Below are positions 1 through 64,000 of a stretch of 64,000 bases of DNA, one piece after another. The stretch lies in assembly GCA_003105035.1 (NCBI GenBank), contig PQAL01000002.1:62001-126000 (forward strand). The letters run 5' to 3'. Below the pieces are notes generated by a model. That model saw only the letters and a program-made list of their open reading frames with translations. It made no database searches and had not been told where the DNA came from. This stretch comes from Anaerolineales bacterium (GTDB taxonomy: Bacteria; Chloroflexota; Anaerolineae; Anaerolineales; UBA4823). Both the position numbers and the translations under genes were made by a program. The first letter of the stretch is position 1. Each line of letters opens with the position of its first letter.

Positions 1-97
1 CATCCTCGGCTAGCAGCTCGTGCAGCTTATGCAGCTGGGTAGCGAAATCTGGCGCATCGGGCGACTTGTAGTAAATGGGGACAAGTTTTGCTTTCAT
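1..97 (-). CDS. N-terminal fragment of a sugar-isomerase-like hypothetical protein (runs off window)
   Basis: Only the first 32 codons are present; the rest lies beyond position 1. The ATG at 97 is preceded by a good ribosome binding site (GGAGAG, 4-5 nt upstream). The peptide starts MKAKLVPIYYKSPDAPDF and continues with a leucine-rich helix. This opening is reminiscent of L-fucose isomerase-like proteins found beside MocA dehydrogenases in Chloroflexota, but that is recall from a very short fragment and not an assignment. It lies downstream of the leftward MocA gene in the same direction, so it may be the third gene of the leftward arm of the sugar locus. Confidence 0.55.
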   Translation of the reverse strand, partial: MKAKLVPIYYKSPDAPDFATQLHKLHELLAED

Positions 98-226
98 GAT
101 ACTCTCCTAATCACACATCATTTGCTCTGTTACCGGCTAAGGTCAAATAAAGGAGGAACAGGATGCTGGTGCAGCCTGCCCCTCCACGTCGAGTAGCCTT
201 TATCGATTGGGCAACCAAAAACACAT

Positions 227-1390
227 TTACTTAATATCAGCAACCGTTACTTTTTTACCTGTCTCGGCAGATTTAATTCCTGCTTCCAAAACCTGCATGG
301 CCTTCATTCCGTCATAGAAGTTCGGTGCGATCTTGGTGCCTTTCTCAATGGCACCCAGGAAATCCACCATGGCATGCACAAATTCGTGCTCGTAACCAAT
401 GATGTGACCGGGCGGCCACCAGGCTGCTACGTATGGGTGGGTGGAATTGGTCACCAGGATGGTCCGGAAGCCCTGTTCATCGGCTGTATCTGACAGGTCA
501 AGGTACTGAAGTTCATTCATGCGTTCCAGGTTGAAGACCAGACTACCCTTGCTGCCGTAGATTTCGAAGTAGTTGTAGTTCTTGCGCCCATTGGCGAAAC
601 GGCTGGCCTCGAAGGATCCCAGGGCACCGTTCTCGAATTCCACCAGCATGAAAGCGGCATCATCAACGGTGACTTTACCAACATCCGTAGCGCCGGTGCC
701 AGCTTTGAAAGTACCTGCACCTTTACCGGGCAAGGGTCGCTCAGGGATGAAGGTCTTCATCAGGGCGGTTACAGCCTGAATGTCACCTACCAGGTAGCGC
801 CCCAGGTCAACACTATGCGAGTTCAAATCATAGTGCGGTCCGGCACCGGCAAATTTCTTCTGCAAGTGCCAGGTCAATGGAAATTTCGGGTCGGTGATCC
901 AGTCCTGCAAGTAAGTGCCGCGCCAGTGGTAGATCGTGCCGATCTTTCCTTCTTCGATCAACTTTTTAGCGAAGCTCACTGCTGGAGCACGGCGGTAGTT
1001 GTGGTTCAGGTAGTGTACCACACCGGCTTTTTCGGCAGCTTCGAACATTTCTTTGGCCCCGTCATAGTTCAGCGTGATCGGCTTTTCGCAGAAAATGTGC
1101 TTTCCATGTTTTGCAGCTGCAATGGCCATATCCTGGTGCAGCCAGGTTGGTGTGCAGATATCGATAATATCCACATCCTTGCGTTCGATCACTTTACGCC
1201 AATCGGTCTCGATATCTTCCCAACCCCAGTTCTTGGCAAAATTGGAGGTGCAATCCACTTCTGTGTCACACGCTACCTTCAACACTGGCTCAATTCCCAA
1301 TTGGAAGAACTTTGGCGCCTGTCTCCAGCCGTTGCTGTGGGCTTTACCCATGAAGCCGGTTCCAATAATGGCTACGTTTAGTTTTTTCAA
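227..1390 (-). CDS. Gfo/Idh/MocA family NAD(P)-dependent sugar dehydrogenase
   Basis: A 387-residue cytosolic oxidoreductase predicted to oxidise a hydroxyl of a sugar, inositol or sugar derivative with NAD(P). The N-terminal Rossmann fold shows GTGFMG at residues 10-15, and the family's EKP motif (catalytic lysine) is at residues 102-104. The alpha/beta C-terminal domain contains the [15 protein letters not shown] segment, where the active-site Asp/His pair usually sits. The start is TTG at 1390, 7 nt after GGAGAG; the nearby ATG is out of frame. It is the second gene of the leftward arm, 38 nt after the isomerase, and is probably under the GntR operator at 2416-2435. The substrate cannot be read from the sequence. 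Confidence 0.9.
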
Positions 1391-1428
1391 GGCATGCTCT
1401 CCTTTTTCTAAAATATTCCCGTTTCTGC

Positions 1429-2292
1429 CTAATTTAAAGCTGCCGCAATTCTCTTCAATTCCGTGACGCTTAGGGCAACCGCTTCATCCTCGCGTTCCGT
1501 CCAATCAGTGTGCGGGTGATCGATTTCTACGGCCAGGAAGCCCTTGAAATTGGCCTTATGAAGCATTTCAGCCAGCGCCTGGTTATTAATCAGGCCCATT
1601 CCCACCGGAACGCCGGCAAAGAAATGCCAGTCGGTTGGCTTGGCATTCTTGTCGGGCATAAGGTCCTTGACGTGCGTTGCCAGGGTATGCGGGGCGAGTT
1701 TTTCCATGCCTTTGACGGGGTCATCCAGCAGGCGCAAGAAGTTGCCGGTATCAAAATTCAATCCGAAATATTCCGAATCGACTGATTCCATCAGTTGGAG
1801 GATTTCCGCCGAGGTAAAGTCGATATGATTCTCAACCGCCAGCTTTACACCGTGGTCTTTAGCTACTACCACTGCTTGCTTGAACATCTTGACCAGTGCT
1901 TCGATTTGCGGACCATGCGGTTCATGGCGGAACATCAGGCTGCTGCCGACCACGCGCATCACGTCGGCGCCGATCTGGACGGCGTTTGGGATGCCTGCCA
2001 CCATCTCGTCGTAGGCGGTCCAATTCTGACCACGTTCGAGGCCATCCGGGTGCCCCCAAGCATAGACACGATCGAATTTATACTCATCCAGCTGGGCTTT
2101 CAAGTCTTTAAACCATGCCTTGTCGACTCCCGTGGGGAAGAAGCACGATTCGAGCGAAACCCCATCCACGCCAAGCTCCCTGGCACGTTTCAGGAAATCC
2201 TGCATGGTCATATTCTTGGCAGGTGGTTTTTGATCTGGGTAAACCTCACCAAAAAAACGATGGTAACAATAACTGTCGATGCCAACTTTCAT
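1429..2292 (-). CDS. Sugar phosphate isomerase/epimerase (AP endonuclease 2 TIM barrel)
   Basis: A 287-residue protein of the xylose isomerase-like TIM-barrel superfamily (IolE/IolI/hydroxypyruvate isomerase relatives). Visible metal-ligand segments are AVENHID (Glu), NFDTGN (Asp), THVKD (His) and AVEIDHP (Glu), the usual divalent-metal set. The ATG at 2292 follows a perfect AGGAGG. It is the first gene of the leftward arm and is transcribed from the promoter at 2437-2465. Proteins of this family next to MocA dehydrogenases commonly isomerise, epimerise or dehydrate keto-sugars or inosose; which one applies here is unknown. Confidence 0.88.
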
Positions 2293-2415
2293 TTTATGCC
2301 TCCTGAATTAAGTATGGTGAACTTATGATTATGGTTTCCATATAGGATATTCGGTTTTATTTAGCCCATTGATAAGCCTGGATGATCCGATTGGATAAAC
2401 AACAAAATTGTCTAC

Positions 2416-2435
2416 TTGTCATTACAGGATAACAT
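2416..2435. promoter_or_regulatory. Candidate GntR operator on the leftward promoter
   Basis: The 20-bp sequence is built like the operator at 2720-2739: half-sites TTGTCAT and ATAACAT around TACAGG, compared with TTGTAAT and ATTACAA around GACAGG. Sixteen of 20 positions agree. It lies immediately downstream of the minus-strand -10 box (2437-2442), the same geometry as the rightward operator, so bound repressor would block initiation. Assignment to the adjacent GntR protein is inferred from position and similarity. Confidence 0.6.
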
Positions 2436-2436
2436 T

Positions 2437-2465
2437 ATTATAACGATTAAGTCTTCATCGTTCAA
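2437..2465 (-). promoter_or_regulatory. Leftward sigma70 promoter of the isomerase/MocA genes
   Basis: Read on the minus strand this is TTGAAC (2465-2460), a 17-bp spacer and a perfect TATAAT (2442-2437). It drives the gene starting at 2292, leaving a leader of about 140 nt that begins inside the operator at 2416-2435. Confidence 0.65.
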
Positions 2466-2687
2466 GTTAAGATAGTGTCCCTTATTGAGATACTGATATT
2501 GAATGTAGGCACTTCTGCGAACTCTGAAATCGCGCTCATCTCTACTTATTCAGATCCAATCTTCAGCCGCTTCGGAAACATTGCCTCGCAAATTTATAAA
2601 TTATATTGTTTAATTATTATCGTTTGCGAAGATAATTATACTGCCTTCCTTTTATGCCTTCGATGAGTCTGGTTTCTCACCCTTCTA

Positions 2688-2716
2688 TTGACATGTGAGG
2701 TGTTTATTCCTATAAT
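2688..2716 (+). promoter_or_regulatory. Consensus sigma70 promoter of the GntR-led operon
   Basis: TTGACA (2688-2693), 17-bp spacer, TATAAT (2711-2716): a full consensus promoter. The predicted start of transcription, near 2723, falls inside the operator palindrome at 2719-2740. A promoter this strong needs a repressor, which fits autoregulation by the GntR protein. The stretch between the two promoters (2466-2687) shows nothing else I can support. Confidence 0.75.
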
Positions 2717-2718
2717 CA

Positions 2719-2740
2719 GTTGTAATGACAGGATTACAAC
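2719..2740. promoter_or_regulatory. Palindromic GntR operator
   Basis: A perfect inverted repeat with 8-bp arms, GTTGTAAT and ATTACAAC, separated by GACAGG. It begins 2 bp after the -10 box and covers the likely transcription start. GntR/HutC regulators bind such short A/T-rich palindromes, and the gene 29 bp downstream encodes one. Confidence 0.7.
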
Positions 2741-2768
2741 AATTTCGATGTAAGCTGAGGAGGGCAAT

Positions 2769-3593
2769 GTGAAAGACTCTATTGATTTTGCCAGTCATAT
2801 TCCTTATTACATCCAATTGATGGACATCCTGCGTGAAAAAGTCCATCTAGGTGAATGGCTTCCGGGAAGCCAGATACCGGGCGAGCAGGGTTTGTGTGAA
2901 AGTTTTCAAATCAGCCGTACGGTGGTGCGCCAGGCGCTAAGGGAATTGGAATATGAAGGTGTGATCACTCGTCAAAAAGGGAAAGGCACTTTCGTTTCGC
3001 CACCCAAGATCAGTGAAGGGCTGGCTCAGAAGTTGACCGGCTTTTACCAGGATATGGTTGAACGGGGTTTGACACCTCATTCCAAAGTGCTCCTCCAGGA
3101 GGTAAACCCCGCCAGTGAAAAAGTGGCGCGCTACCTTGGCATTGAGCCCGGCGAAAAGGTGGTGGAAATCCAGCGCTTGCGCTTTGCGAATGACGAACCA
3201 ATTCAATTAGACACCACCTATATCCCGTATGAGATTTGCCCGGCAATAGCGAGTGTTGACCTGACCAATCGATCCTTGTATGAGTTTCTTGAGCAGCAAT
3301 GTAATATTTTTATTGCCAGGGGTAAGCGCAACATTGAGGCGGTCTTGGCCAACGAGCACGAAGCTGCCCTGCTAGGGATTGAGCGTGGAGCTCCGCTGTT
3401 GATGCTCGATAGTGTCAGTTATGCGGAGGAGGGGCGCCCGATTGAGTATTATCACGCCTTGCACCGCGGCGACCGCTCGCGTTTTGAAGTTGAGCTGGTC
3501 AGGCGGCGCGAGTTACCCCCGAAACCGGTTGAGGTCGCTGGAAGCCGTGCATCTACTCACCAAAACCTGGCAACCAACGGTAGTTCCAGGTAG
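2769..3593 (+). CDS. GntR family (HutC/UTRA) transcriptional repressor
   Basis: A 274-residue regulator. Residues 10-75 form the GntR winged helix: PYYIQLMDILREKV, then the recognition region with ISRTVVRQALRELEYEG and the wing GKGTFV. Residues 95-245 are a UTRA effector domain, which in HutC-type regulators binds a small metabolite, often a sugar phosphate. The start is GTG at 2769 after GAGGAGGG. The C-terminal 25 residues are low complexity. It is the first gene of the rightward operon, sits next to two matched operators and probably represses both arms until the pathway intermediate appears; the effector is unknown. Confidence 0.9.
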   Translation: MKDSIDFASHIPYYIQLMDILREKVHLGEWLPGSQIPGEQGLCESFQISRTVVRQALRELEYEGVITRQKGKGTFVSPPKISEGLAQKLTGFYQDMVERGLTPHSKVLLQEVNPASEKVARYLGIEPGEKVVEIQRLRFANDEPIQLDTTYIPYEICPAIASVDLTNRSLYEFLEQQCNIFIARGKRNIEAVLANEHEAALLGIERGAPLLMLDSVSYAEEGRPIEYYHALHRGDRSRFEVELVRRRELPPKPVEVAGSRASTHQNLATNGSSR

Positions 3594-3644
3594 CTGAAAA
3601 CCGGTCGATTTCTCAAATCCAATCTGAAGGTGGACGGAGAACAC

Positions 3645-5180
3645 ATGCAGAAAAAATACCTGATAGGCGTGGACCTTGGCACGAGCAGTACCAAAGCGGC
3701 GCTGTACCAGATTGACGGGACCCTCGTCTCGGAGGCTACGGTTGAGGTACCTATTTATTACCCCAGGCCCGGCGTGGTGGAGCAGGAAAATGAGGATTTC
3801 TATACCTCAGCTGCCCAAACCATAAAGCGCTGCATTGAAACCAGTGGGATCGCCCCCAAAGATATTGCTGGCATTGCATTTGATTCGCAGATGGCAGGTA
3901 TAGGGATGATAGATGATGATTATCGCCCGGCGGGCAGGTTTGACTCGTGGCTGGATATGCGCTGCCAACCTTACATCGCCTGGATGGACAAGGAGGCTGG
4001 CGATAGGGTGACCCAGCTCACCGGCTGCCCACCCACGTGTGATCATGGCCCCAAGATGCTGTGGTGGAAGCATGAGCAGCCCGAAACCTACGCCCGCATT
4101 GCAAAGTTCTTGACGCCCTGCGGCTATGTGGCGGGCAGGTTGGCTGGGTTGAGAGGTGACCAGGCCTTCATCGACCACACCTTTATTCACTTTACTGGTT
4201 TTTCCGATGCGCAGAATACGCAATGGTCGGAAGAATTATGCAGCCGCTTTGGGTTGGATATGGATAAACTTCCCAGGATCATTGAACCCTATGCGGTGGT
4301 GGGCGAGGTGCAAGAAGGTCCGGCAAAAGAGTTCGGGCTGGCGCCAGGCACGCTCATCGCGGCTGGTGCCGGGGATACTGCCGCCAACGCCCTGGGGGCG
4401 GGCATCGTTCACGCAGGCATGCTCTTCGATGTGGCTGGCACGGCGGCCGTCCTGGCGGGCTGCACCAGCAAATTTGTAGCCGACACCCAGCACCGGGCTT
4501 TAATAACGATGCGGTCGGTAATCCCCGGCTTGTGGAACCCGCTGGCATATATCGGCGGGGGCGGGATTGCCTTGCGCTGGTACCGTGACCAATTCTTCAA
4601 CCGATCCCGCGGTGAGGCCCTTCCAGTACCCGAGGTAGATCTCTACACACAGATGCTGGCCCAGGTTGAAGCTGTTGCACCGGGTGCGGATGGGCTGTTC
4701 TTCTCACCCCACCTGGGAGGCCGCATCTGTCCCTCTAGCCCGGAGATGCGCGGGGCGTGGATGGGCCTTTCCTGGTCACACACCCAGGCGCACTTCACCC
4801 GGGCAATCCTGGAAAGCATCGCCTATGAGTATGCCTATTACCTGAAAATTTTGAAGGAATCCCTGCCTGACCTGGTGCTGGTCGAGGCCCGCGTGGTAGG
4901 TGGTGGAGCCCGCAGCCCCATTTGGAACCAGATCAAGGCAGATGTGCTCAATGTACCTTACCAGCGCTTGAAGGGCAATGAATTTGGTGCCTGGGGGGCT
5001 GCCATGATCGCTGGGAAAGCCGCCGGTCTGATCGATGACCTGGCCTCGCATGCCGAACACACCGCCATACTGAACGGCAAACCTTTCAACCCCTCCAAGG
5101 AAAATCACGAAATATACCAGCCTCTGGTCGAAAGATATATTCATCTGGAAGAAGCGATTAACCAGTTTTATACAGTGTGA
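3645..5180 (+). CDS. FGGY family carbohydrate kinase (xylulokinase-like)
   Basis: A 511-residue ATP-dependent sugar kinase. The N-terminal FGGY domain opens with the phosphate-binding GVDLGTSSTKAA; the second domain has the AGAGDTAANALGAG segment (catalytic Asp) and the C-terminal signature VVGGGARSPIWNQIKADVLN. The ATG at 3645 lies 7 nt after GGAG and is preferred to the upstream GTG at 3630. Relatives phosphorylate xylulose, ribulose, erythritol, glycerol and other polyols, so the substrate stays open. It follows the repressor by 51 nt in the same operon and should supply the phosphorylated intermediate for the downstream isomerases and aldolase. Confidence 0.9.
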   Translation: MQKKYLIGVDLGTSSTKAALYQIDGTLVSEATVEVPIYYPRPGVVEQENEDFYTSAAQTIKRCIETSGIAPKDIAGIAFDSQMAGIGMIDDDYRPAGRFDSWLDMRCQPYIAWMDKEAGDRVTQLTGCPPTCDHGPKMLWWKHEQPETYARIAKFLTPCGYVAGRLAGLRGDQAFIDHTFIHFTGFSDAQNTQWSEELCSRFGLDMDKLPRIIEPYAVVGEVQEGPAKEFGLAPGTLIAAGAGDTAANALGAGIVHAGMLFDVAGTAAVLAGCTSKFVADTQHRALITMRSVIPGLWNPLAYIGGGGIALRWYRDQFFNRSRGEALPVPEVDLYTQMLAQVEAVAPGADGLFFSPHLGGRICPSSPEMRGAWMGLSWSHTQAHFTRAILESIAYEYAYYLKILKESLPDLVLVEARVVGGGARSPIWNQIKADVLNVPYQRLKGNEFGAWGAAMIAGKAAGLIDDLASHAEHTAILNGKPFNPSKENHEIYQPLVERYIHLEEAINQFYTV

Positions 5181-5223
5181 CTGTTTGCTTGAATTTACTT
5201 TAACCATATATTGAGGAATGCGA

Positions 5224-6261
5224 ATGAAAAAACCGATTAAGATCTGTATGATTGGGGGTGGTAGGGTGGGTAAGAACCACTCCCGCGCCATCACCGGATA
5301 CGTCCCTGGGGCGGAGATCGTCGCCCTGGTTGAAATGATGGAAAACGTACGCCAGGAAACAGCTCGCGAATTTAATATTGATAGACAGTTCGATGCGCTC
5401 GAAAATGCCCTCGAAAAGGTGGACTTCGATGCGGTGGTGATCACCACCCCCACTCCCACCCACCTGCCTATCGCAGCCTTAGCAGCAGAACACAAGAAGC
5501 ACGTCTTCCTTGAGAAACCCATGGCTCTATCTTTGGCTGAGTGCGATGCGATCCTTGATGTGGTTGAAAAGAACGCCGTGCTTTTACAGCTGGGGTTCAT
5601 GCGCCGTTTCGACCCCGAATTTATAGTGGCAGCCGAGCGTATCGAAGCGGGTGAGATCGGCCAGCCCATGATGATTAAAACCAACACCCATGGGCCAGGT
5701 CTGCCGCCTTCCTGGGCGCGCGATCTCAAGACCTCCAACGGGATGCTGGCGGAGGTCAATAGCCATGACTGGGATACCCTGCGTTGGTTCATGGGCTCGA
5801 ACCTTGAGCGGGTGTACACCGAAGTGGCGAATTTCAAGGGTGCCGCTAATAACGTGGATACACCTAATTTCTATGACAACGTCTTGGTCAACGTAAAATT
5901 CGAAAACGGTGGCCTGGGGTTGATCTCAGGGGTCTGTCCTTGTGGATACGGTTACGATGCCCGAGTTGAAATCGTCGGCGAGAAAGGCATCCTGCAGATC
6001 GGTGAGCTGAAAGGTCAGGCGCTGGTCGTCTGTACCGACCGTGATCATGGCCTGGTCACCCCCATCTACCGCACCTGGCCTGAGCGTTTCAAATGGGCGT
6101 ATATAAATGAAATGCAACACTTCGTCTCCTGCATTCAAAATGAAACCCAACCCCGTGCTGGCGGTATCGACGGACGTTGGGCTGTGGCAGGTGTTCTTGC
6201 GGGTACGAAATCCTTCATTGAGCAACGCCCTGTTTACCTGAAGGAGATCCTCCAGGCGTAA
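5224..6261 (+). CDS. Gfo/Idh/MocA dehydrogenase (inositol 2-dehydrogenase-like)
   Basis: A 345-residue NAD(P)-dependent dehydrogenase. The Rossmann motif is GGGRVGKNH near the N-terminus, EKPMALS carries the catalytic lysine, and EVNSHDWDTLRWF corresponds to the active-site Asp/His segment of inositol dehydrogenases. Two in-frame ATGs occur at 5218 and 5224; only the second has a workable distance (7 nt) from GAGG. It resembles IolG more than the first MocA protein (227-1390) does, and the two are clearly distinct paralogues. Confidence 0.88.
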   Translation: MKKPIKICMIGGGRVGKNHSRAITGYVPGAEIVALVEMMENVRQETAREFNIDRQFDALENALEKVDFDAVVITTPTPTHLPIAALAAEHKKHVFLEKPMALSLAECDAILDVVEKNAVLLQLGFMRRFDPEFIVAAERIEAGEIGQPMMIKTNTHGPGLPPSWARDLKTSNGMLAEVNSHDWDTLRWFMGSNLERVYTEVANFKGAANNVDTPNFYDNVLVNVKFENGGLGLISGVCPCGYGYDARVEIVGEKGILQIGELKGQALVVCTDRDHGLVTPIYRTWPERFKWAYINEMQHFVSCIQNETQPRAGGIDGRWAVAGVLAGTKSFIEQRPVYLKEILQA

Positions 6262-6282
6262 GCCTGGGGTGAGCGAGGAGCT

Positions 6283-7326
6283 ATGTTAGCTGCTGTTTAT
6301 CACGGTCCAAATGACCTGCGCCTGGAAGATGTGCCTATCCCTGGAGTAGAAAAGGGCGAGATATTGGTAAAGGTCGTCAGTGCCAGCATCTGTGGGACTG
6401 ACTTACGCATCCTCCACGGCAACCACCGCATGTATCCGCCCAGCACCATACGCATCCCCGGGCATGAAGTGGTGGGCACGATCGCAGAGATCGGTACCGA
6501 AGTGGATAACTACACCATCGGACAGCGCGTTTTTGTTGCCCCCAATACTGGTTGTGGTCATTGTGAGCAATGTGTGTCTGGAAACAATAACCTGTGTGCC
6601 AATTACGATGCCATCGGGGTGACTTCCGATGGTGGTTTTGCGGAATATGTGCGTATCCCGGCCAATTCGGTCCGGCAGGGCAACGTGATCCCCATCAGCG
6701 AAGCGGTCGATCCGGCTGTAGCCGCCCTGGTGGAACCCTTCGCCTGTGTGCTCAGGGGTCAGAATGCCCTGCGAATGCAACCCGGTGAAGTTGTCTTAAT
6801 CATGGGTGCTGGGCCAATCGGCGTGATGCACCTTAAGCTTACCCGAGCACGCGGCGCGGGTCGCATCCTGGTAAGCGAGCCTGCACCCCAACGGGCAGCC
6901 CAGGCCAGGCAGATGGGAGCAGACCGGGTGGTAAATCCCACGGTTGAAGATCTGAAAGAGGTCCTGAACGAGGAAAGCAACGGCAGAGGCGCGGATATCG
7001 TCATTGTTGCTGCCCCTGTGCACGTCTTACAGGAAAGTGCCCTCGACCTGGCAGCAATCGGCGGGAGGATTAATTTCTTTGGTGGTCTCCCCAAGGATCG
7101 GCCGGTGATCAATTTCAATTCCAACCTGGTGCATTACAAGGAGCTGGTCATCACCGGAACCACAGCCTGCAGCACAGCTGATTGCTGGCAGGCTACCCGC
7201 ATCGTCAATTCTGGCCTGGTCGATCTCTCCGATATCGTTAGCCAGCGTTTCCCACTGGCAGAAGCCGTGCAAGCCTTTGCCGCTGCGGAAGATGGGAAAT
7301 CGCTCAAGATCGTGCTTGTACCGTAA
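6283..7326 (+). CDS. Zinc-dependent medium-chain alcohol/polyol dehydrogenase
   Basis: A 347-residue MDR enzyme. Catalytic zinc ligands are in SICGTDLR and GHEVVG; the structural zinc motif has four cysteines in GCGHCEQCVSGNNNLC; the NAD(P)-binding motif is GAGPIGVMHL. It resembles threonine, sorbitol or erythrulose-type dehydrogenases. It is 21 nt after the MocA gene and 5 nt before the lactonase-like gene, an order that fits oxidation of a sugar C1 or polyol followed by lactone opening (inference). Confidence 0.88.
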   Translation: MLAAVYHGPNDLRLEDVPIPGVEKGEILVKVVSASICGTDLRILHGNHRMYPPSTIRIPGHEVVGTIAEIGTEVDNYTIGQRVFVAPNTGCGHCEQCVSGNNNLCANYDAIGVTSDGGFAEYVRIPANSVRQGNVIPISEAVDPAVAALVEPFACVLRGQNALRMQPGEVVLIMGAGPIGVMHLKLTRARGAGRILVSEPAPQRAAQARQMGADRVVNPTVEDLKEVLNEESNGRGADIVIVAAPVHVLQESALDLAAIGGRINFFGGLPKDRPVINFNSNLVHYKELVITGTTACSTADCWQATRIVNSGLVDLSDIVSQRFPLAEAVQAFAAAEDGKSLKIVLVP

Positions 7327-7331
7327 AACGA

Positions 7332-8279
7332 ATGACAACTTCGCCCAAACCGATCATCACTGTGCTGGGGCCAGTCACCCATGAGCAACTGGGCATCACT
7401 GACGCTCATAATCACGTGTGGATCGAGCCTGTTTCTGGGGCGAACCCTGGCAGCCCGGTTCTAGATCAATACGCCTCGATCCTTAAAGAATTGGTGGAGT
7501 ACCAAGAGCAGGGAGGATCAAGCCTGTTGGATTGCCAGCCGGGTGGTTGTGGCCGTAACGGGAATAAGCTCATCGAGCTTTCGATGGCCTCCCAGGTGAA
7601 TATCATTGCCTGTACGGGATTTCATCGCCGCAAGTATTACGCCCAGGGCTTCTGGCTGTGGGAGGCTGATGCTCAGAAAGTGTCAGATTACTTGTTCGCT
7701 GAGCTGCAGGATGGTCTGACAGAAACCATCGGCTCACCCGTAACCTGTCGGGCCGGATTCATCAAGATTGCCTTGGAAGCAACCTGGGCAAAGTGCCCGC
7801 ACTCAGCTTTGGAAGGGGCGGCACGCACAGCTGGAAGAACCGGAGCTGTGATAGAGATCCACACCGAAAAAGGTGCCCTGGCTGAGAAAGCACTAAATTA
7901 CTTTGAAGATCGAGGGGTATCACCTCACCAGCTGGTGTTCTGCCACATGGATAAGCGGCCAGACATCAGCCTGCATCAGGCCCTTGCCAGCCTGGGAGTG
8001 ATGCTTGAGTATGATACCTTTTACCGGCCCAAGTATGAGCCGGAGAGGCTGCTTTGGCTGCTGATCGACGAGATGGTTAGTGCAGGTTACTCGAACCGGG
8101 TTGCCCTGGCCACCGATATGGCTGAAGTAGCCCTTTATCACAACCTGGGTAGTGGTCCCGGGCTAAAGAGCCTGCCTGGTGAGATCCAGGCAAAACTTAT
8201 TAAAAAAGATTACCCGGAAAGTGTTTGCAAACAGTTGCTGGGTGGGAACATCGCACAGCGGTTGGCCGGGATAAATTAA
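7332..8279 (+). CDS. Phosphotriesterase-family metal hydrolase (probable sugar lactonase)
   Basis: A 315-residue TIM-barrel amidohydrolase of the phosphotriesterase-related family. The HxH metal motif is in TDAHNHVWI near residue 26. Further candidate ligands are the lysine in FIKIALE, the histidines in EIHTEKG and FCHMDKRPD, and the aspartate in ATDMAE. Some members of this family hydrolyse sugar lactones or phosphorylated furanose lactones, and in a locus with two MocA and two MDR dehydrogenases that is the most economical role. Organophosphate hydrolysis is unlikely to be its function. Confidence 0.8.
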   Translation: MTTSPKPIITVLGPVTHEQLGITDAHNHVWIEPVSGANPGSPVLDQYASILKELVEYQEQGGSSLLDCQPGGCGRNGNKLIELSMASQVNIIACTGFHRRKYYAQGFWLWEADAQKVSDYLFAELQDGLTETIGSPVTCRAGFIKIALEATWAKCPHSALEGAARTAGRTGAVIEIHTEKGALAEKALNYFEDRGVSPHQLVFCHMDKRPDISLHQALASLGVMLEYDTFYRPKYEPERLLWLLIDEMVSAGYSNRVALATDMAEVALYHNLGSGPGLKSLPGEIQAKLIKKDYPESVCKQLLGGNIAQRLAGIN

Positions 8280-8299
8280 AGAGAGTTCAGGAGAATATG

Positions 8300-8872
8300 A
8301 TGGTAGACTTACCTTTTGCTTTTACACTGCCCATGCCGCAGGTGATCCCCTCCAGAGTGGATAACCACATCACGCGGCGCCTATCAGCACTGCGCGGTCA
8401 ATTCCTGGACCAGGAAACGTACCAGCAAATGCTGGACGAAGATGACCGGTTGATCTATGAAGTCTACGAGATCAAACGCCCCGAAATTGAAGGCGAGCTG
8501 CTGATGGGTGTCACATTCGTCCATCCCGGAAAGGTTGGCAATGAATTCAATATGACCAAGGGGCACTTCCATTCTGTGTTGGATACTGCCGAAATGTATT
8601 ACTGCCTGCGCGGCGAAGGCTACATGGTGATGGAAACTCCTGAAGGTGACACTTCAGTGGTACGGCTTGTTCCTGGTGAAGTTTTATATGTGCCGCCTCG
8701 CTGGGCACACCGCTCGGTGTGTACCTCCCGCCAGGATGATTTGGTGATGTTCTTCGCTTACCCGGGTAATGCTGGGCATGATTACGGGACCATCGAACGC
8801 CAGGGATTCCGCAAACTGGTCGTTGACGGACCCGGCGGTCCTGAGATCATCGACAACCCCCGTTGCCAGTGA
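8300..8872 (+). CDS. Cupin-type glucose-6-phosphate isomerase
   Basis: A 190-residue protein matching the archaeal/type II phosphoglucose isomerase cupin family. The cupin motif 1 reads TKGHFHSVLDTAEMYYCLRG with the metal-binding histidines and glutamate, and motif 2 is VPPRWAHRSVC. AGGAG at 8289-8293 favours the ATG at 8300 over the one at 8297. The enzyme interconverts an aldose 6-phosphate and ketose 6-phosphate with a bound metal. In this operon it may act on the pathway's own sugar phosphate and not on glucose 6-phosphate. Confidence 0.8.
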   Translation: MVDLPFAFTLPMPQVIPSRVDNHITRRLSALRGQFLDQETYQQMLDEDDRLIYEVYEIKRPEIEGELLMGVTFVHPGKVGNEFNMTKGHFHSVLDTAEMYYCLRGEGYMVMETPEGDTSVVRLVPGEVLYVPPRWAHRSVCTSRQDDLVMFFAYPGNAGHDYGTIERQGFRKLVVDGPGGPEIIDNPRCQ

Positions 8873-8950
8873 CCAGGGGCATGAAAAACCTCGAGGAATG
8901 ATTCAACTGTTTTTTTTACAGCATAAGAGCCCTATTGAAGGATAGCGAGT

Positions 8951-9910
8951 ATGACTGATCAAAATTACCATGTAGTAACTAAAACTATTCCCACGTTTTA
9001 TTTTATTGGTGTCACCACCACCAAATCTTCGATTATGAAAGTCTTCCCACTCTGGATGAAGATTCTTGGGCGGGAAGAAGTGGTGATGGAAGGGATTGAC
9101 TGCAAAATTCACGATAAGCCTGAGGCATATCGCCAGGCAGTTGCCCAGATCAAGGTTGACCCACTATCTTTGGGTGCACTGGTAACCACACACAAGATTG
9201 ACTTGCTCAGTGCGGCCCGCGATATGTTCGAGTATCTCGATCCTTATGCCCTGATCACCGGCGAGGTCTCCTGCATTTCCAAGCTGGAAGGCCGACTGGA
9301 AGGCCACGCCAAAGACCCGCTCACCTCAGGCGCCAGCCTGGATGCCATCATCGAGCCGGGTTATTTTGGGCGAACAAACGGCCAGGTATTATGCTTTGGG
9401 GCCGGTGGCTCGGGGGTCGCTACATTGTTACACCTGATCAATAAGAAAAATAAGGCTGATCGGCCTGCCAGGTTCACCTTTGTCAACCGCTCACAAGGCC
9501 GGCTGGATCATGCCAGGGAAATGGTAAGCGGCCTAAGCACCGACATTGAGATTGAATATATCTGCAACTCCGACCCCGCAGTCAATGACAAGATCATGGA
9601 GAAGTTCCCTCCTTACAGCATTGTCATCAATGCCACCGGCATGGGTAAAGACACCCCTGGCTCGCCCATCACCTGGGATGGCAAGTTCCCGATGCACAGC
9701 ATCGCCTGGGAATTTAATTACCGCGGTGAGCTAGACTTCATGCACCAATCACTGGCGCAGGTGGAAAGCCGCAAGGTGAGAGTGGAGGATGGTTGGCTGT
9801 ATTTCGTCCACGGCTGGACTCAGGTGGTCGCCCAGGTGATGCACTTTGATCTGACGCCCGCGCTGTTCGATCAGCTGAACCAGGCTGCTTCAACGATGCG
9901 CGGCAAATGA
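8951..9910 (+). CDS. Shikimate dehydrogenase-like (AroE paralogue) oxidoreductase
   Basis: A 319-residue protein with the AroE two-domain layout. TTKSSIM stands where canonical AroE has its SKSxxPxxHN substrate loop, TTHKID supplies the conserved catalytic lysine, and FGAGGSGVATLLHLI with FVNRSQGRL forms the NAD(P)-binding fold. It is longer than housekeeping AroE (about 270-280), and the substrate loop is divergent. No other aromatic-pathway gene is near, and it is embedded in a sugar operon overlapping the next gene by 4 nt. It probably oxidises a carboxylated or cyclic polyol; the substrate is unknown. Confidence 0.75.
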   Translation: MTDQNYHVVTKTIPTFYFIGVTTTKSSIMKVFPLWMKILGREEVVMEGIDCKIHDKPEAYRQAVAQIKVDPLSLGALVTTHKIDLLSAARDMFEYLDPYALITGEVSCISKLEGRLEGHAKDPLTSGASLDAIIEPGYFGRTNGQVLCFGAGGSGVATLLHLINKKNKADRPARFTFVNRSQGRLDHAREMVSGLSTDIEIEYICNSDPAVNDKIMEKFPPYSIVINATGMGKDTPGSPITWDGKFPMHSIAWEFNYRGELDFMHQSLAQVESRKVRVEDGWLYFVHGWTQVVAQVMHFDLTPALFDQLNQAASTMRGK

Positions 9911-10368
9911 CAGGCAACCTGACCATGAAAAAAACGGACCTGGCAGCAGGATACCACGAGCGTGGCTATGGATGCGCTCAGTCCGTACTGGCCTCTTATG
10001 CAGGTGATTTCGGACTAGAAGAGGGGCTGGCACTTCGTCTGGCAACAGGCTTTGGCTCAGGAATGGGCCGTATGTGTGAGGTGTGCGGGGCCCTCACCGG
10101 GGCGTTCATGGTGATCGGGATGAAGTACGGCAAGGATAAGACTGACGGTACTCGCTACGGGTACGAGACGGAAACTACCTACCGTCTGGTGGCGGAGGCA
10201 GCTGAAAAATTTAAAGAACGGAATGGGTCCATCTACTGCCGTGAACTGATCGGGCATAACCTGATGGATGCGGTGGAACGGGCCAAGGTGGTGGAGCTCG
10301 GATTATTTAAGACCACCTGCCGGAAATGTATCCTGGATGCGGTAGAGATCCTGGAGGAGATTCTTTGA
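9907..10368 (+). CDS. C_GCAxxG_C_C family protein
   Basis: A 153-residue cysteine-rich protein. It shows the family hallmark: a cysteine in GYGCAQSVL, then the CEVCGALTGAFMVIG motif, and two late cysteines in YCREL and TTCRKCILDA. The family is common in anaerobes, and a redox or metal-cluster role has been proposed. The ATG at 9907 overlaps the previous stop (ATGA), so translation is probably coupled; an in-frame ATG at 9925 is an alternative. All the family cysteines are present as TGC or TGT. Confidence 0.8.
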   Translation: MTGNLTMKKTDLAAGYHERGYGCAQSVLASYAGDFGLEEGLALRLATGFGSGMGRMCEVCGALTGAFMVIGMKYGKDKTDGTRYGYETETTYRLVAEAAEKFKERNGSIYCRELIGHNLMDAVERAKVVELGLFKTTCRKCILDAVEILEEIL

Positions 10369-10395
10369 AGTGGTTCGACGAACGGTGAGACTGGT

Positions 10396-11094
10396 ATGAA
10401 TCTAAACCCAGGTGACATTGCCAGGATGATCGACCTTTCGTGCGTCCGGACGGCTTCCTCCCGGGCAGACGTTGAGGAGATGGTTCGCGCGGCCATCAAG
10501 TACAGGTTTGGCCATGTTTCAGTGTTGCAGAGCTTCATTCCCCTCACCAAACAGCTGCTCAACAGTCACCCAGAGGTTCATCTGGTTGGAAATGTGAGTT
10601 TCCCATCGGGCTCCGATTCCACTACCATAAAAATCAATCAAGCCAAGGAGCTTGCCGTAGCTGGCTGTGACGAGATCGACATGGTCATGAATATTGGCAA
10701 GCTACGCTCAGGTGAGCTGGCGGAAGTGGAAAGCGATATCCGCTCAGTTATTGCCACCGTGGATCCCATCCCGGTCAAGGTGATCATCGAAATTATGCTC
10801 CTGACCGCAGCTGAAACCGCCGCGGCTTGTGCGATCTGTCTGCAATCAGGTGCCTCTTACATAAAAACCGGCACCGGTTGGGCCGACCGGGGTACCACTG
10901 TGCAGGATGTTCAATTGATCCAGTCTTTGGTGGGTGATCGCATCAAGATCAAAGCTTCCGGCGGCATTCGCACCCTGGATACACTCCTGGAAATGTATGC
11001 GGCCGGTGCCTGTCGTTTTGGTGTGAAGCTTAAAGCAGGGATCAAGATCGTAGACGAAGCCATGGCGCACGGTACACCGCTGGTGGTACCCTAA
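10396..11094 (+). CDS. deoC: Deoxyribose-phosphate aldolase
   Basis: A 232-residue class I aldolase. The opening IARMIDLSCVRT corresponds to the family's IDHTLL-type start, EIDMVMNIG is the conserved segment before the proton-relay residues, and YIKTGTGW contains the Schiff-base lysine. The IKASGGIRT motif (second lysine) follows. It cleaves 2-deoxyribose 5-phosphate to acetaldehyde and glyceraldehyde 3-phosphate. In this operon it could be the terminal aldolase for a phosphorylated deoxy-sugar made by the kinase, though a shifted specificity is possible. Confidence 0.88.
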   Translation: MNLNPGDIARMIDLSCVRTASSRADVEEMVRAAIKYRFGHVSVLQSFIPLTKQLLNSHPEVHLVGNVSFPSGSDSTTIKINQAKELAVAGCDEIDMVMNIGKLRSGELAEVESDIRSVIATVDPIPVKVIIEIMLLTAAETAAACAICLQSGASYIKTGTGWADRGTTVQDVQLIQSLVGDRIKIKASGGIRTLDTLLEMYAAGACRFGVKLKAGIKIVDEAMAHGTPLVVP

Positions 11095-11098
11095 GATC

Positions 11099-11272
11099 AT
11101 GACGATGAAAATCAGCTCCTCTACCTTCAGCGGTGTTGAAAATATAACTAATCTTCATGGCTTGACCCGAATGTGGCTGATGCGTACTCCCATTCCATAC
11201 ACTGTGCTTTATTTACAAGTACGCAGGCACAAGCATCGCCCGGATGATTGGTTCAATGGCATCATTGAATGA
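11099..11272 (+). CDS. Possible small ORF (57 codons), doubtful
   Basis: In the 296-bp gap between deoC and the next isomerase there is an open frame from ATG at 11099 to TGA at 11272, starting 5 nt after the deoC stop. It has no clear ribosome binding site and no recognisable motif; the C-terminus is basic and ends DDWFNGIIE. It may be a remnant of a decayed gene or simply chance. I see no convincing promoter in the gap, although the RBS for the next gene (AAGGAAT) is evident. Confidence 0.15.
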   Translation: MTMKISSSTFSGVENITNLHGLTRMWLMRTPIPYTVLYLQVRRHKHRPDDWFNGIIE

Positions 11273-11390
11273 TTAAGATAGCCAAAGGAAATGAAAATTT
11301 CAGCCTGGAGGAACAGCGTTAAAAATCTTTCAACTTGCAATTTGGATCGTCAATGCAATCCATCAAAACTCTCATAGAAAGGAATAGAAT

Positions 11391-12362
11391 ATGAAAATAG
11401 GTTTATTTACGGCTACGTTTCTGGATACGCAAATTGAAGATGTGTTCAAAATGGCGTCAAGCCTGGGGTACGGGGCTGTGGAGATGCCTGCCTTTGCCAA
11501 CAATCCCCACCTGGATATTGAGGAGATCGTCAAGGGCAACAAGGCAGCTGAGCTGAAAAAGCTGGTGAAAGACTACGGCCTGATCATTTCGGCCCTGGCC
11601 AACCACCCTGAAGGCCAGATTGTGTTAGGTCCGTATGGTAAGGATACCGACGCGATCTGTCCGGGTACCAAGGAGGAGAAGATCAAGTTTGGCACCGAGC
11701 GCATGATCAAGACCGCCCAGGCTGCCAATGCCTTGGAAGTGCCGGTGGTCACCGGTTTCATCGGTTGTGAGAATTTTGGGCGTTTCTTCCCCTGGCCATA
11801 CTCGAAGGGTTGGTCTGACATGGAAGCTGAGTTTGTTGAACGCTGGGGCAAGATCCTGGATAAATTTGGCGAATACGGGGTCAAGTTTGCCCACGAGCCA
11901 CACCCCAATGAGCTGGCCTACAATGTGGAGACTGCCCTGCGCGCCGTAGAGCTGATGGGTGGGCGCAAGGAATTCGGTTTCAACTTCGACCCTGCCAACC
12001 TGATCTACCTGGGCATCGATGTGGAGAACTTCATCGATGCTTTGGCGGGCAAGATCTTCCACGTGCATGCCAAGGATGGGGAAGTGGTGGTACACAACGT
12101 GCGTCGTTCGGGTGTCATCCCACAGGGTGATTGGCAGCGCCTTGGGCGTGGGTTCCGCTTCAGAATCCCCGGCTGGGGTTCGGTGCCATGGAAGAAGGTC
12201 ATCACCGAGCTATCCCTGATCGGCTATGATTATGTCATGTCATACGAGCACGAGGATGTGACCATGAGCCGCAATGATGGCATCACCAAGACGATCGCCT
12301 ACTTAAAACCACTGATGATTGATAAACCTTACGAAGGCCGCCACGACGTTTTATTCCAATAG
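11391..12362 (+). CDS. Sugar phosphate isomerase/epimerase (TIM barrel)
   Basis: A 323-residue member of the xylose isomerase-like TIM-barrel superfamily. Metal-site segments visible are KFAHEPHPNE (Glu), FNFDPANL (Asp), FHVHAKDGE (His) and SYEHEDV (Glu). The opening MKIGLFTATFLDTQIEDVF is typical. It is one of three such proteins here (others at 1429-2292 and 15341-16192), and they are too different to be recent duplicates. It is followed after 27 nt by an alcohol dehydrogenase, suggesting a paired isomerisation/oxidation step. Confidence 0.88.
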   Translation: MKIGLFTATFLDTQIEDVFKMASSLGYGAVEMPAFANNPHLDIEEIVKGNKAAELKKLVKDYGLIISALANHPEGQIVLGPYGKDTDAICPGTKEEKIKFGTERMIKTAQAANALEVPVVTGFIGCENFGRFFPWPYSKGWSDMEAEFVERWGKILDKFGEYGVKFAHEPHPNELAYNVETALRAVELMGGRKEFGFNFDPANLIYLGIDVENFIDALAGKIFHVHAKDGEVVVHNVRRSGVIPQGDWQRLGRGFRFRIPGWGSVPWKKVITELSLIGYDYVMSYEHEDVTMSRNDGITKTIAYLKPLMIDKPYEGRHDVLFQ

Positions 12363-12389
12363 AGATTATAAGCTCAAGGAGCAGATGAT

Positions 12390-13448
12390 ATGTCAAATAT
12401 GATGAAAGCAGCAGTTTTTGAGAAGGTTGGGGTCATTAAAGTAAAAGAGGTACCCATTCCGGAGATCGGTGATGATGATGTGCTCATCAAGGTCAAAAAC
12501 ACGGGTATCTGCGGCACGGATTGGAGCATCTACAACGGCTGGTATTCTGCCGATAAGCTGCCCATGATCGCTGGGCATGAATTTTCCGGCGTCATCGCCC
12601 GCATCGGGAAGAACAATAACGGCTTCAAGGAAGGTGACCGGGTTACAGCCGACATCAACATGAGCTGCGGGACGTGCTTCTACTGCCTGCACGGGCAAAA
12701 ACTGCTGTGCGATAGCTTCACCCAGCTTGGTATTCACACCGACGGCACGTTCGCCGAATATGTCAAAGCCCCGGTTGCCCTGCTGCACAAGCTGCCCGAC
12801 AACCTGAGCTTTGAGGAGGGCGCTTTCATAGAACCAGTCTCCTGTGTAATCCATGCCGCCAAAGCCATGGATGCCTGTCTGGGCAGCAGTGTGGCGATCA
12901 TTGGATGCGGCTTGGGCGTGCTGCACGCTCGCATGGCAGTCCTACGCGCCTGCGCCCCGGTCATCATCTTTGGTGATAACCGCAAGCGCTTGCAGATTGC
13001 CAAGGACATGGGCGCCGATTATGCCATCCATATTGATGATGTAGCAGACCCGGTAGCAGAGGTGATGCGCCTGACCAACGGCCGCGGCGCAGATTACGCT
13101 ATCGAAGCAGTGGGGACGGTTGAGACCTACGAGCAAGCCTTCGCCATGCTACGCAGGGGTGGCAAGCTCTCAGCCTTTGGCATCACCGGCGAGCAGGATG
13201 TAATGCGCATGCGGCCTTTTGAATTCGTGCTGGGTGAAAAGAAAGTCACCGGTTCGTGCGCCGGGGTTGGGGCCGACTGGCCAGATGCCATGACGCTCAT
13301 CTCCGCTGGGCGGATTAACCCGAAGCCGCTGTTCTCCATGAAGGTCCCGTTGGAAGACCTGGAGTGGGCTTTGCATGAGCTACGCCGTGACCCCAGCCTG
13401 TTCAAGATCTTCGTCTCACCTGAAGTCACCAAGCGCGAGATGTTATAG
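12390..13448 (+). CDS. Zinc-dependent alcohol dehydrogenase (second MDR paralogue)
   Basis: A 352-residue MDR enzyme. Catalytic zinc residues are in TGICGTDW and GHEFSG, the structural zinc cluster is in SCGTCFYCLHGQKLLC, and the nucleotide-binding turn GCGLGVLHARM replaces the usual GxGxxG alanines. The start ATG at 12390 follows AAGGAG. It probably oxidises a polyol or sugar secondary alcohol and is distinct from the MDR protein at 6283-7326. Confidence 0.88.
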   Translation: MSNMMKAAVFEKVGVIKVKEVPIPEIGDDDVLIKVKNTGICGTDWSIYNGWYSADKLPMIAGHEFSGVIARIGKNNNGFKEGDRVTADINMSCGTCFYCLHGQKLLCDSFTQLGIHTDGTFAEYVKAPVALLHKLPDNLSFEEGAFIEPVSCVIHAAKAMDACLGSSVAIIGCGLGVLHARMAVLRACAPVIIFGDNRKRLQIAKDMGADYAIHIDDVADPVAEVMRLTNGRGADYAIEAVGTVETYEQAFAMLRRGGKLSAFGITGEQDVMRMRPFEFVLGEKKVTGSCAGVGADWPDAMTLISAGRINPKPLFSMKVPLEDLEWALHELRRDPSLFKIFVSPEVTKREML

Positions 13449-13522
13449 GATTACCGGGCAGGCAGCTCAAGGATAATGGGCTGACTGTAGGCGCATATTT
13501 GTTGTAACCAAGGAGCTTACCC

Positions 13523-13912
13523 GTGAAGATCAAGCAGATCGATCACGTCTCGATCAATGTCACTGATATCCAGAAATCCCTCGATTATTACGGCCGCATC
13601 CTGGGGTTAACCCAACAGCAAACGGTGGATATGGGGGAGTTCACCATCACGTATTTCGCCTTACCGGGTGGCTCTCGCCTGGAGCTGTTTGATTACCATG
13701 GTAAGAATCCTGCCAACCCACGTGCTGAGGATGAGGTGGGTCTCAGGCATATCGCCTTCCAGGTTGAGGATGTGGCAGCACATGAGGCTCGTTTACGGTC
13801 TGACGGGGTTCAAATCACCTTGCCGACCTGCGCTCTACCTGACCTGGGCATGCGGGTGCTTCTGTTTCTCGACCCGAACGGCGTAACGCTTGAATTTTGC
13901 GAAAAGCTTTAG
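13523..13912 (+). CDS. VOC family protein (glyoxalase/dioxygenase fold)
   Basis: A 129-residue vicinal-oxygen-chelate protein with two beta-alpha-beta-beta-beta repeats. Candidate metal ligands are the histidine in QIDHVSINV, the glutamate in SRLELFDY, the histidine in LRHIAFQVED and the terminal glutamate in GVTLEFCE, the classic HEHE arrangement. The start is GTG at 13523 after AAGGAG. Similar proteins act as lactoylglutathione lyase-like isomerases or epimerases; the actual reaction is unknown. Confidence 0.82.
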   Translation: MKIKQIDHVSINVTDIQKSLDYYGRILGLTQQQTVDMGEFTITYFALPGGSRLELFDYHGKNPANPRAEDEVGLRHIAFQVEDVAAHEARLRSDGVQITLPTCALPDLGMRVLLFLDPNGVTLEFCEKL

Positions 13913-13983
13913 CCGGTTGCGTATTATTGGTATTTACATAAAAAGTTATCCCTGATGTAAAATCTTACTGGAGGAAACTGCAC

Positions 13984-15225
13984 ATGGAACCTAGAGATAT
14001 CCTGCTTACCCCGATCATGATCGGCACGCATCGCAGTGAGAACCGTTTCTTTAGCCAGGCAATGGAATGCACCGATGCTGATTTTGAGGGAAATCCATCT
14101 GACCTGACCTACGCCCGCTACGAGAACCTTTTCAAGGGCGAGGCTGGCATGGTCAGCCTGGAGGCGATCACCATCACCGATAAAAACCGCTCGCGCCTGA
14201 ACCAGCTGTTCATCATGCCTCAAAACCTGCCCGCCCTGACGAAGTTTGTCCAGCGCCTGCGTGAGGTCAACCCCAAGACAATCTTCATCTATCAGTTAAC
14301 CCATTCTGGTGAGCTGAGCAATCCTGAGTTTTCAAAGCGCCTGTCAGTAAGACCCCTGCCGGGCTTTAAGGCGGATGTCTTCACCGAAGACGAATTTGAA
14401 AAGATCATGGATGACTTCGTCCTGGCTGCCAAGATCACTTACGATTCAGGCGCGGATGGGATCGACATGAAGTTCTGCCATGGCTACCTCGGCTCACAGA
14501 TCCTGCGCCCGTACAACACCCGCAAGTGGAAATACGGTGGTAAATGGGAGAACCGGCGCCAGTTTGCCTTCGATCTTTACGAACGCATCCAAAAGGCAGT
14601 GCCAGACAAAAACTTCCTGATCGGCTCCAAAATCTCGGTCTGGGAAGGCTTTCCGGGTGGCTTTGGCACGGCTGGGCCCGATACCCCGGTGATCGACCTG
14701 ACTGAACCCATCGACCTAGTGAAAGGCCTGGAAGAACGCGGTGCTCAGTACTTCATCCAATCTGCCGGTAGCCCATCGATCACTATCAGCCTGACACAGG
14801 CGGATAAGGACCACCCCTATTTCGCCTACCTGCACCAGTATTTTGCTAAAGAGATGCGGGAGAACCTGAAGAAGGAAACGGTCGTGATCGGCTCTAACTA
14901 TTCGGTGTTCGGCAAAGGTAAAAGCAAGCTGCAAGCGGTGAGCTCCAAGGACAGCCACTTGTTGGCATACGGGGCCCAAAATATCTCCAAGGGCTACGTA
15001 GATATGGTTGCAGTAGGCCGCCAGTCTTTGGCTGACCCATTGTTACCATTAAAGCTGCGCGAAGGCCGGGAGAAGGAAATCAACTATTGCACCACCTGTG
15101 ACAACTGCCTGGAACTGCTCATCCGCCAGCGACCGATTGGCTGCTGCACCTACAATAAGTACTATACCAAAGTCCTGCAAGACACTCGCAAGGAGTTTGG
15201 TAGACTGAACGAGATGCACACCTAA
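13984..15225 (+). CDS. NADH:flavin oxidoreductase (Old Yellow Enzyme family)
   Basis: A 413-residue FMN-dependent TIM barrel similar to the N-terminal half of 2-enoate/2,4-dienoyl-CoA reductases. The KFCHGYLGSQIL segment is the usual active-site region, and the C-terminus has CTTCDNCLELL and IGCC, resembling the four-cysteine [4Fe-4S] motif of that subfamily. There is no C-terminal FAD/NAD domain, so an external electron donor is likely. The RBS is GGAGG. It is the last gene before a strong terminator. Confidence 0.85.
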   Translation: MEPRDILLTPIMIGTHRSENRFFSQAMECTDADFEGNPSDLTYARYENLFKGEAGMVSLEAITITDKNRSRLNQLFIMPQNLPALTKFVQRLREVNPKTIFIYQLTHSGELSNPEFSKRLSVRPLPGFKADVFTEDEFEKIMDDFVLAAKITYDSGADGIDMKFCHGYLGSQILRPYNTRKWKYGGKWENRRQFAFDLYERIQKAVPDKNFLIGSKISVWEGFPGGFGTAGPDTPVIDLTEPIDLVKGLEERGAQYFIQSAGSPSITISLTQADKDHPYFAYLHQYFAKEMRENLKKETVVIGSNYSVFGKGKSKLQAVSSKDSHLLAYGAQNISKGYVDMVAVGRQSLADPLLPLKLREGREKEINYCTTCDNCLELLIRQRPIGCCTYNKYYTKVLQDTRKEFGRLNEMHT

Positions 15226-15249
15226 GCGCCTGTTGTAACGCTTTCCATG

Positions 15250-15281
15250 AAACCTGCCTGGAATTTTCAGGCAGGTTTTTG
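15250..15281 (+). terminator. Rho-independent terminator of the rightward sugar operon
   Basis: A perfect 11-bp stem (AAACCTGCCTG and CAGGCAGGTTT) with loop GAATTTT, followed by TTG. It lies 25 nt after the OYE gene stop. Confidence 0.85.
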
Positions 15282-15340
15282 TTTGCGTATTCACATCAGG
15301 CAAGCATATCCAGGTATATCTATGACAGGAATGGGCAAAG

Positions 15341-16192
15341 TCAGGTTTCGTGAGGGCTACCTTGTTGGCTCATTACGTCATTGCGCCCTGACTCGATCAT
15401 GGCTGTCAGCTTCTCCCCCGCCTGGTGAGAATGTTGCAAAAATGACATTTCATCCTGGTAACCGGTGTGATGGATGCCCACCTCCAGGTTCACACATGCC
15501 TGGTATGCCGAGGACGCGATTACCCTGGCCAGCTCAGGCCAGTTCACGCTGCCAGTGAAGGGGATCTTATGCTGATCGCTCACCCCATCGTTATCGTGCA
15601 GGTGCAGGGCGATCAACCGTCCTTTTAGCTGGTCCAGCTTCTCCAGCCCGGGTCCACCCAGGTTGGCATGTCCTGAATCGAAACATAAGCCAAGGTAAAC
15701 TGGGTCATACTCCGCCAGCAGCGTTTCCAGCACCAAAAAATCATCGCCATCCATGTTTTCCAGGGCCAGGCGGACTGCCCGGCTGCGTGTAAAAGCTTCC
15801 AGCTCGTCCAATGACCTGCGGATTTGGACCATCCGGGCCGTGCGAAATTCATGAGGCTCGGTGGTTGGGATGTGGATGATCGTTACGTTTCCACCCAGGC
15901 GGGCGGTCATTGCGATGCGGTTTTTAACCAGTTCCAGGCCAGCCAGGCGCCGCGTATCGTCAAATGAAACCCAATACTTTTCCCTTCCCTGGCTGGCATG
16001 CAGGTTCAAAAGTAGTAAATTGAATTGCTTGAACCATGCCTTAATTTCACCGATTTCGTCATCTGAATAGAGATAATCGTTGGACCAGTGGTGGCACCAG
16101 TGGACGTGGGTGAAACCGGCTTCGGCAATACGCCGGAGGTACGGGAGTGTGTCGCCTTCACTTTGATAATAGTCAGAGGTGATCGAAAGCAT
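15341..16192 (-). CDS. Sugar phosphate isomerase/epimerase (TIM barrel, third paralogue)
   Basis: A 283-residue xylose isomerase-like TIM-barrel protein. Visible metal-site segments are LALENMDGDD (Glu), LCFDSGHANLGG (Asp/His), ALHLHDNDG (His) and VNLEVGIHH (Glu). It is convergent with the sugar operon and transcribed alone, so it may belong to another pathway or be regulated separately. The extension after position 265 is low complexity. Confidence 0.85.
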   Translation of the reverse strand: MLSITSDYYQSEGDTLPYLRRIAEAGFTHVHWCHHWSNDYLYSDDEIGEIKAWFKQFNLLLLNLHASQGREKYWVSFDDTRRLAGLELVKNRIAMTARLGGNVTIIHIPTTEPHEFRTARMVQIRRSLDELEAFTRSRAVRLALENMDGDDFLVLETLLAEYDPVYLGLCFDSGHANLGGPGLEKLDQLKGRLIALHLHDNDGVSDQHKIPFTGSVNWPELARVIASSAYQACVNLEVGIHHTGYQDEMSFLQHSHQAGEKLTAMIESGRNDVMSQQGSPHET

Positions 16193-16311
16193 GGATTTTC
16201 TGATTATATGTGATTATCCATGCATCCGAACCGGCAGTTTCCAGGAGGTGAAATCGCCAGATAATGCATGAGCGACTTTGATGTTTTAGACGAAGTGATC
16301 GGGTCAGGAAA

Positions 16312-16340
16312 TTGCTCCACATGAAAAATTGTTGTATACT
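16312..16340 (+). promoter_or_regulatory. Sigma70 promoter
   Basis: TTGCTC (16312-16317), 17-bp spacer and TATACT (16335-16340). It would give a leader of about 180 nt for the membrane protein at 16526. The rest of the 16193-16525 gap shows no other feature I can support. Confidence 0.55.
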
Positions 16341-16525
16341 GGAAAGGTCCATCCTGGGGGAGTATTGGCTGCCAACTTATCAGTCAGCGATCCGTATTAA
16401 TAGTGGTGCTTCATGTGATCATCGTGTGAAAGGAAGTGAAGATACAGGCAGATACTGTTCCTAAAAGATCTAAACCGTCGTTAATACCAAACACTTGAAT
16501 GTCTCATAAAGGAAAGGATGAAGAA

Positions 16526-16909
16526 ATGGCGCACAAATATCATGCTTTAAGGACAATCGGCTCCATCTTTCGGGTGGTCGGCTACATATTTCTGGTCCTC
16601 ACCATTCTGTCTGCCCTGGCAGTGTGTGGTCTTACCGTCATAGGAGGGACAACGGCGGAGACGCTTGCGCAGGAGTTCGGAACCAGTACCACTGGCGCGG
16701 GATTCCTGGGGGGCCTGGTTGGCGGATTACTGCTTGGCCTTCTCGTGATCCTTTATGGCGGATTGATCTCCCTCATGCTGGTGGCCTTTGGTGAAGGCAT
16801 ATATTTATTGATCGATGTCGAGGAAAATACCCGCAGGACCAGCTACCTGATGGAAAATCAAAACAAGCTTCAGCCCGCCGAGCCAAAACCATTACCACCT
16901 ACGTCGTGA
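16526..16909 (+). CDS. Small membrane protein of unknown function
   Basis: A 127-residue protein with two hydrophobic segments (about residues 18-41 and 55-85), the second glycine-rich (GAGFLGGLVGGLLLGLL), and a polar C-terminal tail. The start at 16526 is chosen because GGAAAGGA lies 7 nt upstream; the ATG at 16499 has no such site. No family is recognised. Its neighbour 130 bp downstream is the ComEC-like hydrolase. Confidence 0.65.
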   Translation: MAHKYHALRTIGSIFRVVGYIFLVLTILSALAVCGLTVIGGTTAETLAQEFGTSTTGAGFLGGLVGGLLLGLLVILYGGLISLMLVAFGEGIYLLIDVEENTRRTSYLMENQNKLQPAEPKPLPPTS

Positions 16910-17039
16910 ACCACTCTGGCGAAATTGGCCACGGAAGAAACGCTAAATTCGGACAACAGTAATATTGGAACATCAATTCGCGTGAAAGCCGAGTCAGGTG
17001 TAACAACCTGCAGCTGGTCATTCAACCAACAAGGTATGA

Positions 17040-17942
17040 ATGAAAGCTAGAGTCCGTTCACTGGTTGCGATAGCATTCATTGTCTTTTGCTCCCTGGCCT
17101 ACCTTGATAGGGGTGCGTCAAATCAGGAATACTCGCTTCAAATTTCCTTTATCGATGTGGGCCAGGGAGATGCGGCATTAATTCAAACTTTTGAGGGTTT
17201 CAACATATTAATCGACGGCGGACCGGTACCCGCCGGTCCAGTGGTGTTGGCATATCTGCGGGCGATGGATGTAACCGAACTTAGTGCAATTATCGCTTCG
17301 CATCCCGATAGTGACCATATCGGCGGATTGATCAGCGTCTTGGCTGCGACGGATATCCTGGTCGATTCTGTGATTTATAATGGCTACCCAGGGTATACGC
17401 AAACCTGGAAAAACTTCGCCAGCGCAGTTGAAAATGAAGGCCTGGTTTTGACCGTCGCTCAATTTCCAGGTGAATTGCACTGGGGCGCAACCACTGCGTA
17501 TGTTCTCAATCCACCCTCAGGTTTGGCCGATCCTGACACGAACGCAGCCTCACTGGTGTTGCTGCTCGATCATAACGAAGTTGACACCCTGTTCAGCGGG
17601 GATATTGACAGTACGGTTGAGGCGCAAGTCCTGGCGCGACAGACACCCGTTGCCGCGGATATCCTGAAGGTAGCCCATCACGGCAGCAATTACAGCTCCA
17701 GCTCCGAATTCCTAGGGGCGGTTCAACCAGACGATTCCGTTATTTCTGTTGGTCCTAACCCCTATGGGCATCCTGGGGCTGAGACGCTTTCACGCTTGAT
17801 AGCCAGTGGTTCGAGTATCTGGCGGACAGATTTGCTTGGGACAATCTTGATTACTTCAGCAGACGGATTGTCCTACCAGGTGATCCCAACGAAAACCTGG
17901 CAAGAAGTTTACCTTCCGGTTGTAATGATCAGTAAGCCATAA
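17040..17942 (+). CDS. Exported metallo-beta-lactamase fold hydrolase, ComEC C-terminal-domain-like
   Basis: A 300-residue protein with an N-terminal signal/anchor (about residues 5-22) and a metallo-beta-lactamase domain of the ComEC/Rec2 soluble type. It shows FIDVGQGDAALIQ, IDGGP, the metal motif HPDSDHIGG, SGDID and HHGSNYSSS. In ComEC this domain is fused to a membrane channel and degrades the non-transported DNA strand; here it stands alone and is extracytoplasmic. A role in extracellular nucleic acid or phosphoester processing is plausible, especially next to the secreted nuclease on the other strand. Confidence 0.82.
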   Translation: MKARVRSLVAIAFIVFCSLAYLDRGASNQEYSLQISFIDVGQGDAALIQTFEGFNILIDGGPVPAGPVVLAYLRAMDVTELSAIIASHPDSDHIGGLISVLAATDILVDSVIYNGYPGYTQTWKNFASAVENEGLVLTVAQFPGELHWGATTAYVLNPPSGLADPDTNAASLVLLLDHNEVDTLFSGDIDSTVEAQVLARQTPVAADILKVAHHGSNYSSSSEFLGAVQPDDSVISVGPNPYGHPGAETLSRLIASGSSIWRTDLLGTILITSADGLSYQVIPTKTWQEVYLPVVMISKP

Positions 17943-18147
17943 TCAACTTCCCCCATTTCAGGTATTGATAAAAAAACTCGCTATTTAAAGTCATCCAATC
18001 GGCAAGTTTGAATGACCGAGCAAGTAATAATAATTCTTGTGAAAACGGCTCTCTAAAAGACAAGAGCTGAAACTGAATTGAAGCAATTCAGTGATAGCTG
18101 TAGGATTACGCTCATCATTCATTTTCGATTGACACGAGATAAATTCA

Positions 18148-18177
18148 AAGGGGCTGCCCTTATTTGAGCAGCCCCTT
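18148..18177. terminator. Bidirectional terminator between convergent genes
   Basis: A perfect 10-bp stem (AAGGGGCTGC and GCAGCCCCTT) with a 10-nt A/T-rich loop, placed between the rightward hydrolase and the leftward nuclease. On the minus strand it is followed by TGAATTTAT and on the plus strand by CGGGCATCATTTT. The rest of 17943-18196 shows nothing else clear. Confidence 0.7.
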
Positions 18178-18196
18178 CGGGCATCATTTTATTCCT

Positions 18197-21100
18197 TTAT
18201 TGGCTTAAATCGCGTGGCACGCGTACGGTGACTGACGCAAGAGTGCTATTTCCACAGGCATCTGTCACCTGGTAAGTGATCGTATAGACCCTGCCTTGGC
18301 CAAGTCCTGAACGCTCAGCTCGCAATAATAAGGTATATGTATCCAAAATGACGATGTCGTTTGGCTTGTCGCCATCGCCCAGGCCATTGTCCGGTTCATT
18401 CGATGTCACTGAAACCAATGTTATGGTTGGATCTGGGTCAAAGTTGTCCCACGCAACTACTGTGGCAACCACCGTTGTGTACTGGTGATTGGGCGGCCAC
18501 AGCACAGCCTGATTCACGGATACCTCCAGCGCGGGTGCGATCTCGTCGCACACGTTCAAACCCACGATCACGGGATCATGATCCGAGGAGCGGAATGCAT
18601 CCGGCGCATAGAGCGCATCCTGTGCAGGTAGCTTGAACGTCATGTCATAATCGATGAGATCAGGCTCGTCTGCATTGATATGCCATTCCGTTACGCCCGT
18701 AACCTGCGGCACCAGATTAGCGCTTGCCAGGGCCTGGTCCAGGTAACCCTCCTGGCCATCGAAGACATAGGTATAAGCATACATGCCATTATATTGGTCG
18801 ACGAGGTTGACGTAGTCGTCGGCAGTGCCGATCATATCATCCGGTCCGGCTATGATCGCATCGATCGGGTCTTCCTTGGTGTAGGAATTGAGATCCCCCA
18901 TGATGATGTAATCCTGGTCACCGCTTCCGGTTGGGTCGCCTGCCAGCCAGTCCACCAGGGCTTGTGCCGCATACATGCGTGTCAGGTTGCAGTTGCCGGC
19001 ACCATCAAGAAGATCTGGATCCCCCACATCATTACAATCCGAACCCTTCGACTTGAGGTGGTTGACGGCCATCGTGAAAATTCCACCCGTCGAGTTGGAT
19101 TGGAAGGTTTGGGCTAAGACCGGTCGATTTTTATCGTCCAGGAAGCGAGGGTCAACAGATGAGTCAAGGATGGCATAGGCTCCGAGTGGAGTGACCGTGG
19201 CTGGCTTATAGATCAACGCCACGCGGATGGCATCTGTGCCGATAGCACCCGTGGCAATGTAATCATATGTACTCTCTCCCAACGCCTCGTTCAGGCCACT
19301 CACCAGATCCGCCGTGGGTACATCACCAGGATGATTCTCGATCTCAATCAGCCCAACAACATCGGCATTGATGGCTGACAGGGCAGCCACGATCTTGGCT
19401 CGCTGGCGGGTGAATTCCTCCGCCGTATCAGCCCCCCGGCATTCCTGGTCACTTGCTGGGCCACAGATAAAAGCGCCCGTGTCAATGGTCGTGAAGTAAT
19501 TCAGCAGGTTAAAGGAGGCTACCTTCAAGTTTCCACCAACATCGTCCGGATAGGCTGTTCGAGGGTTCGTTGAAGAATAGGCTGCTCCCTGTGTGGGCTG
19601 GATGCGGTATAACTCGTAACTATAGTCCATCACCCCGGTGACGTTCGTAAGGGTATCGCCACCTCGGAAAAGGTTGGTAAGGTTAAAGACCGCGCCGTTG
19701 GGATGGAGCGCTGGATCAAGGTTCTGTGCGCTGCGCCCGTCATCCAGCGTGATGCGGCTAAGCAGGTTCGCCTGGGTTAAGGCCGCTTGTTCAGGAGAGC
19801 CGGGTTCATAGAGGACGGTTGGAGTGTACTGCCGGTCGGCGGTCAATACGCTCTCGCCATAGCGGTCGAAGTTAAAATATTCAGAGATATACAGTGTCTG
19901 GGGGAAGGTTACCAGCATGCCCTCGTATGGCTCAAAATCGTCCAGGCTCTCCACAGGCAGGGAAATTGGGGTGGCTGCCACGCTGTTCCCAGCAGAGCAA
20001 ATCCATAATTGGCTCACTGTCACCTCAGTCATCCCGTTGTATTCGGATACATTCCCCCGTACGCGCACACCATCACCAACGAAGACATTCACTGCACCAG
20101 GAGCATAGATAAACACGCCATCCGAGGTAGCAGAGTTCCCGTCTCCGGCTGCGTCCTGGACGTGGAAGCCATTCAAATTTCCATTGTCAGGCGTTGCATT
20201 ATTCTGAAAATCACCCACGACGATCCCTTCCAGGGCAACCTCGGTGCCAACCAGCGGGCTGGTCAGTCCACTTCCTTGTACTTCATAGATAGGTGTAAAG
20301 GGATCGCCACAGGCTTCAGGTGGTGGCACGTAGATCTGGTTGGGTGCCCCCGGCGTATTGTAAGCCTCGCCCAAGACGATTGTGCCTGCGTAGCCAGGTA
20401 TGCCCGCCAGGTCAAAGTCATTGCGGACCCAATCGGTAGCAGCATCGGTGTCAGCACCATCCGGGAAGCGTGAAGCGCCACCGGGTGCATAAGGCAGACC
20501 GTCGTAGGAAATACCTAGCGAGGGAGGGCCATAAGTTATATCTCCAGCCCCACCGTCGTTTACCGATACACTATCTGCGATCAGGCTCCACGGAGTGACT
20601 TCGAATACACCGTCATTGTTGGTGTCAAGATCATTATTGAGTGCTCCAGTGAAATCTTTGACCAGCAGAAGGCTCAGCGTGCCGTTCTCCAGTGCATTGG
20701 CAGCAAGGTTCTGAAGCCAGAACCCGCTCGCATCCGTGGCGCCAACTGAAATCATCTCATCAACCACACCCGCGCCAGTGGTATCACCTTCGATCTCAAG
20801 GATGGTGTACGCTGAGTAATCGGTGCTTGCTGAACCGAAGACTTCAACATATTCCACATCCGTCCCCACTGTGCTGGCTGAGAACTCATTGATCACAGGC
20901 TCTAATGTGGTAGGGGCGCACGAGGAAGTATGTGTACCCAGTCCATCAAAAGTGTCTTGAGCAAACCCGGTCCATTCAATGGATGGACTAAATGCATCGC
21001 TTCCTATTGGGTCACCAGCACAAATTGTGTCGATACGCCTCATGGTATTGTCCGCGGTGCTCACCAGGCCACTCCCCCATTCTGTCCCCGGGTCAAAGCC

Positions 21101-21520
21101 AATCTGGCCGATTACATCGATGATATCGGTGCCCTTGCGCAGGATGACTGCGTCGTCACCATTGAACCATCCAGCGCCATTCGTCTGGTCAGCTTGAGCT
21201 AAAATGGTGGCGTTAGCAGATGATTGGGCGAGTACATATACATCCCCATCGGCTACAGTTCCGGTGAGGTTTATGGTCAACCCTGCAGTCGCACTCCCGT
21301 TAAAAAACATCTGAACATTGTATCCGCCTGCAGCCAGGTTTATGGCTGAGCCAGTCCCGTTGTATATCTCCAGGGCTTTATTGTTACTTGACCCCTCGAT
21401 ATATTCCGAGAAAAACAGGTCAACCGACGGTGATGCTGTGGCTGTTAATGATGTGGGCATCAACAAAACCATGCTTACCAGAAGCATGGCAGATAAGCAG
21501 AAAGCAGTTATTCTTTTCAT
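18197..21520 (-). CDS. Large secreted ExeM/NucH-type nuclease with lamin-tail domains
   Basis: A 1107-residue secreted protein. The start at 21520 follows GAGGAG and gives a clean signal peptide (KRITAFCLSAMLLVSMVLLMP); the upstream TTG at 21658 is unlikely. The order is: lamin-tail domain beginning SVDLFFSEYIEGSSNNKALEI, a second one near VINEFSASTVGTDVEYVEVFG, an OB-fold stretch, then an endonuclease/exonuclease/phosphatase domain (KVASFNLLNYF, VVGLIEIENH, NHLKSKGSDC, IIMGDLNSY, SDHDPVIVG). A beta-sandwich segment closes the C-terminus. ExeM/NucH relatives are extracellular DNases. It is likely to release phosphate or nucleosides from DNA, which could feed a deoC-containing pathway (speculative). 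Confidence 0.85.
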   Translation of the reverse strand: MKRITAFCLSAMLLVSMVLLMPTSLTATASPSVDLFFSEYIEGSSNNKALEIYNGTGSAINLAAGGYNVQMFFNGSATAGLTINLTGTVADGDVYVLAQSSANATILAQADQTNGAGWFNGDDAVILRKGTDIIDVIGQIGFDPGTEWGSGLVSTADNTMRRIDTICAGDPIGSDAFSPSIEWTGFAQDTFDGLGTHTSSCAPTTLEPVINEFSASTVGTDVEYVEVFGSASTDYSAYTILEIEGDTTGAGVVDEMISVGATDASGFWLQNLAANALENGTLSLLLVKDFTGALNNDLDTNNDGVFEVTPWSLIADSVSVNDGGAGDITYGPPSLGISYDGLPYAPGGASRFPDGADTDAATDWVRNDFDLAGIPGYAGTIVLGEAYNTPGAPNQIYVPPPEACGDPFTPIYEVQGSGLTSPLVGTEVALEGIVVGDFQNNATPDNGNLNGFHVQDAAGDGNSATSDGVFIYAPGAVNVFVGDGVRVRGNVSEYNGMTEVTVSQLWICSAGNSVAATPISLPVESLDDFEPYEGMLVTFPQTLYISEYFNFDRYGESVLTADRQYTPTVLYEPGSPEQAALTQANLLSRITLDDGRSAQNLDPALHPNGAVFNLTNLFRGGDTLTNVTGVMDYSYELYRIQPTQGAAYSSTNPRTAYPDDVGGNLKVASFNLLNYFTTIDTGAFICGPASDQECRGADTAEEFTRQRAKIVAALSAINADVVGLIEIENHPGDVPTADLVSGLNEALGESTYDYIATGAIGTDAIRVALIYKPATVTPLGAYAILDSSVDPRFLDDKNRPVLAQTFQSNSTGGIFTMAVNHLKSKGSDCNDVGDPDLLDGAGNCNLTRMYAAQALVDWLAGDPTGSGDQDYIIMGDLNSYTKEDPIDAIIAGPDDMIGTADDYVNLVDQYNGMYAYTYVFDGQEGYLDQALASANLVPQVTGVTEWHINADEPDLIDYDMTFKLPAQDALYAPDAFRSSDHDPVIVGLNVCDEIAPALEVSVNQAVLWPPNHQYTTVVATVVAWDNFDPDPTITLVSVTSNEPDNGLGDGDKPNDIVILDTYTLLLRAERSGLGQGRVYTITYQVTDACGNSTLASVTVRVPRDLSQ

Positions 21521-21921
21521 GGCATCTCCTCTATATTTTGGTTGGTTATGGTTAAAAATGCCGCTCACGACAGGCATTGTGAAAAACGGTGATTCAGTGT
21601 GAGTGGTTAGAAATACTGATTTCTTCGCCCGTCCCCTGGTTTGATGTGCTTCATCCAATCACCCCAGACAACTAAAATAACGCATCCAGCTTCTCGATTG
21701 GAATCTTGCTTTCATCTCGCTTGTTACAACGAGCGAATTGTGTTTACCTTGTTCCCTGATTATTTTGATTATTTTAATCTCTTCCTAACAAATATGCAAG
21801 CTGGAGCGATTCCGGCGTATTGTCTGACTATTTCTCAAAGGAGCCACTGAATAACTCGATCCGGTGGATAGCTTAGCTGGTATGATAAAATTGTGCCCAC
21901 ACTATTTTAGGAGTTATATTA
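21521..21921. other. Divergent intergenic region between nuclease and DsbA-like gene
   Basis: About 400 bp without a credible gene. It contains an imperfect inverted repeat around 21718-21738 (TCGCTTGTT and AACGAGCGA, one wobble position) and a weak -10-like TATGAT about 45 nt before the rightward start, with GGAG shortly before the ATG at 21922. I see no consensus -35 partner. Confidence 0.3.
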
Positions 21922-22734
21922 ATGACAGACCAACCTCAAGGAGAAAAGCCCGCCCTGACTGTGGTGATCCAGTCATGGTGGACTCCCGCTCTGGCTGTGA
22001 TCATGCTGGTGGTTGGGTTGCTGGTCGGGTATTTCGGTCGCGGCATAATCAGCAAGAGCCCTGTGACCACCGGAGAAGTTGCTGCGGTGGCAACCACTGC
22101 ACCAACCCAGTCGGGAGTTCAGGTTTCGGTACCAACTCCTACCATCGATCCAACGATTGCGGCCTTCAAAACCCGTGATGATTTAATGGCTTATGTCGTC
22201 AGTAAAACGAATCATTTCATGGGTAACGCAAACGCTCCCGTAACGCTGATCGAATTTAGCGATTATCAATGACCCTACTGTGGGCAATTTGCCACTGACG
22301 CGGGTCGTCAGCTCATAAAAGATTATGTCGATACGGGTAAAGTACGCTTCGGATATTTTCCATTTACATTCCTTGGGGATGAATCATTTTGGGCAGCTGA
22401 AGCAGCTGAGTGCGCAGGTGACCAAGATGCTTATTGGGAATTTCATGATTATCTATTCAGCCACCAAAACGGCGAGAATCAAGGGGCTTTCAGCCAGGAT
22501 AATCTGAAGCAGTTCGCGGCTGACCTTGATTTAGATACAAAGGCCTTCAACGAGTGCTTCGATTCTGGGAAGTACTCCCAGCTGATCCAGGATCAGTCTC
22601 AGATTGCATCTGTCATTGGGGTATCAAGCACTCCCACTTTTATCCTTAATGGGCGGGGAATGCAGACACTATCCTTTGATGACTTTAAGCAAGCCATTGA
22701 AGCCATTATTAATCCAGTCACTCCGACCCCATAG
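21922..22734 (+). CDS. Membrane-anchored DsbA-family thiol oxidoreductase, selenocysteine-containing (UGA recoded)
   Basis: A 270-residue thioredoxin-fold protein read through an in-frame TGA at 22270-22272 (residue 117). Before it: one N-terminal membrane segment (PALAVIMLVVGLLVGYFG), a Thr/Pro linker and GNANAPVTLIEFSDYQ. After it the frame continues for 153 codons with PYCGQFATDAG, the helical insertion, and the cis-proline motif SSTPTFILNG before the C-terminus. The TGA falls exactly where the family has the first Cys of FSDYQCPYC, giving U-P-Y-C. A SECIS-like hairpin (22295-22311) lies within the coding sequence. It should be an extracytoplasmic disulfide oxidase or reductase with an unusually reactive nucleophile. 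Annotation software would call a 116-residue truncated protein or a pseudogene. The frame, motif position and hairpin are seen; selenocysteine insertion is inferred. Confidence 0.85.
22295..22311 (+). promoter_or_regulatory. Candidate bacterial SECIS element of the DsbA-like gene
   Basis: Hairpin CTGACG / CGTCAG (6 bp) with the 5-nt loop CGGGT. The loop begins 28 nt after the UGA, within the usual range for bacterial SECIS elements, and has a G in the first two loop positions as the family model expects. The stem is entirely within the DsbA reading frame. Confidence 0.65.
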
Positions 22735-22758
22735 GTTTTGCTTTCAAAGATAGCTAAA

Positions 22759-22790
22759 CGAGCAGGTGCCAGCCACCTGCTCGCTCTCTT
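22759..22790 (+). terminator. Rho-independent terminator after the DsbA-like gene
   Basis: Stem CGAGCAGGTG / CACCTGCTCG with loop CCAGC, followed by CTCTCTTTT. It lies 25 nt after the readthrough stop codon TAG, not after the internal UGA, which supports the longer reading of the gene. Confidence 0.8.
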
Positions 22791-22845
22791 TTATTGATAT
22801 ACTTTGGGTTAACACCAGAATAAATACTGTGTTGGTTACTGGCAC

Positions 22846-24000
22846 ATGTCGACCATCAATGAACCCACGATAAGTTCGAGCGAGATCGTTCGACCAACCC
22901 TGGTAGAAGTCAACCTGAACCGGTTGGCGGCTAACTTTCAGGCTATCCGCCAGCATGTGGCGCCAGCCAAAGTCATGCCAATCCTCAAGGCCAACGCTTA
23001 CGGTCATGGGCTGCTGCGCGTAGCCCAGCTGATGGAATCACTGGCGGCTGATTATCTGGGGGTTGCCGTTCTGGAAGAGGGCATCCTCCTGCGCCAGAAT
23101 GGCGTTCAGTCACCCATCCTGGTCCTGGGGGGGATCCTGGGCAACCAGGTGCCAGGCTTCCTGAAACATGACCTGACCATCACCGCCTCATCGGCAGACA
23201 AGTTATTCCAGGTGGATGAGATCGCTGCGCAAATGGGCGTGAAAGCCCGCGTGCATCTCAAGATCGATACCGGAATGGAGCGCATCGGGGTGCATTATTA
23301 CAGCGCGCAACCATTCCTGGAAGCTGCCTTAAAATGCCGCTCGATAGCCATTGAAGGGATTTACTCGCACTTCGCAAATGCTGATCGGACTGATTTAGCC
23401 GACGCTCGACAGCAGCTGGAGCGTTTCCAGGAGGTGCTAGACTTTTTTGAGCGTCACAGCCTGCCCAACCCGCCCCTGCGGCACATGGCGAATTCCCCGG
23501 CCATCCTGCAGTTACCTGAAGCGCACTTCGATATCGTCCGACCCGGGCTTCTGCTCTACGGGGTTTACCCTTCATTTGAGATCCCTCACAGCGTGGTTGT
23601 CAGGCCTGCTCTCAGCTGGAAGTCGCGCGTGGTGTATTTCAAGGTCATCCTGCCCGGTCACCCGGTGGGCTACGGTTCCACCTGGCAGACGGACCGTATG
23701 GTACGAGCCGTCACCGTGCCGGTGGGTTATGGGGATGGTTATTTTCGCAGCATGTCATCTAAAGCGAAGGTGCTGCTGCGAGGGAAAAAATACCCGGTCG
23801 TGGGGCGCATCTCGATGGACCAGATTGTGGTCAATATCGAGTGGGATAGCGCTTATAACGATGACGAAGTTATCCTGATCGGAGAAGCCGACGGCCTATC
23901 AATCACCTGTGAAGACCTGGCCGATTGGGCTGGGACGATTCCCTACGAAATCCTGACCAATATCAATACGCGCGTGCCGCGCGTCTATACGGGCGATTAA
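22846..24000 (+). CDS. alr: Alanine racemase
   Basis: A 384-residue PLP enzyme that makes D-alanine for peptidoglycan. The PLP lysine is in MPILKANAYGHG near residue 46; the second-base tyrosine region is GYGSTW, followed by VPVGYGDGY; the GRISMDQ motif binds substrate. Length is normal for the family. It is transcribed alone between the DsbA terminator and a convergent transporter. Confidence 0.93.
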   Translation: MSTINEPTISSSEIVRPTLVEVNLNRLAANFQAIRQHVAPAKVMPILKANAYGHGLLRVAQLMESLAADYLGVAVLEEGILLRQNGVQSPILVLGGILGNQVPGFLKHDLTITASSADKLFQVDEIAAQMGVKARVHLKIDTGMERIGVHYYSAQPFLEAALKCRSIAIEGIYSHFANADRTDLADARQQLERFQEVLDFFERHSLPNPPLRHMANSPAILQLPEAHFDIVRPGLLLYGVYPSFEIPHSVVVRPALSWKSRVVYFKVILPGHPVGYGSTWQTDRMVRAVTVPVGYGDGYFRSMSSKAKVLLRGKKYPVVGRISMDQIVVNIEWDSAYNDDEVILIGEADGLSITCEDLADWAGTIPYEILTNINTRVPRVYTGD

Positions 24001-24060
24001 CCCAATTCAATAGCAGTTCCAAGCCATAGAAATTACGTATTGTTGTTTGCTTCCTCCGGT

Positions 24061-24939
24061 TTAGGCAACTTGATGGGACGGTTTAGCCTTCTCTGTTGAA
24101 AGCACCGCCAGGCCTGAGAAGATCAAGAGGATACCCAATAAAGCGGGTTCGGTTATCGGCTCGTGTAAAAAGAAAACCCCTAAAAGCCCGGCAGTCAGAG
24201 GCTCACCCAGGGTGAGCGTGGCGGTAGTGGATACCGGGATCAGACGCAGACCACGCGCATACAGCGTGTAACCCACTGCGGCAGTGATCACGCCCAGGTG
24301 TAGGATGACTAACCTGCCTGAAGGTTCTGCCAGCCAACTGAGGTTGGCCGTGAGCAGCAACGGTGTGAGTAGTAACGCCCCCACGGAGAAAGTGACAGCC
24401 ATGACGGCCTCCGGGGCATGTTCTTCGATCAGTCCTTTGCTCATTGTGGTGAACACTGCATACGACCCGCCTGCGCAGATGGCCAGGAAAATTCCCAACG
24501 GATCCACATGGATTTTTTCACCCGCTGTAATAAGCAGCGTGCAGCCGATCACACCCAGGGCGGTTGCGATCGCCCATCGGGCTGTTGGTCTTTCTCGGCG
24601 CACCAGGTAACCGATTGGGCCCGCCAGGATGGGTGTGCTGCCGATACCCACGATCGTTCCCACTGCCACTCCCGTGCGGGCTACCCCAGCGAAGAAGAAA
24701 ACCTGGTAAGCCGCTATCGAGAATGCGGCCACCAATGTAGGCAGGAACGCCCAGCGCTTTCCGTCACGCAGGGTTTTTCGCCAGGCAGCAAACGCTAAAA
24801 GGGTAAGCCCTCCCAGGATGATGCGCAGGGTACCGATGATGATGGGTTGTGCACCTTCCGGGGCTAACGCCTGGGCTGTGCCGTTGGTTCCCCACAGACA
24901 GGCCGCTACCAGAACCAGCCAATACCCCTGGTTTTTCAT
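24061..24939 (-). CDS. EamA/DMT family transporter
   Basis: A 292-residue membrane protein with ten predicted hydrophobic segments in two EamA repeats; the first opens WLVLVAACLWGTNGTAQAL and the second begins near LGIFLAICAGGSYAVFTTMSKGL. Family members export amino acids or other metabolites. The substrate is unknown. It converges on alr with a 60-bp gap. Confidence 0.85.
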   Translation of the reverse strand: MKNQGYWLVLVAACLWGTNGTAQALAPEGAQPIIIGTLRIILGGLTLLAFAAWRKTLRDGKRWAFLPTLVAAFSIAAYQVFFFAGVARTGVAVGTIVGIGSTPILAGPIGYLVRRERPTARWAIATALGVIGCTLLITAGEKIHVDPLGIFLAICAGGSYAVFTTMSKGLIEEHAPEAVMAVTFSVGALLLTPLLLTANLSWLAEPSGRLVILHLGVITAAVGYTLYARGLRLIPVSTTATLTLGEPLTAGLLGVFFLHEPITEPALLGILLIFSGLAVLSTEKAKPSHQVA

Positions 24940-25133
24940 TCATGCACCAAATTTTCGGAAGGAAAGATTATCACGAGGCGGGACACCTTTTCTTTACCAG
25001 TGAGCTGTCAAATAAATTGCTAGAGTATTCAGTAATGACCACTTGTTCTTTAGCCAATGGGCATGCCGAACAAGGTTGGCTGATTCTACCCAGGAATGAG
25101 AATTATGGGAATCAGTAATATGTTGGAGGATAT

Positions 25134-27110
25134 TTACGGCAGCGAGCTGATATCGAATCCATCAGCTGAAAGGCGATCGTAGACCGCTTGCTTGATCTCC
25201 AGCAATCCCTTCATCTGCTCCGGGTTGCATGGGTTCACATAGCCTGCCACCTCGCCATAAGACCATTGATATGTGGTGAGGTCAAACCGATACCACTTCT
25301 GGCAGTCTATGACGCCGATGTAGCTGAACTGGTAGAAGGGGGGACGGTTGAGTCTTTCATCCAGGAAGGCGACGCTGTTCTCGTTCGGCCGTGTTTCAGT
25401 CGTGCCGGCGCTGAAGATCAATTGGTGCTCAGGCCTATTATTTAGGAGTGATGCTCCATTCATCCATGCCGGTTGCGGCACACCGAGGTAGTCCAGTACC
25501 GTTGGGGCGATATCTATATTTTCAGCATTGGTGGTTATCTTGCCTGCATACTCGCCATTTGGGAAACGGATGATCAACGGAATGCGCTGGTTGACCTCGA
25601 ACTGCCTGTTATGGTCGGTATAGATGATCAGGATCGTGTTCTCAAGCTGTCCATTTTTCTTTAAGTGATGGACTACTTTTCCTACGAAAGCATCGAAAGC
25701 ACGCAGGGTATCATCGTAGAAATCGTCCATCCAGGGCCGGGTCTGGCTCTTTCCGATTGAGAAGAGCTGGTCGGGAGGTTTATAGTATCCCCCATGGGTG
25801 CCTAACAGATGGGCATGGATGAATATCGGTGCTTCTGCATTATCCAAGGATGTCAGTAATTGGTCAATTTTATCGCTGTCACTGATGTTTGGCACTACCT
25901 GGGTGACGATATCAAATGGGTTTTGTGTCTCCCGGATGTAGAATATGTGCAACAGCCGATCAGAAATCCGCCACAGCAGGCGTGACAAGAAGTATACCTG
26001 GTTATCATAGCCCAGCTTGCGGCCCAGCTCTCCTAGCTTTCCCACGTTGAGGGTGCGGTTGTTGACCACGTCGAAGCCATTCTGCAGGTTGTAGTTGTAT
26101 GCGTCCACATAAAACGGTGCGCCAAACTCAATCGCCTGGTAGCCAAGTTCCTTGAGCATGCCGGGCAGGTGCTGGTATGCATCTGTCCCAGTCAGGATGT
26201 TGGGTGGGTAAAGCACCCGGGTTTGGGTGGGAAGCTTGCTGGTCAGCATGGAGATGACCGACCCGGCAGAATTGCCGGCGTTGGTGAAGGCGTTTTCTGC
26301 CACCAGGGAAGACTTGGCCAGCTCAGCCAGTTGTGGGGTGGTAATGCGCTTGTAGCCATACGCCGAAAGGTGGCCAGCCTCCAGTCCATCACTGCCCAGC
26401 AGGATGATGTTGGGTAGCTTGCTGGTGGTCGAGGTAGTAACCTCCAAAGGTGTATTAAAAAGCGCAGAATAATCCAGTTTGACGAGCGCCAGAGCCAAAC
26501 TGATGGCGAGGATACCCAATGAAGCAAAGAAAAATCCTCGCGCGTTTTTTCTCTGCGGGTCTAGGTCGCCTGAACTGAGATACTTCCAAACCCTGGAATA
26601 AGTGTAAATAAATATGGCCACGAACAGTAACGCATAAACTCCCCTGGCAATTCCTGTTGACGTATTGACGCCGAACTTGAACAGGGTGTAAGTGAAGTTA
26701 TCCAGGATCAAGAATCCAAGCGCAGAGAGGATCACGGCAGGTAGCAAGGCTCCCAGGTGAGTGGTGAGCCTCGTCAGGTTGGAATAGGAAGCAATGATAT
26801 CCAGAATGATGAAGCCAATGATAATGATCAGGCAAAATAAAGACAGCCCCAACCCTGAAAGCAGGAAAATTTCCAACCTGGTGAAAAAGGGCATGAGGCC
26901 CATGAAAGATGGCATGGTTACAAAGAAAACCCATTCCATTAACACATACAGGTAAGATGCCAGGATGGTAATCGTGAACAGGCGCATCCAAAATTGATGG
27001 CGTGAACCTGCCAGTTGCCATAGTGTGTTGACGAAGGACTTTGATCCCTGCGTAAATCTGCTAAGCAACGTAGGGTCTTTTTTCAAGGCTGGGCTGGGTG
27101 CGAACGACAT
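25134..27110 (-). CDS. Membrane-bound sulfatase/phosphoethanolamine-transferase-like protein
   Basis: About 658 residues. The N-terminal third has about five membrane segments (first near LFTITILASYLYVLMEW), and the C-terminal part is a sulfatase-type alkaline phosphatase fold: NIILLGSDGLEAGHLSAYGY, a candidate nucleophile region in NAGNSAGSVISMLTSK, HAHLLGTHGGYY, and IYTDHNR. The layout resembles LtaS/EptA-type enzymes that modify envelope lipids or polymers. The formylglycine CxPxR motif of true sulfatases is absent. The start at 27110 is a guess: the longer frame begins with TTG at 27200, which lies on top of the likely -10 box TATAAT (27205-27200). No strong RBS precedes 27110. Confidence 0.75.
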   Translation of the reverse strand: MSFAPSPALKKDPTLLSRFTQGSKSFVNTLWQLAGSRHQFWMRLFTITILASYLYVLMEWVFFVTMPSFMGLMPFFTRLEIFLLSGLGLSLFCLIIIIGFIILDIIASYSNLTRLTTHLGALLPAVILSALGFLILDNFTYTLFKFGVNTSTGIARGVYALLFVAIFIYTYSRVWKYLSSGDLDPQRKNARGFFFASLGILAISLALALVKLDYSALFNTPLEVTTSTTSKLPNIILLGSDGLEAGHLSAYGYKRITTPQLAELAKSSLVAENAFTNAGNSAGSVISMLTSKLPTQTRVLYPPNILTGTDAYQHLPGMLKELGYQAIEFGAPFYVDAYNYNLQNGFDVVNNRTLNVGKLGELGRKLGYDNQVYFLSRLLWRISDRLLHIFYIRETQNPFDIVTQVVPNISDSDKIDQLLTSLDNAEAPIFIHAHLLGTHGGYYKPPDQLFSIGKSQTRPWMDDFYDDTLRAFDAFVGKVVHHLKKNGQLENTILIIYTDHNRQFEVNQRIPLIIRFPNGEYAGKITTNAENIDIAPTVLDYLGVPQPAWMNGASLLNNRPEHQLIFSAGTTETRPNENSVAFLDERLNRPPFYQFSYIGVIDCQKWYRFDLTTYQWSYGEVAGYVNPCNPEQMKGLLEIKQAVYDRLSADGFDISSLP

Positions 27111-27260
27111 AGAATGAAGGCTAGAAAATATGGAGAGACCTGGAGTTTTGCTAGAATTTATCTGGACGATTCCCACATTATTGGCTATCGTACAGGCCAA
27201 TTATACTTTAGCCCCTGCTTAGCTGAACTTCCCGAAAGGCACGAGCTGGTTGGCTTTTGG

Positions 27261-27296
27261 AAAAAAAACAGCTTTCCTCAACCAGGAGGAAAGCTG
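27261..27296 (-). terminator. Rho-independent terminator of the Hdr operon
   Basis: Perfect 11-bp stem CAGCTTTCCTC / GAGGAAAGCTG with loop AACCAG. On the minus strand it is followed by eight T residues. It lies 27 nt after the last gene of the hdrA operon. Confidence 0.9.
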
Positions 27297-27322
27297 CATT
27301 AGCGAGTGTCTGAAACGGAAAT

Positions 27323-28174
27323 TTACAAGAAGCTCTCCAGCAATGCGCCTACCTCAGCCATGGTGAATACCGGCCCGTCCACGCAGATTAATTTACTGCC
27401 CAGGTTGCACCGCCCGCATTTGCCGATTCCGCAGTGCATGCGTGCTTCCAGGGTGACATAATTTTGCTCGGGCTTGAAATTAAGCTTATCCACCAGCACG
27501 CGGTTGACGAAGTGGATCATGATGGGTGGGCCGCAAGTGATGGTGATGGTATTGCGCGGTGATGGGGCTACTTTTTCCAACAACTGGGTGATCAAGCCGA
27601 CGTTATCCGTCCAGGTGCTGTCACCCTGGTCGACGGTCAGGTGCAGCTCGGTGTTGGGGGTCGCACGCCATTGGTCGTACTCATCGGTGAAAACCAGCAG
27701 GGAAGGATTACGGGCTGCCCACAGGATGATGAAGTCACGGTAATCGTTGCGATGCGCCATCACCGATTGGATGACTGGTCGCAGCGGCGCGCCTCCGATT
27801 CCACCCCCAATTACGATCAGGTTTTTATCTTTGAACTTCTCCATGGGAAAGCCGTTCCCCATCGGGCCGCGCACTCCGACCGTATCCCCCACTCCCAGCT
27901 CGTGCAGGTCGGTCGTCACGCTCCCCAGGCGGTTGATGGCGAAATCCAGGATGGGCTCGTCGTTCTGGGGGATGTTGGCGATCCCAAAGGGCGCTTCTCC
28001 CGCACCAAATGATGAGACGAATGCAAATTGGCCGGGCTTGTAATCATGGAACGCTTCAGTTCCACCATTTTGCATGGCCACCTTAAACAGCTTGATCTCC
28101 GTGGCGATATCTTTCACCTCGACCAATGTTCCGAGGTAGGGTAGCATGGGGTTGGTTTGCAGGTAGTCCGACAT
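27323..28174 (-). CDS. FAD/NAD(P)-binding electron-transfer subunit (HydG/AsrB/FloxA-like)
   Basis: A 283-residue ferredoxin-reductase-type flavoprotein. The N-terminal beta-barrel binds FAD (YKPGQFAFVS), followed by the pyridine-nucleotide domain (VIGGGIGGAPLRPVI and ITCGPPIM). The C-terminal CGIGKCGRC plus a later Cys is the [2Fe-2S] motif seen in PyrK, sulfhydrogenase gamma and AsrB. It should exchange electrons between NAD(P)H and the iron-sulfur subunit encoded 3 nt upstream. It is the last gene of the operon, and its position beside hdrA genes matches Flox-type NADH-oxidising modules. Confidence 0.85.
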   Translation of the reverse strand: MSDYLQTNPMLPYLGTLVEVKDIATEIKLFKVAMQNGGTEAFHDYKPGQFAFVSSFGAGEAPFGIANIPQNDEPILDFAINRLGSVTTDLHELGVGDTVGVRGPMGNGFPMEKFKDKNLIVIGGGIGGAPLRPVIQSVMAHRNDYRDFIILWAARNPSLLVFTDEYDQWRATPNTELHLTVDQGDSTWTDNVGLITQLLEKVAPSPRNTITITCGPPIMIHFVNRVLVDKLNFKPEQNYVTLEARMHCGIGKCGRCNLGSKLICVDGPVFTMAEVGALLESFL

Positions 28175-28177
28175 AGA

Positions 28178-29179
28178 TCAGCTCCTCCCAATGTATCCCA
28201 GAACCTCGGTGATATCGATATTCACCGGGCAGGCATCAATGCAGCGTCCGCAACCCGTGCAGGAAACCGGTCCATAATGTAGTGGGAAGTAAAAAAACTT
28301 GCAGTAGAAGCGGTTGCGCAGGCGCTGATTTTTCATAAAACGCGGGTTGTGCCCGCCAGCCACCCGTCGATAGGGGATTCCGTTGCACGAATCCCAACAG
28401 CGGATGCGTTCAGATTGGTTATGACCATTCCCGCCTGGCAGGGCCTCGTCGCGCACATCGAAGCAGCGGCAGCTGGGGCAAACGTAGGCACAGATGCGGC
28501 AGCTCAAGCAACGCTCAGCCATCTCAGCCCAGAAATCATCGTTGAATTTCGCTGGCCAGACTTCCTTGGGAGCAATTTTCAGCTCGCGCTTGCGGGCATG
28601 GGTCGGATGCGGGCGTATTTCCGACAGGCCATCAAATACCGGGAATTTCCTGCTGATCATCTCGCCCTTCTCAGTGATGATCTCAGCTACATAGCCACCA
28701 TCGGAAGGGGTGAGCATGATATCCATCCCAGACGGGTCATCGGGGGCCCCCCCTAAGTTCGTGCAAAAGCAGCTCGGCCCCAGCGAATGGCAAGCAAGGC
28801 CGATCAGGGTGGTGTTCTCACGGCGCCGGGCAAAGTAGGGGTCGACAGGCTCATTTTCGATGAACAAGGCATCCAGGGTCAACAAGCCGCGTGCATCACA
28901 TGGGCGAACCCCGAAAATGACCGTTTGGCCTTCTGGGAGGGTTTCGGTAAGCTGTACCCGATTGCCCAGTTTCTCGATCAGCATCAGCCGCTCGGTTTGG
29001 GGGAAGAAAACATCCTTGACTGACATGAATGAACGGTCAAAGTCCCATACTACCTCGCTCGTATCTGAAACGGGACGGTACAGGATATTCCCAGCGATGT
29101 CCAGCGGGGCGATCAGGGTTTGCTCTTGGGCCAGGTGATCCAGCCAGGCTACCAGTTCCTGCTGCGTAAGGTAGTTCAT
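28178..29179 (-). CDS. 4Fe-4S dicluster electron-transfer protein (HydB/AsrA/FloxB-like)
   Basis: A 333-residue cytosolic protein. Two [4Fe-4S] ferredoxin motifs are in CLSCRICAYVCPSC and CTGCGRCIDACPV; upstream cysteines occur in GVRPCDARGL and LACHSLGPSCFC. The architecture matches sulfhydrogenase beta and anaerobic sulfite reductase subunit A. It overlaps the upstream gene by 4 nt (ATGA) and is 3 nt from the flavoprotein gene, so the two are probably co-translated partners that pass electrons between NAD(P)H and the MvhD/HdrA part. Confidence 0.85.
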   Translation of the reverse strand: MNYLTQQELVAWLDHLAQEQTLIAPLDIAGNILYRPVSDTSEVVWDFDRSFMSVKDVFFPQTERLMLIEKLGNRVQLTETLPEGQTVIFGVRPCDARGLLTLDALFIENEPVDPYFARRRENTTLIGLACHSLGPSCFCTNLGGAPDDPSGMDIMLTPSDGGYVAEIITEKGEMISRKFPVFDGLSEIRPHPTHARKRELKIAPKEVWPAKFNDDFWAEMAERCLSCRICAYVCPSCRCFDVRDEALPGGNGHNQSERIRCWDSCNGIPYRRVAGGHNPRFMKNQRLRNRFYCKFFYFPLHYGPVSCTGCGRCIDACPVNIDITEVLGYIGRS

Positions 29180-30594
29180 GGTAGGTTCTCCTCTCCGCCC
29201 AGGATGGTCACAAATGGCGGTGCCACCGCGGCCATTCCAGCCTGGTAGTTAAAAATGGTAACCATTTCCTGCGCCATCTTGCGGTGGATCAGGCTGAGAG
29301 GGATGTCCATTGGGCAGGCTCGCTCGCATTCATTGCAGCCTACGCAGCGCCCTGCCAGGTGATAGGCTCTCCCCAGGTGGAAGGCCCTTTTCTCATCCAC
29401 GTCGATTCCCATCCCCACCCACAGCGAATCGTCCCGCTCATACAGGCAGATGGGACAATCACACATCGGGCAGGCCTGCCGGCAGGCATAACAGCGGATG
29501 CAGCGGTCGAATTGGCTCAGCCAGAAGTTCATCCGTTCCGTAGATGACAGCGCATCCACGTGGTCGATCCCCGGATAGATATGCTCAGGTGGGATCTCAC
29601 GGAAGGTGGCCTCAGGATCACCGATCAGTGTATCGTACACGACCGGCGTGCGCACCTGGCAGGCTGCACAGCGGGTTTGGATGGGTCCGCTTTTATCATT
29701 GTTGAAACCCGATCCCTGGCGGATGCCATCACAGGCCAAACCGATGATGTAGACCTGGTCGCGTAAAAAGCGGTTCTCAGCCAGTAATACGTTAATTGAG
29801 CGGCTGTCACAGGGTTTAACCACCACAGCCGCTTTCGGCAGCTTATCGGGTTGCTTTTTCTTACCACCATCGGTGCCCCAACCCAGTTTTTTGCTGAGGT
29901 ACGCCGAGAGGTTGTGAGTACAATCCTGATTCCATACCAGGCGCTCCACATTTTCTGATTGGTGGATAAAAGCCGGGCGGGTCCGGCCCCTGGGACCGAC
30001 CTCGAAGCCGATCACACAATCCACCTGCTGGTTAGCCAGCAGGTCGCGGGCTGCAGACTGCAGGGCCAGGGTCTGTTCATCATGAATGGGGGTGTGATAC
30101 ACGACGTGTTTGGGCTGCTCGTCACTGAAGGCGGAATAGCGGTGGCTGATGGGTTCCTGATTCCAGACAAAACGCGTGTGCCGGTCGAAAACTGTCCAAT
30201 GAATTGGTCCGAGTGCCCGCACGGTATCGGTGAAATCGGTGGCGATGCGTGAATAGCGCTCACCCTCTGAGGCTGATACCCAATCCAGGCGCACGCGTTC
30301 GGGTTCCAGCCCGGCATAAGCCATGAGTGCTTGAAGGACGGGCAAGCGTTTTGCCGCCCGGTGGTTGCCAGTGTTGTAGTGGCACTCGCCGATATGGCAG
30401 CCCAGCACCAGCACACCATCTGCACCCTGCTCAAAGGTGCGCATGATGATCTCGGGTGATACACGCCCTGAGCATGGCACGCGGATATCGCGGATGTTGG
30501 CAGGCGATTTCAGGCGGGCGATACCAGCCGTATCTGCTCCGGTGTAGCTGCACCAGGAACATAGATAAGCAATGATTTTGGGTTCAAATGGCAC
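29176..30594 (-). CDS. MvhD/FlpD-type hydrogenase delta domain fused to FrhB-like and ferredoxin domains
   Basis: A 472-residue multidomain protein. Residues 1-140 are the MvhD/FlpD [2Fe-2S] domain with CSWCSYTGAD, VPCSGRVSPEI and GCHIGECHY. The middle (about 240-310) resembles F420-hydrogenase beta-like domains (VVKPCDSRSINVLLAENRF and YIIGLACDG). The C-terminal part carries two [4Fe-4S] motifs: CIRCYACRQACPMCDC and CVGCNECERACP. MvhD normally links an electron donor to HdrA, and here one polypeptide joins that docking domain to further clusters. The RBS is AGGAGG, 11 nt after hdrA. No hydrogenase large subunit is near, so the donor is probably the downstream flavoprotein pair. Confidence 0.82.
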   Translation of the reverse strand: MPFEPKIIAYLCSWCSYTGADTAGIARLKSPANIRDIRVPCSGRVSPEIIMRTFEQGADGVLVLGCHIGECHYNTGNHRAAKRLPVLQALMAYAGLEPERVRLDWVSASEGERYSRIATDFTDTVRALGPIHWTVFDRHTRFVWNQEPISHRYSAFSDEQPKHVVYHTPIHDEQTLALQSAARDLLANQQVDCVIGFEVGPRGRTRPAFIHQSENVERLVWNQDCTHNLSAYLSKKLGWGTDGGKKKQPDKLPKAAVVVKPCDSRSINVLLAENRFLRDQVYIIGLACDGIRQGSGFNNDKSGPIQTRCAACQVRTPVVYDTLIGDPEATFREIPPEHIYPGIDHVDALSSTERMNFWLSQFDRCIRCYACRQACPMCDCPICLYERDDSLWVGMGIDVDEKRAFHLGRAYHLAGRCVGCNECERACPMDIPLSLIHRKMAQEMVTIFNYQAGMAAVAPPFVTILGGEENLP

Positions 30595-30605
30595 GCTACC
30601 ACCTC

Positions 30606-33600
30606 CTATGGGTTCAAGATCCCGGGAACCACCGGTTCAACCGCTAATGCCCCGATCATCTCATTGACGATTTGCTGGTCATCGAAATGGATCAGGGAGA
30701 TGGCCTTGTCTCGACAAGTAGCTGCACAAGTGCCGCAACCTTTACACAGGTATGTATTGACGGAAGCCACACTTTCCTTTAGCTCAATGGCGCCATAAGG
30801 GCAAGCCGTGATGCACAGACCACAGCCTGCACAGCGCAGCAAATTCACATTTGCCACAGATGGGTCCAGGGCGATGGTGCCCTGGTCAAGCAAGGAAAGT
30901 GCAGCCGCAGCGGCCCCTCCAGCCTGGGCAACACTATCGGGGATGTCCTTGGGGCTCTGGCAGGCTCCTGCTACGTATATGCCTTCTGTGGAGGTCTCCA
31001 CCGGCGCCAGCTTGGGGTGCTTCTCCAGGAAGAAACCATCCGGACTGCGACTAATTCCAAACAGACTGGCTACCTGAGCGGAATCCTCCTGAGCTTCAAA
31101 GCCGGTGGACAAGATGACCATATCCACATCAATATGATCCGGCTGGCCGTAGAAGGCTTCATCCCACTTGACCACCAGGTGCCCATCCTGGCGCTGGATG
31201 CTCTTCACCCGCCCGTGATAGAAGTTCACGCCTTTTTTGCGAGTACGGTTATAAAACTCTTCATAGTCTTTACCAAAGGTGCGCATGTCGCGGTAAATCT
31301 CGTGCACCTCGGCATCCACATAATCGTGGACCAGCTGGGCGAGTTTAAGCGAGTACATGCAGCAGGCGCGTGAGCAATACTCGTTGTATTTTTCATCCCT
31401 GCTGCCGACGCAGTGTACAATTGCCACGCTTCTCGGAGAGCGGCCGTTTTTTAGGGTTACTTTGCCACTGGTTGGTCCACTGGCATTAATCAATCGCTCG
31501 AATTCCATGGAAGTCAGCACGTTATCCAGCTGGCCATAGCCCAACTCGGGCATGCGGGCGGGGTCAAAGTCTTTAAAGCCAGTCGCCAGGACGATTGTGC
31601 CTACCGTCAGGTCCAGATGACTGTCTTTCATATCATGGTTGATCGCCCCTCTCTCACAGGCTGACAGACACTCCAGGCATTCGGAGCAGATGCCACAGCG
31701 CAGGCAGCGCTCGGCTTCAGCTAGGGCTTCTTCCTCGGTGAGGGCAAGATCAACTTCTCTGAAGTTGTTGACTCGCTTCTCCGCGGGTATTGTGTGGGTC
31801 TTGGCGCGCGGGATATCAGCCGCCCAGCCGATTTCCATCTTTTGCAGCACCTCTTCCTTTGTGAAAGTGGCTGTAGGCAGCCGGGGTGGTTCCTGGATAC
31901 CTTCTGCGCCACGCAGGTAACGGTCAATGCAGCGGGCTACGTGGTGACCTTCGCCAATTGCATCCACCACGAAGAAGGTCGTACCGCGCCTGACGTCTCC
32001 AGCCACGAAAACTCCCGGCATGGCAGTCATCATCTCGTCATCTGTTTCGAGGCCCATTGAGCTGAGCTTGCGGATCATGGTGCCTTCAGGCAGGAAAGCG
32101 AAATCCGGCTGCTGGCCGACCGCCCAGATCACCAGGTCACATGGGATGACATGCTCAGTCCCGGGGATCTCCTCAACCTGGCGCTTGCCGTTGACGATGC
32201 CGCCAACCTTAGCTTCCACGCATCCGATCCCGATGATCTTCCCGGACCATATGACGACCTCCTTAAATACCCGGTTGCGGATGATTTCAATACCTTCCTT
32301 ATTCGCTTCATCGATCTCATTGAATGAGGCCCGCATGCCTCGACATACGATCTTTACCTTGGGGCTGCCCAGGCGCACAGAGACACGCGCAGCATCCAAA
32401 GCCACGTCGCCAGCGCCAATCACGGCAATATCACGCCCGCTCAGGTCAATTTTCTCCCCCAGGCAGGCCCTGCGTAACAGGTCCAGGCTCAGCCAGTTAT
32501 CGGGGTGTTCAGCACCCGGAAGATTGAGCTTCCAGGCGCTGTGCGCACCCGTGGCAATCACCACTGAGTCAAAACCCTGTTTGAACAGTCCGGGGATATC
32601 ATAGATGCGGGTGCTGAGGCGCATCTCCACGCCCTCATCGATGATCTGTTGGATTTCCCAATCCAGGCGGTCATAAGGTAGCCGGTGGGGTGGGATACCC
32701 ACCCGCATCATACCGCCGGCAATGGGTAGCGAATCAAAGACTGTGGCGTGATGGCCGATGCGCGTCAGGTCAAGGGCTGCGGTCATCCCAGCCGGACCAG
32801 CCCCGATGATGGCAATATTCTTGCCGGTGGGGGTTGGCTTGTGGGAGAAAGGTGTGCCGACCAGGGATTTGTCGCGCATGTTGGGCAGCTCATGACGGTG
32901 GGCAAAAGCCCAATCCGCCACAAACCACTTCAGCTTCATGATGCTTACCGGCTCGTCGTACATACCCCGGCTGCACTGCTCTTCGCAACGCCGGTTACAC
33001 ACCCGCCCGCAAACGGAAGGGAAGGGATGCTCGCGGCGGATGGCCCAATATGCATCCGCGTAGCGTTTCTGCTTGATCAGAGCGATATACCCCTGAGCAC
33101 GCTGATCTGTTGGACAGGCTGCCCGACAGGGTGCGATGCCTTGTTTTTCAATGACATAGGCTCCAGGCACTGCCTGGGCAGAATGCCGGTAGGTAGCCTT
33201 GCGGGTGCTTAACCCCTTATCAAATGTATTGATCACGTCCACCGGGCATACTTCGGCGCATTTTCCACAGCCAGTACACTGTGTTTCATCCACAAAGCGT
33301 GCCTTGCGGCGAACCCTCACCTGGTAATTCCCCACATACCCGGAGACTTTTTCTACTTCGCTGTAGCTGAGCAGGCTGATGTTTTCGTGGCGTCCAACGG
33401 ACACCATTTTGGGTGTGAGTATTCAGGCCGCACAGTCGAGCGTTGGGAAGGTCTTATACAGTTGGGCCATGTGCCCGCCAATACTTGGCTCACGCTCAAC
33501 CATGTAAACCTTTTTGCCAGCATCAGCCAGGCGCAGGGCTGCTTCGATCCCGGCGATACCTCCGCCCACCACCAGCGCTGATTGTTGCATATCCACCGAG

Positions 33601-34016
33601 CGCATGTTCAGCGGCCGGTGGTGGTGCACGCGGCTGACTGCTGCGCTTACCATGTGCTTGGCTTTTTCGGTAGCCATGCCTGGGTCATCCACCACCCACG
33701 AGCAGTGCTCACGGATGTTCGCCATCTGGAAGTAGAACGGGTTCAAACCACCTTCGCTGCATGCCCGGCGAAAGGTCGGTTCATGCATCAGAGGCGTGCA
33801 GGAAGCCACCACCACCCGGTTCAAGCCTTGTTCGCGGATATCCTGCTTGATCAGGTCCTGCCCTGGGTCAGAGCACATATAGGTGTAGTCGCGCGCCATC
33901 ACAACGCCGTTCAACGTCCGGGCAAAATCCACTACGGCTTTGACATCCACCTTGCCGGCGATGTTCGTCCCGCAGTGGCAGATATAAACTCCCGTTTTTA
34001 CTTTGGAGAGGTTCAT
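30606..34016 (-). CDS. hdrA: HdrA-type selenoflavoprotein with inserted GltD/NfnB-like domain (UGA recoded)
   Basis: An 1136-residue CoB-CoM heterodisulfide reductase subunit A-like protein, read through a TGA at 33425-33423 (residue 198). Order: the N-terminal HdrA domain (YICHCGTNIAG), an FAD-binding GGGIAGIEAALRLAD, the conserved LDCAA-U-ILTPKMVSVGRHENI segment, a [4Fe-4S] ferredoxin motif (CTGCGKCAEVCP), an inserted GltD/NfnB-type domain (about residues 245-700, with PCRAACPTDQ, CGRVCNRRCEEQC, IIGAGPAGMTAALDL and VIGAGDVALDAARV), then the rest of HdrA and two C-terminal ferredoxin motifs (CAGCGLCITACP and CKGCGTCAATC). The UGA occupies the position that is Cys or Sec in HdrA families. A SECIS-like hairpin follows. 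The extra FAD/NAD(P)H domain suggests direct NAD(P)H coupling and flavin-based bifurcation (inference). The start overlaps the upstream hdrA stop by 4 nt. Ordinary gene calling splits it into 197- and 933-residue pieces. Confidence 0.88.
33388..33406 (-). promoter_or_regulatory. Candidate SECIS element in the second hdrA gene
   Basis: On the minus strand TGGTGTCC pairs with GGACGCCA (8 bp, one U-G pair) around the 3-nt loop GTT. The loop begins 25 nt after the UGA, and its first base is G. Placement matches the bacterial SECIS model. The same hairpin is present in the first hdrA. Confidence 0.65.
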
Positions 34017-36037
34017 GCCACCTCCTGCTCAGAGATTACAGATAAATTCACTACCGATAGGATTCCATCAATTTCAGCCAGGATCTGCTCCTGGGTAAAG
34101 CCATTTTGGATGGCAGCCTGAGCTGGGCAAGCTGCCGCGCAGGCACCACATCCCTTGCATAACACCTCATTGACATATGCCACCAACCGTCCTTCCAGCT
34201 CCATCATCTCAATGGCGTGATAGGGGCATAAGCCTTCGCAGGTACGGCAGCCTCCGCACTTGGATTGGTCGATATAGGTTGTAAAAGGTTCTAGGGTTAC
34301 GTGCCCGGCATCCATCAGTGAGAGGGCTACTGAGGCAGCCGCGCCTCCCTGTGCGACACTATCGGGGATATCCTTTGGACCCTGGCAGGCACCCGCCAGG
34401 TAAACACCGTCTGTCGTGGTCTCAACTGGGGCCAATTTGGGATGTTTCTCGAGGAAAAAGCCATCGGGGCCGCGGCTGATGCTGAAGGTTTGGGCCACCT
34501 GAGCCGCATCTGCCTGTGGCTCAACGCCGGTGCTTAACACCACCATATCCACCAGCAGGTCCGAGGGTTTCCCGGTGTACAGGTCCATGCTCGAAACTTT
34601 TAGCTGGCCATTATGGCGGCTGATCTCCAGGCCGCCTCCTGGCAAATCCTGGTCGAAGCGGGCAAAGTGAACCCCTGCCCGTTCCACGCGTTCATAGAAA
34701 GCTTCGTATCCTTTTCCGAAGGCGCGCATGTCGCGGTAATACTCATGAACTTCCGCACCCACATAATCGCGCACCAGCTGGGCCAGCTTGAGGGAATACA
34801 TGCAGCACACCCGCGAGCAGTATTCATGGTATTCCTTGTTCCGGCTGCCCACACAATGGATGATGGCAACGCTGTCCGGCTTGCGGCCGTCTTTGAGGCG
34901 CACTTCCCCGATGGTTGGCCCACCGGTATTGATCAGGCGCTCCAGCTCCATGCTGGTCACCACGTTGTCCAGTTCGCCGTAACCGTACTCATGGATACGC
35001 TGGGCTTCGAAATCCTTGAAGCCCGTCGCCAGGATGATTGCCCCAACATCGATGTCAAGGTGCTCTTCCTGTTGCTCAAAATTGATCGATCCGGTCAGGC
35101 AGAATTTTTCGCATGCCCGGCATTTACCCTTTTGGAAATAGGCGCAATTCTGGGTATCGATCACGGGCACGCGTGGCACAGCTTGGGCAAATGGGAAATA
35201 GATGGCCGGTCGGCTTCCCAACCCCAGGTCGAATTCAGATGAGATCTTTTTCCAAGGGCATTTTTCCACACACGTCCCGCAGCCAGTGCACGTGTCTTCA
35301 TCCACATAGCGTGGTTTGCGACGCACCTTGACGGAAAAATTGCCAACATAGCCTGATACCGACTCGACCTCGCTGTAGCTCAGCAGGGTGATGTTTTCGT
35401 GGCGTCCGACGGACACCATTTTGGGAGTGAGAATTCAAGCGGCACAGTCTAGCGTTGGGAAGGTCTTGTACAGCTGGGCCATGTGCCCGCCAATACTCGG
35501 CTGCCTCTCCACCAGATAGACGTGTTTGCCGGCATCCGCCAGGCGTAGGGCAGCTTCGATCCCAGCAATGCCAGCTCCAACTACCATGGCGGATTGTTTC
35601 ATGTCCACCTGGCGTGCTTCCAGCGGCAGGTTGTACTGTACGCGTTCGACGGCTGCAGAGACGAGAGCCCTGGCTTTTTGCGTGGCAGACTGCGGATCAT
35701 CCGACACCCAGGAGCAGTGCTCCCGGATATTGGTCATCTGGAACAGGAAGGGGTTCAACCCAGCTTCACCACATGCCCTCCGAAACGTGGATTCATGCAT
35801 CAGTGGAGAGCAGGAGGCCACTACAACGCGATCCAGACCCTCATTACGGATGTCATCCTTGATGAGAGCCTGGCCTGGATCTGAACACATATAAGTGTAG
35901 TGCCTTGCGATCTTGACGTTTCCCAATGTAGCCGCGTGGTTGCTCAGCGCCTCCACATCCACCATCCCGGCAATATTGGTTCCACAATGGCAGATATATA
36001 CACCAATCTTTGGGCTACCTCTAGTGGTAGGTTTCAT
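34013..36037 (-). CDS. hdrA: HdrA-type selenoflavoprotein, compact form (UGA recoded)
   Basis: A 674-residue HdrA-like protein read through a TGA at 35437-35435 (residue 201). Visible parts: VYICHCGTNIAGMVDV at the N-terminus, CSDPGQALIKDDIRNEGLD with VVASCSPLMHE, the FAD motif GAGIAGIEAALRLAD, LDCAA-U-ILTPKMV, a ferredoxin motif CTGCGTCVEKCPW, a second Rossmann stretch (ILATGFKDF, IHCVGSRNKEYHEYCSRVCCMYSLK) and two C-terminal ferredoxin motifs (CGGCRTCEGLCP and CKGCGACAAACP). Without readthrough it would be two pieces of 200 and 468 residues. It is the first gene of the operon and overlaps the next by 4 nt. HdrA normally carries the FAD of an electron-bifurcating complex; selenocysteine forms are known in some methanogens. 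The partner HdrB/HdrC subunits are not in the window. Confidence 0.88.
35400..35418 (-). promoter_or_regulatory. Candidate SECIS element in the first hdrA gene
   Basis: Identical 8-bp stem to the hairpin at 33388-33406 (TGGTGTCC and GGACGCCA) with loop GTC instead of GTT, again starting 25 nt after the UGA. The only change between the two copies is in the loop, at a synonymous valine position. Confidence 0.65.
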
Positions 36038-36215
36038 CCGCTGCTTCTCCTAACAGAAGTTGTAACATTCCGGTAACAAAGCACCTAATAAATCCAGCAA
36101 TGTGGAAAATGCCGGTCTATAAAAATGCAAAAGCGTCGCTCTGGAATATGTTTAAAGCGACAAAAGGGATGGTTTATATAGCTGTATGCTTCTGAATCCC
36201 GGTTTCTCCTCAGGC

Positions 36216-36269
36216 ATTATATATAGCATACTTGTGCAAGGATGCACAATATAGTGTAATATAGCACAA
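36216..36269 (-). promoter_or_regulatory. Tandem CRP/FNR-type operators and -10 box upstream of the hdrA operon
   Basis: Site 1 (36232-36249) is a perfect TTGTGC-N6-GCACAA palindrome with the spacing used by CRP/FNR family regulators. Site 2 (36252-36269) is a degenerate copy, TAGTGT-N6-GCACAA, whose centre is exactly 20 bp away, placing both on the same helix face. A perfect TATAAT (minus strand, 36221-36216) follows site 1 and lacks a consensus -35. The rest of the 326-bp gap 36038-36363 is A/T-rich with no gene. Confidence 0.55.
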
Positions 36270-36363
36270 AATAGATAGGATGAATGTGACATAAGTCTTA
36301 TTCCCTGGTGCCCCCATACATTGCCCCTACGGGATAGTTCCGCTGAGTTTAATCAGCGTCGCA

Positions 36364-37143
36364 TCAATTTTCTCCGGACTCAGTGATCTTCTTCACCTGC
36401 TTTAAAAACGCCGGCGAGTTCAGACCCCTCTCAAGGAGGTAGGTCAGGTAATTCCCCATCATACTTTCCAGCTCACGGTCAATATTTGATGACAGCGTCA
36501 GGCGTTGCGCTTCAGCGTAATTTGAGCGCTGGAAATGACGTAAGATGCGCAATGCCTGCACGCTCACCGGGCGAATGCCCCCTTCTTTGGCACCACACCT
36601 GGGGCAGATCACCCCTCCCTTCTCGAATGAGAAGTACTGGTCTTCCGCCTTAATTTCATCCCCGCAATTTACGCAGCCAAGCAGCTGAGGGCGGAATCCG
36701 GCCAGGTCAAGCAGCCTGACCTCATAATAGCGTACTGCAAAGGCTGGCTCAGTTTCCTTATTGATTCGAGAAAGGGTTTCACTCAATAGGCGGTATAAGG
36801 CATGGTTCTCGCCTTCTTCATATGTGAAACGGTCCAGCAACTCAACCACATACGAGGCATATCCCACCCGCACCAGATTTTCACGCAGCGCCGGGTGGAC
36901 ATCCCTGGCTTCTGCCTGGGTGACGATAGGCAGATCGCGACCCTGAGCCAACATTAGCTCCACACGCGTAAACGGTTCCAGGTGACCGGCTTTGCGTGAG
37001 CGGGGCTTGCGGACGCCTTTTGCAATGACCTTTACCTTTCCCAACTCGCGCGTGAATAGCCACAGTAAGCGGTCAGCCTCTCCCCAATCGCTATGACGGA
37101 GAACGATAGCCTCCACCCGTTGGGAACGTGTGCGGTCTGGCAT
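36364..37143 (-). CDS. recO: DNA repair protein RecO
   Basis: A 259-residue recombination mediator. It has the N-terminal OB fold (RVEAIVLRHSDWGEADRLLWLFTRELGKV), a helical middle and a four-cysteine zinc site in CVNCGDE and CPRCGA. RecO loads RecA onto SSB-coated DNA with RecR. The start is ATG at 37143: a perfect TATAAT box ends only 6 nt upstream, so the mRNA is probably leaderless, and the longer TTG-started frame would overlap this promoter. Confidence 0.92.
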   Translation of the reverse strand: MPDRTRSQRVEAIVLRHSDWGEADRLLWLFTRELGKVKVIAKGVRKPRSRKAGHLEPFTRVELMLAQGRDLPIVTQAEARDVHPALRENLVRVGYASYVVELLDRFTYEEGENHALYRLLSETLSRINKETEPAFAVRYYEVRLLDLAGFRPQLLGCVNCGDEIKAEDQYFSFEKGGVICPRCGAKEGGIRPVSVQALRILRHFQRSNYAEAQRLTLSSNIDRELESMMGNYLTYLLERGLNSPAFLKQVKKITESGEN

Positions 37144-37149
37144 GAGATT

Positions 37150-37228
37150 ATTATAATCGTGCCAATCCAAAGTTGAAATTGCCTTTATTCAACTTTGGAT
37201 TGACTCTCCTCCATATTCCTGGTAAAAT
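37150..37228. promoter_or_regulatory. Divergent recO/rplI promoters spanned by a 15-bp inverted repeat
   Basis: Arms CAATCCAAAGTTGAA (37163-37177) and TTCAACTTTGGATTG (37188-37202) are perfect reverse complements separated by 10 bp. The right arm overlaps the -35 of the rightward promoter, TTGACT (37200-37205), 17 bp, TAAAAT (37223-37228). The left arm abuts the -35 region of the leftward recO promoter, whose -10 is TATAAT at 37155-37150. The layout suggests one dimeric regulator acting on both promoters. Confidence 0.6.
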
Positions 37229-37296
37229 CCCCCCTTGCCTGTGGCGTTGTACCCTTCGCCCAGGCAAAATTTTACGAAGCGAAAGGGCTTGGGAAA

Positions 37297-37872
37297 ATGA
37301 AAGTACTCCTCCTGAAAGACGTATACAAATTAGGTCGTGCTGGTGATGTTAAGCGGGTTGCCGATGGCTATGGCCGTAACTACCTGCTTCCGCAAGGTAT
37401 GGCGGTGTTGGCCACACCCGAGGCGTTGAAAATGTCTGAGCGCATCCGGGAAAAAGCCAATGTCCAGCGTGCCATTGTGAACGAAGAGATGGACACTGTT
37501 GCCAAGCAGATTGTTGGGCTCACCCTGGCATTCCCTGCCAAGGCTTCCGAAACTGGCAAATTGTATGGTTCTGTGACGACCCAGATGATCGCCGATGCCA
37601 TCAAGGCCAAAGCTGGTGTAGAAATTGCCCGTCGGCAGATCGATTCACAACCCCTACGTATGCTGGGCGAATACAAGGTGCACATCCGCCTTACCGTCGA
37701 CCTGATCCCCACCATCGATGTCATTGTCTACCGTGAAGGTGAAGCCTTCACTCCTTCTACAACCCCGGTTACCACCCCGGCTACCGCTCCGGCTACGACT
37801 GGCAAGCCCGCCCCCGTGGTTGAAGAGCTCGAGGCGGAAGAAGAACCGGCTGCCGAACCCGAAGATGAATGA
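37297..37872 (+). CDS. rplI: 50S ribosomal protein L9 with C-terminal extension
   Basis: A 191-residue L9. The N-terminal domain begins MKVLLLKDVYKLGRAGDVKRVADGYGRNYLLPQGMA, followed by the long connecting helix and the C-terminal domain ending near LIPTIDVIVYREGE. About 40 residues beyond the usual length of roughly 150 form a Thr/Pro/Ala linker and an acidic tail (VEELEAEEEPAAEPEDE). The leader has a possible hairpin between CCCTTCGC and GCGAAAGGG before the start; whether it regulates is unknown. Confidence 0.93.
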   Translation: MKVLLLKDVYKLGRAGDVKRVADGYGRNYLLPQGMAVLATPEALKMSERIREKANVQRAIVNEEMDTVAKQIVGLTLAFPAKASETGKLYGSVTTQMIADAIKAKAGVEIARRQIDSQPLRMLGEYKVHIRLTVDLIPTIDVIVYREGEAFTPSTTPVTTPATAPATTGKPAPVVEELEAEEEPAAEPEDE

Positions 37873-37894
37873 TTAATAATTTTGTTGAAATTCG

Positions 37895-37946
37895 ACGGGT
37901 GCCTGGTGGATATGATATCCCTACCGGCACCCGTGATGTTGTTTAA
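37895..37946 (+). terminator. Strong hairpin, probable terminator after rplI
   Basis: Outer stem ACGGGTGCC / GGCACCCGT and inner stem GGATA / TATCC with a small bulge, followed by a moderately T-rich TGATGTTGTTT. It stands between rplI and the -10 box of the next gene. Confidence 0.6.
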
Positions 37947-37967
37947 GCCTGCTGTATAATACAATCT

Positions 37968-39290
37968 ATGTCCATCGGATCTCAGCTCAGGCAGAGGCGC
38001 GAGGAATTGTCGCTCAGCCTGGATCAGGTCTCCCAGGCGACGCATATCCGCTTGCACTACCTGGAAGACCTGGAGGCAGATAAGTTTGACTTATTGCCCT
38101 CCACGGCACAGTTGCGTGGGTTTTTGCGCGCTTATGGAGAGTATCTTAAACTAGATACCAGTGAGCTCATCCGATTGTTGGATAAAGACGCTGTATCAAG
38201 CTCTGCGCTTCCCACGCCCGTCTCCCCACCAACTGCTGAAAGCGAGGCAGGCGTGACATCAACGGCGATCTTCAAAGAAATCGGCGATAGGCTTAAGTCG
38301 CAGCGCGAGCTCATGGGTTTATCCCTTGGTGATGTTGAGCGGCATACCCATATTCGGATGCATTATATCCAGGCCCTGGAAAGCGGGGATATTGGCCACC
38401 TACCATCTCCGGTGCAAGGAAGGGGCATGTTGAGTAATTACGCTTCGTTCCTTGGTCTGGATACCGAGGCAATCTTACTGCGCTTTGCCGATGGGCTGCA
38501 GGCAGACCTGAATAACCGGCGGGCCGTCAGGAGTACGTCGGTTCAGACGGCAAGCAGTCAGGAAGAAGGCCGTCTACCTGCCAGACCATCCCAGCTGAAG
38601 CGCTTGTTCTCTATGGATTTCTTTGTAGGTGGATTTATCATAATTTTCCTTTTGGGTTTTTCCGTCTGGGGAGTGCTGCGTATCTCGCGACTCAATGCTG
38701 GGAAGGAACCCTCACCAACTGCGCCATCTGTCTCAGAGATGCTGTTGGCTACACAGGTTGGTGGTGCGTTGATAACAACGACTCCTTTTCCTGGTACCCA
38801 GCTTTCAGCTGCCCCTTCATTGATCGCCAGTACAATACCCATCTCCGGCACAGTCCAACCCGTATTGACTGAGACCGCGGTGGTATATGCCGCCACCCCC
38901 GGCATTGTCAATGCCCCCATCCAGGTAAATGTTGTTGCCAACCAACGTGCCTGGATGCGCGTGATCGTAGATGGTGAAACTTTGTTTGAAGGGCGGGTGA
39001 TTCCGGGAACTGCCTACTCCTTTGCTGGGAGTGATCAGGTCAGCTTGCTGACCGGCGACGCTTCTGCTCTACGGGTTTATTTCAACCAACAGGACTTGGG
39101 TATTTTAGGTTCGTTCGGTGAAGTGATTGAGCGGGTTTTCAGCCTCTCAGGCATGCAGGTTCCCACCCCGGCAGTCCCAGCCACAAGCACACCGGCACCT
39201 ACCTCGACCATCACGCCCACGTCCAGCCAAACTCCCATGGGTGCTGCCAACACACCGACACCAACACCAACACCTACACCCAGGCCATAA
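37968..39290 (+). CDS. RodZ-like membrane protein with duplicated helix-turn-helix domain
   Basis: A 440-residue protein. Two RodZ-type HTH_25 domains occur in tandem (about residues 1-68, GSQLRQRREELSLSLDQVSQATHIRLHYLEDLE, and 100-168, GDRLKSQRELMGLSLGDVERHTHIRMHYIQALE). One membrane segment follows (about 220-243), then a periplasmic DUF4115-like beta domain (RAWMRVIVDGETLFEGRVIPGT) and a Pro/Thr-rich tail. RodZ links MreB to cell-wall synthesis; most homologues have one HTH domain. TATAAT (37955-37960) ends 7 nt before the ATG and there is no RBS, so the transcript is probably leaderless. Confidence 0.82.
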   Translation: MSIGSQLRQRREELSLSLDQVSQATHIRLHYLEDLEADKFDLLPSTAQLRGFLRAYGEYLKLDTSELIRLLDKDAVSSSALPTPVSPPTAESEAGVTSTAIFKEIGDRLKSQRELMGLSLGDVERHTHIRMHYIQALESGDIGHLPSPVQGRGMLSNYASFLGLDTEAILLRFADGLQADLNNRRAVRSTSVQTASSQEEGRLPARPSQLKRLFSMDFFVGGFIIIFLLGFSVWGVLRISRLNAGKEPSPTAPSVSEMLLATQVGGALITTTPFPGTQLSAAPSLIASTIPISGTVQPVLTETAVVYAATPGIVNAPIQVNVVANQRAWMRVIVDGETLFEGRVIPGTAYSFAGSDQVSLLTGDASALRVYFNQQDLGILGSFGEVIERVFSLSGMQVPTPAVPATSTPAPTSTITPTSSQTPMGAANTPTPTPTPTPRP

Positions 39291-39303
39291 ATTTCCAATA
39301 AAG

Positions 39304-40647
39304 ATGAAAAATAAATCATTTCACATGATCTCACTTGGGTGTGCCAAGAATACCGTCGATTCGGCCTCGATGGCGCAGCTACTCGCGGTTGGTGGTTACC
39401 AATCGACTGACGACCCAGCTGCGGCTCGCGTGTTGATTGTCAACACTTGTGGTTTTATCGGGCCTGCCAGGGAAGAGTCATATGAAGTACTACAGGAGCT
39501 GGCCGATAAGAAACAGGCTGGGCAACTCCTGATTGCTGCAGGTTGCCTGACCCAGCGTTATGGGGCTGAAGTGACCCGCAGGGTGAAGGGGATCGATGGC
39601 ATCCTGGGTACCCGGCGCTGGATGGATATCCTTGAGGTGGTGGAGGCATTACGCCATGACAAGCACCCTGAACCGTTGTATCACCTGCCTGAAGTGCCCA
39701 CCGTCGGCAAGGATGAACATGGCGTGCTGCGTGCGGGGATCCAGGGGAATAGTGCCTTCATCAAAATCGCCGATGGATGCCGCCGCCCGTGTGCCTTTTG
39801 TGCCATCCCGCTCATCAAAGGCACGGCGGTCAGCCGGCCGATGGAGGTGATCATCGACGAAGCCCGCCAGCTCAGCGAGATGGGCATGCATGAGCTTAAC
39901 CTCATTGCCCAGGATACGACCGATTACGGGTATGACTTGGGGATGAAGGATGGGCTGGCCCGCCTGCTTGAGCATCTGACCGTTGCCGTACCAGCCATTG
40001 ACTGGATTCGTATCATGTATGCCTACCCTGGCTATGTGACTGACCGGCTGATCGAGGTGATGGCCTCCAAACCCCAGGTATTGCACTACCTGGATATGCC
40101 CTTGCAACACGCCCACCCAGATACCCTGCGCAGGATGAAACGCCCTGCCAACATTGATTGGGTCTACCACACCCTGGAGAAGATGCGAGTTGCAATGCCT
40201 GACCTGGCCCTGCGCACGACTTTCATTGTGGGCTATCCGGGTGAAACAGAGCAAGAATTTCAAGCCCTGTTGGATTTTGTGAAGGAAATCCAGTTCGATC
40301 GGGTTGGCACCTTCCAATTCTCTTTTGAGCCGGGTACAGCCAGCGAGCTGCTGGGTGATCCTGTGCCTGCTGAGGTGAAGGAAGAACGCTATGATCGTCT
40401 CATGGCGCTCCAGCAGGATATTTCAATGGCAAGCAACCAGCGCTTGATGGGAAAGGTGTTGGATGTGCTTTTCGAAGGTCAGGGGGATGGCCTGTCTTTG
40501 GGACGCAGTTACCGGGATGCTCCAGAAATTGACGGTCTGGTCATCGTGGAAGGAGAAGCACTACCTGGTGAGCTTCTACCGGTGCGAATCACTGGTGCGA
40601 TGCCATACGATTTGAGCGGAACTTTGCTCCACAAGCGGGGAAAATAA
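39304..40647 (+). CDS. rimO: Ribosomal protein S12 methylthiotransferase RimO
   Basis: A 447-residue radical SAM methylthiotransferase. The N-terminal domain has SLGCAKNTVDS, NTCGFIGPAREES and AAGCLTQRY (three cluster cysteines); the radical SAM motif is DGCRRPCAFCAIP; a C-terminal TRAM domain follows. It adds a methylthio group to an aspartate of S12. The start at 39304 gives the canonical beginning; the frame is open further upstream but overlaps the preceding gene. Confidence 0.92.
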   Translation: MKNKSFHMISLGCAKNTVDSASMAQLLAVGGYQSTDDPAAARVLIVNTCGFIGPAREESYEVLQELADKKQAGQLLIAAGCLTQRYGAEVTRRVKGIDGILGTRRWMDILEVVEALRHDKHPEPLYHLPEVPTVGKDEHGVLRAGIQGNSAFIKIADGCRRPCAFCAIPLIKGTAVSRPMEVIIDEARQLSEMGMHELNLIAQDTTDYGYDLGMKDGLARLLEHLTVAVPAIDWIRIMYAYPGYVTDRLIEVMASKPQVLHYLDMPLQHAHPDTLRRMKRPANIDWVYHTLEKMRVAMPDLALRTTFIVGYPGETEQEFQALLDFVKEIQFDRVGTFQFSFEPGTASELLGDPVPAEVKEERYDRLMALQQDISMASNQRLMGKVLDVLFEGQGDGLSLGRSYRDAPEIDGLVIVEGEALPGELLPVRITGAMPYDLSGTLLHKRGK

Positions 40648-40665
40648 AATTACCGTGAATTAAAT

Positions 40666-40704
40666 GATGAACGCCTGGGTGAGGGGGGCACCCAGACGTT
40701 CATC
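40666..40704 (+). terminator. Long hairpin after rimO, probable terminator
   Basis: Arms GATGAACGCCTGGGTG and CACCCAGACGTTCATC pair over 15 of 16 positions with a G-rich 7-nt loop, 18 nt after the rimO stop. The downstream tract is not T-rich (GTTGGCAAT), so termination may be weak or factor-assisted. Confidence 0.55.
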
Positions 40705-40771
40705 GTTGGCAATAATACACGAATGTTTGAATTTTGACAAGGGTTCAAAAACCAAAATGTATGACAACTTT

Positions 40772-40847
40772 TGGTGCCCCAGGCGGGAGTCGAACCCACA
40801 GCCTAGGCGTTAGGAGTGCCTCGCTCTATCCTTTGAGCTACTGGGGC
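40772..40847 (-). tRNA. tRNA-Arg (anticodon CCT)
   Basis: A 76-nt cloverleaf including an encoded CCA end. The acceptor stem is GCCCCAG / CTGGGGC, the D stem GCTC / GAGC, the T stem GTGGG / CCCGC with TTCGACT loop. The anticodon loop CTCCTAA gives CCT, decoding AGG. The lowest anticodon-stem pair is an A-C mismatch. It is transcribed leftward, opposite to rimO. Confidence 0.92.
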
Positions 40848-40886
40848 GTTCGCCCGAGATTATAGCACGGAAATTTATCTCGTTTT

Positions 40887-40920
40887 AAAGCTCATGGCTG
40901 TCAGAGGCAGCCATGACTTT
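40887..40920 (-). terminator. Hairpin after sdhB, probable terminator
   Basis: Stem TCATGGCTG / CAGCCATGA with 7-nt loop, extended by AAAG / CTTT after a one-base bulge. On the minus strand it is followed by an A/T-rich stretch. It lies about 50 nt after the sdhB stop. Confidence 0.55.
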
Positions 40921-40968
40921 GACATCTTGGGGATGGAATCAATTGGGGTTTATATTAGCGATGATCTC

Positions 40969-41670
40969 TCACACTTTGCCCGTCATGATGGCAGCTTTTA
41001 CCTCGCCGATTGCCTGGGTGATTTCGATTTCGCGCGGGCAGCATTCGGTGCAGTTGAAGATTGTGTGGCAGCGGTAGACACCGAACTGGTCATTCAGGAT
41101 CCTGAGGCGGTCAGCTGCGGCCTGGTCGCGGCTGTCGAAAATGAAGCGGTGGGCAGCTACAATGGCCTGCGGGCCAATGTAATTATCACTCGCCCAAAAG
41201 ATCGGGCATGAAGTGGTGCAGCAGGCGCACAGGATGCACTTGGTTGTATCGTCGAAGCGCTCGCGATCTTCAATCGTCTGCAAGCGCTCCTGGGCAGGTG
41301 GGGGATCGTTGTTGATGAAATATGGCATCACCGATTTATAATGCTCGAAGAATTTCTCCATATCCACGATCAGGTCTTTGATTACGCGCAATCCCAGGAT
41401 GGGCTCCACGGTGAGCTTATTGGTGTGCAGGTCTTTAAGCAGCGCTTTACAGGCCAGGTAATTTCGCCCGTTGATCCGCATCGCATCCGAGCCGCATATA
41501 CCATGCGCGCATGAACGCCTGAAGGAAAGGGTGCCGTCATAGTAACCCTTGATATACTCCAGCATGTCCAAGACTCGGTCGGTGGGTTGGGCCTCCAGTT
41601 TGTAGGTTTCGTAATGAGGTTTCTTGTCTTGTTCAGGATTGAAGCGGAAGACTTTTACTTTTACTTCCAT
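40969..41670 (-). CDS. sdhB: Succinate dehydrogenase iron-sulfur subunit
   Basis: A 233-residue protein. The [2Fe-2S] domain has SCAHGICGSDAMRINGRNYLAC; the C-terminal domain has CILCACCTTSCP, with further ligands in CHTIFNCTECCP, for the [4Fe-4S] and [3Fe-4S] clusters. The ATG at 41670 follows GAGGTGG; a GTG 9 nt upstream is less likely. It carries electrons from SdhA flavin to the membrane quinone. It is the last gene of sdhCDAB. Confidence 0.93.
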   Translation of the reverse strand: MEVKVKVFRFNPEQDKKPHYETYKLEAQPTDRVLDMLEYIKGYYDGTLSFRRSCAHGICGSDAMRINGRNYLACKALLKDLHTNKLTVEPILGLRVIKDLIVDMEKFFEHYKSVMPYFINNDPPPAQERLQTIEDRERFDDTTKCILCACCTTSCPIFWASDNYIGPQAIVAAHRFIFDSRDQAAADRLRILNDQFGVYRCHTIFNCTECCPREIEITQAIGEVKAAIMTGKV

Positions 41671-41684
41671 GGCTGCCACCTCTT

Positions 41685-43478
41685 TTAGTAGACTCGTTCC
41701 TTGGGCTGGAATTTGGTGATCACAACAGGTTTATAACGAAGTTCAATCTCACCATTGGGCTTTATCCACGAGAGGGTGTGTTTCAACCAGTTGGCGTCGT
41801 CGCGTTTCGGATAATCATCACGGGCATGGGCTCCCCGGCTTTCCGTGCGGGCGGCGGCACACACCGTCACAACTTCGGCGATCTCAAGCAGGTTTCCGAG
41901 TTCCCAGAGATTGATCATTTCAGTGTTGAAGATTTTCCCCTGGTCGTGCAGTGGGATATGCAGATAGCGTTCACGCAGCTCACGCACCGTTTCAAGAGCG
42001 GATTGCATGCCTTCCCCGGTGCGGAACATGCCCACGCAGTCCATCATGACTGTTTTCATTTTGCTGGAGATATCCAGGATCTTCTCATTTCCTTCGGCAT
42101 TGCGGATGCGGTCAAACTGAGCGCGGGTGAACTCGGTCGGGTCGGCGGGCAAGGGCTGGAAATTTGAGCCGAGGGCAAATTCTGCCGCCCGCAACCCGGA
42201 ATGTTTGCCGAATACGATCAAATCTAGTAATGAGTTCGTTCCTAACCGGTTGGCGCCATGTACCGAGACGCAGGCAACTTCACCGGCGGCATATAAACCG
42301 GGCATGACCGTGTTGTTCTCATCGATCACGGCTTCGCCATACTTGTTGGTCGGGATGCCACCCATGGTGTAGTGGGCTGTGGGTTGGACGGGCATGGGTT
42401 GGGCTACCGGGTCAACCCCCAGGTAAGTCCGGGCGAAATCCACAATGTCGGGTAGCTTGGCGATGATCTCCTCACCGGTCATGATGTATGGCGTGCCATC
42501 CGGGCGTTTCCGTCCATCCAGGGCAGCATACTTGTTGACGGTTTCGGGGCGGACGTCCAGGTACAGGTAATTCTGGCCGTTGACGCCATTGCCAGCCTTG
42601 ATCTCCAGGTACATGGCCCGGCTGATCACGTCTCGGGATGCCAGATCTTTCACCTTGGGAGCATACCTTTCCATGAAGCGCTCCCCTTTCCCATTGAGCA
42701 GCACTCCACCTTCGCCGCGCACGCCTTCCGTGATCAGGATGCCCAGCTTATAGATTCCCGTCGGGTGAAATTGGAAGAATTCCATGTCTTCCATCGGGAC
42801 GCCATGACGCATGGTGATGGCAATCCCATCCCCGGTATAGGCGTAAGCGTTCGAGGTGATGTCCCACACCCGCCCGTGCCCGCCCGTGGCGAGTACCACC
42901 GATTTTGCGTGAAATACATGCAGCTCGGATGTACCGAGCTCGATCGCTACCACCCCGGCAGCCGCTCCATTGACTACCAGCAAGTCAACCACCTGGAATT
43001 CATCGAAGAAATTGACATTATTTTTCAAGCATTGCTGGTAAAGGGTTTGCAGGATCATGTGCCCGGTGCGATCAGCCGCATAACATGCCCGGCGCACAGG
43101 CTTGCCGGTCACGTTGTTGGTGTGGCCTCCAAATGGGCGCTGGGCAATCTTCCCCTCTGGGGTGCGCGAAAATGGCAGCCCGTAGTGTTCCAGTTCATAG
43201 ACCGCCTGGACTGCTTCGTAACACATGAATTCGATCGCGTCCTGGTCGCCCAGATAGTCGCTTCCTTTGACCGAGTCAAAGGTATGCCATTCCCAGTGGT
43301 CTTCTTCTTCGTTACCAAGCGCGGCACCCACACCCCCTTGGGCTGTCCCGGTGTGTGAGCGGGTTGGGTAGAGCTTACTAATCACGGCGGTGTTGGCAGT
43401 CTTTGATGCGTATAGGGCTGCCATCAGGCCAGCTCCGCCTGCTCCAATCACGATGACGTCAAATTGATGGTTTTTCAT
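41685..43478 (-). CDS. sdhA: Succinate dehydrogenase/fumarate reductase flavoprotein subunit
   Basis: A 597-residue flavoprotein. FAD-binding GAGGAGLMAALYA, the covalent-flavin histidine region RSHTGTAQGG, and the active-site segments HPTGIY and RGEGGVLLN are visible, with HYTMGGIPTN and GANRLGTNSLLDL later. The start is ATG at 43478 after AAGGAG. It oxidises succinate or reduces fumarate on the cytoplasmic side; the direction in vivo cannot be read from the sequence. Confidence 0.94.
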   Translation of the reverse strand: MKNHQFDVIVIGAGGAGLMAALYASKTANTAVISKLYPTRSHTGTAQGGVGAALGNEEEDHWEWHTFDSVKGSDYLGDQDAIEFMCYEAVQAVYELEHYGLPFSRTPEGKIAQRPFGGHTNNVTGKPVRRACYAADRTGHMILQTLYQQCLKNNVNFFDEFQVVDLLVVNGAAAGVVAIELGTSELHVFHAKSVVLATGGHGRVWDITSNAYAYTGDGIAITMRHGVPMEDMEFFQFHPTGIYKLGILITEGVRGEGGVLLNGKGERFMERYAPKVKDLASRDVISRAMYLEIKAGNGVNGQNYLYLDVRPETVNKYAALDGRKRPDGTPYIMTGEEIIAKLPDIVDFARTYLGVDPVAQPMPVQPTAHYTMGGIPTNKYGEAVIDENNTVMPGLYAAGEVACVSVHGANRLGTNSLLDLIVFGKHSGLRAAEFALGSNFQPLPADPTEFTRAQFDRIRNAEGNEKILDISSKMKTVMMDCVGMFRTGEGMQSALETVRELRERYLHIPLHDQGKIFNTEMINLWELGNLLEIAEVVTVCAAARTESRGAHARDDYPKRDDANWLKHTLSWIKPNGEIELRYKPVVITKFQPKERVY

Positions 43479-43508
43479 TGTCAAGGCTCCTTACATCCCG
43501 TGTTGAAG

Positions 43509-43937
43509 CTAATATGCTGAACCGATGATTACATAAAAGGCGATAATGGTCATCGCTACCCACAGCAGAGCAATAAAAGCTCTTACAAACGGCTGCCACA
43601 ACGTGTGACCGACATAATCCTCAGCGATCATTCTTATCCCATTGGCGGCATGGGTGAATGCGAAAAACACGATCAGGAATTGCATGATCTGCCAGAAAGC
43701 ATTGGCCCAACCGGGTACTACGTCCGGGATGTTGCTGTTGACCACATGGCTGGGATTGGGTAAAAATGTCCAGCGAAGAACGGTGGGCAGGTCCATCTGC
43801 AGGCGAGCCCCCATGTACATGGCAGCAGCAAGGCCGATTAATGCTAGCAGGATGATCCCTAGCCCAGAGATACGCGTAAACAGCCACATGAGATAATCTA
43901 GATTTAGGCCACGATTTGGAGCGTAATGAGATCGCAT
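43509..43937 (-). CDS. sdhD: Succinate dehydrogenase membrane anchor subunit
   Basis: A 142-residue membrane protein with three hydrophobic helices (near residues 15-40, 75-100 and 113-138). The segment FAFTHAANGIRMIAEDY holds the His of a likely haem b ligand and the conserved Asp-Tyr of SdhD. It sits between sdhC and sdhA in the operon. Confidence 0.82.
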   Translation of the reverse strand: MRSHYAPNRGLNLDYLMWLFTRISGLGIILLALIGLAAAMYMGARLQMDLPTVLRWTFLPNPSHVVNSNIPDVVPGWANAFWQIMQFLIVFFAFTHAANGIRMIAEDYVGHTLWQPFVRAFIALLWVAMTIIAFYVIIGSAY

Positions 43938-43956
43938 GTTATTCTCTCCTCAGCCC

Positions 43957-44343
43957 TTACCCAGCAGAGATCGCGTTAGTAACAAGTAAGAACACAGTCA
44001 GCAAATAGATCGGGGTAAAGATTGCCCATAAGAGGTAGACTGTCTCCCGTTCATACTTGATCAGCCTGGGCCAAATATCGAGGATGGCAACCCGAAACCC
44101 GTTCAGCACATGGAAGAGGACGCAGAAAATGACGATGATTTGAAACCATGCCGACTCGTAGATGGTGTTGATGGTCGTCCCCCACGTCCCCAGTACTTGC
44201 TGCATTGAAAATGATGATAGGACATGGAGCCCCACGAACAAGATGATACCCATTGCGGTGAGGCGGTGAATCGCAAATGCGTAGTAAGGAGTGCTTCCTT
44301 TATATAGCCAGCCTTTTAAGCCGGTGTACTTGCCATAAGCCAT
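43957..44343 (-). CDS. sdhC: Succinate dehydrogenase cytochrome b subunit
   Basis: A 128-residue membrane anchor with three helices. AFAIHRLTAMGIILFVGLHVLSSFS carries the SdhC-type HR motif and a haem-ligand histidine, and VLFHVLNGFRV carries a further histidine. The ATG at 44343 follows AAGGAGG; an upstream in-frame start lacks support. It is the first gene of sdhCDAB, divergent from the Rieske gene. Confidence 0.82.
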   Translation of the reverse strand: MAYGKYTGLKGWLYKGSTPYYAFAIHRLTAMGIILFVGLHVLSSFSMQQVLGTWGTTINTIYESAWFQIIVIFCVLFHVLNGFRVAILDIWPRLIKYERETVYLLWAIFTPIYLLTVFLLVTNAISAG

Positions 44344-44504
44344 ATTTTCCTCCTTCAAACTCACCAGAATCGCGGAAAATGGATTGCACAATTATCCCAT
44401 TTGAACAACATTAGAGAAAAGTGATAAAACTCATGGATTATTCATATTACTTATCCTTATCATCCTGTCATGATATGTTCTAAAATTATCAATGCGGGAT
44501 TAGG

Positions 44505-44571
44505 CGATCTTCCTGTGTCATTGATGTACAATAAGCCTACATACAATTCACTGCAGCCATCAGGAAGATCG
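44505..44571. repeat. Long-spaced inverted repeat upstream of the Rieske gene
   Basis: CGATCTTCCTG (44505-44515) and CAGGAAGATCG (44561-44571) are perfect 11-bp reverse complements 45 bp apart. Two TACAAT -10-like boxes lie between them. The 281-bp divergent region 44344-44624 holds no other clear feature. The arms could be an operator pair or a leader structure. Confidence 0.45.
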
Positions 44572-44624
44572 TCTTCCCAATTTTTAAGGGTTTATCGATT
44601 TATATCGCTCACCAGGAGGTATTA

Positions 44625-45110
44625 ATGCCCAAAACTCCCCATATGAGCCGTCGAGAGTTTGTCGCTGTTGTGGCTGCTGCCACAGGTACAGTGATGGGAG
44701 CCACAATCGGTCTCCCGGCGATTGGCTACCTGATTGCCCCTGCTCTCACAAAGGCATCAGCCGATGCCTGGATACCGGCAGGCCCGGTGGATAATTTTCC
44801 GGCCGGCGTCCCCACATTATTCAACTTTAACCGTACTAAGGTCAACGGCTGGGAGACAACCGTAAACAGCTACGGGGTCTACATCATCCGCAATGAGGAT
44901 GGATCGATCGTGGCGCTCTCCAATAAATGCACGCACCTGAGCTGCCGGGTGAACTGGGCGCCTGATGCCGAAGCCTACATCTGCCCCTGCCATGATGCCT
45001 ATTTCAACATTGATGGGCAGATCATCAAAGGCCCACAGCCCCGGCCTCTCGACCCTTATGAAACCAAGGTCGAGGAAAATATTCTCTACATCCATTTCGT
45101 GGAGAGTTAA
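44625..45110 (+). CDS. Rieske iron-sulfur protein of a cytochrome bc-type complex
   Basis: A 161-residue protein. The N-terminus has a twin-arginine-type signal (SRREFVAVVAAATG) and one membrane anchor. The Rieske [2Fe-2S] ligands are in CTHLSCRVNW and CPCHDAYF. It takes electrons from quinol and passes them to cytochrome c. It is followed 2 nt later by the cytochrome b gene and belongs to a quinol:cytochrome c oxidoreductase operon. Confidence 0.92.
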   Translation: MPKTPHMSRREFVAVVAAATGTVMGATIGLPAIGYLIAPALTKASADAWIPAGPVDNFPAGVPTLFNFNRTKVNGWETTVNSYGVYIIRNEDGSIVALSNKCTHLSCRVNWAPDAEAYICPCHDAYFNIDGQIIKGPQPRPLDPYETKVEENILYIHFVES

Positions 45111-45112
45111 TT

Positions 45113-45772
45113 ATGCTTCAAAAAGTTTATACCTGGTTGGATGAACGACTTGGATTAAAAACCATCTACGATACGGTCCTTGACCGTAAGGTGCCCAAAG
45201 TCAATTGGTTCTTTACCCTGGGTAGCGCGAGCCTGTTCCTGTTTCTCCTTCAGGGTATTACTGGGATCATGCTCACGGTTTATTATGTCCCATCGCCCGA
45301 CCATGCCTACGACAGCATTCAATATATTATGACCGGGGTGAGTTATGGTTGGCTGATCCGTGGTGTCCATCACTGGGGTGCCAGCCTGATGGTGCTGATT
45401 GTATTTTTCCATATGTTACGCACGTTTTATTTTGGCGCTTATAAATATCCACGTGAGTTTACCTGGGTCACCGGTGTATTCCTGCTCCTGCTCACCTTGG
45501 GAATGGGCTTTACTGGCTACTTGCTTCCCTGGAATCAGCGTGCCTATTGGGCTACCACCGTTGCCACCTCCATCGCTGGCACGGTACCATTCATCGGCGA
45601 ATTCATCAACCAGGTGCTAAGAGGTGGGCCTGATCTTTCAGGTGTGACCCTGGCCCGCTTCTTCTCAGTGCACATCTGGTGGTTCCCTGCAATGATTGGC
45701 AGCCTGATCGGCGTTCACTTATATATGGTCATTCGCCTGGGCATCTCTTCGGTTCCCAAAGTAGACGACTAG
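45113..45772 (+). CDS. Cytochrome b (b6-type N-terminal half)
   Basis: A 219-residue membrane protein with four helices. Haem-ligand histidines are in RGVHHWGASLMVLIVFFHMLRTF and FFSVHIWWFPAMIGSLIGVHLYMVIR, two pairs as in cytochrome b6, and GYLLPWNQRAYWATTV is the quinol-site region. As in b6f-type complexes the C-terminal half is on a separate protein, encoded 14 nt downstream. Confidence 0.92.
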   Translation: MLQKVYTWLDERLGLKTIYDTVLDRKVPKVNWFFTLGSASLFLFLLQGITGIMLTVYYVPSPDHAYDSIQYIMTGVSYGWLIRGVHHWGASLMVLIVFFHMLRTFYFGAYKYPREFTWVTGVFLLLLTLGMGFTGYLLPWNQRAYWATTVATSIAGTVPFIGEFINQVLRGGPDLSGVTLARFFSVHIWWFPAMIGSLIGVHLYMVIRLGISSVPKVDD

Positions 45773-45786
45773 AAAAGGAGACTGCC

Positions 45787-47028
45787 GTGAACGAAGAGCA
45801 AAAGAAACAATACAAAGAGAAGTATGCTCAGGCTAAGCAGAACGGCGTCAAATTCTGGCCTGATATCATTTATAAAGATGTTGTCATCACTTTCGCTATC
45901 TTTATCATCTTGATCATCCTGGCCACCTGGGTGGGCGTCGCTAATGAGGCCAAAGCCGATCCATCCGATTCCGCCTACGTCCCACGCCCAGAATGGTATT
46001 TCTTGTTCCTCTTTCAGATGCTCAAGTACTTCCCAGGGAAACTGGAGTGGCTTGGGACGACGATTATCCCGATCATCGCTGTGCTGGCTTTGTTCTTGGT
46101 GCCGTTCTACGACCGTAATACACGCCGTCATTGGAAAGCCCGCCCGTGGGCGATTGGCATCATGACGGTCATGGTGGTTGGGATCGTTGTGTTGACAGTC
46201 ATGGCGGTGGTCACCACCCCACCCCAGGAGGTAACCGGAACGATCGCCGGGACTGTCCCGGAACAAATCCTGGCCGGGCAGGACCTTTATTCAGTAAATT
46301 GTACGGAATGTCACGGGCCGGAAGGTGAAGGCGGTGAAATAAAAGGTGTCGAAGGGCTGGAAGGCTTCATTATGAAGCCCATCAACAGCAAAGACGAGAT
46401 GTATACCCACACAGACGAAACCCTCTACAATATCGTCGCCTATGGTCAGCAGGATCTGGGAATGCAGCCCTTTGGGCGTGCCTACGGTGGCATTTTAGGA
46501 CCTTCTGACATCGACGCTCTGGTCACATTCATGCGCTACACCTGGGATGACCGGGTTGAGCTTCCAAAAGAGGTAGCTTCAGCTAATGCTATTCCAACGC
46601 TTGCTCCGGGCCAGGTGCCTTCTTATGAACTGCAGATTTCTGCCATCCAAAAGCGCTACTGTGTGTCCTGTCACCGGGCTGGCAAGAAGAACAACAATTA
46701 CATCATGGATAATTTCGAGGATACGATTAAAACGGGTGACCACGCCCCGAACCTGATCGCTGGTGATTTACTGTGCAACACCATGCAGATGCTGAACCGG
46801 GTGGAAGGGCTTGAAGCGGGTAACCCGATGCCGCCCACCAAGGCCCTACCGCCCGAGCTGGTTGAAATTTACAAGCAGTGGATCCTGGCAGGGATGCCGA
46901 ATACCGCGGCAGATGCAGCTGCCCTTTCGGCGGGGTCAGCAACCCCTGCTGTTTCGCAGGTCCCGGCAGCCTCTGAAACCCTTGCACCCTCCGAAGCTGT
47001 GACACCCGGAGTGACACCAACACCTTAA
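45787..47028 (+). CDS. Cytochrome b subunit IV fused to a diheme cytochrome c
   Basis: A 413-residue fusion. Residues 1-150 are the C-terminal half of cytochrome b (subunit IV-like; FWPDIIYKDVVIT, the PEWYFLFLFQMLKYFPG quinone-site segment, three helices). Two c-type haem domains follow: CTECH near residue 175, and CVSCH near residue 300 with NPMPPTKALP supplying a possible methionine ligand. The fusion replaces cytochrome c1/f. The start is GTG at 45787 after GGAG; the Pro/Ser/Thr tail is about 40 residues. Confidence 0.88.
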   Translation: MNEEQKKQYKEKYAQAKQNGVKFWPDIIYKDVVITFAIFIILIILATWVGVANEAKADPSDSAYVPRPEWYFLFLFQMLKYFPGKLEWLGTTIIPIIAVLALFLVPFYDRNTRRHWKARPWAIGIMTVMVVGIVVLTVMAVVTTPPQEVTGTIAGTVPEQILAGQDLYSVNCTECHGPEGEGGEIKGVEGLEGFIMKPINSKDEMYTHTDETLYNIVAYGQQDLGMQPFGRAYGGILGPSDIDALVTFMRYTWDDRVELPKEVASANAIPTLAPGQVPSYELQISAIQKRYCVSCHRAGKKNNNYIMDNFEDTIKTGDHAPNLIAGDLLCNTMQMLNRVEGLEAGNPMPPTKALPPELVEIYKQWILAGMPNTAADAAALSAGSATPAVSQVPAASETLAPSEAVTPGVTPTP

Positions 47029-47039
47029 GTTCATCTTCC

Positions 47040-47072
47040 AAGGGCACGATGATCGAATCATCGTGCCCTTTT
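47040..47072 (+). terminator. Rho-independent terminator of the bc operon
   Basis: A perfect 14-bp stem AAGGGCACGATGAT / ATCATCGTGCCCTT with loop CGA and a TTTT tract. The frame of the next gene stays open through it, so the start of that gene must lie downstream. Confidence 0.9.
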
Positions 47073-47099
47073 GATTCCTGTTGTGCTACAATACCGAGC

Positions 47100-49079
47100 A
47101 TGTTTGCAAGACACGGGCGATTTTTACCCCCGGTTATTATCCTGGTCTTATTCATCACCTACGCAGGTAGCTCTGTAGCTCAGTCTGGCCCTACAGTTAC
47201 CTTATCCACCCCTGATCTGACTGGTTTCCCATACCTGACGGCCTACCTGGATGTGCACGATACGCAGGGCAGCTTTATCCATGGCCTGACACCAGAGCAG
47301 GTGACGATACTTGAGGACACGACCTCGTTGCCTGTCTCTGACATCAAGGAAATCATTCCAGGTGTCCAGTTCGTAATTGCAGTGTCACCCGGAGAATCAT
47401 TCCTGATTCGGGATGGTGAAGGTGTCTCGCGATATGAGTATTTCCTGCGGAGTTTTTTATCGGGCTCTTGGGCGAGCCAGCCAGCCGGCATGGATGATTA
47501 CAGCCTGCTCACAGCAAGTGGCCCTCAATTAACCCACGCGGCAAATCCTGCCGAGCTGGGCTCATTATTCGAAACTTACGTACCAACGACAACAATCACG
47601 GCTCCAGGGCTGGAAATATTGGCCTCCGCCCTGCAAGTAGCTTCTGACCCTACCGCCATGACTGGTATGGAACGGGCGATCCTTTTCATCACTCCCCCCC
47701 AGGAATCAGATGTATCCCTGGGGCTGCAGTCCATAATCGCCAGCGCCAATCAACAGAATATCCATATTTTCGTGTGGGTGTTAGCTGCCGCTGATGTTAT
47801 TGACACACCTTCGGTTGTTCAGCTGCATAACCTGGCTGATCAGACCGGGGGTAGTTTTTTTAGTTTCTCCCGTGACGAGTCCATACCCGACCTGCAGGTT
47901 TTGCTCGATCCACTACGCTACGCATATCAGCTGGGATACAACTCGCAAGTGAACACCCCAGGCCCCCACCAATTTTCCGCCCAAGTTGCGCTAGATGGCG
48001 CAGCAATAGCTTCACCGACGCAGGCATTTACAGTGGACCTTCAACCACCGACGGTTATGCTGATCGACACTCCAGCTGAGATCGTGCGTAATTTTCCGGT
48101 TCTATCCACTACTGAGCCTGTGAGTGCTGCCGTTGATCTTGTCCCCGAAACTCAGACGATATCCATCCAGGTGGAATACCCTGATGGTTATGAGCATGTT
48201 ACGTTATCAACCAGCCTGTTTGCAGATGGGATCCTTGTCGCTCAAAACACATCTGAACCTTATGATGAATTTGTCTGGGATTTACGATCGTGTACCCAGG
48301 ATAGCGAACATCACCTGGTAGCTGAAGCCACCGACAACCTGGGCATGATAGGGAAATCAAGTGAGGTAACAGTCAGGATTATTGTTCCCTCTCCCACCCA
48401 GGGGATGATGGCGGCAGTAACCCAAAAACGACCTCTTATTGTTGCCGCATTTGTCATTATCCTGGCTTCCCTCCTGGTTCTGGTGCTCATCGTGGGTGGG
48501 CATATCCGCCCCAAACCGCATCCCGGGCAAAGAAAGCCGCCGCTAAAGAACGGTCAGAAAAGCAAAACGGTGGGTGATAGGTTACCCAGCGATAGACCAG
48601 GCATTCCTTTATCTGGGCCGAAAGACTCTAGCCAGATGCCTGATCGGCCTGCTGTATTTCATTGGATGCAATGGTTTGACCGTTTGCCATGGCGGAAGCA
48701 AAAACCAGCGCCTACCCCAGCCATTGCCTATCTCATTCCCCTGGCAGGTTATGACGAGCCCAGCATACCAGCCCGGTTGGAGATCATTGACCATGATGTC
48801 TCTCTCGGCAGCGATCCGCGTCTGGTTTCGATGGTCTTTGAAGATGCTTCTGTTGCGGGAGTGCATGCACGTATTCACCATGAAGGGCATGCGTTTACCA
48901 TCACAGACAACAACACGGTTGCGGGTACCTGGGTGAACTACATACAAGCTCTTCCCACGGGAACGACTCTCGAGCATATGGATATCATCCACCTTGGAAA
49001 AATCGGTTTTCGCTTTCAATTAACAGAACCCGGTCAACTACGCAGGATTAATGTCACGCCATTGGAGCAGCATCAGTGA
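47100..49079 (+). CDS. Membrane-anchored VWA-like/FHA domain protein
   Basis: A 659-residue protein. A signal peptide (PPVIILVLFITYAGSSVAQS) leads an extracytoplasmic part resembling VWA/VWFA-related domains (FVIAVSPGESF, ILFITPPQESDVSLGLQSIIASANQQNIHIFVWVL), a membrane segment near residue 465 (PLIVAAFVIILASLLVLVLIVGG), and a cytoplasmic C-terminal FHA domain (SLGSDPRLVSMVFEDASVAGVHARIHHEG). FHA domains bind phosphothreonine. TACAAT (47087-47092) ends 7 nt before ATG 47100, with no RBS, so it is probably leaderless. Confidence 0.75.
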   Translation: MFARHGRFLPPVIILVLFITYAGSSVAQSGPTVTLSTPDLTGFPYLTAYLDVHDTQGSFIHGLTPEQVTILEDTTSLPVSDIKEIIPGVQFVIAVSPGESFLIRDGEGVSRYEYFLRSFLSGSWASQPAGMDDYSLLTASGPQLTHAANPAELGSLFETYVPTTTITAPGLEILASALQVASDPTAMTGMERAILFITPPQESDVSLGLQSIIASANQQNIHIFVWVLAAADVIDTPSVVQLHNLADQTGGSFFSFSRDESIPDLQVLLDPLRYAYQLGYNSQVNTPGPHQFSAQVALDGAAIASPTQAFTVDLQPPTVMLIDTPAEIVRNFPVLSTTEPVSAAVDLVPETQTISIQVEYPDGYEHVTLSTSLFADGILVAQNTSEPYDEFVWDLRSCTQDSEHHLVAEATDNLGMIGKSSEVTVRIIVPSPTQGMMAAVTQKRPLIVAAFVIILASLLVLVLIVGGHIRPKPHPGQRKPPLKNGQKSKTVGDRLPSDRPGIPLSGPKDSSQMPDRPAVFHWMQWFDRLPWRKQKPAPTPAIAYLIPLAGYDEPSIPARLEIIDHDVSLGSDPRLVSMVFEDASVAGVHARIHHEGHAFTITDNNTVAGTWVNYIQALPTGTTLEHMDIIHLGKIGFRFQLTEPGQLRRINVTPLEQHQ

Positions 49080-49148
49080 TGCCTGCTGCCTGCGCATCGG
49101 CAGCATGGTAGATATGCATGGGAAAATCTTGGTTTACGGTACTTATTA

Positions 49149-50735
49149 ATGAAACGAGTGTTCTATCAAATTAGTGTTACCTTGCTCTGCGGATTGCTTT
49201 TAGCAGGCTGCGTCAATTTGCCTTCCCCTACTCTTGATCCAGCTAATTCGATTCCCACCCGGCAGGTTGAAACTACCAGCCCTCTCGTTACTGCATTCCC
49301 GGCTACGGATAATCCGACTCTCCCCACTACAGTTCTTACGGGTCAGCCGTCACAGTCCCCTGGCACCCCAGCGGTATCCACCCCTGCCCCAGAAGTGGAA
49401 GATCTTGTGCCTGCGCGATATACCCTCGATGCCAGCCTGGACTACTTTGCCCATACCGTCTCGGTCACCGAAACGGTCAGTTATACCAATACTACCTCCG
49501 GTTCCCTTTCCGATCTGGTCTTGGTGGTCGAGCCAAACCGCTGGAGCGGGTGTTACAACCTGATAACCATAACCTGGCAGAATGGAGATCCTTTGGAGGA
49601 CTATGAGCTGGATAAAGCCCAGCTGCGCATTCCATTGCCGAGCCTGCTCGCCAAAGGGCAAAGCCTGGGGTTAAGGCTGGTCTACCTGCTTGACCTGCCT
49701 GAGATCCCGGCGCCATCTGAAGAAATTCGGCCAGTACCGTTTGGTTACTCGGCCAGGCAGATCAACCTGGTGGATTGGTATGCATATGTGCCACCTTACC
49801 AGGCAGGCGAGGGATGGTTGACTCACCCTCGCTGGGGCTTTGGGGAACACCAGGTGTATGATGTGGGGGATTACGATGTCAGGCTCAGCCTGGCAGAGCC
49901 AGTTGAGGATCTGGTGATAGCTGCCTCAGCACCAGCGACGCAAGCAGGGGAGCAGTATTCATATCACCTTACAGCAGCACGCTCTTTTGCCCTGTCTGCC
50001 AGCAATGCGTATTTGGTGCAGTCCACCTCTGTTGGTGATGTGACGGTTTATAGTTATTCATTCTCCTTTGATAAAGCTGCTGGTGAGCAAGCACTCCACG
50101 ATACAGCCCAGGCTGTGGAATTGTATAGCAGCCTCCTGGTGCCATACCCGCACGCGACCCTCAGTGTGGTGGAAGCTGATTTCCTGGATGGGATGGAATA
50201 TGATGGCTTGTTTTTCCTCAGCCGGGGTTTTTATAACCTGTATGATGGCACACCCCAGGGGTACCTGACCTTTATTGCCGCACACGAGACTGCCCACCAA
50301 TGGTGGTATGGATTGGTGGGAAATGACCAGGCTTTGGAACCCTGGCTGGATGAAGCCATGTGCACTTATATGGAGCATATCTTTTACGAACGGGTCTATC
50401 CCGATTACCAGGCCACCTCCGGGGGATCTGTGCTTGACTGGTGGTGGTCTTACCGGGTTGATTATTACGAGCCCACTGGCTGGGTAGATGATGCGATTTA
50501 TGATTTTCAGCTTTTCCGCCCATACCGGGATGCGATTTATTTGAACGGGGCGAAATTTTTAGAAGACCTGCGCAGTTTGATGGGTGACCAGGCTTTTTTT
50601 GAATTCCTTAAGGATTATGCTGTCTCAGAAAAACACAAAGTTACCACCGCTAACGATTTTTTCTCCATCCTGAAGCGCCATACAGCACAAGACCTGGATG
50701 GTTTGCTTGACGCTTATTTCAAAACCAGCTATTAA
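49149..50735 (+). CDS. M1-family metallopeptidase lipoprotein
   Basis: A 528-residue lipoprotein with lipobox LLAGC near residue 24 and a Thr/Pro-rich linker. The M1 zinc motif is HETAHQWWYGLVGNDQALEPWLDEAMCTYMEH: HExxH, then Glu 18 residues further on. The N-terminal beta domain is the M1 saddle. The GxMEN motif is replaced by DGMEYDG. It probably cleaves N-terminal residues of peptides outside the cytoplasmic membrane. Confidence 0.85.
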   Translation: MKRVFYQISVTLLCGLLLAGCVNLPSPTLDPANSIPTRQVETTSPLVTAFPATDNPTLPTTVLTGQPSQSPGTPAVSTPAPEVEDLVPARYTLDASLDYFAHTVSVTETVSYTNTTSGSLSDLVLVVEPNRWSGCYNLITITWQNGDPLEDYELDKAQLRIPLPSLLAKGQSLGLRLVYLLDLPEIPAPSEEIRPVPFGYSARQINLVDWYAYVPPYQAGEGWLTHPRWGFGEHQVYDVGDYDVRLSLAEPVEDLVIAASAPATQAGEQYSYHLTAARSFALSASNAYLVQSTSVGDVTVYSYSFSFDKAAGEQALHDTAQAVELYSSLLVPYPHATLSVVEADFLDGMEYDGLFFLSRGFYNLYDGTPQGYLTFIAAHETAHQWWYGLVGNDQALEPWLDEAMCTYMEHIFYERVYPDYQATSGGSVLDWWWSYRVDYYEPTGWVDDAIYDFQLFRPYRDAIYLNGAKFLEDLRSLMGDQAFFEFLKDYAVSEKHKVTTANDFFSILKRHTAQDLDGLLDAYFKTSY

Positions 50736-50800
50736 CTACCCGGCAGTTGAAACAAGGTCTCGGCTGTTAATTTGTTCATCGATATCAGGGAGGGGATGCA

Positions 50801-51700
50801 TTGGGAGAAGCTAGACTCGCAAAATACTGGGGGGCAGCCTGTCTCAGGCAGGTCTTGCTTGCTTTTGGAATATTTTTAATATTTGTTGTAGTTTTCGTAG
50901 GGCTGATTGTACTGGCGCTTGCCTTACCCATTCCGCAAAGCCAACGACCCACGGTGATCTTTGGTGGATTGATGGCCGTCATATTTCTATTGGTCCTGGG
51001 GGCAATCAACTGGGGCATCATTAGCACCCGGCGCAGGGCGTACCGGCTGGATGCAGTTTTTGCACCCTATAGTCTGACTGGAAAAGCCTACCTGTGGAAC
51101 GGCAGGCAGTATCATGGCTTGGTGTCGGGTCGCCAGGTGGATGCCTATTTCTACCGTGGGCTAAACCTTGACCTTTATTTGGCTTCGCATCTCCAGACTC
51201 GGTTAAGCGTAGGCCCAAAAGGACGCCTCACTCAAAATGCTGCGCGGATCGCGGTACAGCACCTCCTCACTGTCCAGGATTCCAATTTACAAACGCTTGA
51301 AATTTATACGCTAGACGAGATATGGAGCAGGGAATTGTTGGGGGATCCAATCGCCAGGTCTGTTATCCTGAGATTGATTTCACATCAGCCTGGATTTCAA
51401 TTCCGCAACATGTTACTCCAGCCTGAAGCAATCCAGCTACAGGTCAATCACCTGAATTTGGATGACATCACCGCTGAAGATTTACTTTCCTGGGTGGATG
51501 ACCTTACCACTTTAGCAAATATCGCTGAAGCTTTGCCGCCGACCATCAACCCGGTAGAGTCCACTTCCCTGGAACACCGGTCACGTACGGATCGCAGCAG
51601 TTTTACCAAGCTAATCTTTCAGACTACCTGCGGTGTGATCATTCTTCTGATCGCCGGCTTAATATTCATCTTTTACGGAGTGATGGAAACGTTGCCGTAA
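50801..51700 (+). CDS. Membrane protein of unknown function
   Basis: A 299-residue protein with two N-terminal membrane segments (about residues 15-42 and 48-70), a cytoplasmic middle of some 190 residues and a C-terminal membrane segment (about 273-295). The middle has leucine-rich helices with no recognised motif. The likely start is TTG at 50801, after GGGAGGGG with 5-nt spacing; an ATG nearby is out of frame. Confidence 0.6.
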   Translation: MGEARLAKYWGAACLRQVLLAFGIFLIFVVVFVGLIVLALALPIPQSQRPTVIFGGLMAVIFLLVLGAINWGIISTRRRAYRLDAVFAPYSLTGKAYLWNGRQYHGLVSGRQVDAYFYRGLNLDLYLASHLQTRLSVGPKGRLTQNAARIAVQHLLTVQDSNLQTLEIYTLDEIWSRELLGDPIARSVILRLISHQPGFQFRNMLLQPEAIQLQVNHLNLDDITAEDLLSWVDDLTTLANIAEALPPTINPVESTSLEHRSRTDRSSFTKLIFQTTCGVIILLIAGLIFIFYGVMETLP

Positions 51701-51775
51701 ATGTGATATCCTATTCATCGTGTAGACCCCAATGAGATTACCTAATTTTACCCAAGTAGTTGGTATCGATCATCT

Positions 51776-52522
51776 ATGAACACTCCCCTCAAGTTCGATG
51801 TGTTTACCTTGTTCCCAGAAGTATTTCAGCCGTACCTGGATACCAGCATCCTACAGCGTGCGCGCCAGAATCACCTGGTTGAGATTAATCTCTATAATAT
51901 CCGCGATTGGACCTCTGATCGCCATCACGTTTGCGACGATATACCTTATGGTGGGGGAGGCGGAATGGTGATGAAGCCTGAGCCAATTTTTACCGCCGTC
52001 GAAGGCGTGCTCGGAGCTCCCCCAGCTTACCCGGTGATTTTGCTCGACCCGCAAGGGCGGGTCTTCACTCAAGCAGTGGCACAAGAGCTTGCGCAACAAC
52101 CACACCTGGCGCTATTGTGCGGCCGTTATGAGGGGATCGATGAACGCGTCCGGGAGCACCTTGTGACGGATGAAATCTCCATCGGTGATTATGTGCTCAG
52201 CGGGGGAGAGCTGCCAGCCCTGGTGCTGATCGATGCCATCACCCGCCTGATCCCGGGAGCCTTAGGAGACCCACAGGGTGCCTGGGACGATTCGCATGCC
52301 ACCGGCCTGCTGGAATATCCGCATTACACCCGCCCGCCTGAGTTTCGCGGCTGGGCAGTACCTGAGATTCTGCTCTCCGGAGACCATGGAAAAATAGCCA
52401 TCTGGCGGCGGCAGCAGGCATTATTACGCACCCGGAAGCGTCGGCCCGATTTATTAGAAAAAGCAGATCTATCTGACAATGACCGCGACTTTTTGACGCG
52501 CGCGGAGTTAGATGTTACATAA
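51776..52522 (+). CDS. trmD: tRNA (guanine-N1)-methyltransferase
   Basis: A 248-residue SPOUT methyltransferase. It begins [15 protein letters not shown] and has [62 protein letters not shown] (the trefoil-knot SAM site) and [12 protein letters not shown]. It methylates G37 of tRNAs to prevent frameshifting. The rplS gene, its usual partner, lies 2.2 kb downstream with two unrelated genes between. Confidence 0.94.
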
Positions 52523-52578
52523 GCGCCTGGTATTATCTCTATGCCGTAAAAATCTAAAATCCACATCCGGAGGTAGGC

Positions 52579-53856
52579 ATGCGTTTTAACTATGGCAAGA
52601 TATTTCTGCTGGGGTTTGGCTTTTTTGGTGTCAGTGTCATCTGGGCCACATACAATGCATTTGTGCCCATCTTTCTTCAAGACCGGTTCGGGTTACCACC
52701 AGCCCTGATCGGCTTATTCATGACCCTGGATAATATTGCCGCACTGTTTATCCAGCCTCCGGTAGGCGCCTGGTCCGATCGCTTACGCACCCCAATTGGC
52801 CGGCGTATGCCATTCATCCTGATTGGTGCTCCAGTTGGTGCGATTGCCTTCGGCATCATCCCCATTGCTGCCATCTTGCCGTTGTTTGTGGCCTGCACTA
52901 CTACTTTGTTGCTGAGCATGGCTTTCTGGCGTACACCAGTGGTCGCGCTCATGCCTGATATTACCCCCTCACCAAACCGTTCCCAGGCGAATGGCGTCAT
53001 TAATTTGATGGGTGGACTTGGGTCTATCATCGCATTTTTGGGCGGAGCAACCCTGTATAAGATAAACCCGGCATATCCATTTTGGCTTGGTTCAGGCCTG
53101 GTCATCCTGGCTGCCCTGTTGGTCTTTGTTTTTATCCGTGAGCCAAAGACCTATGAACAAGACCAGGAGGAAAAACCAGGCATGTTTAAGAGCCTGGTGG
53201 AGGTGTTCAACGACCCGGACCATAGCGCTTTGCGTATTTTCCTGGCAATCTTCTGCTGGTTCGTTGCCTATAATGCCGTGGAGGCTTTCTTCACCCTGTA
53301 TGCCAAGAACCACCTGCTGATGAATGAAGCCGACGGCACGCGCCTGTTGGGGCAGCTATCGTTGTTTTTTGTGATCTTCTCCCTGCCGTCTGGTTACCTG
53401 GGCAGCCGCATCGGGCGGCGCGTGACCATCTCGATTGGTATCCTGATCATGACCGCTTGCATGCTCTCCATGTTTGTCTTGCCGATAGAGACACTCACCA
53501 CTGTGCTCACGAAATTGCCTGTCTTAGGTGAGGTTCCTGTAGTTGGCCTGGTTTTGATGTTCGCAGGCATTGCCTGGGCGTTTATCAATATCAACTCCCT
53601 GCCGATGGTCGTTGATATGACCACACTCGCCCGAGTTGGCACTTACACCGGCTTATATTATCTATTCTCCACTCTGGCTGCGATTGTAGGTCCGAACGTC
53701 AATGGCCTGATCATCCAGTTCTCGGGCAACAATTACAGCATGACCATGCTCGCTGCACCGTTCTTCATGATCCTGGCGTTTATCATGATGCTGGGCGTCA
53801 GGCGGGGTGAAGCTCTCCCTCAATCACCCGCAGTTGAAGGAGGCTTGGTCAAATAG
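52579..53856 (+). CDS. Major facilitator superfamily transporter (SLC45/GPH-like)
   Basis: A 425-residue membrane protein with twelve predicted helices. The loop after helix 2 reads QPPVGAWSDRLRTPIGRRMPFILIGAP, typical of sugar-cation symporters of the SLC45/GPH type, and GSRIGRRVTISIG is the equivalent loop in the second half. It may move sugars or glycosides; there is no catabolic gene beside it to suggest a substrate. Confidence 0.82.
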   Translation: MRFNYGKIFLLGFGFFGVSVIWATYNAFVPIFLQDRFGLPPALIGLFMTLDNIAALFIQPPVGAWSDRLRTPIGRRMPFILIGAPVGAIAFGIIPIAAILPLFVACTTTLLLSMAFWRTPVVALMPDITPSPNRSQANGVINLMGGLGSIIAFLGGATLYKINPAYPFWLGSGLVILAALLVFVFIREPKTYEQDQEEKPGMFKSLVEVFNDPDHSALRIFLAIFCWFVAYNAVEAFFTLYAKNHLLMNEADGTRLLGQLSLFFVIFSLPSGYLGSRIGRRVTISIGILIMTACMLSMFVLPIETLTTVLTKLPVLGEVPVVGLVLMFAGIAWAFININSLPMVVDMTTLARVGTYTGLYYLFSTLAAIVGPNVNGLIIQFSGNNYSMTMLAAPFFMILAFIMMLGVRRGEALPQSPAVEGGLVK

Positions 53857-53868
53857 CCTGGTTTTTAA

Positions 53869-54597
53869 ATGAGTTTTCTGCAGGCTGATATCCCGGTGCT
53901 TTTTTGCGACGAAGCCCTGCTGGTAATTAATAAACCAGCAGGGCTATCCACGCTGCCCGATGGCTATGATCCAAGCCTGCCGCATATCCGGGCCTTGTTG
54001 GAAAGCCAATATGGTCGCTTGTGGATCGTCCATCGCCTCGACAAGGAAACCAGTGGGGTTTTGTGCCTGGCTCGCTCAGCCGATGCCCATCGTTCGCTAA
54101 ACACCCAATTTGAACAGCGCCTGGTTTCTAAAATCTATCATGCTCTTGTTGCCGGTACCCCGGTATGGCAGGAAAAGACCGTCGACCTGCCGCTACGCAT
54201 CAATGCCGACCGCCGCCACCGCACGGTGGTTGACCCTCAGAATGGATTGCTCGCCTCCACTTCCTTTACCGTCTTGGAAAGGCTGGGCAGTTACAGTTTG
54301 CTGCAGGCTATTCCAGCTACCGGTCGCACCCATCAGATCCGCGCCCATCTGGCTGCATTGGGGTTGGTCATTGTTGGTGACAGGTTATATGCCCGCAAAT
54401 CACCGGCGCGAGAGGCTGGTGGTGAACCGGTTTCCCAGTTGCCCACTGACGCATTCATCGACCAAGTTGGAAGCATGTTACTGCAAGCCCTGTCCCTGGA
54501 GATCACTCACCCCATCATACGGCAACGGATAAAATTCACTGCACCTTACACAGATAAGATGATCGCTATTTTGCAGCAATTACGCTCGCAGTATTGA
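53869..54597 (+). CDS. RluA-family pseudouridine synthase
   Basis: A 242-residue enzyme converting uridine to pseudouridine in rRNA or tRNA. The catalytic motif is VHRLDKETSGVLCLARS; LLQAIPATGRTHQIRAHLAALG is the second signature. There is no S4 domain, as in RluA/TruC-like members. The target RNA is not determined. It starts 13 nt after the transporter stop. Confidence 0.9.
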   Translation: MSFLQADIPVLFCDEALLVINKPAGLSTLPDGYDPSLPHIRALLESQYGRLWIVHRLDKETSGVLCLARSADAHRSLNTQFEQRLVSKIYHALVAGTPVWQEKTVDLPLRINADRRHRTVVDPQNGLLASTSFTVLERLGSYSLLQAIPATGRTHQIRAHLAALGLVIVGDRLYARKSPAREAGGEPVSQLPTDAFIDQVGSMLLQALSLEITHPIIRQRIKFTAPYTDKMIAILQQLRSQY

Positions 54598-54686
54598 GGA
54601 AGATGTGCACTACGATTTCTATGGGGTTTAGTTGACACCAGGGCTTATTCGCTGAAAATTTCCTTCTCAAATTATGCATGCCATGT

Positions 54687-54717
54687 TATAATCCTGCACC
54701 TCGCCGCCCCTGGCGGC
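54687..54717 (+). promoter_or_regulatory. rplS promoter -10 and leader hairpin
   Basis: A perfect TATAAT (54687-54692) with a poor -35. Starting just after the expected transcription start is a tight hairpin, GCCGCC / GGCGGC with loop CCT (54703-54717), about 50 nt before rplS. Autoregulatory leaders are known for L19 in other phyla; whether this is one is unproven. Confidence 0.45.
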
Positions 54718-54767
54718 TTTGTGTTGAATAAAAGCAATTATGAGTTATTTTTGAAAGGTGGAATACC

Positions 54768-55118
54768 ATGAACGATCTAATGAAATCTGTCGAGGCAGCC
54801 GACAACCCCAACATCCCCCAGTTACGGCCGGGTGATATGGTGAACGTCCATATTCGCATTAAGGAAGGCAACACCGAGCGTATCCAGGAATTCCGTGGCA
54901 CCGTCATCAGAGAGCGAGGCCGTGGTAATGATGCCAGTTTTACCGTCCGACGTATTGCCAGCAATGGCATTGGTGTTGAGCGTACTTTCCTCACCCGTTC
55001 GCCCCGCCTTGAAAAAGTGGTCATTCAACGCCATTCACAGGTTCGCCGGGCCAAGCTGTATCACCTGCGTGAGCGCACTGGGAAGAATGCCCGCTTGAAG
55101 CAAAAATTTAACGCCTGA
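54768..55118 (+). CDS. rplS: 50S ribosomal protein L19
   Basis: A 116-residue protein of normal length. The conserved GDMVNVHIRIKEGNTERIQEFRGTVI, TVRRIASNGIGVERTFL and RRAKLYHLRERTGKNARLK segments are present. It sits at the 30S-50S interface. The RBS is AAAGGTGG. It is followed by its own terminator, so it is monocistronic. Confidence 0.96.
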   Translation: MNDLMKSVEAADNPNIPQLRPGDMVNVHIRIKEGNTERIQEFRGTVIRERGRGNDASFTVRRIASNGIGVERTFLTRSPRLEKVVIQRHSQVRRAKLYHLRERTGKNARLKQKFNA

Positions 55119-55142
55119 TTCATAAGTCTTCATCAAACTTAC

Positions 55143-55176
55143 AAGGTGCGGTTGATAAAGCCGCACCTTTTCTTTT
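55143..55176 (+). terminator. Rho-independent terminator of rplS
   Basis: Stem AAGGTGCGG / CCGCACCTT with loop TTGATAAAG and a T-rich tail TTCTTTT, 25 nt after the rplS stop. A TATAAT for corA follows at 55181. Confidence 0.88.
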
Positions 55177-55236
55177 AACGTATAATTTGGTTCAAGATAT
55201 TCTTTTTCATAAATTCACTGTCAGCTCGGAGGAACC

Positions 55237-56223
55237 ATGCCTCGTGCCCTCTACTATAATGCGAGTAGTGATATCTTGACCGAAATCAGTCCAGACAATT
55301 ACACACATGCCCTGCAGGACAATGCTGGAGTGCTGTGGGCTGATTTCACTGGCGAAGAGCCAAAACCCGCTGAAGAGATCCTGTTAAGTACTTTTGGGTT
55401 TCATCCCCTGGCTGTGGATGACGCGCTGCAAGAAACCCATGTTCCCAAAGTAGACGATTGGGAAAAGTACCTGTATATTGCCATGCATGCCATCAGTTAT
55501 AAAAGTAGCAGCGAAGATATCGACACGATTGAGCTGGATATCTTCCTGGGTGAGAATTATATTGTCACCCACCATGACCTTCCAATTCAGGCATTGGAGC
55601 GGGTGTGGGATATCTGCCACAAGGATGTCAGATATTTTAAACGCGGTGCCGATCATGTGCTTTACGAGATAACAGATGGCTTGATCGTGGACTATATGCA
55701 GGTCGTGGAAGCCCTGGATGAAGAGATTGAACGCGTCGAAGACATCATATTCGACAACTCTTCCGCCAAGATTGTCCAGCGTATCTTCACTTTGAAACGC
55801 ACAACGCTGCATCTACGCCGTGTCCTTTCACCTTTGCGCGAGGTGCTAAATAAGCTGGCACGCGACGATTATGCTGTGATCGATGCGCGTGACCGGGTGT
55901 ATTTTCGGGATGTCTATGATCATCTGGTGCGCCTGCATGATATCTCTGAGAGCTTGCGTGACTTGGTGGGAGGCGTTCTGGATACCTACCTGTCGGTGAT
56001 CAACAATCGCATGAACGATATCATGAAGACTCTCACCATGATTACCACGATCTTCATGCCCATATCATTCCTGGTAGGCTTCTATGGGATGAACTTCTTC
56101 CAACCGACTTCGGGTCATTTAATGAGATGGACGGGTACCGCCGCCTTTATCGTAATGATGGCGGTGATGATCGGCACTCCCATCCTGATGTTCACCTGGA
56201 TGCGCCAGCGCAGGTGGATGTAA
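55237..56223 (+). CDS. corA: CorA family magnesium/cobalt transporter
   Basis: A 328-residue protein. The N-terminal cytoplasmic alpha/beta domain and long helices are followed by the signature YGMNF in helix 1 of the membrane part (PISFLVGFYGMNFFQP) and a last helix TAAFIVMMAVMIGTPILMFTWM. CorA pentamers import magnesium. The RBS is CGGAGGAA. Another metal-transport locus lies at the end of the window. Confidence 0.92.
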   Translation: MPRALYYNASSDILTEISPDNYTHALQDNAGVLWADFTGEEPKPAEEILLSTFGFHPLAVDDALQETHVPKVDDWEKYLYIAMHAISYKSSSEDIDTIELDIFLGENYIVTHHDLPIQALERVWDICHKDVRYFKRGADHVLYEITDGLIVDYMQVVEALDEEIERVEDIIFDNSSAKIVQRIFTLKRTTLHLRRVLSPLREVLNKLARDDYAVIDARDRVYFRDVYDHLVRLHDISESLRDLVGGVLDTYLSVINNRMNDIMKTLTMITTIFMPISFLVGFYGMNFFQPTSGHLMRWTGTAAFIVMMAVMIGTPILMFTWMRQRRWM

Positions 56224-56253
56224 TGAGCTGATTTAACAAGCCAAAGGAGATAA

Positions 56254-56733
56254 ATGTTGCCTCTACCTAAAAGTGCGGCTAAAGTGCAGGCAGCTCTCAA
56301 GGAATCAGGCCTGCCCTTGGAGGTTATCGAGCTGCCCGACTCAACTCGCACGTCAGCAGAGGCTGCTCAAGCCATCGGCTGCCAGGTGGGGCAGATTGCC
56401 AAATCCATCGTTTTTCAAGCCATCCCGAGTGAACGCCCGATACTGGTGATCACCAGTGGTTCCAATCGTGTGAATGAAGGCGTTATTTCCAGGCTCACCG
56501 GTGAGATGGTAAAGAAAGCAAACGCAGATTTCGTTCAACAGCAAACTGGTTTTGTGATCGGGGGTGTCCCACCCATTGGCCATAACGTGCCTCTGGATAC
56601 ATATATTGACCAGGATTTACTGCAATATTTGCAAATCTGGGCCGCAGCTGGCACCCCGCATGCTGTGTTTCGATTAACCCCTGCTGATTTGGTACGTATC
56701 ACGGGTGGTATGGTGCTCAAGATCACCGGATAA
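56254..56733 (+). CDS. YbaK/ProX-type aminoacyl-tRNA deacylase
   Basis: A 159-residue protein of the YbaK/INS domain family that hydrolyses mischarged tRNAs such as Cys- or Ala-tRNA(Pro). The segments AKSIVFQ, the central lysine region EMVKKANADFV, and FVIGGVPPIGH with GTPHAVFRLTPADLVRITGG are characteristic. The RBS is AGGAG. It begins 30 nt after corA and may be cotranscribed with the next two genes. Confidence 0.88.
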   Translation: MLPLPKSAAKVQAALKESGLPLEVIELPDSTRTSAEAAQAIGCQVGQIAKSIVFQAIPSERPILVITSGSNRVNEGVISRLTGEMVKKANADFVQQQTGFVIGGVPPIGHNVPLDTYIDQDLLQYLQIWAAAGTPHAVFRLTPADLVRITGGMVLKITG

Positions 56734-56743
56734 GGAAAACCAC

Positions 56744-57430
56744 ATGTTTCGAATCGGATTGGAAAATAATGCGGATGGGCGCTCACAAGCCTGGGTATTG
56801 GGTCATCCCGGGTGTTTTGCTTACGGCTCAGTTGGAGATCAAGCTTTGCTAGCTGTTCCCCAGGCGATTCGTGACTACCGGGCTTGGATTTCAAGCCATA
56901 CAAAAGAAAGCTGGTTTCCTGAAGGTGAGGAGTTTCTCCTGGAAGAGACCTGGGAATGTTACACGATCAGCGATGATTTTGAGATAGCCCAGGAAGGGTA
57001 CGAGGTAAATGCGTGGTTCCACCATGATTGGAAACCACTATCTGAAGAAGATATCCAGCACGGCTTGCTTCTTCTAGCCTGGGGTAGAGAGGAGCTATTA
57101 AAAATCGCCGGTTCATTAGATCTCGAAAGCCTTGAGCGCACCTATCCGGGAGAGCGTTGGAGCATTTCGGGCATCCTTAAGCATATTGGGGGTGCCGAGT
57201 GGTGGTATCAAGACCGCCTGGGATTGGCTTTTCCACGCTCGGAGGTGCCTGAGGACCCGTTCCAGCGGCTGGAAAAGGTGCGCACCAACCTGATTGAAAG
57301 CCTGCCTGGCCTGATTGGCTCCAGGCAGGTGATCGGTGTCAGCGGAGAGTTTTGGAGCCCGCGCAAACTGCTGCGACGGGCAGTCTGGCATGAGAGCGAC
57401 CACATCGCCCATATTCGCAAATTGATATGA
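56744..57430 (+). CDS. DinB-like four-helix-bundle protein
   Basis: A 228-residue protein. The first 90 residues form an alpha/beta stretch of unknown type; the rest resembles a DinB/YfiT metal-binding bundle, with candidate ligands in LKHIGGAEWWY and AVWHESDHIAHIRKL. DinB-family proteins are often thiol-dependent transferases. ATG 56744 starts MFRIGLENNADG; the 13-codon upstream extension overlaps ybaK and is unlikely. Confidence 0.72.
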   Translation: MFRIGLENNADGRSQAWVLGHPGCFAYGSVGDQALLAVPQAIRDYRAWISSHTKESWFPEGEEFLLEETWECYTISDDFEIAQEGYEVNAWFHHDWKPLSEEDIQHGLLLLAWGREELLKIAGSLDLESLERTYPGERWSISGILKHIGGAEWWYQDRLGLAFPRSEVPEDPFQRLEKVRTNLIESLPGLIGSRQVIGVSGEFWSPRKLLRRAVWHESDHIAHIRKLI

Positions 57431-57960
57431 ATAGTTATGACTATGCTCACCGTTCAGGAGTGCAGCGGCTGAGCTGGGACGATTTTGCATCGCTCTCAAG
57501 GTGCCTTGCGGAGATGCTAGAGCCTCAGCATCCGCATGTGATCCTGGGTATTGCCCGGGCGGGATTGTTCCCTGCCACTGCCGTGGCGTGCGCCTTACGC
57601 TGTGAGCTGTTCCCCATCCGCCTGACACGCCGGGTAGCCGATCAGGTTGTATATGCATCCCCTATCTGGAAGGTACCCATCCCAGCTGATGTAAAGGGGA
57701 AGATCGTGGCGGTCATCGATGAAATTGCTGATACCGGACAAACCCTGGTCATGGCCAGGCATGAAGCCCTGACCTTGGGAGCTGAGCGGGTGTTCACAGT
57801 CTGTCTGGTAAACCATTCGTGGGCCAACCCGGTCCCAGATATTACCGCCCTGGTCAGTGACGAGTTCGTCATCTTTCCCTGGGATGCTCAGGTGCTAGAT
57901 CATGGGAAGTGGGTTGTCCACCCAGAAATTGAGTTGGGCATCAAAGCCCAATCCAGATAG
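57427..57960 (+). CDS. Phosphoribosyltransferase
   Basis: A 177-residue type I PRTase. The PRPP-binding motif is IVAVIDEIADTGQTLVMA, with VILGIARAGLFPA upstream. It is similar to xanthine/hypoxanthine PRTases or the Gpt-like proteins found with DinB genes, but the base specificity is unclear. It overlaps the upstream gene by 4 nt. Confidence 0.85.
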   Translation: MNSYDYAHRSGVQRLSWDDFASLSRCLAEMLEPQHPHVILGIARAGLFPATAVACALRCELFPIRLTRRVADQVVYASPIWKVPIPADVKGKIVAVIDEIADTGQTLVMARHEALTLGAERVFTVCLVNHSWANPVPDITALVSDEFVIFPWDAQVLDHGKWVVHPEIELGIKAQSR

Positions 57961-58011
57961 CAATCGGTTTAATGCTATAATGTTTTTCTTACTGGTAAAC
58001 AAGAGTGAAGC

Positions 58012-58992
58012 ATGGCACTAGATCGCTACGGAAGACGACTCCATTATTTACGAATCAGCCTGACTGATCACTGCAATTTACGCTGTTTATACTGCATGCC
58101 GGAGGAAATGATCTTTCGACCCTCGGCGGAGCTGATGCAAGACGACGAAGTCCTTTCCCTGGTACGCTTATTCGTCAGCCTGGGTTTCGATAAGATCCGC
58201 CTGACGGGTGGTGAGCCCACCATCCGCGCCAACGTGGTAAACCTGGTACAACAGATCGCTGGCATATGCGGTGTCAACACCCTCACCATGACCACTAACG
58301 GTGTGCTGCTCGCCAAGCTTGCCTTACCCCTGGCCGAGGCAGGTTTGCAACGTGTCAACATCAGCCTCGACACCCTGGACTCGGAAAAATTTCAGACCCT
58401 CACCCGCTGGGGATCTGTGGAAGACGTCTGGTCGGGTATCCAAGCAGCCGAAGTAGCTGGTTTGGTGCCGATAAAGATCAACGCTGTGGTGGTGCGCGGC
58501 TATAACGAGCAGGATATGGCTGAACTGGCCCGTCTCACCCTGGATCATCCCTGGCAGATTCGTTTTATCGAGATGATGCCATTTGGTGGAAACAATGATT
58601 TTCAGATGAGCCAGCTGGTAACCGCTTCTGAAATGCATGCGATTATTGAAGCCTCACTTGGGCCGATGGAGCCACTGAATGAAGGTGATCTGAATGGTGA
58701 AGCGAACATTTTCCGCCTGGCAAATGCGCGCGGGGATGTTGGTTTTATCTCTTCTGTCACTACCCCATTCTGTCACTCGTGCACGCGTGCCCGTCTAACC
58801 CCCGATGGTCACTTGCGGCTTTGCTTGCTTCGTGAAGGTGAAGTAGACTTGCTCACGCCCTTGCGCGCCGGTGCCAGCACCCAGGAGCTAGGTCGAATCG
58901 TCCTGGATGGCTTATGGCAGAAACCATGGGGTCACGGCCTGGCGCAGGGAATCATTCCGCTAAATCGCGAGATGAGTGAAATTGGTGGTTAA
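58012..58992 (+). CDS. moaA: GTP 3',8-cyclase (molybdopterin biosynthesis)
   Basis: A 326-residue radical SAM enzyme catalysing the first step of molybdenum cofactor synthesis. The N-terminal cluster motif is CNLRCLYCM, with LRISLTDH before it and LTGGEPTIR after; the C-terminal cluster motif is CHSCTRARLTPDGHLRLC. It is complete apart from a final GG-like tail (SEIGG, compare the usual GG terminus). A TATAAT lies at 57976-57981. Other moa genes are not in the window. Confidence 0.94.
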   Translation: MALDRYGRRLHYLRISLTDHCNLRCLYCMPEEMIFRPSAELMQDDEVLSLVRLFVSLGFDKIRLTGGEPTIRANVVNLVQQIAGICGVNTLTMTTNGVLLAKLALPLAEAGLQRVNISLDTLDSEKFQTLTRWGSVEDVWSGIQAAEVAGLVPIKINAVVVRGYNEQDMAELARLTLDHPWQIRFIEMMPFGGNNDFQMSQLVTASEMHAIIEASLGPMEPLNEGDLNGEANIFRLANARGDVGFISSVTTPFCHSCTRARLTPDGHLRLCLLREGEVDLLTPLRAGASTQELGRIVLDGLWQKPWGHGLAQGIIPLNREMSEIGG

Positions 58993-59002
58993 CCAGGCTC
59001 GA

Positions 59003-59815
59003 TCACCTGAGCAGGAACCACAGTCCAGCTGCCACCAGCGCTCCCATCAAGGAACACGCTAAATTCACGACATCATTATTAAACCAGTGCCAACCGCGTA
59101 GCTGGGTTGTCTTGCTGCCACACGAATGGCTCGGATGCCGCTCGGTTTCTTTTTCACAGGTTGGGCACCAGTAAATCGCCTGCACTGTTGCCCCCAGGAT
59201 AGAATCGAACAACGACCCTGCCAGGCCTCCCAGGATGATGATGACCAGATAGCGAAACCAGGTTGTATCCAGGGAGAACAGGATTGCTACAATCCCCACC
59301 AGGGCTGCACCTCCCAGGGCTGCCACCGTCCCCAGCTGCGTAATGCCGCCTGAAGTACCCCGCTCGACTTGCTTGCCAGTGGTGATCATGCGGGGTGGGA
59401 CCTTGCTCAAAACACCCAGCTCGGTTGACCAGGTGTCGGCGTTCACTGCTGCCATGGCACCTGCATATGCCAGCCAGATCCACTCGGGTTGGGGTAGGAT
59501 AGTATAGGCTATCACCAGGCAAGCCCCCAGGCCTCCGTTGGCCAGCACCTGGCCCCAATCCCTGCGGCTCCCCTTGGAAAATTTCTCCGCCAGGCTGGCT
59601 TTTCGTTTTCCGAAAGCCCTGGATAAGGCACTGGATGAGATAAAAAAAGTCAGCAGTAAAACTGCCCAGGCAAACCCTCCCAGGCCAAAGATCAGCCCGC
59701 CGGTCAGTACTGCCGCCCAGGCTCCACTTTTCGAGAGCGCCCCAGCCCGCCAGGCTAGGGTCGCAACGAGGATTGCCAGAATTAAACCGATCAGGATTTG
59801 CTGGTATTGTGCCAT
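59003..59815 (-). CDS. DUF92/TIGR00297 family membrane protein
   Basis: A 270-residue membrane protein with about six helices. It matches the DUF92 family (ALSKSGAWAAVLTGGLIFGLGG, SLAEKFSKGSRRDWGQVLANGGLGA, NADTWSTELGVLSK). Plant homologues act as phytyl-phosphate kinases (VTE6), so a role in polyprenyl or phytyl phosphate metabolism is possible. It converges on moaA. Confidence 0.85.
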   Translation of the reverse strand: MAQYQQILIGLILAILVATLAWRAGALSKSGAWAAVLTGGLIFGLGGFAWAVLLLTFFISSSALSRAFGKRKASLAEKFSKGSRRDWGQVLANGGLGACLVIAYTILPQPEWIWLAYAGAMAAVNADTWSTELGVLSKVPPRMITTGKQVERGTSGGITQLGTVAALGGAALVGIVAILFSLDTTWFRYLVIIILGGLAGSLFDSILGATVQAIYWCPTCEKETERHPSHSCGSKTTQLRGWHWFNNDVVNLACSLMGALVAAGLWFLLR

Positions 59816-59827
59816 GGTTCCAATCGA

Positions 59828-60736
59828 CTATGTTGCTTGAATAATAAAGTACACTGCGCCTAAAAATAACAGGCTGGTAAGCGCCGAGCTGGCCCACATC
59901 AGGTACCCCAGGGATTGCGTGTCCTTCCTGCGATAGAAAAATAGCCCCAGGAGCAGGTCAGCGATGAAGAAAAAGGTGTTTAATACCGGGAGCAACAACA
60001 GCCGAAGTCCCGGCACGAATTCGACCGCTTGCCCCTCCGGGGTCAGGCGTAAAGCGGTCGCGGCGTGGTTGGGAATCACCAGGCTAACCCATACAATCAA
60101 TGCCAGTGCCAGGAATGCGCTGGTAAATAACAAGATGCGGGCTGGGCGGTCAGCCCACGAACGGGAAAGCAGGAAAGTTGGGTAGATCGAAGCCGATTCG
60201 ATAGGTGCCAGAGATCCAAATTCCGATAGCCTGCGATAAGTATTCAAAAAATTAGGGACATCGGCCGGTGAGATGGCAAACAGCCGGTCAATAGTGACGA
60301 TCATCACCAGGTTCGTATCGCGCGAGGCAAGGTATTCAACCTTCTTGCCATCCGGCTGGGTTTGGGTACCCAAGACCGCGCCCGGCAGGCGGATCAACGG
60401 TTTGGCAAGCGCTATACGATTCTGATCTGTTGAGACCACCCACGCGATTGTGTTGATGGGTATTTCTTCCCGGCGAAGCCCCCAATACAGGCTGATGCCA
60501 TCCCTTGCCAGGATGTAGCGTGCCTGCTGGAGCGCATACATCCTGTAGATCAACCCAGGCAGGATGGCAATCGCCACAATTGCGATTAACAAATATAAAA
60601 GGAATGTGGGTCCGGTTTCGGAAAGTGACGCCCTCCACACTCCGAAGGTTCCAATCAAGCCAAGCAGGATCACGCCACCACCGTGCAGGAGCATGCCATT
60701 ACGGCGGGGTGGGCGAAAAATAAATACCTCTCTCAC
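59828..60736 (-). CDS. Membrane protein with PH-like domain, unknown function
   Basis: A 302-residue protein. Two N-terminal membrane segments precede a cytoplasmic domain (about residues 75-185) with the look of a bacterial PH-like domain (ARYILARDGISLYWGLRREEIPINTIAWVVS), then three or four C-terminal helices. The proposed start is GTG at 60736, 7 nt after a perfect -10 box. The longer frame would start at TTG 60772, inside the -35 box; an ATG 14 codons further in is another option. It is followed 12 nt later by DUF92. Confidence 0.6.
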   Translation of the reverse strand: MREVFIFRPPRRNGMLLHGGGVILLGLIGTFGVWRASLSETGPTFLLYLLIAIVAIAILPGLIYRMYALQQARYILARDGISLYWGLRREEIPINTIAWVVSTDQNRIALAKPLIRLPGAVLGTQTQPDGKKVEYLASRDTNLVMIVTIDRLFAISPADVPNFLNTYRRLSEFGSLAPIESASIYPTFLLSRSWADRPARILLFTSAFLALALIVWVSLVIPNHAATALRLTPEGQAVEFVPGLRLLLLPVLNTFFFIADLLLGLFFYRRKDTQSLGYLMWASSALTSLLFLGAVYFIIQAT

Positions 60737-60772
60737 GAGAGGTATTATAGTCGAGATTATTTTGGGTATCAA
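60723..60772 (-). promoter_or_regulatory. Strong leftward promoter with palindrome over the start codon
   Basis: TTGATA (60772-60767), 17-bp spacer and TATAAT (60749-60744) on the minus strand. Overlapping the -10 and the GTG start is a perfect inverted repeat with 10-bp arms AATACCTCTC / GAGAGGTATT and a 4-bp loop (60723-60746). The GTG lies in the loop. This can be an operator or, in a leaderless mRNA, a 5'-end hairpin. Confidence 0.6.
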
Positions 60773-60782
60773 TTTGATGAGA

Positions 60783-61496
60783 TTATTTGATTCCGTACGT
60801 CACACCTACTGATACGGTCAGAGTTAGCTGACCAGGGGAGATGGGTACGTTGGCTCCACCACCCGCAGCTGCAGCTTTGTTGTCGTAGTAAATCGGGCTG
60901 GGTGAGCTGCTGTAGTAGCTGATGTTCTGAACAGCTCCCAGTTTCACACCGGCGCCTGAAGCCAGTTGCTCGGCCTGGGCTTGGGCATCCGCCATAGCCT
61001 CATCGCGACCGGACGCCATGGCTGCTTCTTTGTTCTGGACATCGAAGGTGATGCCATAGATGCTGTTCGCACCGGCTTTGACACTTGCATCCAGGATGGT
61101 GCCGATCTTGGCGATATCCCGCATCGTCACATAGACGGTGTTATCGGTCATGAAGACAGTCCCTGTCACTTCTCCATTGGGTGAAGTCTGTTGCTGCTGG
61201 TAAACACTGAAGTTGGTGGTCTGGATATCTTTGGCATCCACACCCTGCGCTTTAATGGCCTCAATCACGGCCTGGGTTTGGGTATTGTTGGCAGCCACTG
61301 CCTCAGCAGCACTTGCAGCCTCACTGTGCACACCAATGGATACATAGGCAATATCAGGCGTCATGATCACTTGTGAATTACCAGTAACGTTGATCGTGCG
61401 CGGTTGGGCTTGGCCAATTGAAATTGAGGCGCTGCAGGCGCTCAGAGCCAGGGCAGCGATGATAAAAATTGATGGGATTAATAGTTTGGTACGCAT
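60783..61496 (-). CDS. SIMPL domain (DUF541) lipoprotein
   Basis: A 237-residue exported protein with a lipobox (ALALSAC) near residue 24 and a DUF541/SIMPL domain starting RTINVTGNSQVIMTPDIAYVSIGV. The C-terminal part includes YYSSSPSPIYYDNKAAAAGGG and VSVGVTYGIK. Family members are envelope proteins linked to oxidative stress or membrane integrity; the function is unclear. The ATG at 61496 is chosen because GGAGG lies 5 nt upstream, within the longer frame. Confidence 0.85.
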   Translation of the reverse strand: MRTKLLIPSIFIIAALALSACSASISIGQAQPRTINVTGNSQVIMTPDIAYVSIGVHSEAASAAEAVAANNTQTQAVIEAIKAQGVDAKDIQTTNFSVYQQQQTSPNGEVTGTVFMTDNTVYVTMRDIAKIGTILDASVKAGANSIYGITFDVQNKEAAMASGRDEAMADAQAQAEQLASGAGVKLGAVQNISYYSSSPSPIYYDNKAAAAGGGANVPISPGQLTLTVSVGVTYGIK

Positions 61497-61595
61497 TGTT
61501 ACCTCCATGTAACTTGTTATGTTTCAATAAGACGATGGACTATTGCAGAATGTTCCTGTGATCCCTATTATTAAAAAATATGTAAAGGTTACCTC

Positions 61596-61624
61596 TTGCC
61601 TTCATCCAGCCGTGGTGCTATACT
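61596..61624 (+). promoter_or_regulatory. Sigma70 promoter of the metal-transport leader
   Basis: TTGCCT (61596-61601), 17-bp spacer and TATACT (61619-61624). It would start an RNA near 61632, giving a leader of about 330 nt before the MgtE_N/CBS gene. Confidence 0.6.
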
Positions 61625-61631
61625 TTTTAGG

Positions 61632-61896
61632 TTGTAAACAAAAATCTATGACAATAACTATTTTGATGGACCATAACCAAGAATCAACGTTTGAAAGTAC
61701 TAGCTCGATCGGTATCAACCTGCAAAACAAACTAGAGGATGACGACCGCCCTCCGAGTAGTCGGTGCACACTAAGGTGTGCGGTTAACAACGTGATTATA
61801 CCTGCAGGGAACAGGAAGGCCTAAAAGGGTAAGTTAATTAATCATTAACTTCCCGGAAGTGGCTTGTTCTTAGCCATGCCTTCCGGGAAGTTTTTT
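61632..61896 (+). ncRNA. Structured leader RNA, candidate riboswitch
   Basis: The leader contains a possible three-way junction: P1 GACCGC / GCGGTT (61744-61749 with 61780-61785), P2 CCGA / TCGG with loop GTAG, and P3 ACAC / GTGT with loop TAAG. Downstream, GGAAGGC (61814-61820) can pair with GCCTTCC (61878-61884), which belongs to the 3' arm of the terminator at 61847-61896. AAGTTAAT / ATTAACTT (61831-61851) forms another competing hairpin. This arrangement is what a transcription-attenuation riboswitch looks like. It does not match the M-box, Mn (yybP-ykoY) or NiCo consensus that I remember. A short ORF at 61543-61824 crosses it and has no support. Confidence 0.45.
61847..61896 (+). terminator. 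Attenuator-type terminator upstream of the MgtE_N/CBS gene
   Basis: Outer stem AACTTCCCGGAAG / CTTCCGGGAAGTT (13 bp), inner stem TGGCT / AGCCA, then six T residues. It lies 66 nt before the coding start, inside the leader, with no gene upstream on this strand that it could serve. Confidence 0.85.
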
Positions 61897-61961
61897 AACC
61901 CCACACCTCCTGGGCCTGCTGTTGAATATTGGATGATCCTGTATAGTTCAGGAGGTGTATG

Positions 61962-63218
61962 ATGTTATTCGCCAGTGAATTCATTGGGCGCCCCGTTGCT
62001 GATGCTGACGGCAAGCGCATCGGTAAGCTTAAGGATTTGCTCGCTGTCCGCCATGGTGAAGTGCCTCATCCTCAGCTGGTGGCTATTGAAGTGAAGCAAG
62101 GCAATACTTCGCTCTTTATCCCCATGCACGATGTGGCCGCCCTGATCTCTTTGGCTATTCCACTAAAGAAAAAAATATCGGATATCACCCCCTATGAGCC
62201 AGGCCCAGACGACTTGCACCTGGTGCGTGATGTTTTGGATAAACAGATCATCGATACGGATGGCATGCGGGTGGTGCGCGTTAATGACCTGGAGCTCACC
62301 CGGGTCAATGGCAGCGTGTATGTTGCCAATGTGGATATCAGCGGAGCTGGATTGATCCGTCGCCTCGGGTTGGCCAACCTGGCTGACAAGCTAAAGGCCC
62401 ATCCTCGCACCACTGACTTACCCTCCATCATTTCCTGGGACAATATCGAGTTGCTCTCAGTGGATAAGCCGATGCGTTTGAAAGTACCTTCCTCCAAAAT
62501 GGCAGACCTTCACCCGGCAGACCTGGCAGAGATCCTGAGCGACCTTACCCGCCAGGAAGGTAGCAAAATCCTGGAAACACTGGATATCGAGACACTGGCT
62601 GATACATTGGAAGAAGTAGAGCCCGAATTTCAAGCCAGCCTGATTGAGCGCATGCCTGATGACCGGGTAGCCGATGTGCTGGAAGAGATGGCACCTGATG
62701 AGGCCGCGGACTTGCTTGCCGAGCTGCCTCAAGATCGTAAGCAGGACCTGCTCGAGCTGATGGAGGACGATGAAGCTGAAGACGTCCGCAAGCTGCTGAC
62801 CTACCCAGAAGACACTGCAGGTGGCCTAATGAACACCGAATTTTTTGTGGTGCAATCCCAGTATCATGCCTCACAGGTGCTGGAAAAATTACGCGAGACG
62901 GCCCCTGAAGCTGAAACCATCTACTATATCTACGTGACTGATCAGGATGAACACTTATTGGGTGTTTTTTCCTTACGCCAGCTCGTACTGGCCCAGCCAG
63001 AGGCCCAGGTGATGGATTTTATGGAGAAAAGGGTAGTGACGGTGGATCTGAATGATAGCCAGGATGATTGTGCCCAGGTAGTCTCCAAATATAACCTCCT
63101 GGCGGTTCCCGTGGTGGATGATCAGAAGCGCATCCATGGCATCGTGACCGCAGATGACGCCCTGGATAAGATCATCCCCACGGCCTGGAAGAAACGCCTG
63201 CCCCGTTTTTATCAATGA
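61962..63218 (+). CDS. PRC-barrel/MgtE_N/CBS-domain regulatory protein
   Basis: A 418-residue cytosolic protein with no membrane segment. It has two PRC-barrel-like modules (FIGRPVADADGKRIGKLKDLL and about residue 95), an MgtE N-terminal superhelical domain (HPADLAEILSDLTRQEGSKIL to PEDTAGGLMNTEFF) and a CBS pair. In MgtE channels the MgtE_N-CBS unit senses cytosolic magnesium and gates the pore; here the pore is missing and the next gene encodes a separate transporter, so it may gate that in trans. The ATG at 61962 is 6 nt after GGAGG; the ATG at 61959 is too close. Confidence 0.85.
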   Translation: MLFASEFIGRPVADADGKRIGKLKDLLAVRHGEVPHPQLVAIEVKQGNTSLFIPMHDVAALISLAIPLKKKISDITPYEPGPDDLHLVRDVLDKQIIDTDGMRVVRVNDLELTRVNGSVYVANVDISGAGLIRRLGLANLADKLKAHPRTTDLPSIISWDNIELLSVDKPMRLKVPSSKMADLHPADLAEILSDLTRQEGSKILETLDIETLADTLEEVEPEFQASLIERMPDDRVADVLEEMAPDEAADLLAELPQDRKQDLLELMEDDEAEDVRKLLTYPEDTAGGLMNTEFFVVQSQYHASQVLEKLRETAPEAETIYYIYVTDQDEHLLGVFSLRQLVLAQPEAQVMDFMEKRVVTVDLNDSQDDCAQVVSKYNLLAVPVVDDQKRIHGIVTADDALDKIIPTAWKKRLPRFYQ

Positions 63219-63286
63219 TGGAGGGCTTTTAGCCGTCAGGATCGACCCTGGACGAAACGCCAATCTTTTGAGTGAGGGTTATGATT

Positions 63287-64000
63287 ATGAGCCTGTGGCA
63301 GAGATTGAGACCATTCCGCACCCGCCTGGCACTACTGCTGGCCGTGGTCGGCCCCGGCATAATTACCGCTAACGTTGACAACGATGCCGGCGGGATCACT
63401 ACGTATTCTGTCTCTGGCGCCCGCTATGGTTATGGGCTGCTATGGATGATGCCGCTGGTGTTGGTTGCCCTGATCATCGTGCAGGAGATGAGCGCCCGTC
63501 TGGGTGTGGTGACTGGTAAAGGCCTGGCAGATTTGATCCGTGAGCGCATGGGAGTGAGGATCACTGCAGTGATCCTGGCCTTGCTGCTCTTTGTAAACCT
63601 GGCGAACACCGTCAGTGAGTTTGCCGGGGTGGCTGCCAGTATGGAAATCTTCGGCGTCAGTAAATTTATTTCGGTGCCCATCGCGGCAGTTTTGGTGTGG
63701 CTGCTGATCGTTAAAGGCAGTTACAAGGCTGTGGAAAGGGTGTTCCTGGTGGCCAGTGCGATATATCTCACTTACGTTGCTTCAGGTGTGCTTGCCAACC
63801 CCGATTGGCAGGATGTGACCCAGGCCCTGGTCACTCCCTCCTTCCACCTTGATATCGGTTATGTAACCATCTTTGTGACCATCATTGGCACGACCATCGC
63901 ACCCTGGATGCAGTTCTACCAGCAGTCCTCCATTGTTGATAAGGGCGTGCAGATTAAGGATTACGCTTACGAACGCGTGGATGTAGTGGTGGGTTCACTG
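63287..64000 (+). CDS. Nramp-related divalent metal transporter, N-terminal part (runs off window)
   Basis: 238 codons are present with no stop at the window edge. The first helix region reads GPGIITANVDNDAGGITTYSVSGARYG, in the position of Nramp DPGN. Helix 6 reads GTTIAPWMQFYQ where manganese/iron Nramps have MPH, so the metal-binding Met is an alanine. Similar changes occur in Nramp-related magnesium transporters. The start at 63287 is 8 nt after GAGGG. It is 68 nt after the MgtE_N/CBS gene, and the pair probably forms one magnesium uptake system (inference). Confidence 0.8.
   Translation, partial: MSLWQRLRPFRTRLALLLAVVGPGIITANVDNDAGGITTYSVSGARYGYGLLWMMPLVLVALIIVQEMSARLGVVTGKGLADLIRERMGVRITAVILALLLFVNLANTVSEFAGVAASMEIFGVSKFISVPIAAVLVWLLIVKGSYKAVERVFLVASAIYLTYVASGVLANPDWQDVTQALVTPSFHLDIGYVTIFVTIIGTTIAPWMQFYQQSSIVDKGVQIKDYAYERVDVVVGSL

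Follow-up and report, generated by a model that had tools for sequence, protein, structure and literature searches.

A predicted membrane-anchored DsbA-like selenoprotein with selenocysteine at the nucleophile position in an Anaerolineales genome

Known UxxC selenoproteins and the protein encoded in the window

DsbA-like and DsbG-like selenoproteins with a UxxC motif were listed in the Sargasso Sea set of 2005 (PMC1088965) and in a survey of 2006 (PMC1794560). The DsbA-like kind was counted in 41 organisms (45 genes) in 2016 (PMC5029168), and both kinds appear in the table of a 2026 review, where the Rcas_1661 family is entered as DsbG-like (PMC13188914). The gene described here lies at 21922-22734 (+) of a 64,000-nucleotide stretch of DNA from an Anaerolineales bacterium (the window). 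Its predicted product resembles the DsbA-like entries in having selenocysteine (Sec) as the first residue of UxxC within a DsbA domain (PMC1088965, PMC5029168), these listings being broad and the likeness one of description, not of sequence. It is therefore a member of an already known selenoprotein kind, arguably forming a membrane-anchored sister clade or subfamily. The reading of the gene as a Sec-DsbA in an earlier note on this DNA is supported, but the novelty attached to it there is weakened, the kind itself having been listed from 2005 to 2026.

The NCBIfam model NF041057 (Rcas_1661 family thioredoxin-like (seleno)lipoprotein) matches the window protein with 154.3 bits, under its curated equivalog cut-off of 190 bits; all 44 aligned proteins match this model, and no other in NCBIfam, at E<=1e-20. 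The family shares with the window protein a DsbA/DsbG fold, a UxxC or CxxC motif, export and the occurrence of both Sec and Cys members, but it is a lipoprotein family, whereas the window protein is anchored by a transmembrane helix (residues 20-43) with no lipobox seen. A literature search found no paper on Rcas_1661. The earlier note had expected standard annotation to miss the selenoprotein. The standard code would yield a 116-residue fragment, and with the only curated selenoprotein model to give a match the score is under the cut-off.

In the read-through protein, Pfam recognises PF13462 (Thioredoxin_4, 5.3e-40) and PF01323 (DSBA, 1.7e-14), which together cover residues 95-261 (22204-22704). 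The AlphaFold2 (AF2) model (mean pLDDT 87.8) consists of an N-terminal helix (residues 20-43, encoded at 21979-22050, a hydrophobic stretch in the translation), a low-confidence linker and a confident DsbA domain, and contains the features that define DsbA/Thioredoxin_4 proteins, namely a DsbA domain with helical insertion, a [CU]xxC motif and a cis-proline. Among PDB structures, Foldseek ranks BdbD of Bacillus subtilis first (3eu4; 28% identity across 175 columns, TM 0.84 by target length), and the other best matches are DsbA proteins as well, several of them from Gram-positive bacteria. BdbD is likewise a membrane-linked DsbA of the Gram-positive type, but it has Cys where the window protein would have Sec, and it is a known oxidase, whereas the role of the window protein is predicted only. 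Because the N-terminal region of the translation lacks a lipobox Cys, the most probable arrangement is an N-in enzyme anchored in the membrane and facing the outside of the cell; fold and anchor emerge from comparison of sequences, and from them we infer this topology. Two further cysteines, C164 and C212, are invariant in 44/44 aligned proteins and may form a structural disulfide.

A recoded reading frame and its hairpin

The frame opens with an ATG, preceded at a distance of 8 nt by a Shine-Dalgarno-like AGGAG (21909-21913), and runs through 116 codons to a TGA at 22270-22272, then through another 153 codons to a TAG at 22732-22734, giving a protein of 270 amino acids when TGA is translated as Sec. 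This is the only internal TGA, and it falls exactly on the first Cys codon of the DsbA CPYC motif, so that the motif reads EFSDYQ-U-PYC. Translation and orthologue comparison place Sec117 at the nucleophile position, followed by the resolving Cys120 (22279-22281), which is invariant in the 44-row alignment, as are Thr237 and Pro238 of the cis-proline loop (22630-22635). A strong intrinsic terminator (22759-22783) lies beyond the distal TAG. The earlier note's description of the locus was accurate in these respects, that is, a TGA replacing the first Cys of FSDYQCPYC, 153 codons of DsbA fold after it (confirmed by translation, Pfam and AF2), the cis-proline loop and a terminator past the distal stop.

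Searches covering family, phylum and order recovered 16 further orthologues, about 45-57% identical, which share the TGA at this codon and come from other genomes, most of them belonging to different genera (L012-L015, L017, L018, L071, L073, L100-L103, L105, L106, L108, L109). There are also many Cys relatives, as the note had proposed to look for, with TGC or TGT at the site; the in-frame TGA thus aligns with a Cys of homologues and is kept as TGA or Cys. Downstream of the TGA, the identities at the three codon positions are 0.785/0.755/0.444, which indicates protein-coding constraint, and this constraint together with the recurrence of the codon in 16 more orthologues argues that the TGA is not there by chance. 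In a tree from which the Sec column and the residues encoded by the SECIS were left out, Sec and Cys members fall in one clade (support 99/98) with nine state changes, at least two of which are forced by well-supported branches. The root and the direction of change are not resolved by this tree; the simplest reading of the sequences is a shared origin of Sec followed by repeated conversion to Cys. The clade of the window selenoprotein looks undescribed. A TAG reported within the relative L019 lies elsewhere than the Sec site, which in L019 is TGT.

A SECIS-like hairpin, CTGACG-CGGGT-CGTCAG, is located at 22295-22311 (folded within 22292-22314), 22 nt past the UGA and with G in its apical loop. 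In the form CTGRCG-loop-CGYCAG, at +25 to +41 from the TGA, all six pairs form in 17/17 Sec genes, as opposed to 0/19 Cys relatives. Among the latter, L019 retains five pairs and L074 three, with much of the same sequence, and these partial stems look like remnants of the hairpin. When each protein was recoded synonymously, any one gene reached complete pairing in just 2-5% of draws, chances that must not be multiplied across the 17 Sec genes, which are related by descent. Covariation is modest, as only stem pair 4 varies (G-C 7, G-U 6, A-U 4). Support for the hairpin is comparative and not single-sequence: taken singly, it is not unusual against shuffled sequences (z about -1). The earlier note had pointed to folding of 22270-22320; the hairpin that comparison supports, at 22295-22311, differs from the minimum-energy fold of that interval (z -1.1). 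The latter places the TGA within a stem whose lower part, by inspection, is not kept in orthologues, and it was set aside in favour of 22295-22311.

Selenocysteine machinery and alternative meanings of the TGA

The genome that contains the window encodes SelA (556 bits), SelB (over cut-off in a profile search), SelD (364 bits) and a tRNA-Sec (72.6 bits) with anticodon TCA (UCA in RNA), the complete set by which bacterial users of Sec are recognised, so that a lack of Sec machinery, which the earlier note had named as refuting, is ruled out. The SelD gene (L009, contig C25) also contains an in-frame TGA, and SelD, too, is probably a selenoprotein. Co-occurrence with SelB within the family was considered as a line of evidence and discarded, because SelB is so common (over cut-off in 30/38 family genomes) that it does not discriminate.

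On sequence evidence, the gene almost certainly encodes a membrane-anchored DsbA-like selenoprotein with Sec at the nucleophile position, a confidence that refers to this statement and not to the redox direction. We consider it very improbable that the gene is a pseudogene or the product of a sequencing error, with a Cys codon mutated or misread and two dead halves left behind. In favour of such a lesion, the lone TGA is one base away from TGC or TGT and the assembly is in 43 contigs, but 16 other genomes carry the same TGA, the hairpin and the coding constraint past the TGA are kept, and the distal terminator and full Sec machinery are present. Just as little credence can be given to a general recoding of TGA as another residue, or to readthrough by a near-cognate tRNA. 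The frame would also be open with TGA read as Trp or Cys; however, every Cys-type relative has Cys here, the genome has tRNA-Sec and SelB, and TGA is not generally reassigned, since it terminates 15/44 long open frames in the window; it also terminates some of the orthologues themselves.

In the selenoprotein reading, the UGA at 22270 would be decoded in vivo by SelB and tRNA-Sec(UCA) with the hairpin at 22295-22311 acting as a bacterial SECIS, and translation would pass on to the TAG at 22732. The product would be an extracytoplasmic, membrane-anchored thiol-disulfide oxidoreductase of DsbA fold (U117-P-Y-C120), whose selenolate would attack or receive a substrate disulfide, leaving a mixed selenenylsulfide for Cys120 to resolve, so that its function would be thiol-selenol exchange outside the membrane.

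Redox role, neighbourhood and other Sec-DsbA proteins

In the window, the gene is flanked by a divergent nuclease-like gene (named by eye) and an alanine racemase, with neither CcdA nor rhodanese beside it. In relatives, a membrane rhodanese and a CcdA-like protein (PF02683) are often found upstream, a ResA-like thioredoxin and an Lgt-like protein often downstream, and cytochrome c, DUF3105 and PCYCGC proteins nearby. L012 bridges the two arrangements: the rhodanese lies upstream of its gene and the alanine racemase seen in the window lies downstream. A search of the window's genome yielded no rhodanese resembling the one in L012. This genome does encode a CcdA (contig C36), adjoining L,D-transpeptidase-like and DUF2085-like homologues of the relatives' neighbours (judged by eye), and a Trx-VKOR fusion protein (contig C3).

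Given the CcdA, rhodanese and ResA-like neighbours in relatives and the CcdA of its own genome, we lean, at about even chances, towards the Sec-DsbA being a fast reductase or isomerase recharged via a CcdA-type membrane conduit. As the window gene adjoins neither CcdA nor rhodanese, its redox partner is a guess from the neighbourhoods of relatives, and the direction of the reaction and the substrates are likewise inferred. We regard as possible, and as less likely than the CcdA-coupled reductase or isomerase, that the selenoprotein is an oxidase of the BdbD/DsbA type recharged by the Trx-VKOR fusion: among solved structures the oxidase BdbD comes nearest in fold and a Trx-VKOR protein is encoded on C3, but selenenylsulfides are as a rule more reducing than disulfides, and in relatives the gene adjoins CcdA, rhodanese and ResA-like proteins, with no VKOR noted in these neighbourhoods.

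Other Sec-DsbA proteins were observed. A second selenoprotein of the same genome (L043:757-2043 (+), contig C5) is a lipoprotein that joins a Sec-DsbA domain (UPYC) and a cyclophilin PPIase (PF00160, 150.6 bits). Fourteen other loci (relatives L045 and L049-L061) share the position of its TGA, the hairpin is of a different type (TTGCNCC-CGTGNT-GGNGCAA, with compensatory pairs), and no paper on such a fusion was found in a literature search. Eight other DsbA-like loci (L044, L047, L048, L081, L085, L088, L095, L098) have TGA at the nucleophile codon within UPYC, UPAC, UINC or UPGC, most of them with a hairpin past it; judging by these sequences, the phylum seems to carry Sec-DsbA in multiple paralogues. 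A named Chloroflexi relative (L042) and the Roseiflexus-type name of NF041057 also point to Chloroflexota as this phylum. Elsewhere in the window, an identical stretch of 25 codons around a TGA (LYKTFPTLDCAA, TGA, ILTPKMVSVGRH) occurs twice on the minus strand, at 33425 and 35437, about 2 kb apart, which suggests a duplication.

Tentatively, the clade might represent a reductive, Sec-based extracytoplasmic branch of DsbA proteins, recharged by CcdA and linked to the membrane rhodanese and the ResA-like protein (cytochrome c, copper or sulfur maturation), which with the Sec-DsbA-cyclophilin fusions of the same genomes would make up a multi-enzyme selenium-dependent folding system outside the cell. 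The clade also offers a clean natural series for studying how Sec and Cys replace each other in an exported thiol enzyme, as the switch between the two states goes along with presence or absence of the SECIS hairpin (16/16 in one clade).

Follow-up and report, generated by a model that had tools for sequence, protein, structure and literature searches.

The window analysed here, a 64,000-nucleotide stretch of DNA from an Anaerolineales bacterium, carries near its end a leader with an intrinsic terminator upstream of a predicted metal-uptake operon, raising the question of what this leader senses and by what means. The sequence-only reading took it for an attenuator operated by a candidate metal riboswitch, maybe of a new class. 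The attenuator half of that reading is retained, with a terminator/antiterminator switch in control of an uptake operon, and the riboswitch is replaced as the sensor. We propose that the leader probably attenuates transcription in response to Mg2+, the sensing being done by a ribosome as it translates a short leader peptide that is acidic and contains proline.

Gene content and promoter of the locus

The features of the locus are collected in Table 1. The downstream genes had been taken for a metal uptake system, and their domain content bears this out, with a PRC-barrel/MgtE_N/CBS protein followed by a protein of the NRAMP family. The latter scores 414 bits against EleNRMT (7qia), its closest relative of solved structure, as opposed to 98 bits against the next best solved NRAMP, and contains the NDAGG and APW motifs; the NRMTs are described as set apart by an Asn-to-Gly change in helix 1 and a Met-to-Ala change in helix 6 (PMC8806188). 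This partner is an NRMT of the Mg2+ type, its transport activity being predicted from sequence.

The promoter, previously judged a good one, does match the expected hexamers, and from these the transcript would be expected to start near 61631; however, a scan for such promoters finds one where shuffled sequences yield a mean of 1.2, and we regard it as plausible rather than proven.

Table 1. Features of the leader and its neighboring genes (coordinates of the window)
Feature	Position	Strand	Remarks
Divergent SIMPL/DUF541 gene	60783-61508	minus	Borders the leader, 61596-61958
Promoter-like TTGCCT / TATACT, 17-nt spacer	61596-61624	+	9/12 matches
Leader ORF, 52 codons, MDHNQESTFESTSSIGINLQNKLEDDDRPPSSRCTLRCAVNNVIIPAGNRKA*	61666-61824	+	TAA stop at 61822-61824
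EDDDRPP codons, residues 24-30; proposed low-Mg2+ drop-off site	61735-61755	+	From the codon table; putative role by analogy to MgtL (PMC11282234)
Small hairpin GCACAC-TAAG-GTGTGC	61766-61781	+	From folding; just 3' of the acid-proline codons
GGAAGGC, second possible antiterminator, at the end of the leader ORF	61814-61820	+	From complementarity
Candidate antiterminator hairpin GGGTAAGTTAAT / ATTAACTTCCC, 11 bp	61827-61854	+	-10.7 kcal/mol
Intrinsic terminator with T run (stem to 61892)	61847-61896	+	18 bp, -27.8 kcal/mol
PRC-barrel / MgtE_N / CBS protein, 419 aa	61959-63218	+	GGAGG at 61951-61955 just before
NRAMP-related magnesium transporter, NRMT type	63272-64000	+	Extends beyond the window; full length 422 aa

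The leader RNA and the question of an aptamer

The leader without its terminator (61626-61845) folds like shuffled sequence (z = +0.09, with 101 of 200 shuffles as good), which leaves the structured aptamer or three-way junction suggested earlier unsupported; the z of -2.1 obtained for the whole leader covers the terminator as well. In an Rfam scan of the whole window only a tRNA, lying outside the leader, reaches its gathering cut-off. The M-box (RF00380, gathering cut-off 44 bits) has no match in the window and none in the leader up to E 10, a range in which the leader search returned no metal riboswitch, and neither the Mn riboswitch (yybP-ykoY) nor any other Rfam riboswitch attains a gathering score in the window. 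The sequence-only reading had remarked that the core is unlike the M-box or Mn riboswitch; the Rfam search that it had proposed as a check matched no family, and the riboswitch is nevertheless unsupported. The best sub-threshold matches of the leader are His_leader (22.5 bits vs 49) and, on the minus strand, azaaromatic (22.1 vs 45). We read the former match as a generic resemblance between leaders with terminators and not as membership.

A short acidic reading frame in the leader

The earlier reading had missed both an ORF in the leader (61666-61824) and the 11-bp hairpin that follows it (61827-61854). The former is a short ORF upstream of an NRMT operon, with its predicted Mg2+ transporter gene, and has an acid-proline cluster, EDDDRPP, at residues 24-30. 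This places the cluster within the first 30 residues, where acidic residues are reported to act in ribosome drop-off of the MgtL type, with proline helping (PMC11282234). No Shine-Dalgarno sequence precedes the ORF, and a further in-frame ATG lies 5' of its start, at 61648. Its codon-usage score is slightly negative (-1.3), as against -22.8 and -37.0 for the other two frames.

In 2000 shuffles of 61631-61850, an ATG-initiated sORF with an acid-proline cluster arose 7 times, a closed ATG ORF of at least 45 codons 51 times, and both features together twice, these odds being post hoc for the window since the acid-proline rule was written after seeing it. No close relative shares the window leader: the orthologous genes at 64-66% (L003, L004, and L032) are preceded by no comparable one. 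Neither the window peptide nor five from relatives exceed the cut-off of any Pfam or NCBIfam family, one sub-threshold match being to CSLREA (14.1 bits vs 25). Given this lack of a family and the variation of the C-terminal halves between lineages, we rejected a stand-alone small protein as the role of these ORFs.

Terminator and candidate antiterminator

The strong intrinsic terminator that had been noted is present, its stem (61847-61892) leaving 66 nt to the ATG at 61959; it stands in the place of the Rho-dependent termination of the MgtL system. The 7-nt complementarity between GGAAGGC and GCCTTCC (61878-61884) in the terminator 3' arm is likewise confirmed. In a duplex test, the pairing of the window leader with the terminator arms is no better than that of shuffles (p 0.46 and 0.63). 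The proposed mutual exclusion of terminator and antiterminator is recovered by folding as two exclusive hairpins, the second being the 11-bp hairpin, which starts 3 nt past the stop codon of the leader ORF and occupies the start of the terminator 5' arm. For a transcript that stops at 61862 its pair probabilities are 0.88-1.0, and in folding of growing, unbound transcripts it is present up to about 61886. When a ribosome is masked at the stop codon the hairpin is gone, and when it is masked at the PP codons the hairpin is intact. With shuffled upstream sequence, all 8 test bases were paired in 38 of 500 cases and an equal or better energy was reached in 15 of 500. The antiterminator is the weakest step of the scheme, standing modestly above chance.

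Across relatives, pairing of the leader to the terminator arms beats shuffles (p <= 0.025) in 9 of 44 leaders, the window not among them; 13 of an original 57 were dropped from this test, 8 as doubtful leader calls and 5 with the terminator not 3' of the ORF. Among 18 leaders with a strong Shine-Dalgarno sequence, 11 (mostly members of a single clade) have the pairing between the Shine-Dalgarno region and the terminator 5' arm ranked in the top 5% of positions, as does 1 of the remaining 39 leaders. The native pairs are barely better than swapped ones (-12.1 vs -11.05), and given these near-equal values we treat this pairing only as a lead, not as a general antiterminator. In five loci (L005, L175, L047, L048, and L184), the terminator 3' arm is a near-copy of the Shine-Dalgarno region of the leader, so that both are possible partners for the 5' arm. 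A separate set of six loci (L206, L216, L217, L220, L224, and L230) all have CAAGGGAC in the leader codons around IKG, complementary over 8 nt to GTCCCTTG in the terminator 3' arm, a few codons past DDQPDP or DDQPGP.

Leaders upstream of orthologous genes in relatives

For comparison, we gathered MgtE_N/CBS orthologs in the family and order (matches in 51 of 61 genomes, most of them weak), in the class and order at E 1e-90 (61 of 298 and 77 of 400, respectively), and from titled contigs (80 loci, mostly from other phyla). As a leader we counted an ATG-initiated ORF with at least 2 D/E in residues 2-4, or with a six-residue stretch containing two D/E and two P. The Chloroflexota set comprises 124 upstream regions, each of at least 400 nt, with identical ends counted once; a script assigned the gene starts, and some upstream regions may therefore be off, as is certainly the case for L054, whose leader sits farther up.

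Such ORFs occur in 48 of the 124 regions, compared with 3 of 124 on the reverse strands and a mean of 10.3 (maximum 20) over 60 shuffled sets of the 124, the species being related and the counts hence not independent events. An initial count had given 20 of 66 against 1.7. Before random unrelated genes of the same class the rule is satisfied in 26 of 340 cases, or 10 of 151 where there is a 100-nt gap, and among the titled-contig orthologs, mostly of other phyla, in 10 of 75. The remaining 76 Chloroflexota regions have no ATG leader by the rule. A terminator lies at most 260 nt from the gene in 73 of the 124 regions (13-23 in five shuffle sets); of the 48 regions that have an ATG leader, 34 also have such a terminator. 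The feature shared among relatives is a type of reading frame, short, acidic, and often containing proline, rather than an RNA core.

The leaders fall into lineage-specific types, including MDADDH/MDADGS/MDSDDS, which follow a strong Shine-Dalgarno sequence, and MDTDSSSSHI...PP, MDEDNSNS...GEDDPPR, MQLEETGTSKDVPPLS, ESESLSADDQPDPASIKGL, DLDPDP, and SLDPDH. As a measure of coding selection, pN/pS of the ORF frame was compared with the other two frames in eight groups of related leaders. It is the lowest of the three in five of the eight: group A (0.55 vs 0.85 and 1.18), B (0.40 vs 1.07 and 1.15), C (0.43 vs 2.27 and 0.75), E (0.22 vs 1.37 and 2.20), and H (0.61 vs 0.99 and 0.86). Group D has 0.30 vs 0.43 with the third frame undefined, group F has no signal (0.60 vs 0.55 and 0.54), and group G goes in the opposite direction (1.59 vs 0.37 and 3.46). 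Four loci with no leader ORF (L003, L004, L032, and L035) have in common a promoter-like TTGAC with GGTGCTA in the last 100 nt before the gene and, in L003 and L004, a small GC hairpin with a T run right behind; control in these four looks different.

M-boxes, tandem elements, and MgtE channels

The NRMT gene lies downstream of the ortholog in 50 of the 56 loci from the class and order that extend far enough and in 51 of 69 titled-contig loci. An M-box precedes the ortholog in 6 of 60 Chloroflexota loci scanned with Rfam (L006, L008, L050, L051, L191, and L199) and in 2 of 17 scanned titled-contig loci (L111 and L116). In five of the six Chloroflexota cases (L008, L050, L051, L191, and L199), a leader-type ORF preceded by a Shine-Dalgarno sequence follows the M-box and its terminator, the ORFs of L191 and L199 having one acidic residue in positions 2-4. 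These five loci would present two tandem Mg2+ control elements, an M-box with its own terminator and then a leader ORF. The ORFs of L050 and L051, identical in both (IDADHKS...) and located after AGGAGGTGATCGC at ~235 nt and ~181 nt before the gene, respectively, seemingly start at ATA, making an AUA start codon possible.

Comparable ORFs are found before genes for the MgtE channel (PF01769), which is encoded by 118 of 249 genomes of the class. From the matches listed, 70 upstream regions were read (30 + 40 loci) and 67 used, L253 (uncertain start), L275 (no start), and L265 (too little upstream) being left out. Of the 67, 13 have an ATG ORF with an acidic start, compared with 2.4 (maximum 7) in shuffles. 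M[DE][DE]S ORFs, whatever their start codon, are found in 11, compared with 0.23 (maximum 2) in shuffles and none on the reverse strands; in the 40 regions fetched after this motif had been noticed it occurs in 6, against 0.09 in shuffles. By the acid-proline rule alone there is no enrichment ahead of MgtE genes (3 of 67; shuffles 4.8), and an Rfam scan of 20 of these loci detected no M-box. A search of the source genome of the window found no MgtE channel. Its one CorA gene, the only PF01544 match in the genome, is within the window (55237-56224). CorA was considered as a further leader target and rejected: the gene follows closely behind another, which by eye we take to be that of ribosomal protein L19, and a search for a leader before it found none.

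Proposed mechanism and its alternatives

Given that the leader has no aptamer-like fold and no Rfam match, and that a reading frame recurs in its place among relatives, the likeliest sensor is a ribosome in the act of translation rather than a metal-binding RNA. The scheme starts from the observed ORF with its acid-proline cluster, the position of its stop codon, the exclusive hairpins, the identity of the NRMT, and the repeated presence, in the class, of leader ORFs of this kind before both the ortholog and MgtE channels; from here, we infer translation of the ORF, ribosome drop-off, its dependence on Mg2+, and the polarity of the switch. At high Mg2+ the ribosome would pass EDDDRPP and reach the stop codon, where it would hide the antiterminator bases 61827-61838 along with GGAAGGC; with the antiterminator hidden, the terminator would form and transcription would end. 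At low Mg2+ the ribosome would be destabilized at EDDDRPP and leave the RNA about 70-85 nt earlier, allowing the antiterminator to form first and RNA polymerase to enter the MgtE_N/CBS-NRMT operon. That a completed ORF would mean "off" is suggested by the position of the stop codon.

Extending this beyond the locus, there is perhaps an even chance that the Anaerolineae have their own class of Mg2+ sensors, large, quick to evolve, and based on the ribosome, with acidic, often proline-containing leaders and intrinsic terminators; with an origin separate from that of enterobacterial MgtL, it would control NRMT operons and MgtE channels and replace the M-box in some lineages while standing in tandem with it in others.

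Three other explanations were weighed. The one that survives best, though still unlikely, is that the leader ORF responds to a signal other than Mg2+, such as the charging of tRNA for Asp, Pro, or Ser, the activity of EF-P, or the overall capacity for translation, metal uptake being one of the outputs. Salmonella mgtP is known to respond to proline (PMC3641672), PP motifs stall ribosomes, and many leaders are rich in Ser and Asp; however, the leaders precede Mg2+ transporters of two unrelated families and stand directly behind M-boxes, and their common trait is acidity, often with proline, rather than any one codon. Somewhat more doubtful is a riboswitch of a new class, in which the leader RNA would bind Mg2+ or another metal directly and so control the terminator. 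The terminator and the exclusive pairing would fit it, as would the M-boxes preceding some orthologs and the published M-box control of NRMT genes (PMC4072509), but the null result at Rfam gathering scores and the shuffle-like folding led us to reject it as the best explanation, and relatives share a type of reading frame, not an RNA core. Least probable, by a little, is that the window ORF is a chance frame in a leader that acts only as a constitutive terminator/antiterminator or processing site: its missing Shine-Dalgarno sequence, neutral codon usage, and lack of a close relative with the same leader agree with this, but the rarity of its features in shuffles and the occurrence of such ORFs at the same place in relatives, far above chance, speak against it.

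Comparison with known systems

The ribosome-based reading has its closest parallel in the MgtL peptide of mgtA in E. coli and Salmonella. This too is a short leader peptide with acidic residues and proline, located upstream of a gene for Mg2+ import; when Mg2+ is low in E. coli, ribosomes drop off at EPDP and mgtA is transcribed (PMC11282234). MgtL has EPDP at residues 2-5 and a Rho-dependent terminator, whereas the window leader has its cluster at residues 24-30 and an intrinsic terminator, and the Chloroflexota leaders belong to another phylum and to other transporter families (NRMT and MgtE). The peptide sequences, too, seem unrelated to that of MgtL. Other proline-rich or acidic short ORFs with cis control over Mg2+ transporters are those of the mgtP and mgtM attenuators of mgtCBR and the mgtQ uORF of Salmonella, the acidic residues of the last acting on a Mg2+ transporter gene (PMC3641672, PMC8092293). 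As portrayed there, mgtP differs in responding to proline and in that its own translation raises expression, the mgtCBR leader in that it has no intrinsic terminators, and mgtQ in acting on translation.

The M-box (RF00380) resembles the window leader in exerting Mg2+ control via a terminator (PMC4072509) and precedes the orthologous gene in sister lineages; it differs in being absent from the window, where the leader has no aptamer structure. The pairing of an NRMT gene with a partial MgtE gene, together with its M-box control, was already published for operons such as those of C. acetobutylicum and A. capsulatum, whose regulation is given in that source as M-box or unknown; the MgtE-associated NrmT of A. 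capsulatum behaved there as a Mn transporter (PMC4072509). A leader of the proposed kind would explain the control of M-box-less NRMT operons in these organisms and offer a sequence handle for predicting which NRMT-type transporters carry Mg2+.

A literature search covering mainly papers outside subscription did not turn up leader peptides of this kind described for Chloroflexota or ahead of genes for MgtE or NRMT, and in the literature found, Mg2+ sensing by aborting ribosomes is known from enterobacteria. What is new is apparently a Mg2+-responsive leader-peptide attenuation that arose separately from MgtL. If true, this would be a second, unrelated case in another phylum, making ribosome stability a widely used gauge of intracellular Mg2+ and the destabilization of ribosomes by nascent chains, as in MgtL, a general bacterial strategy for sensing Mg2+.
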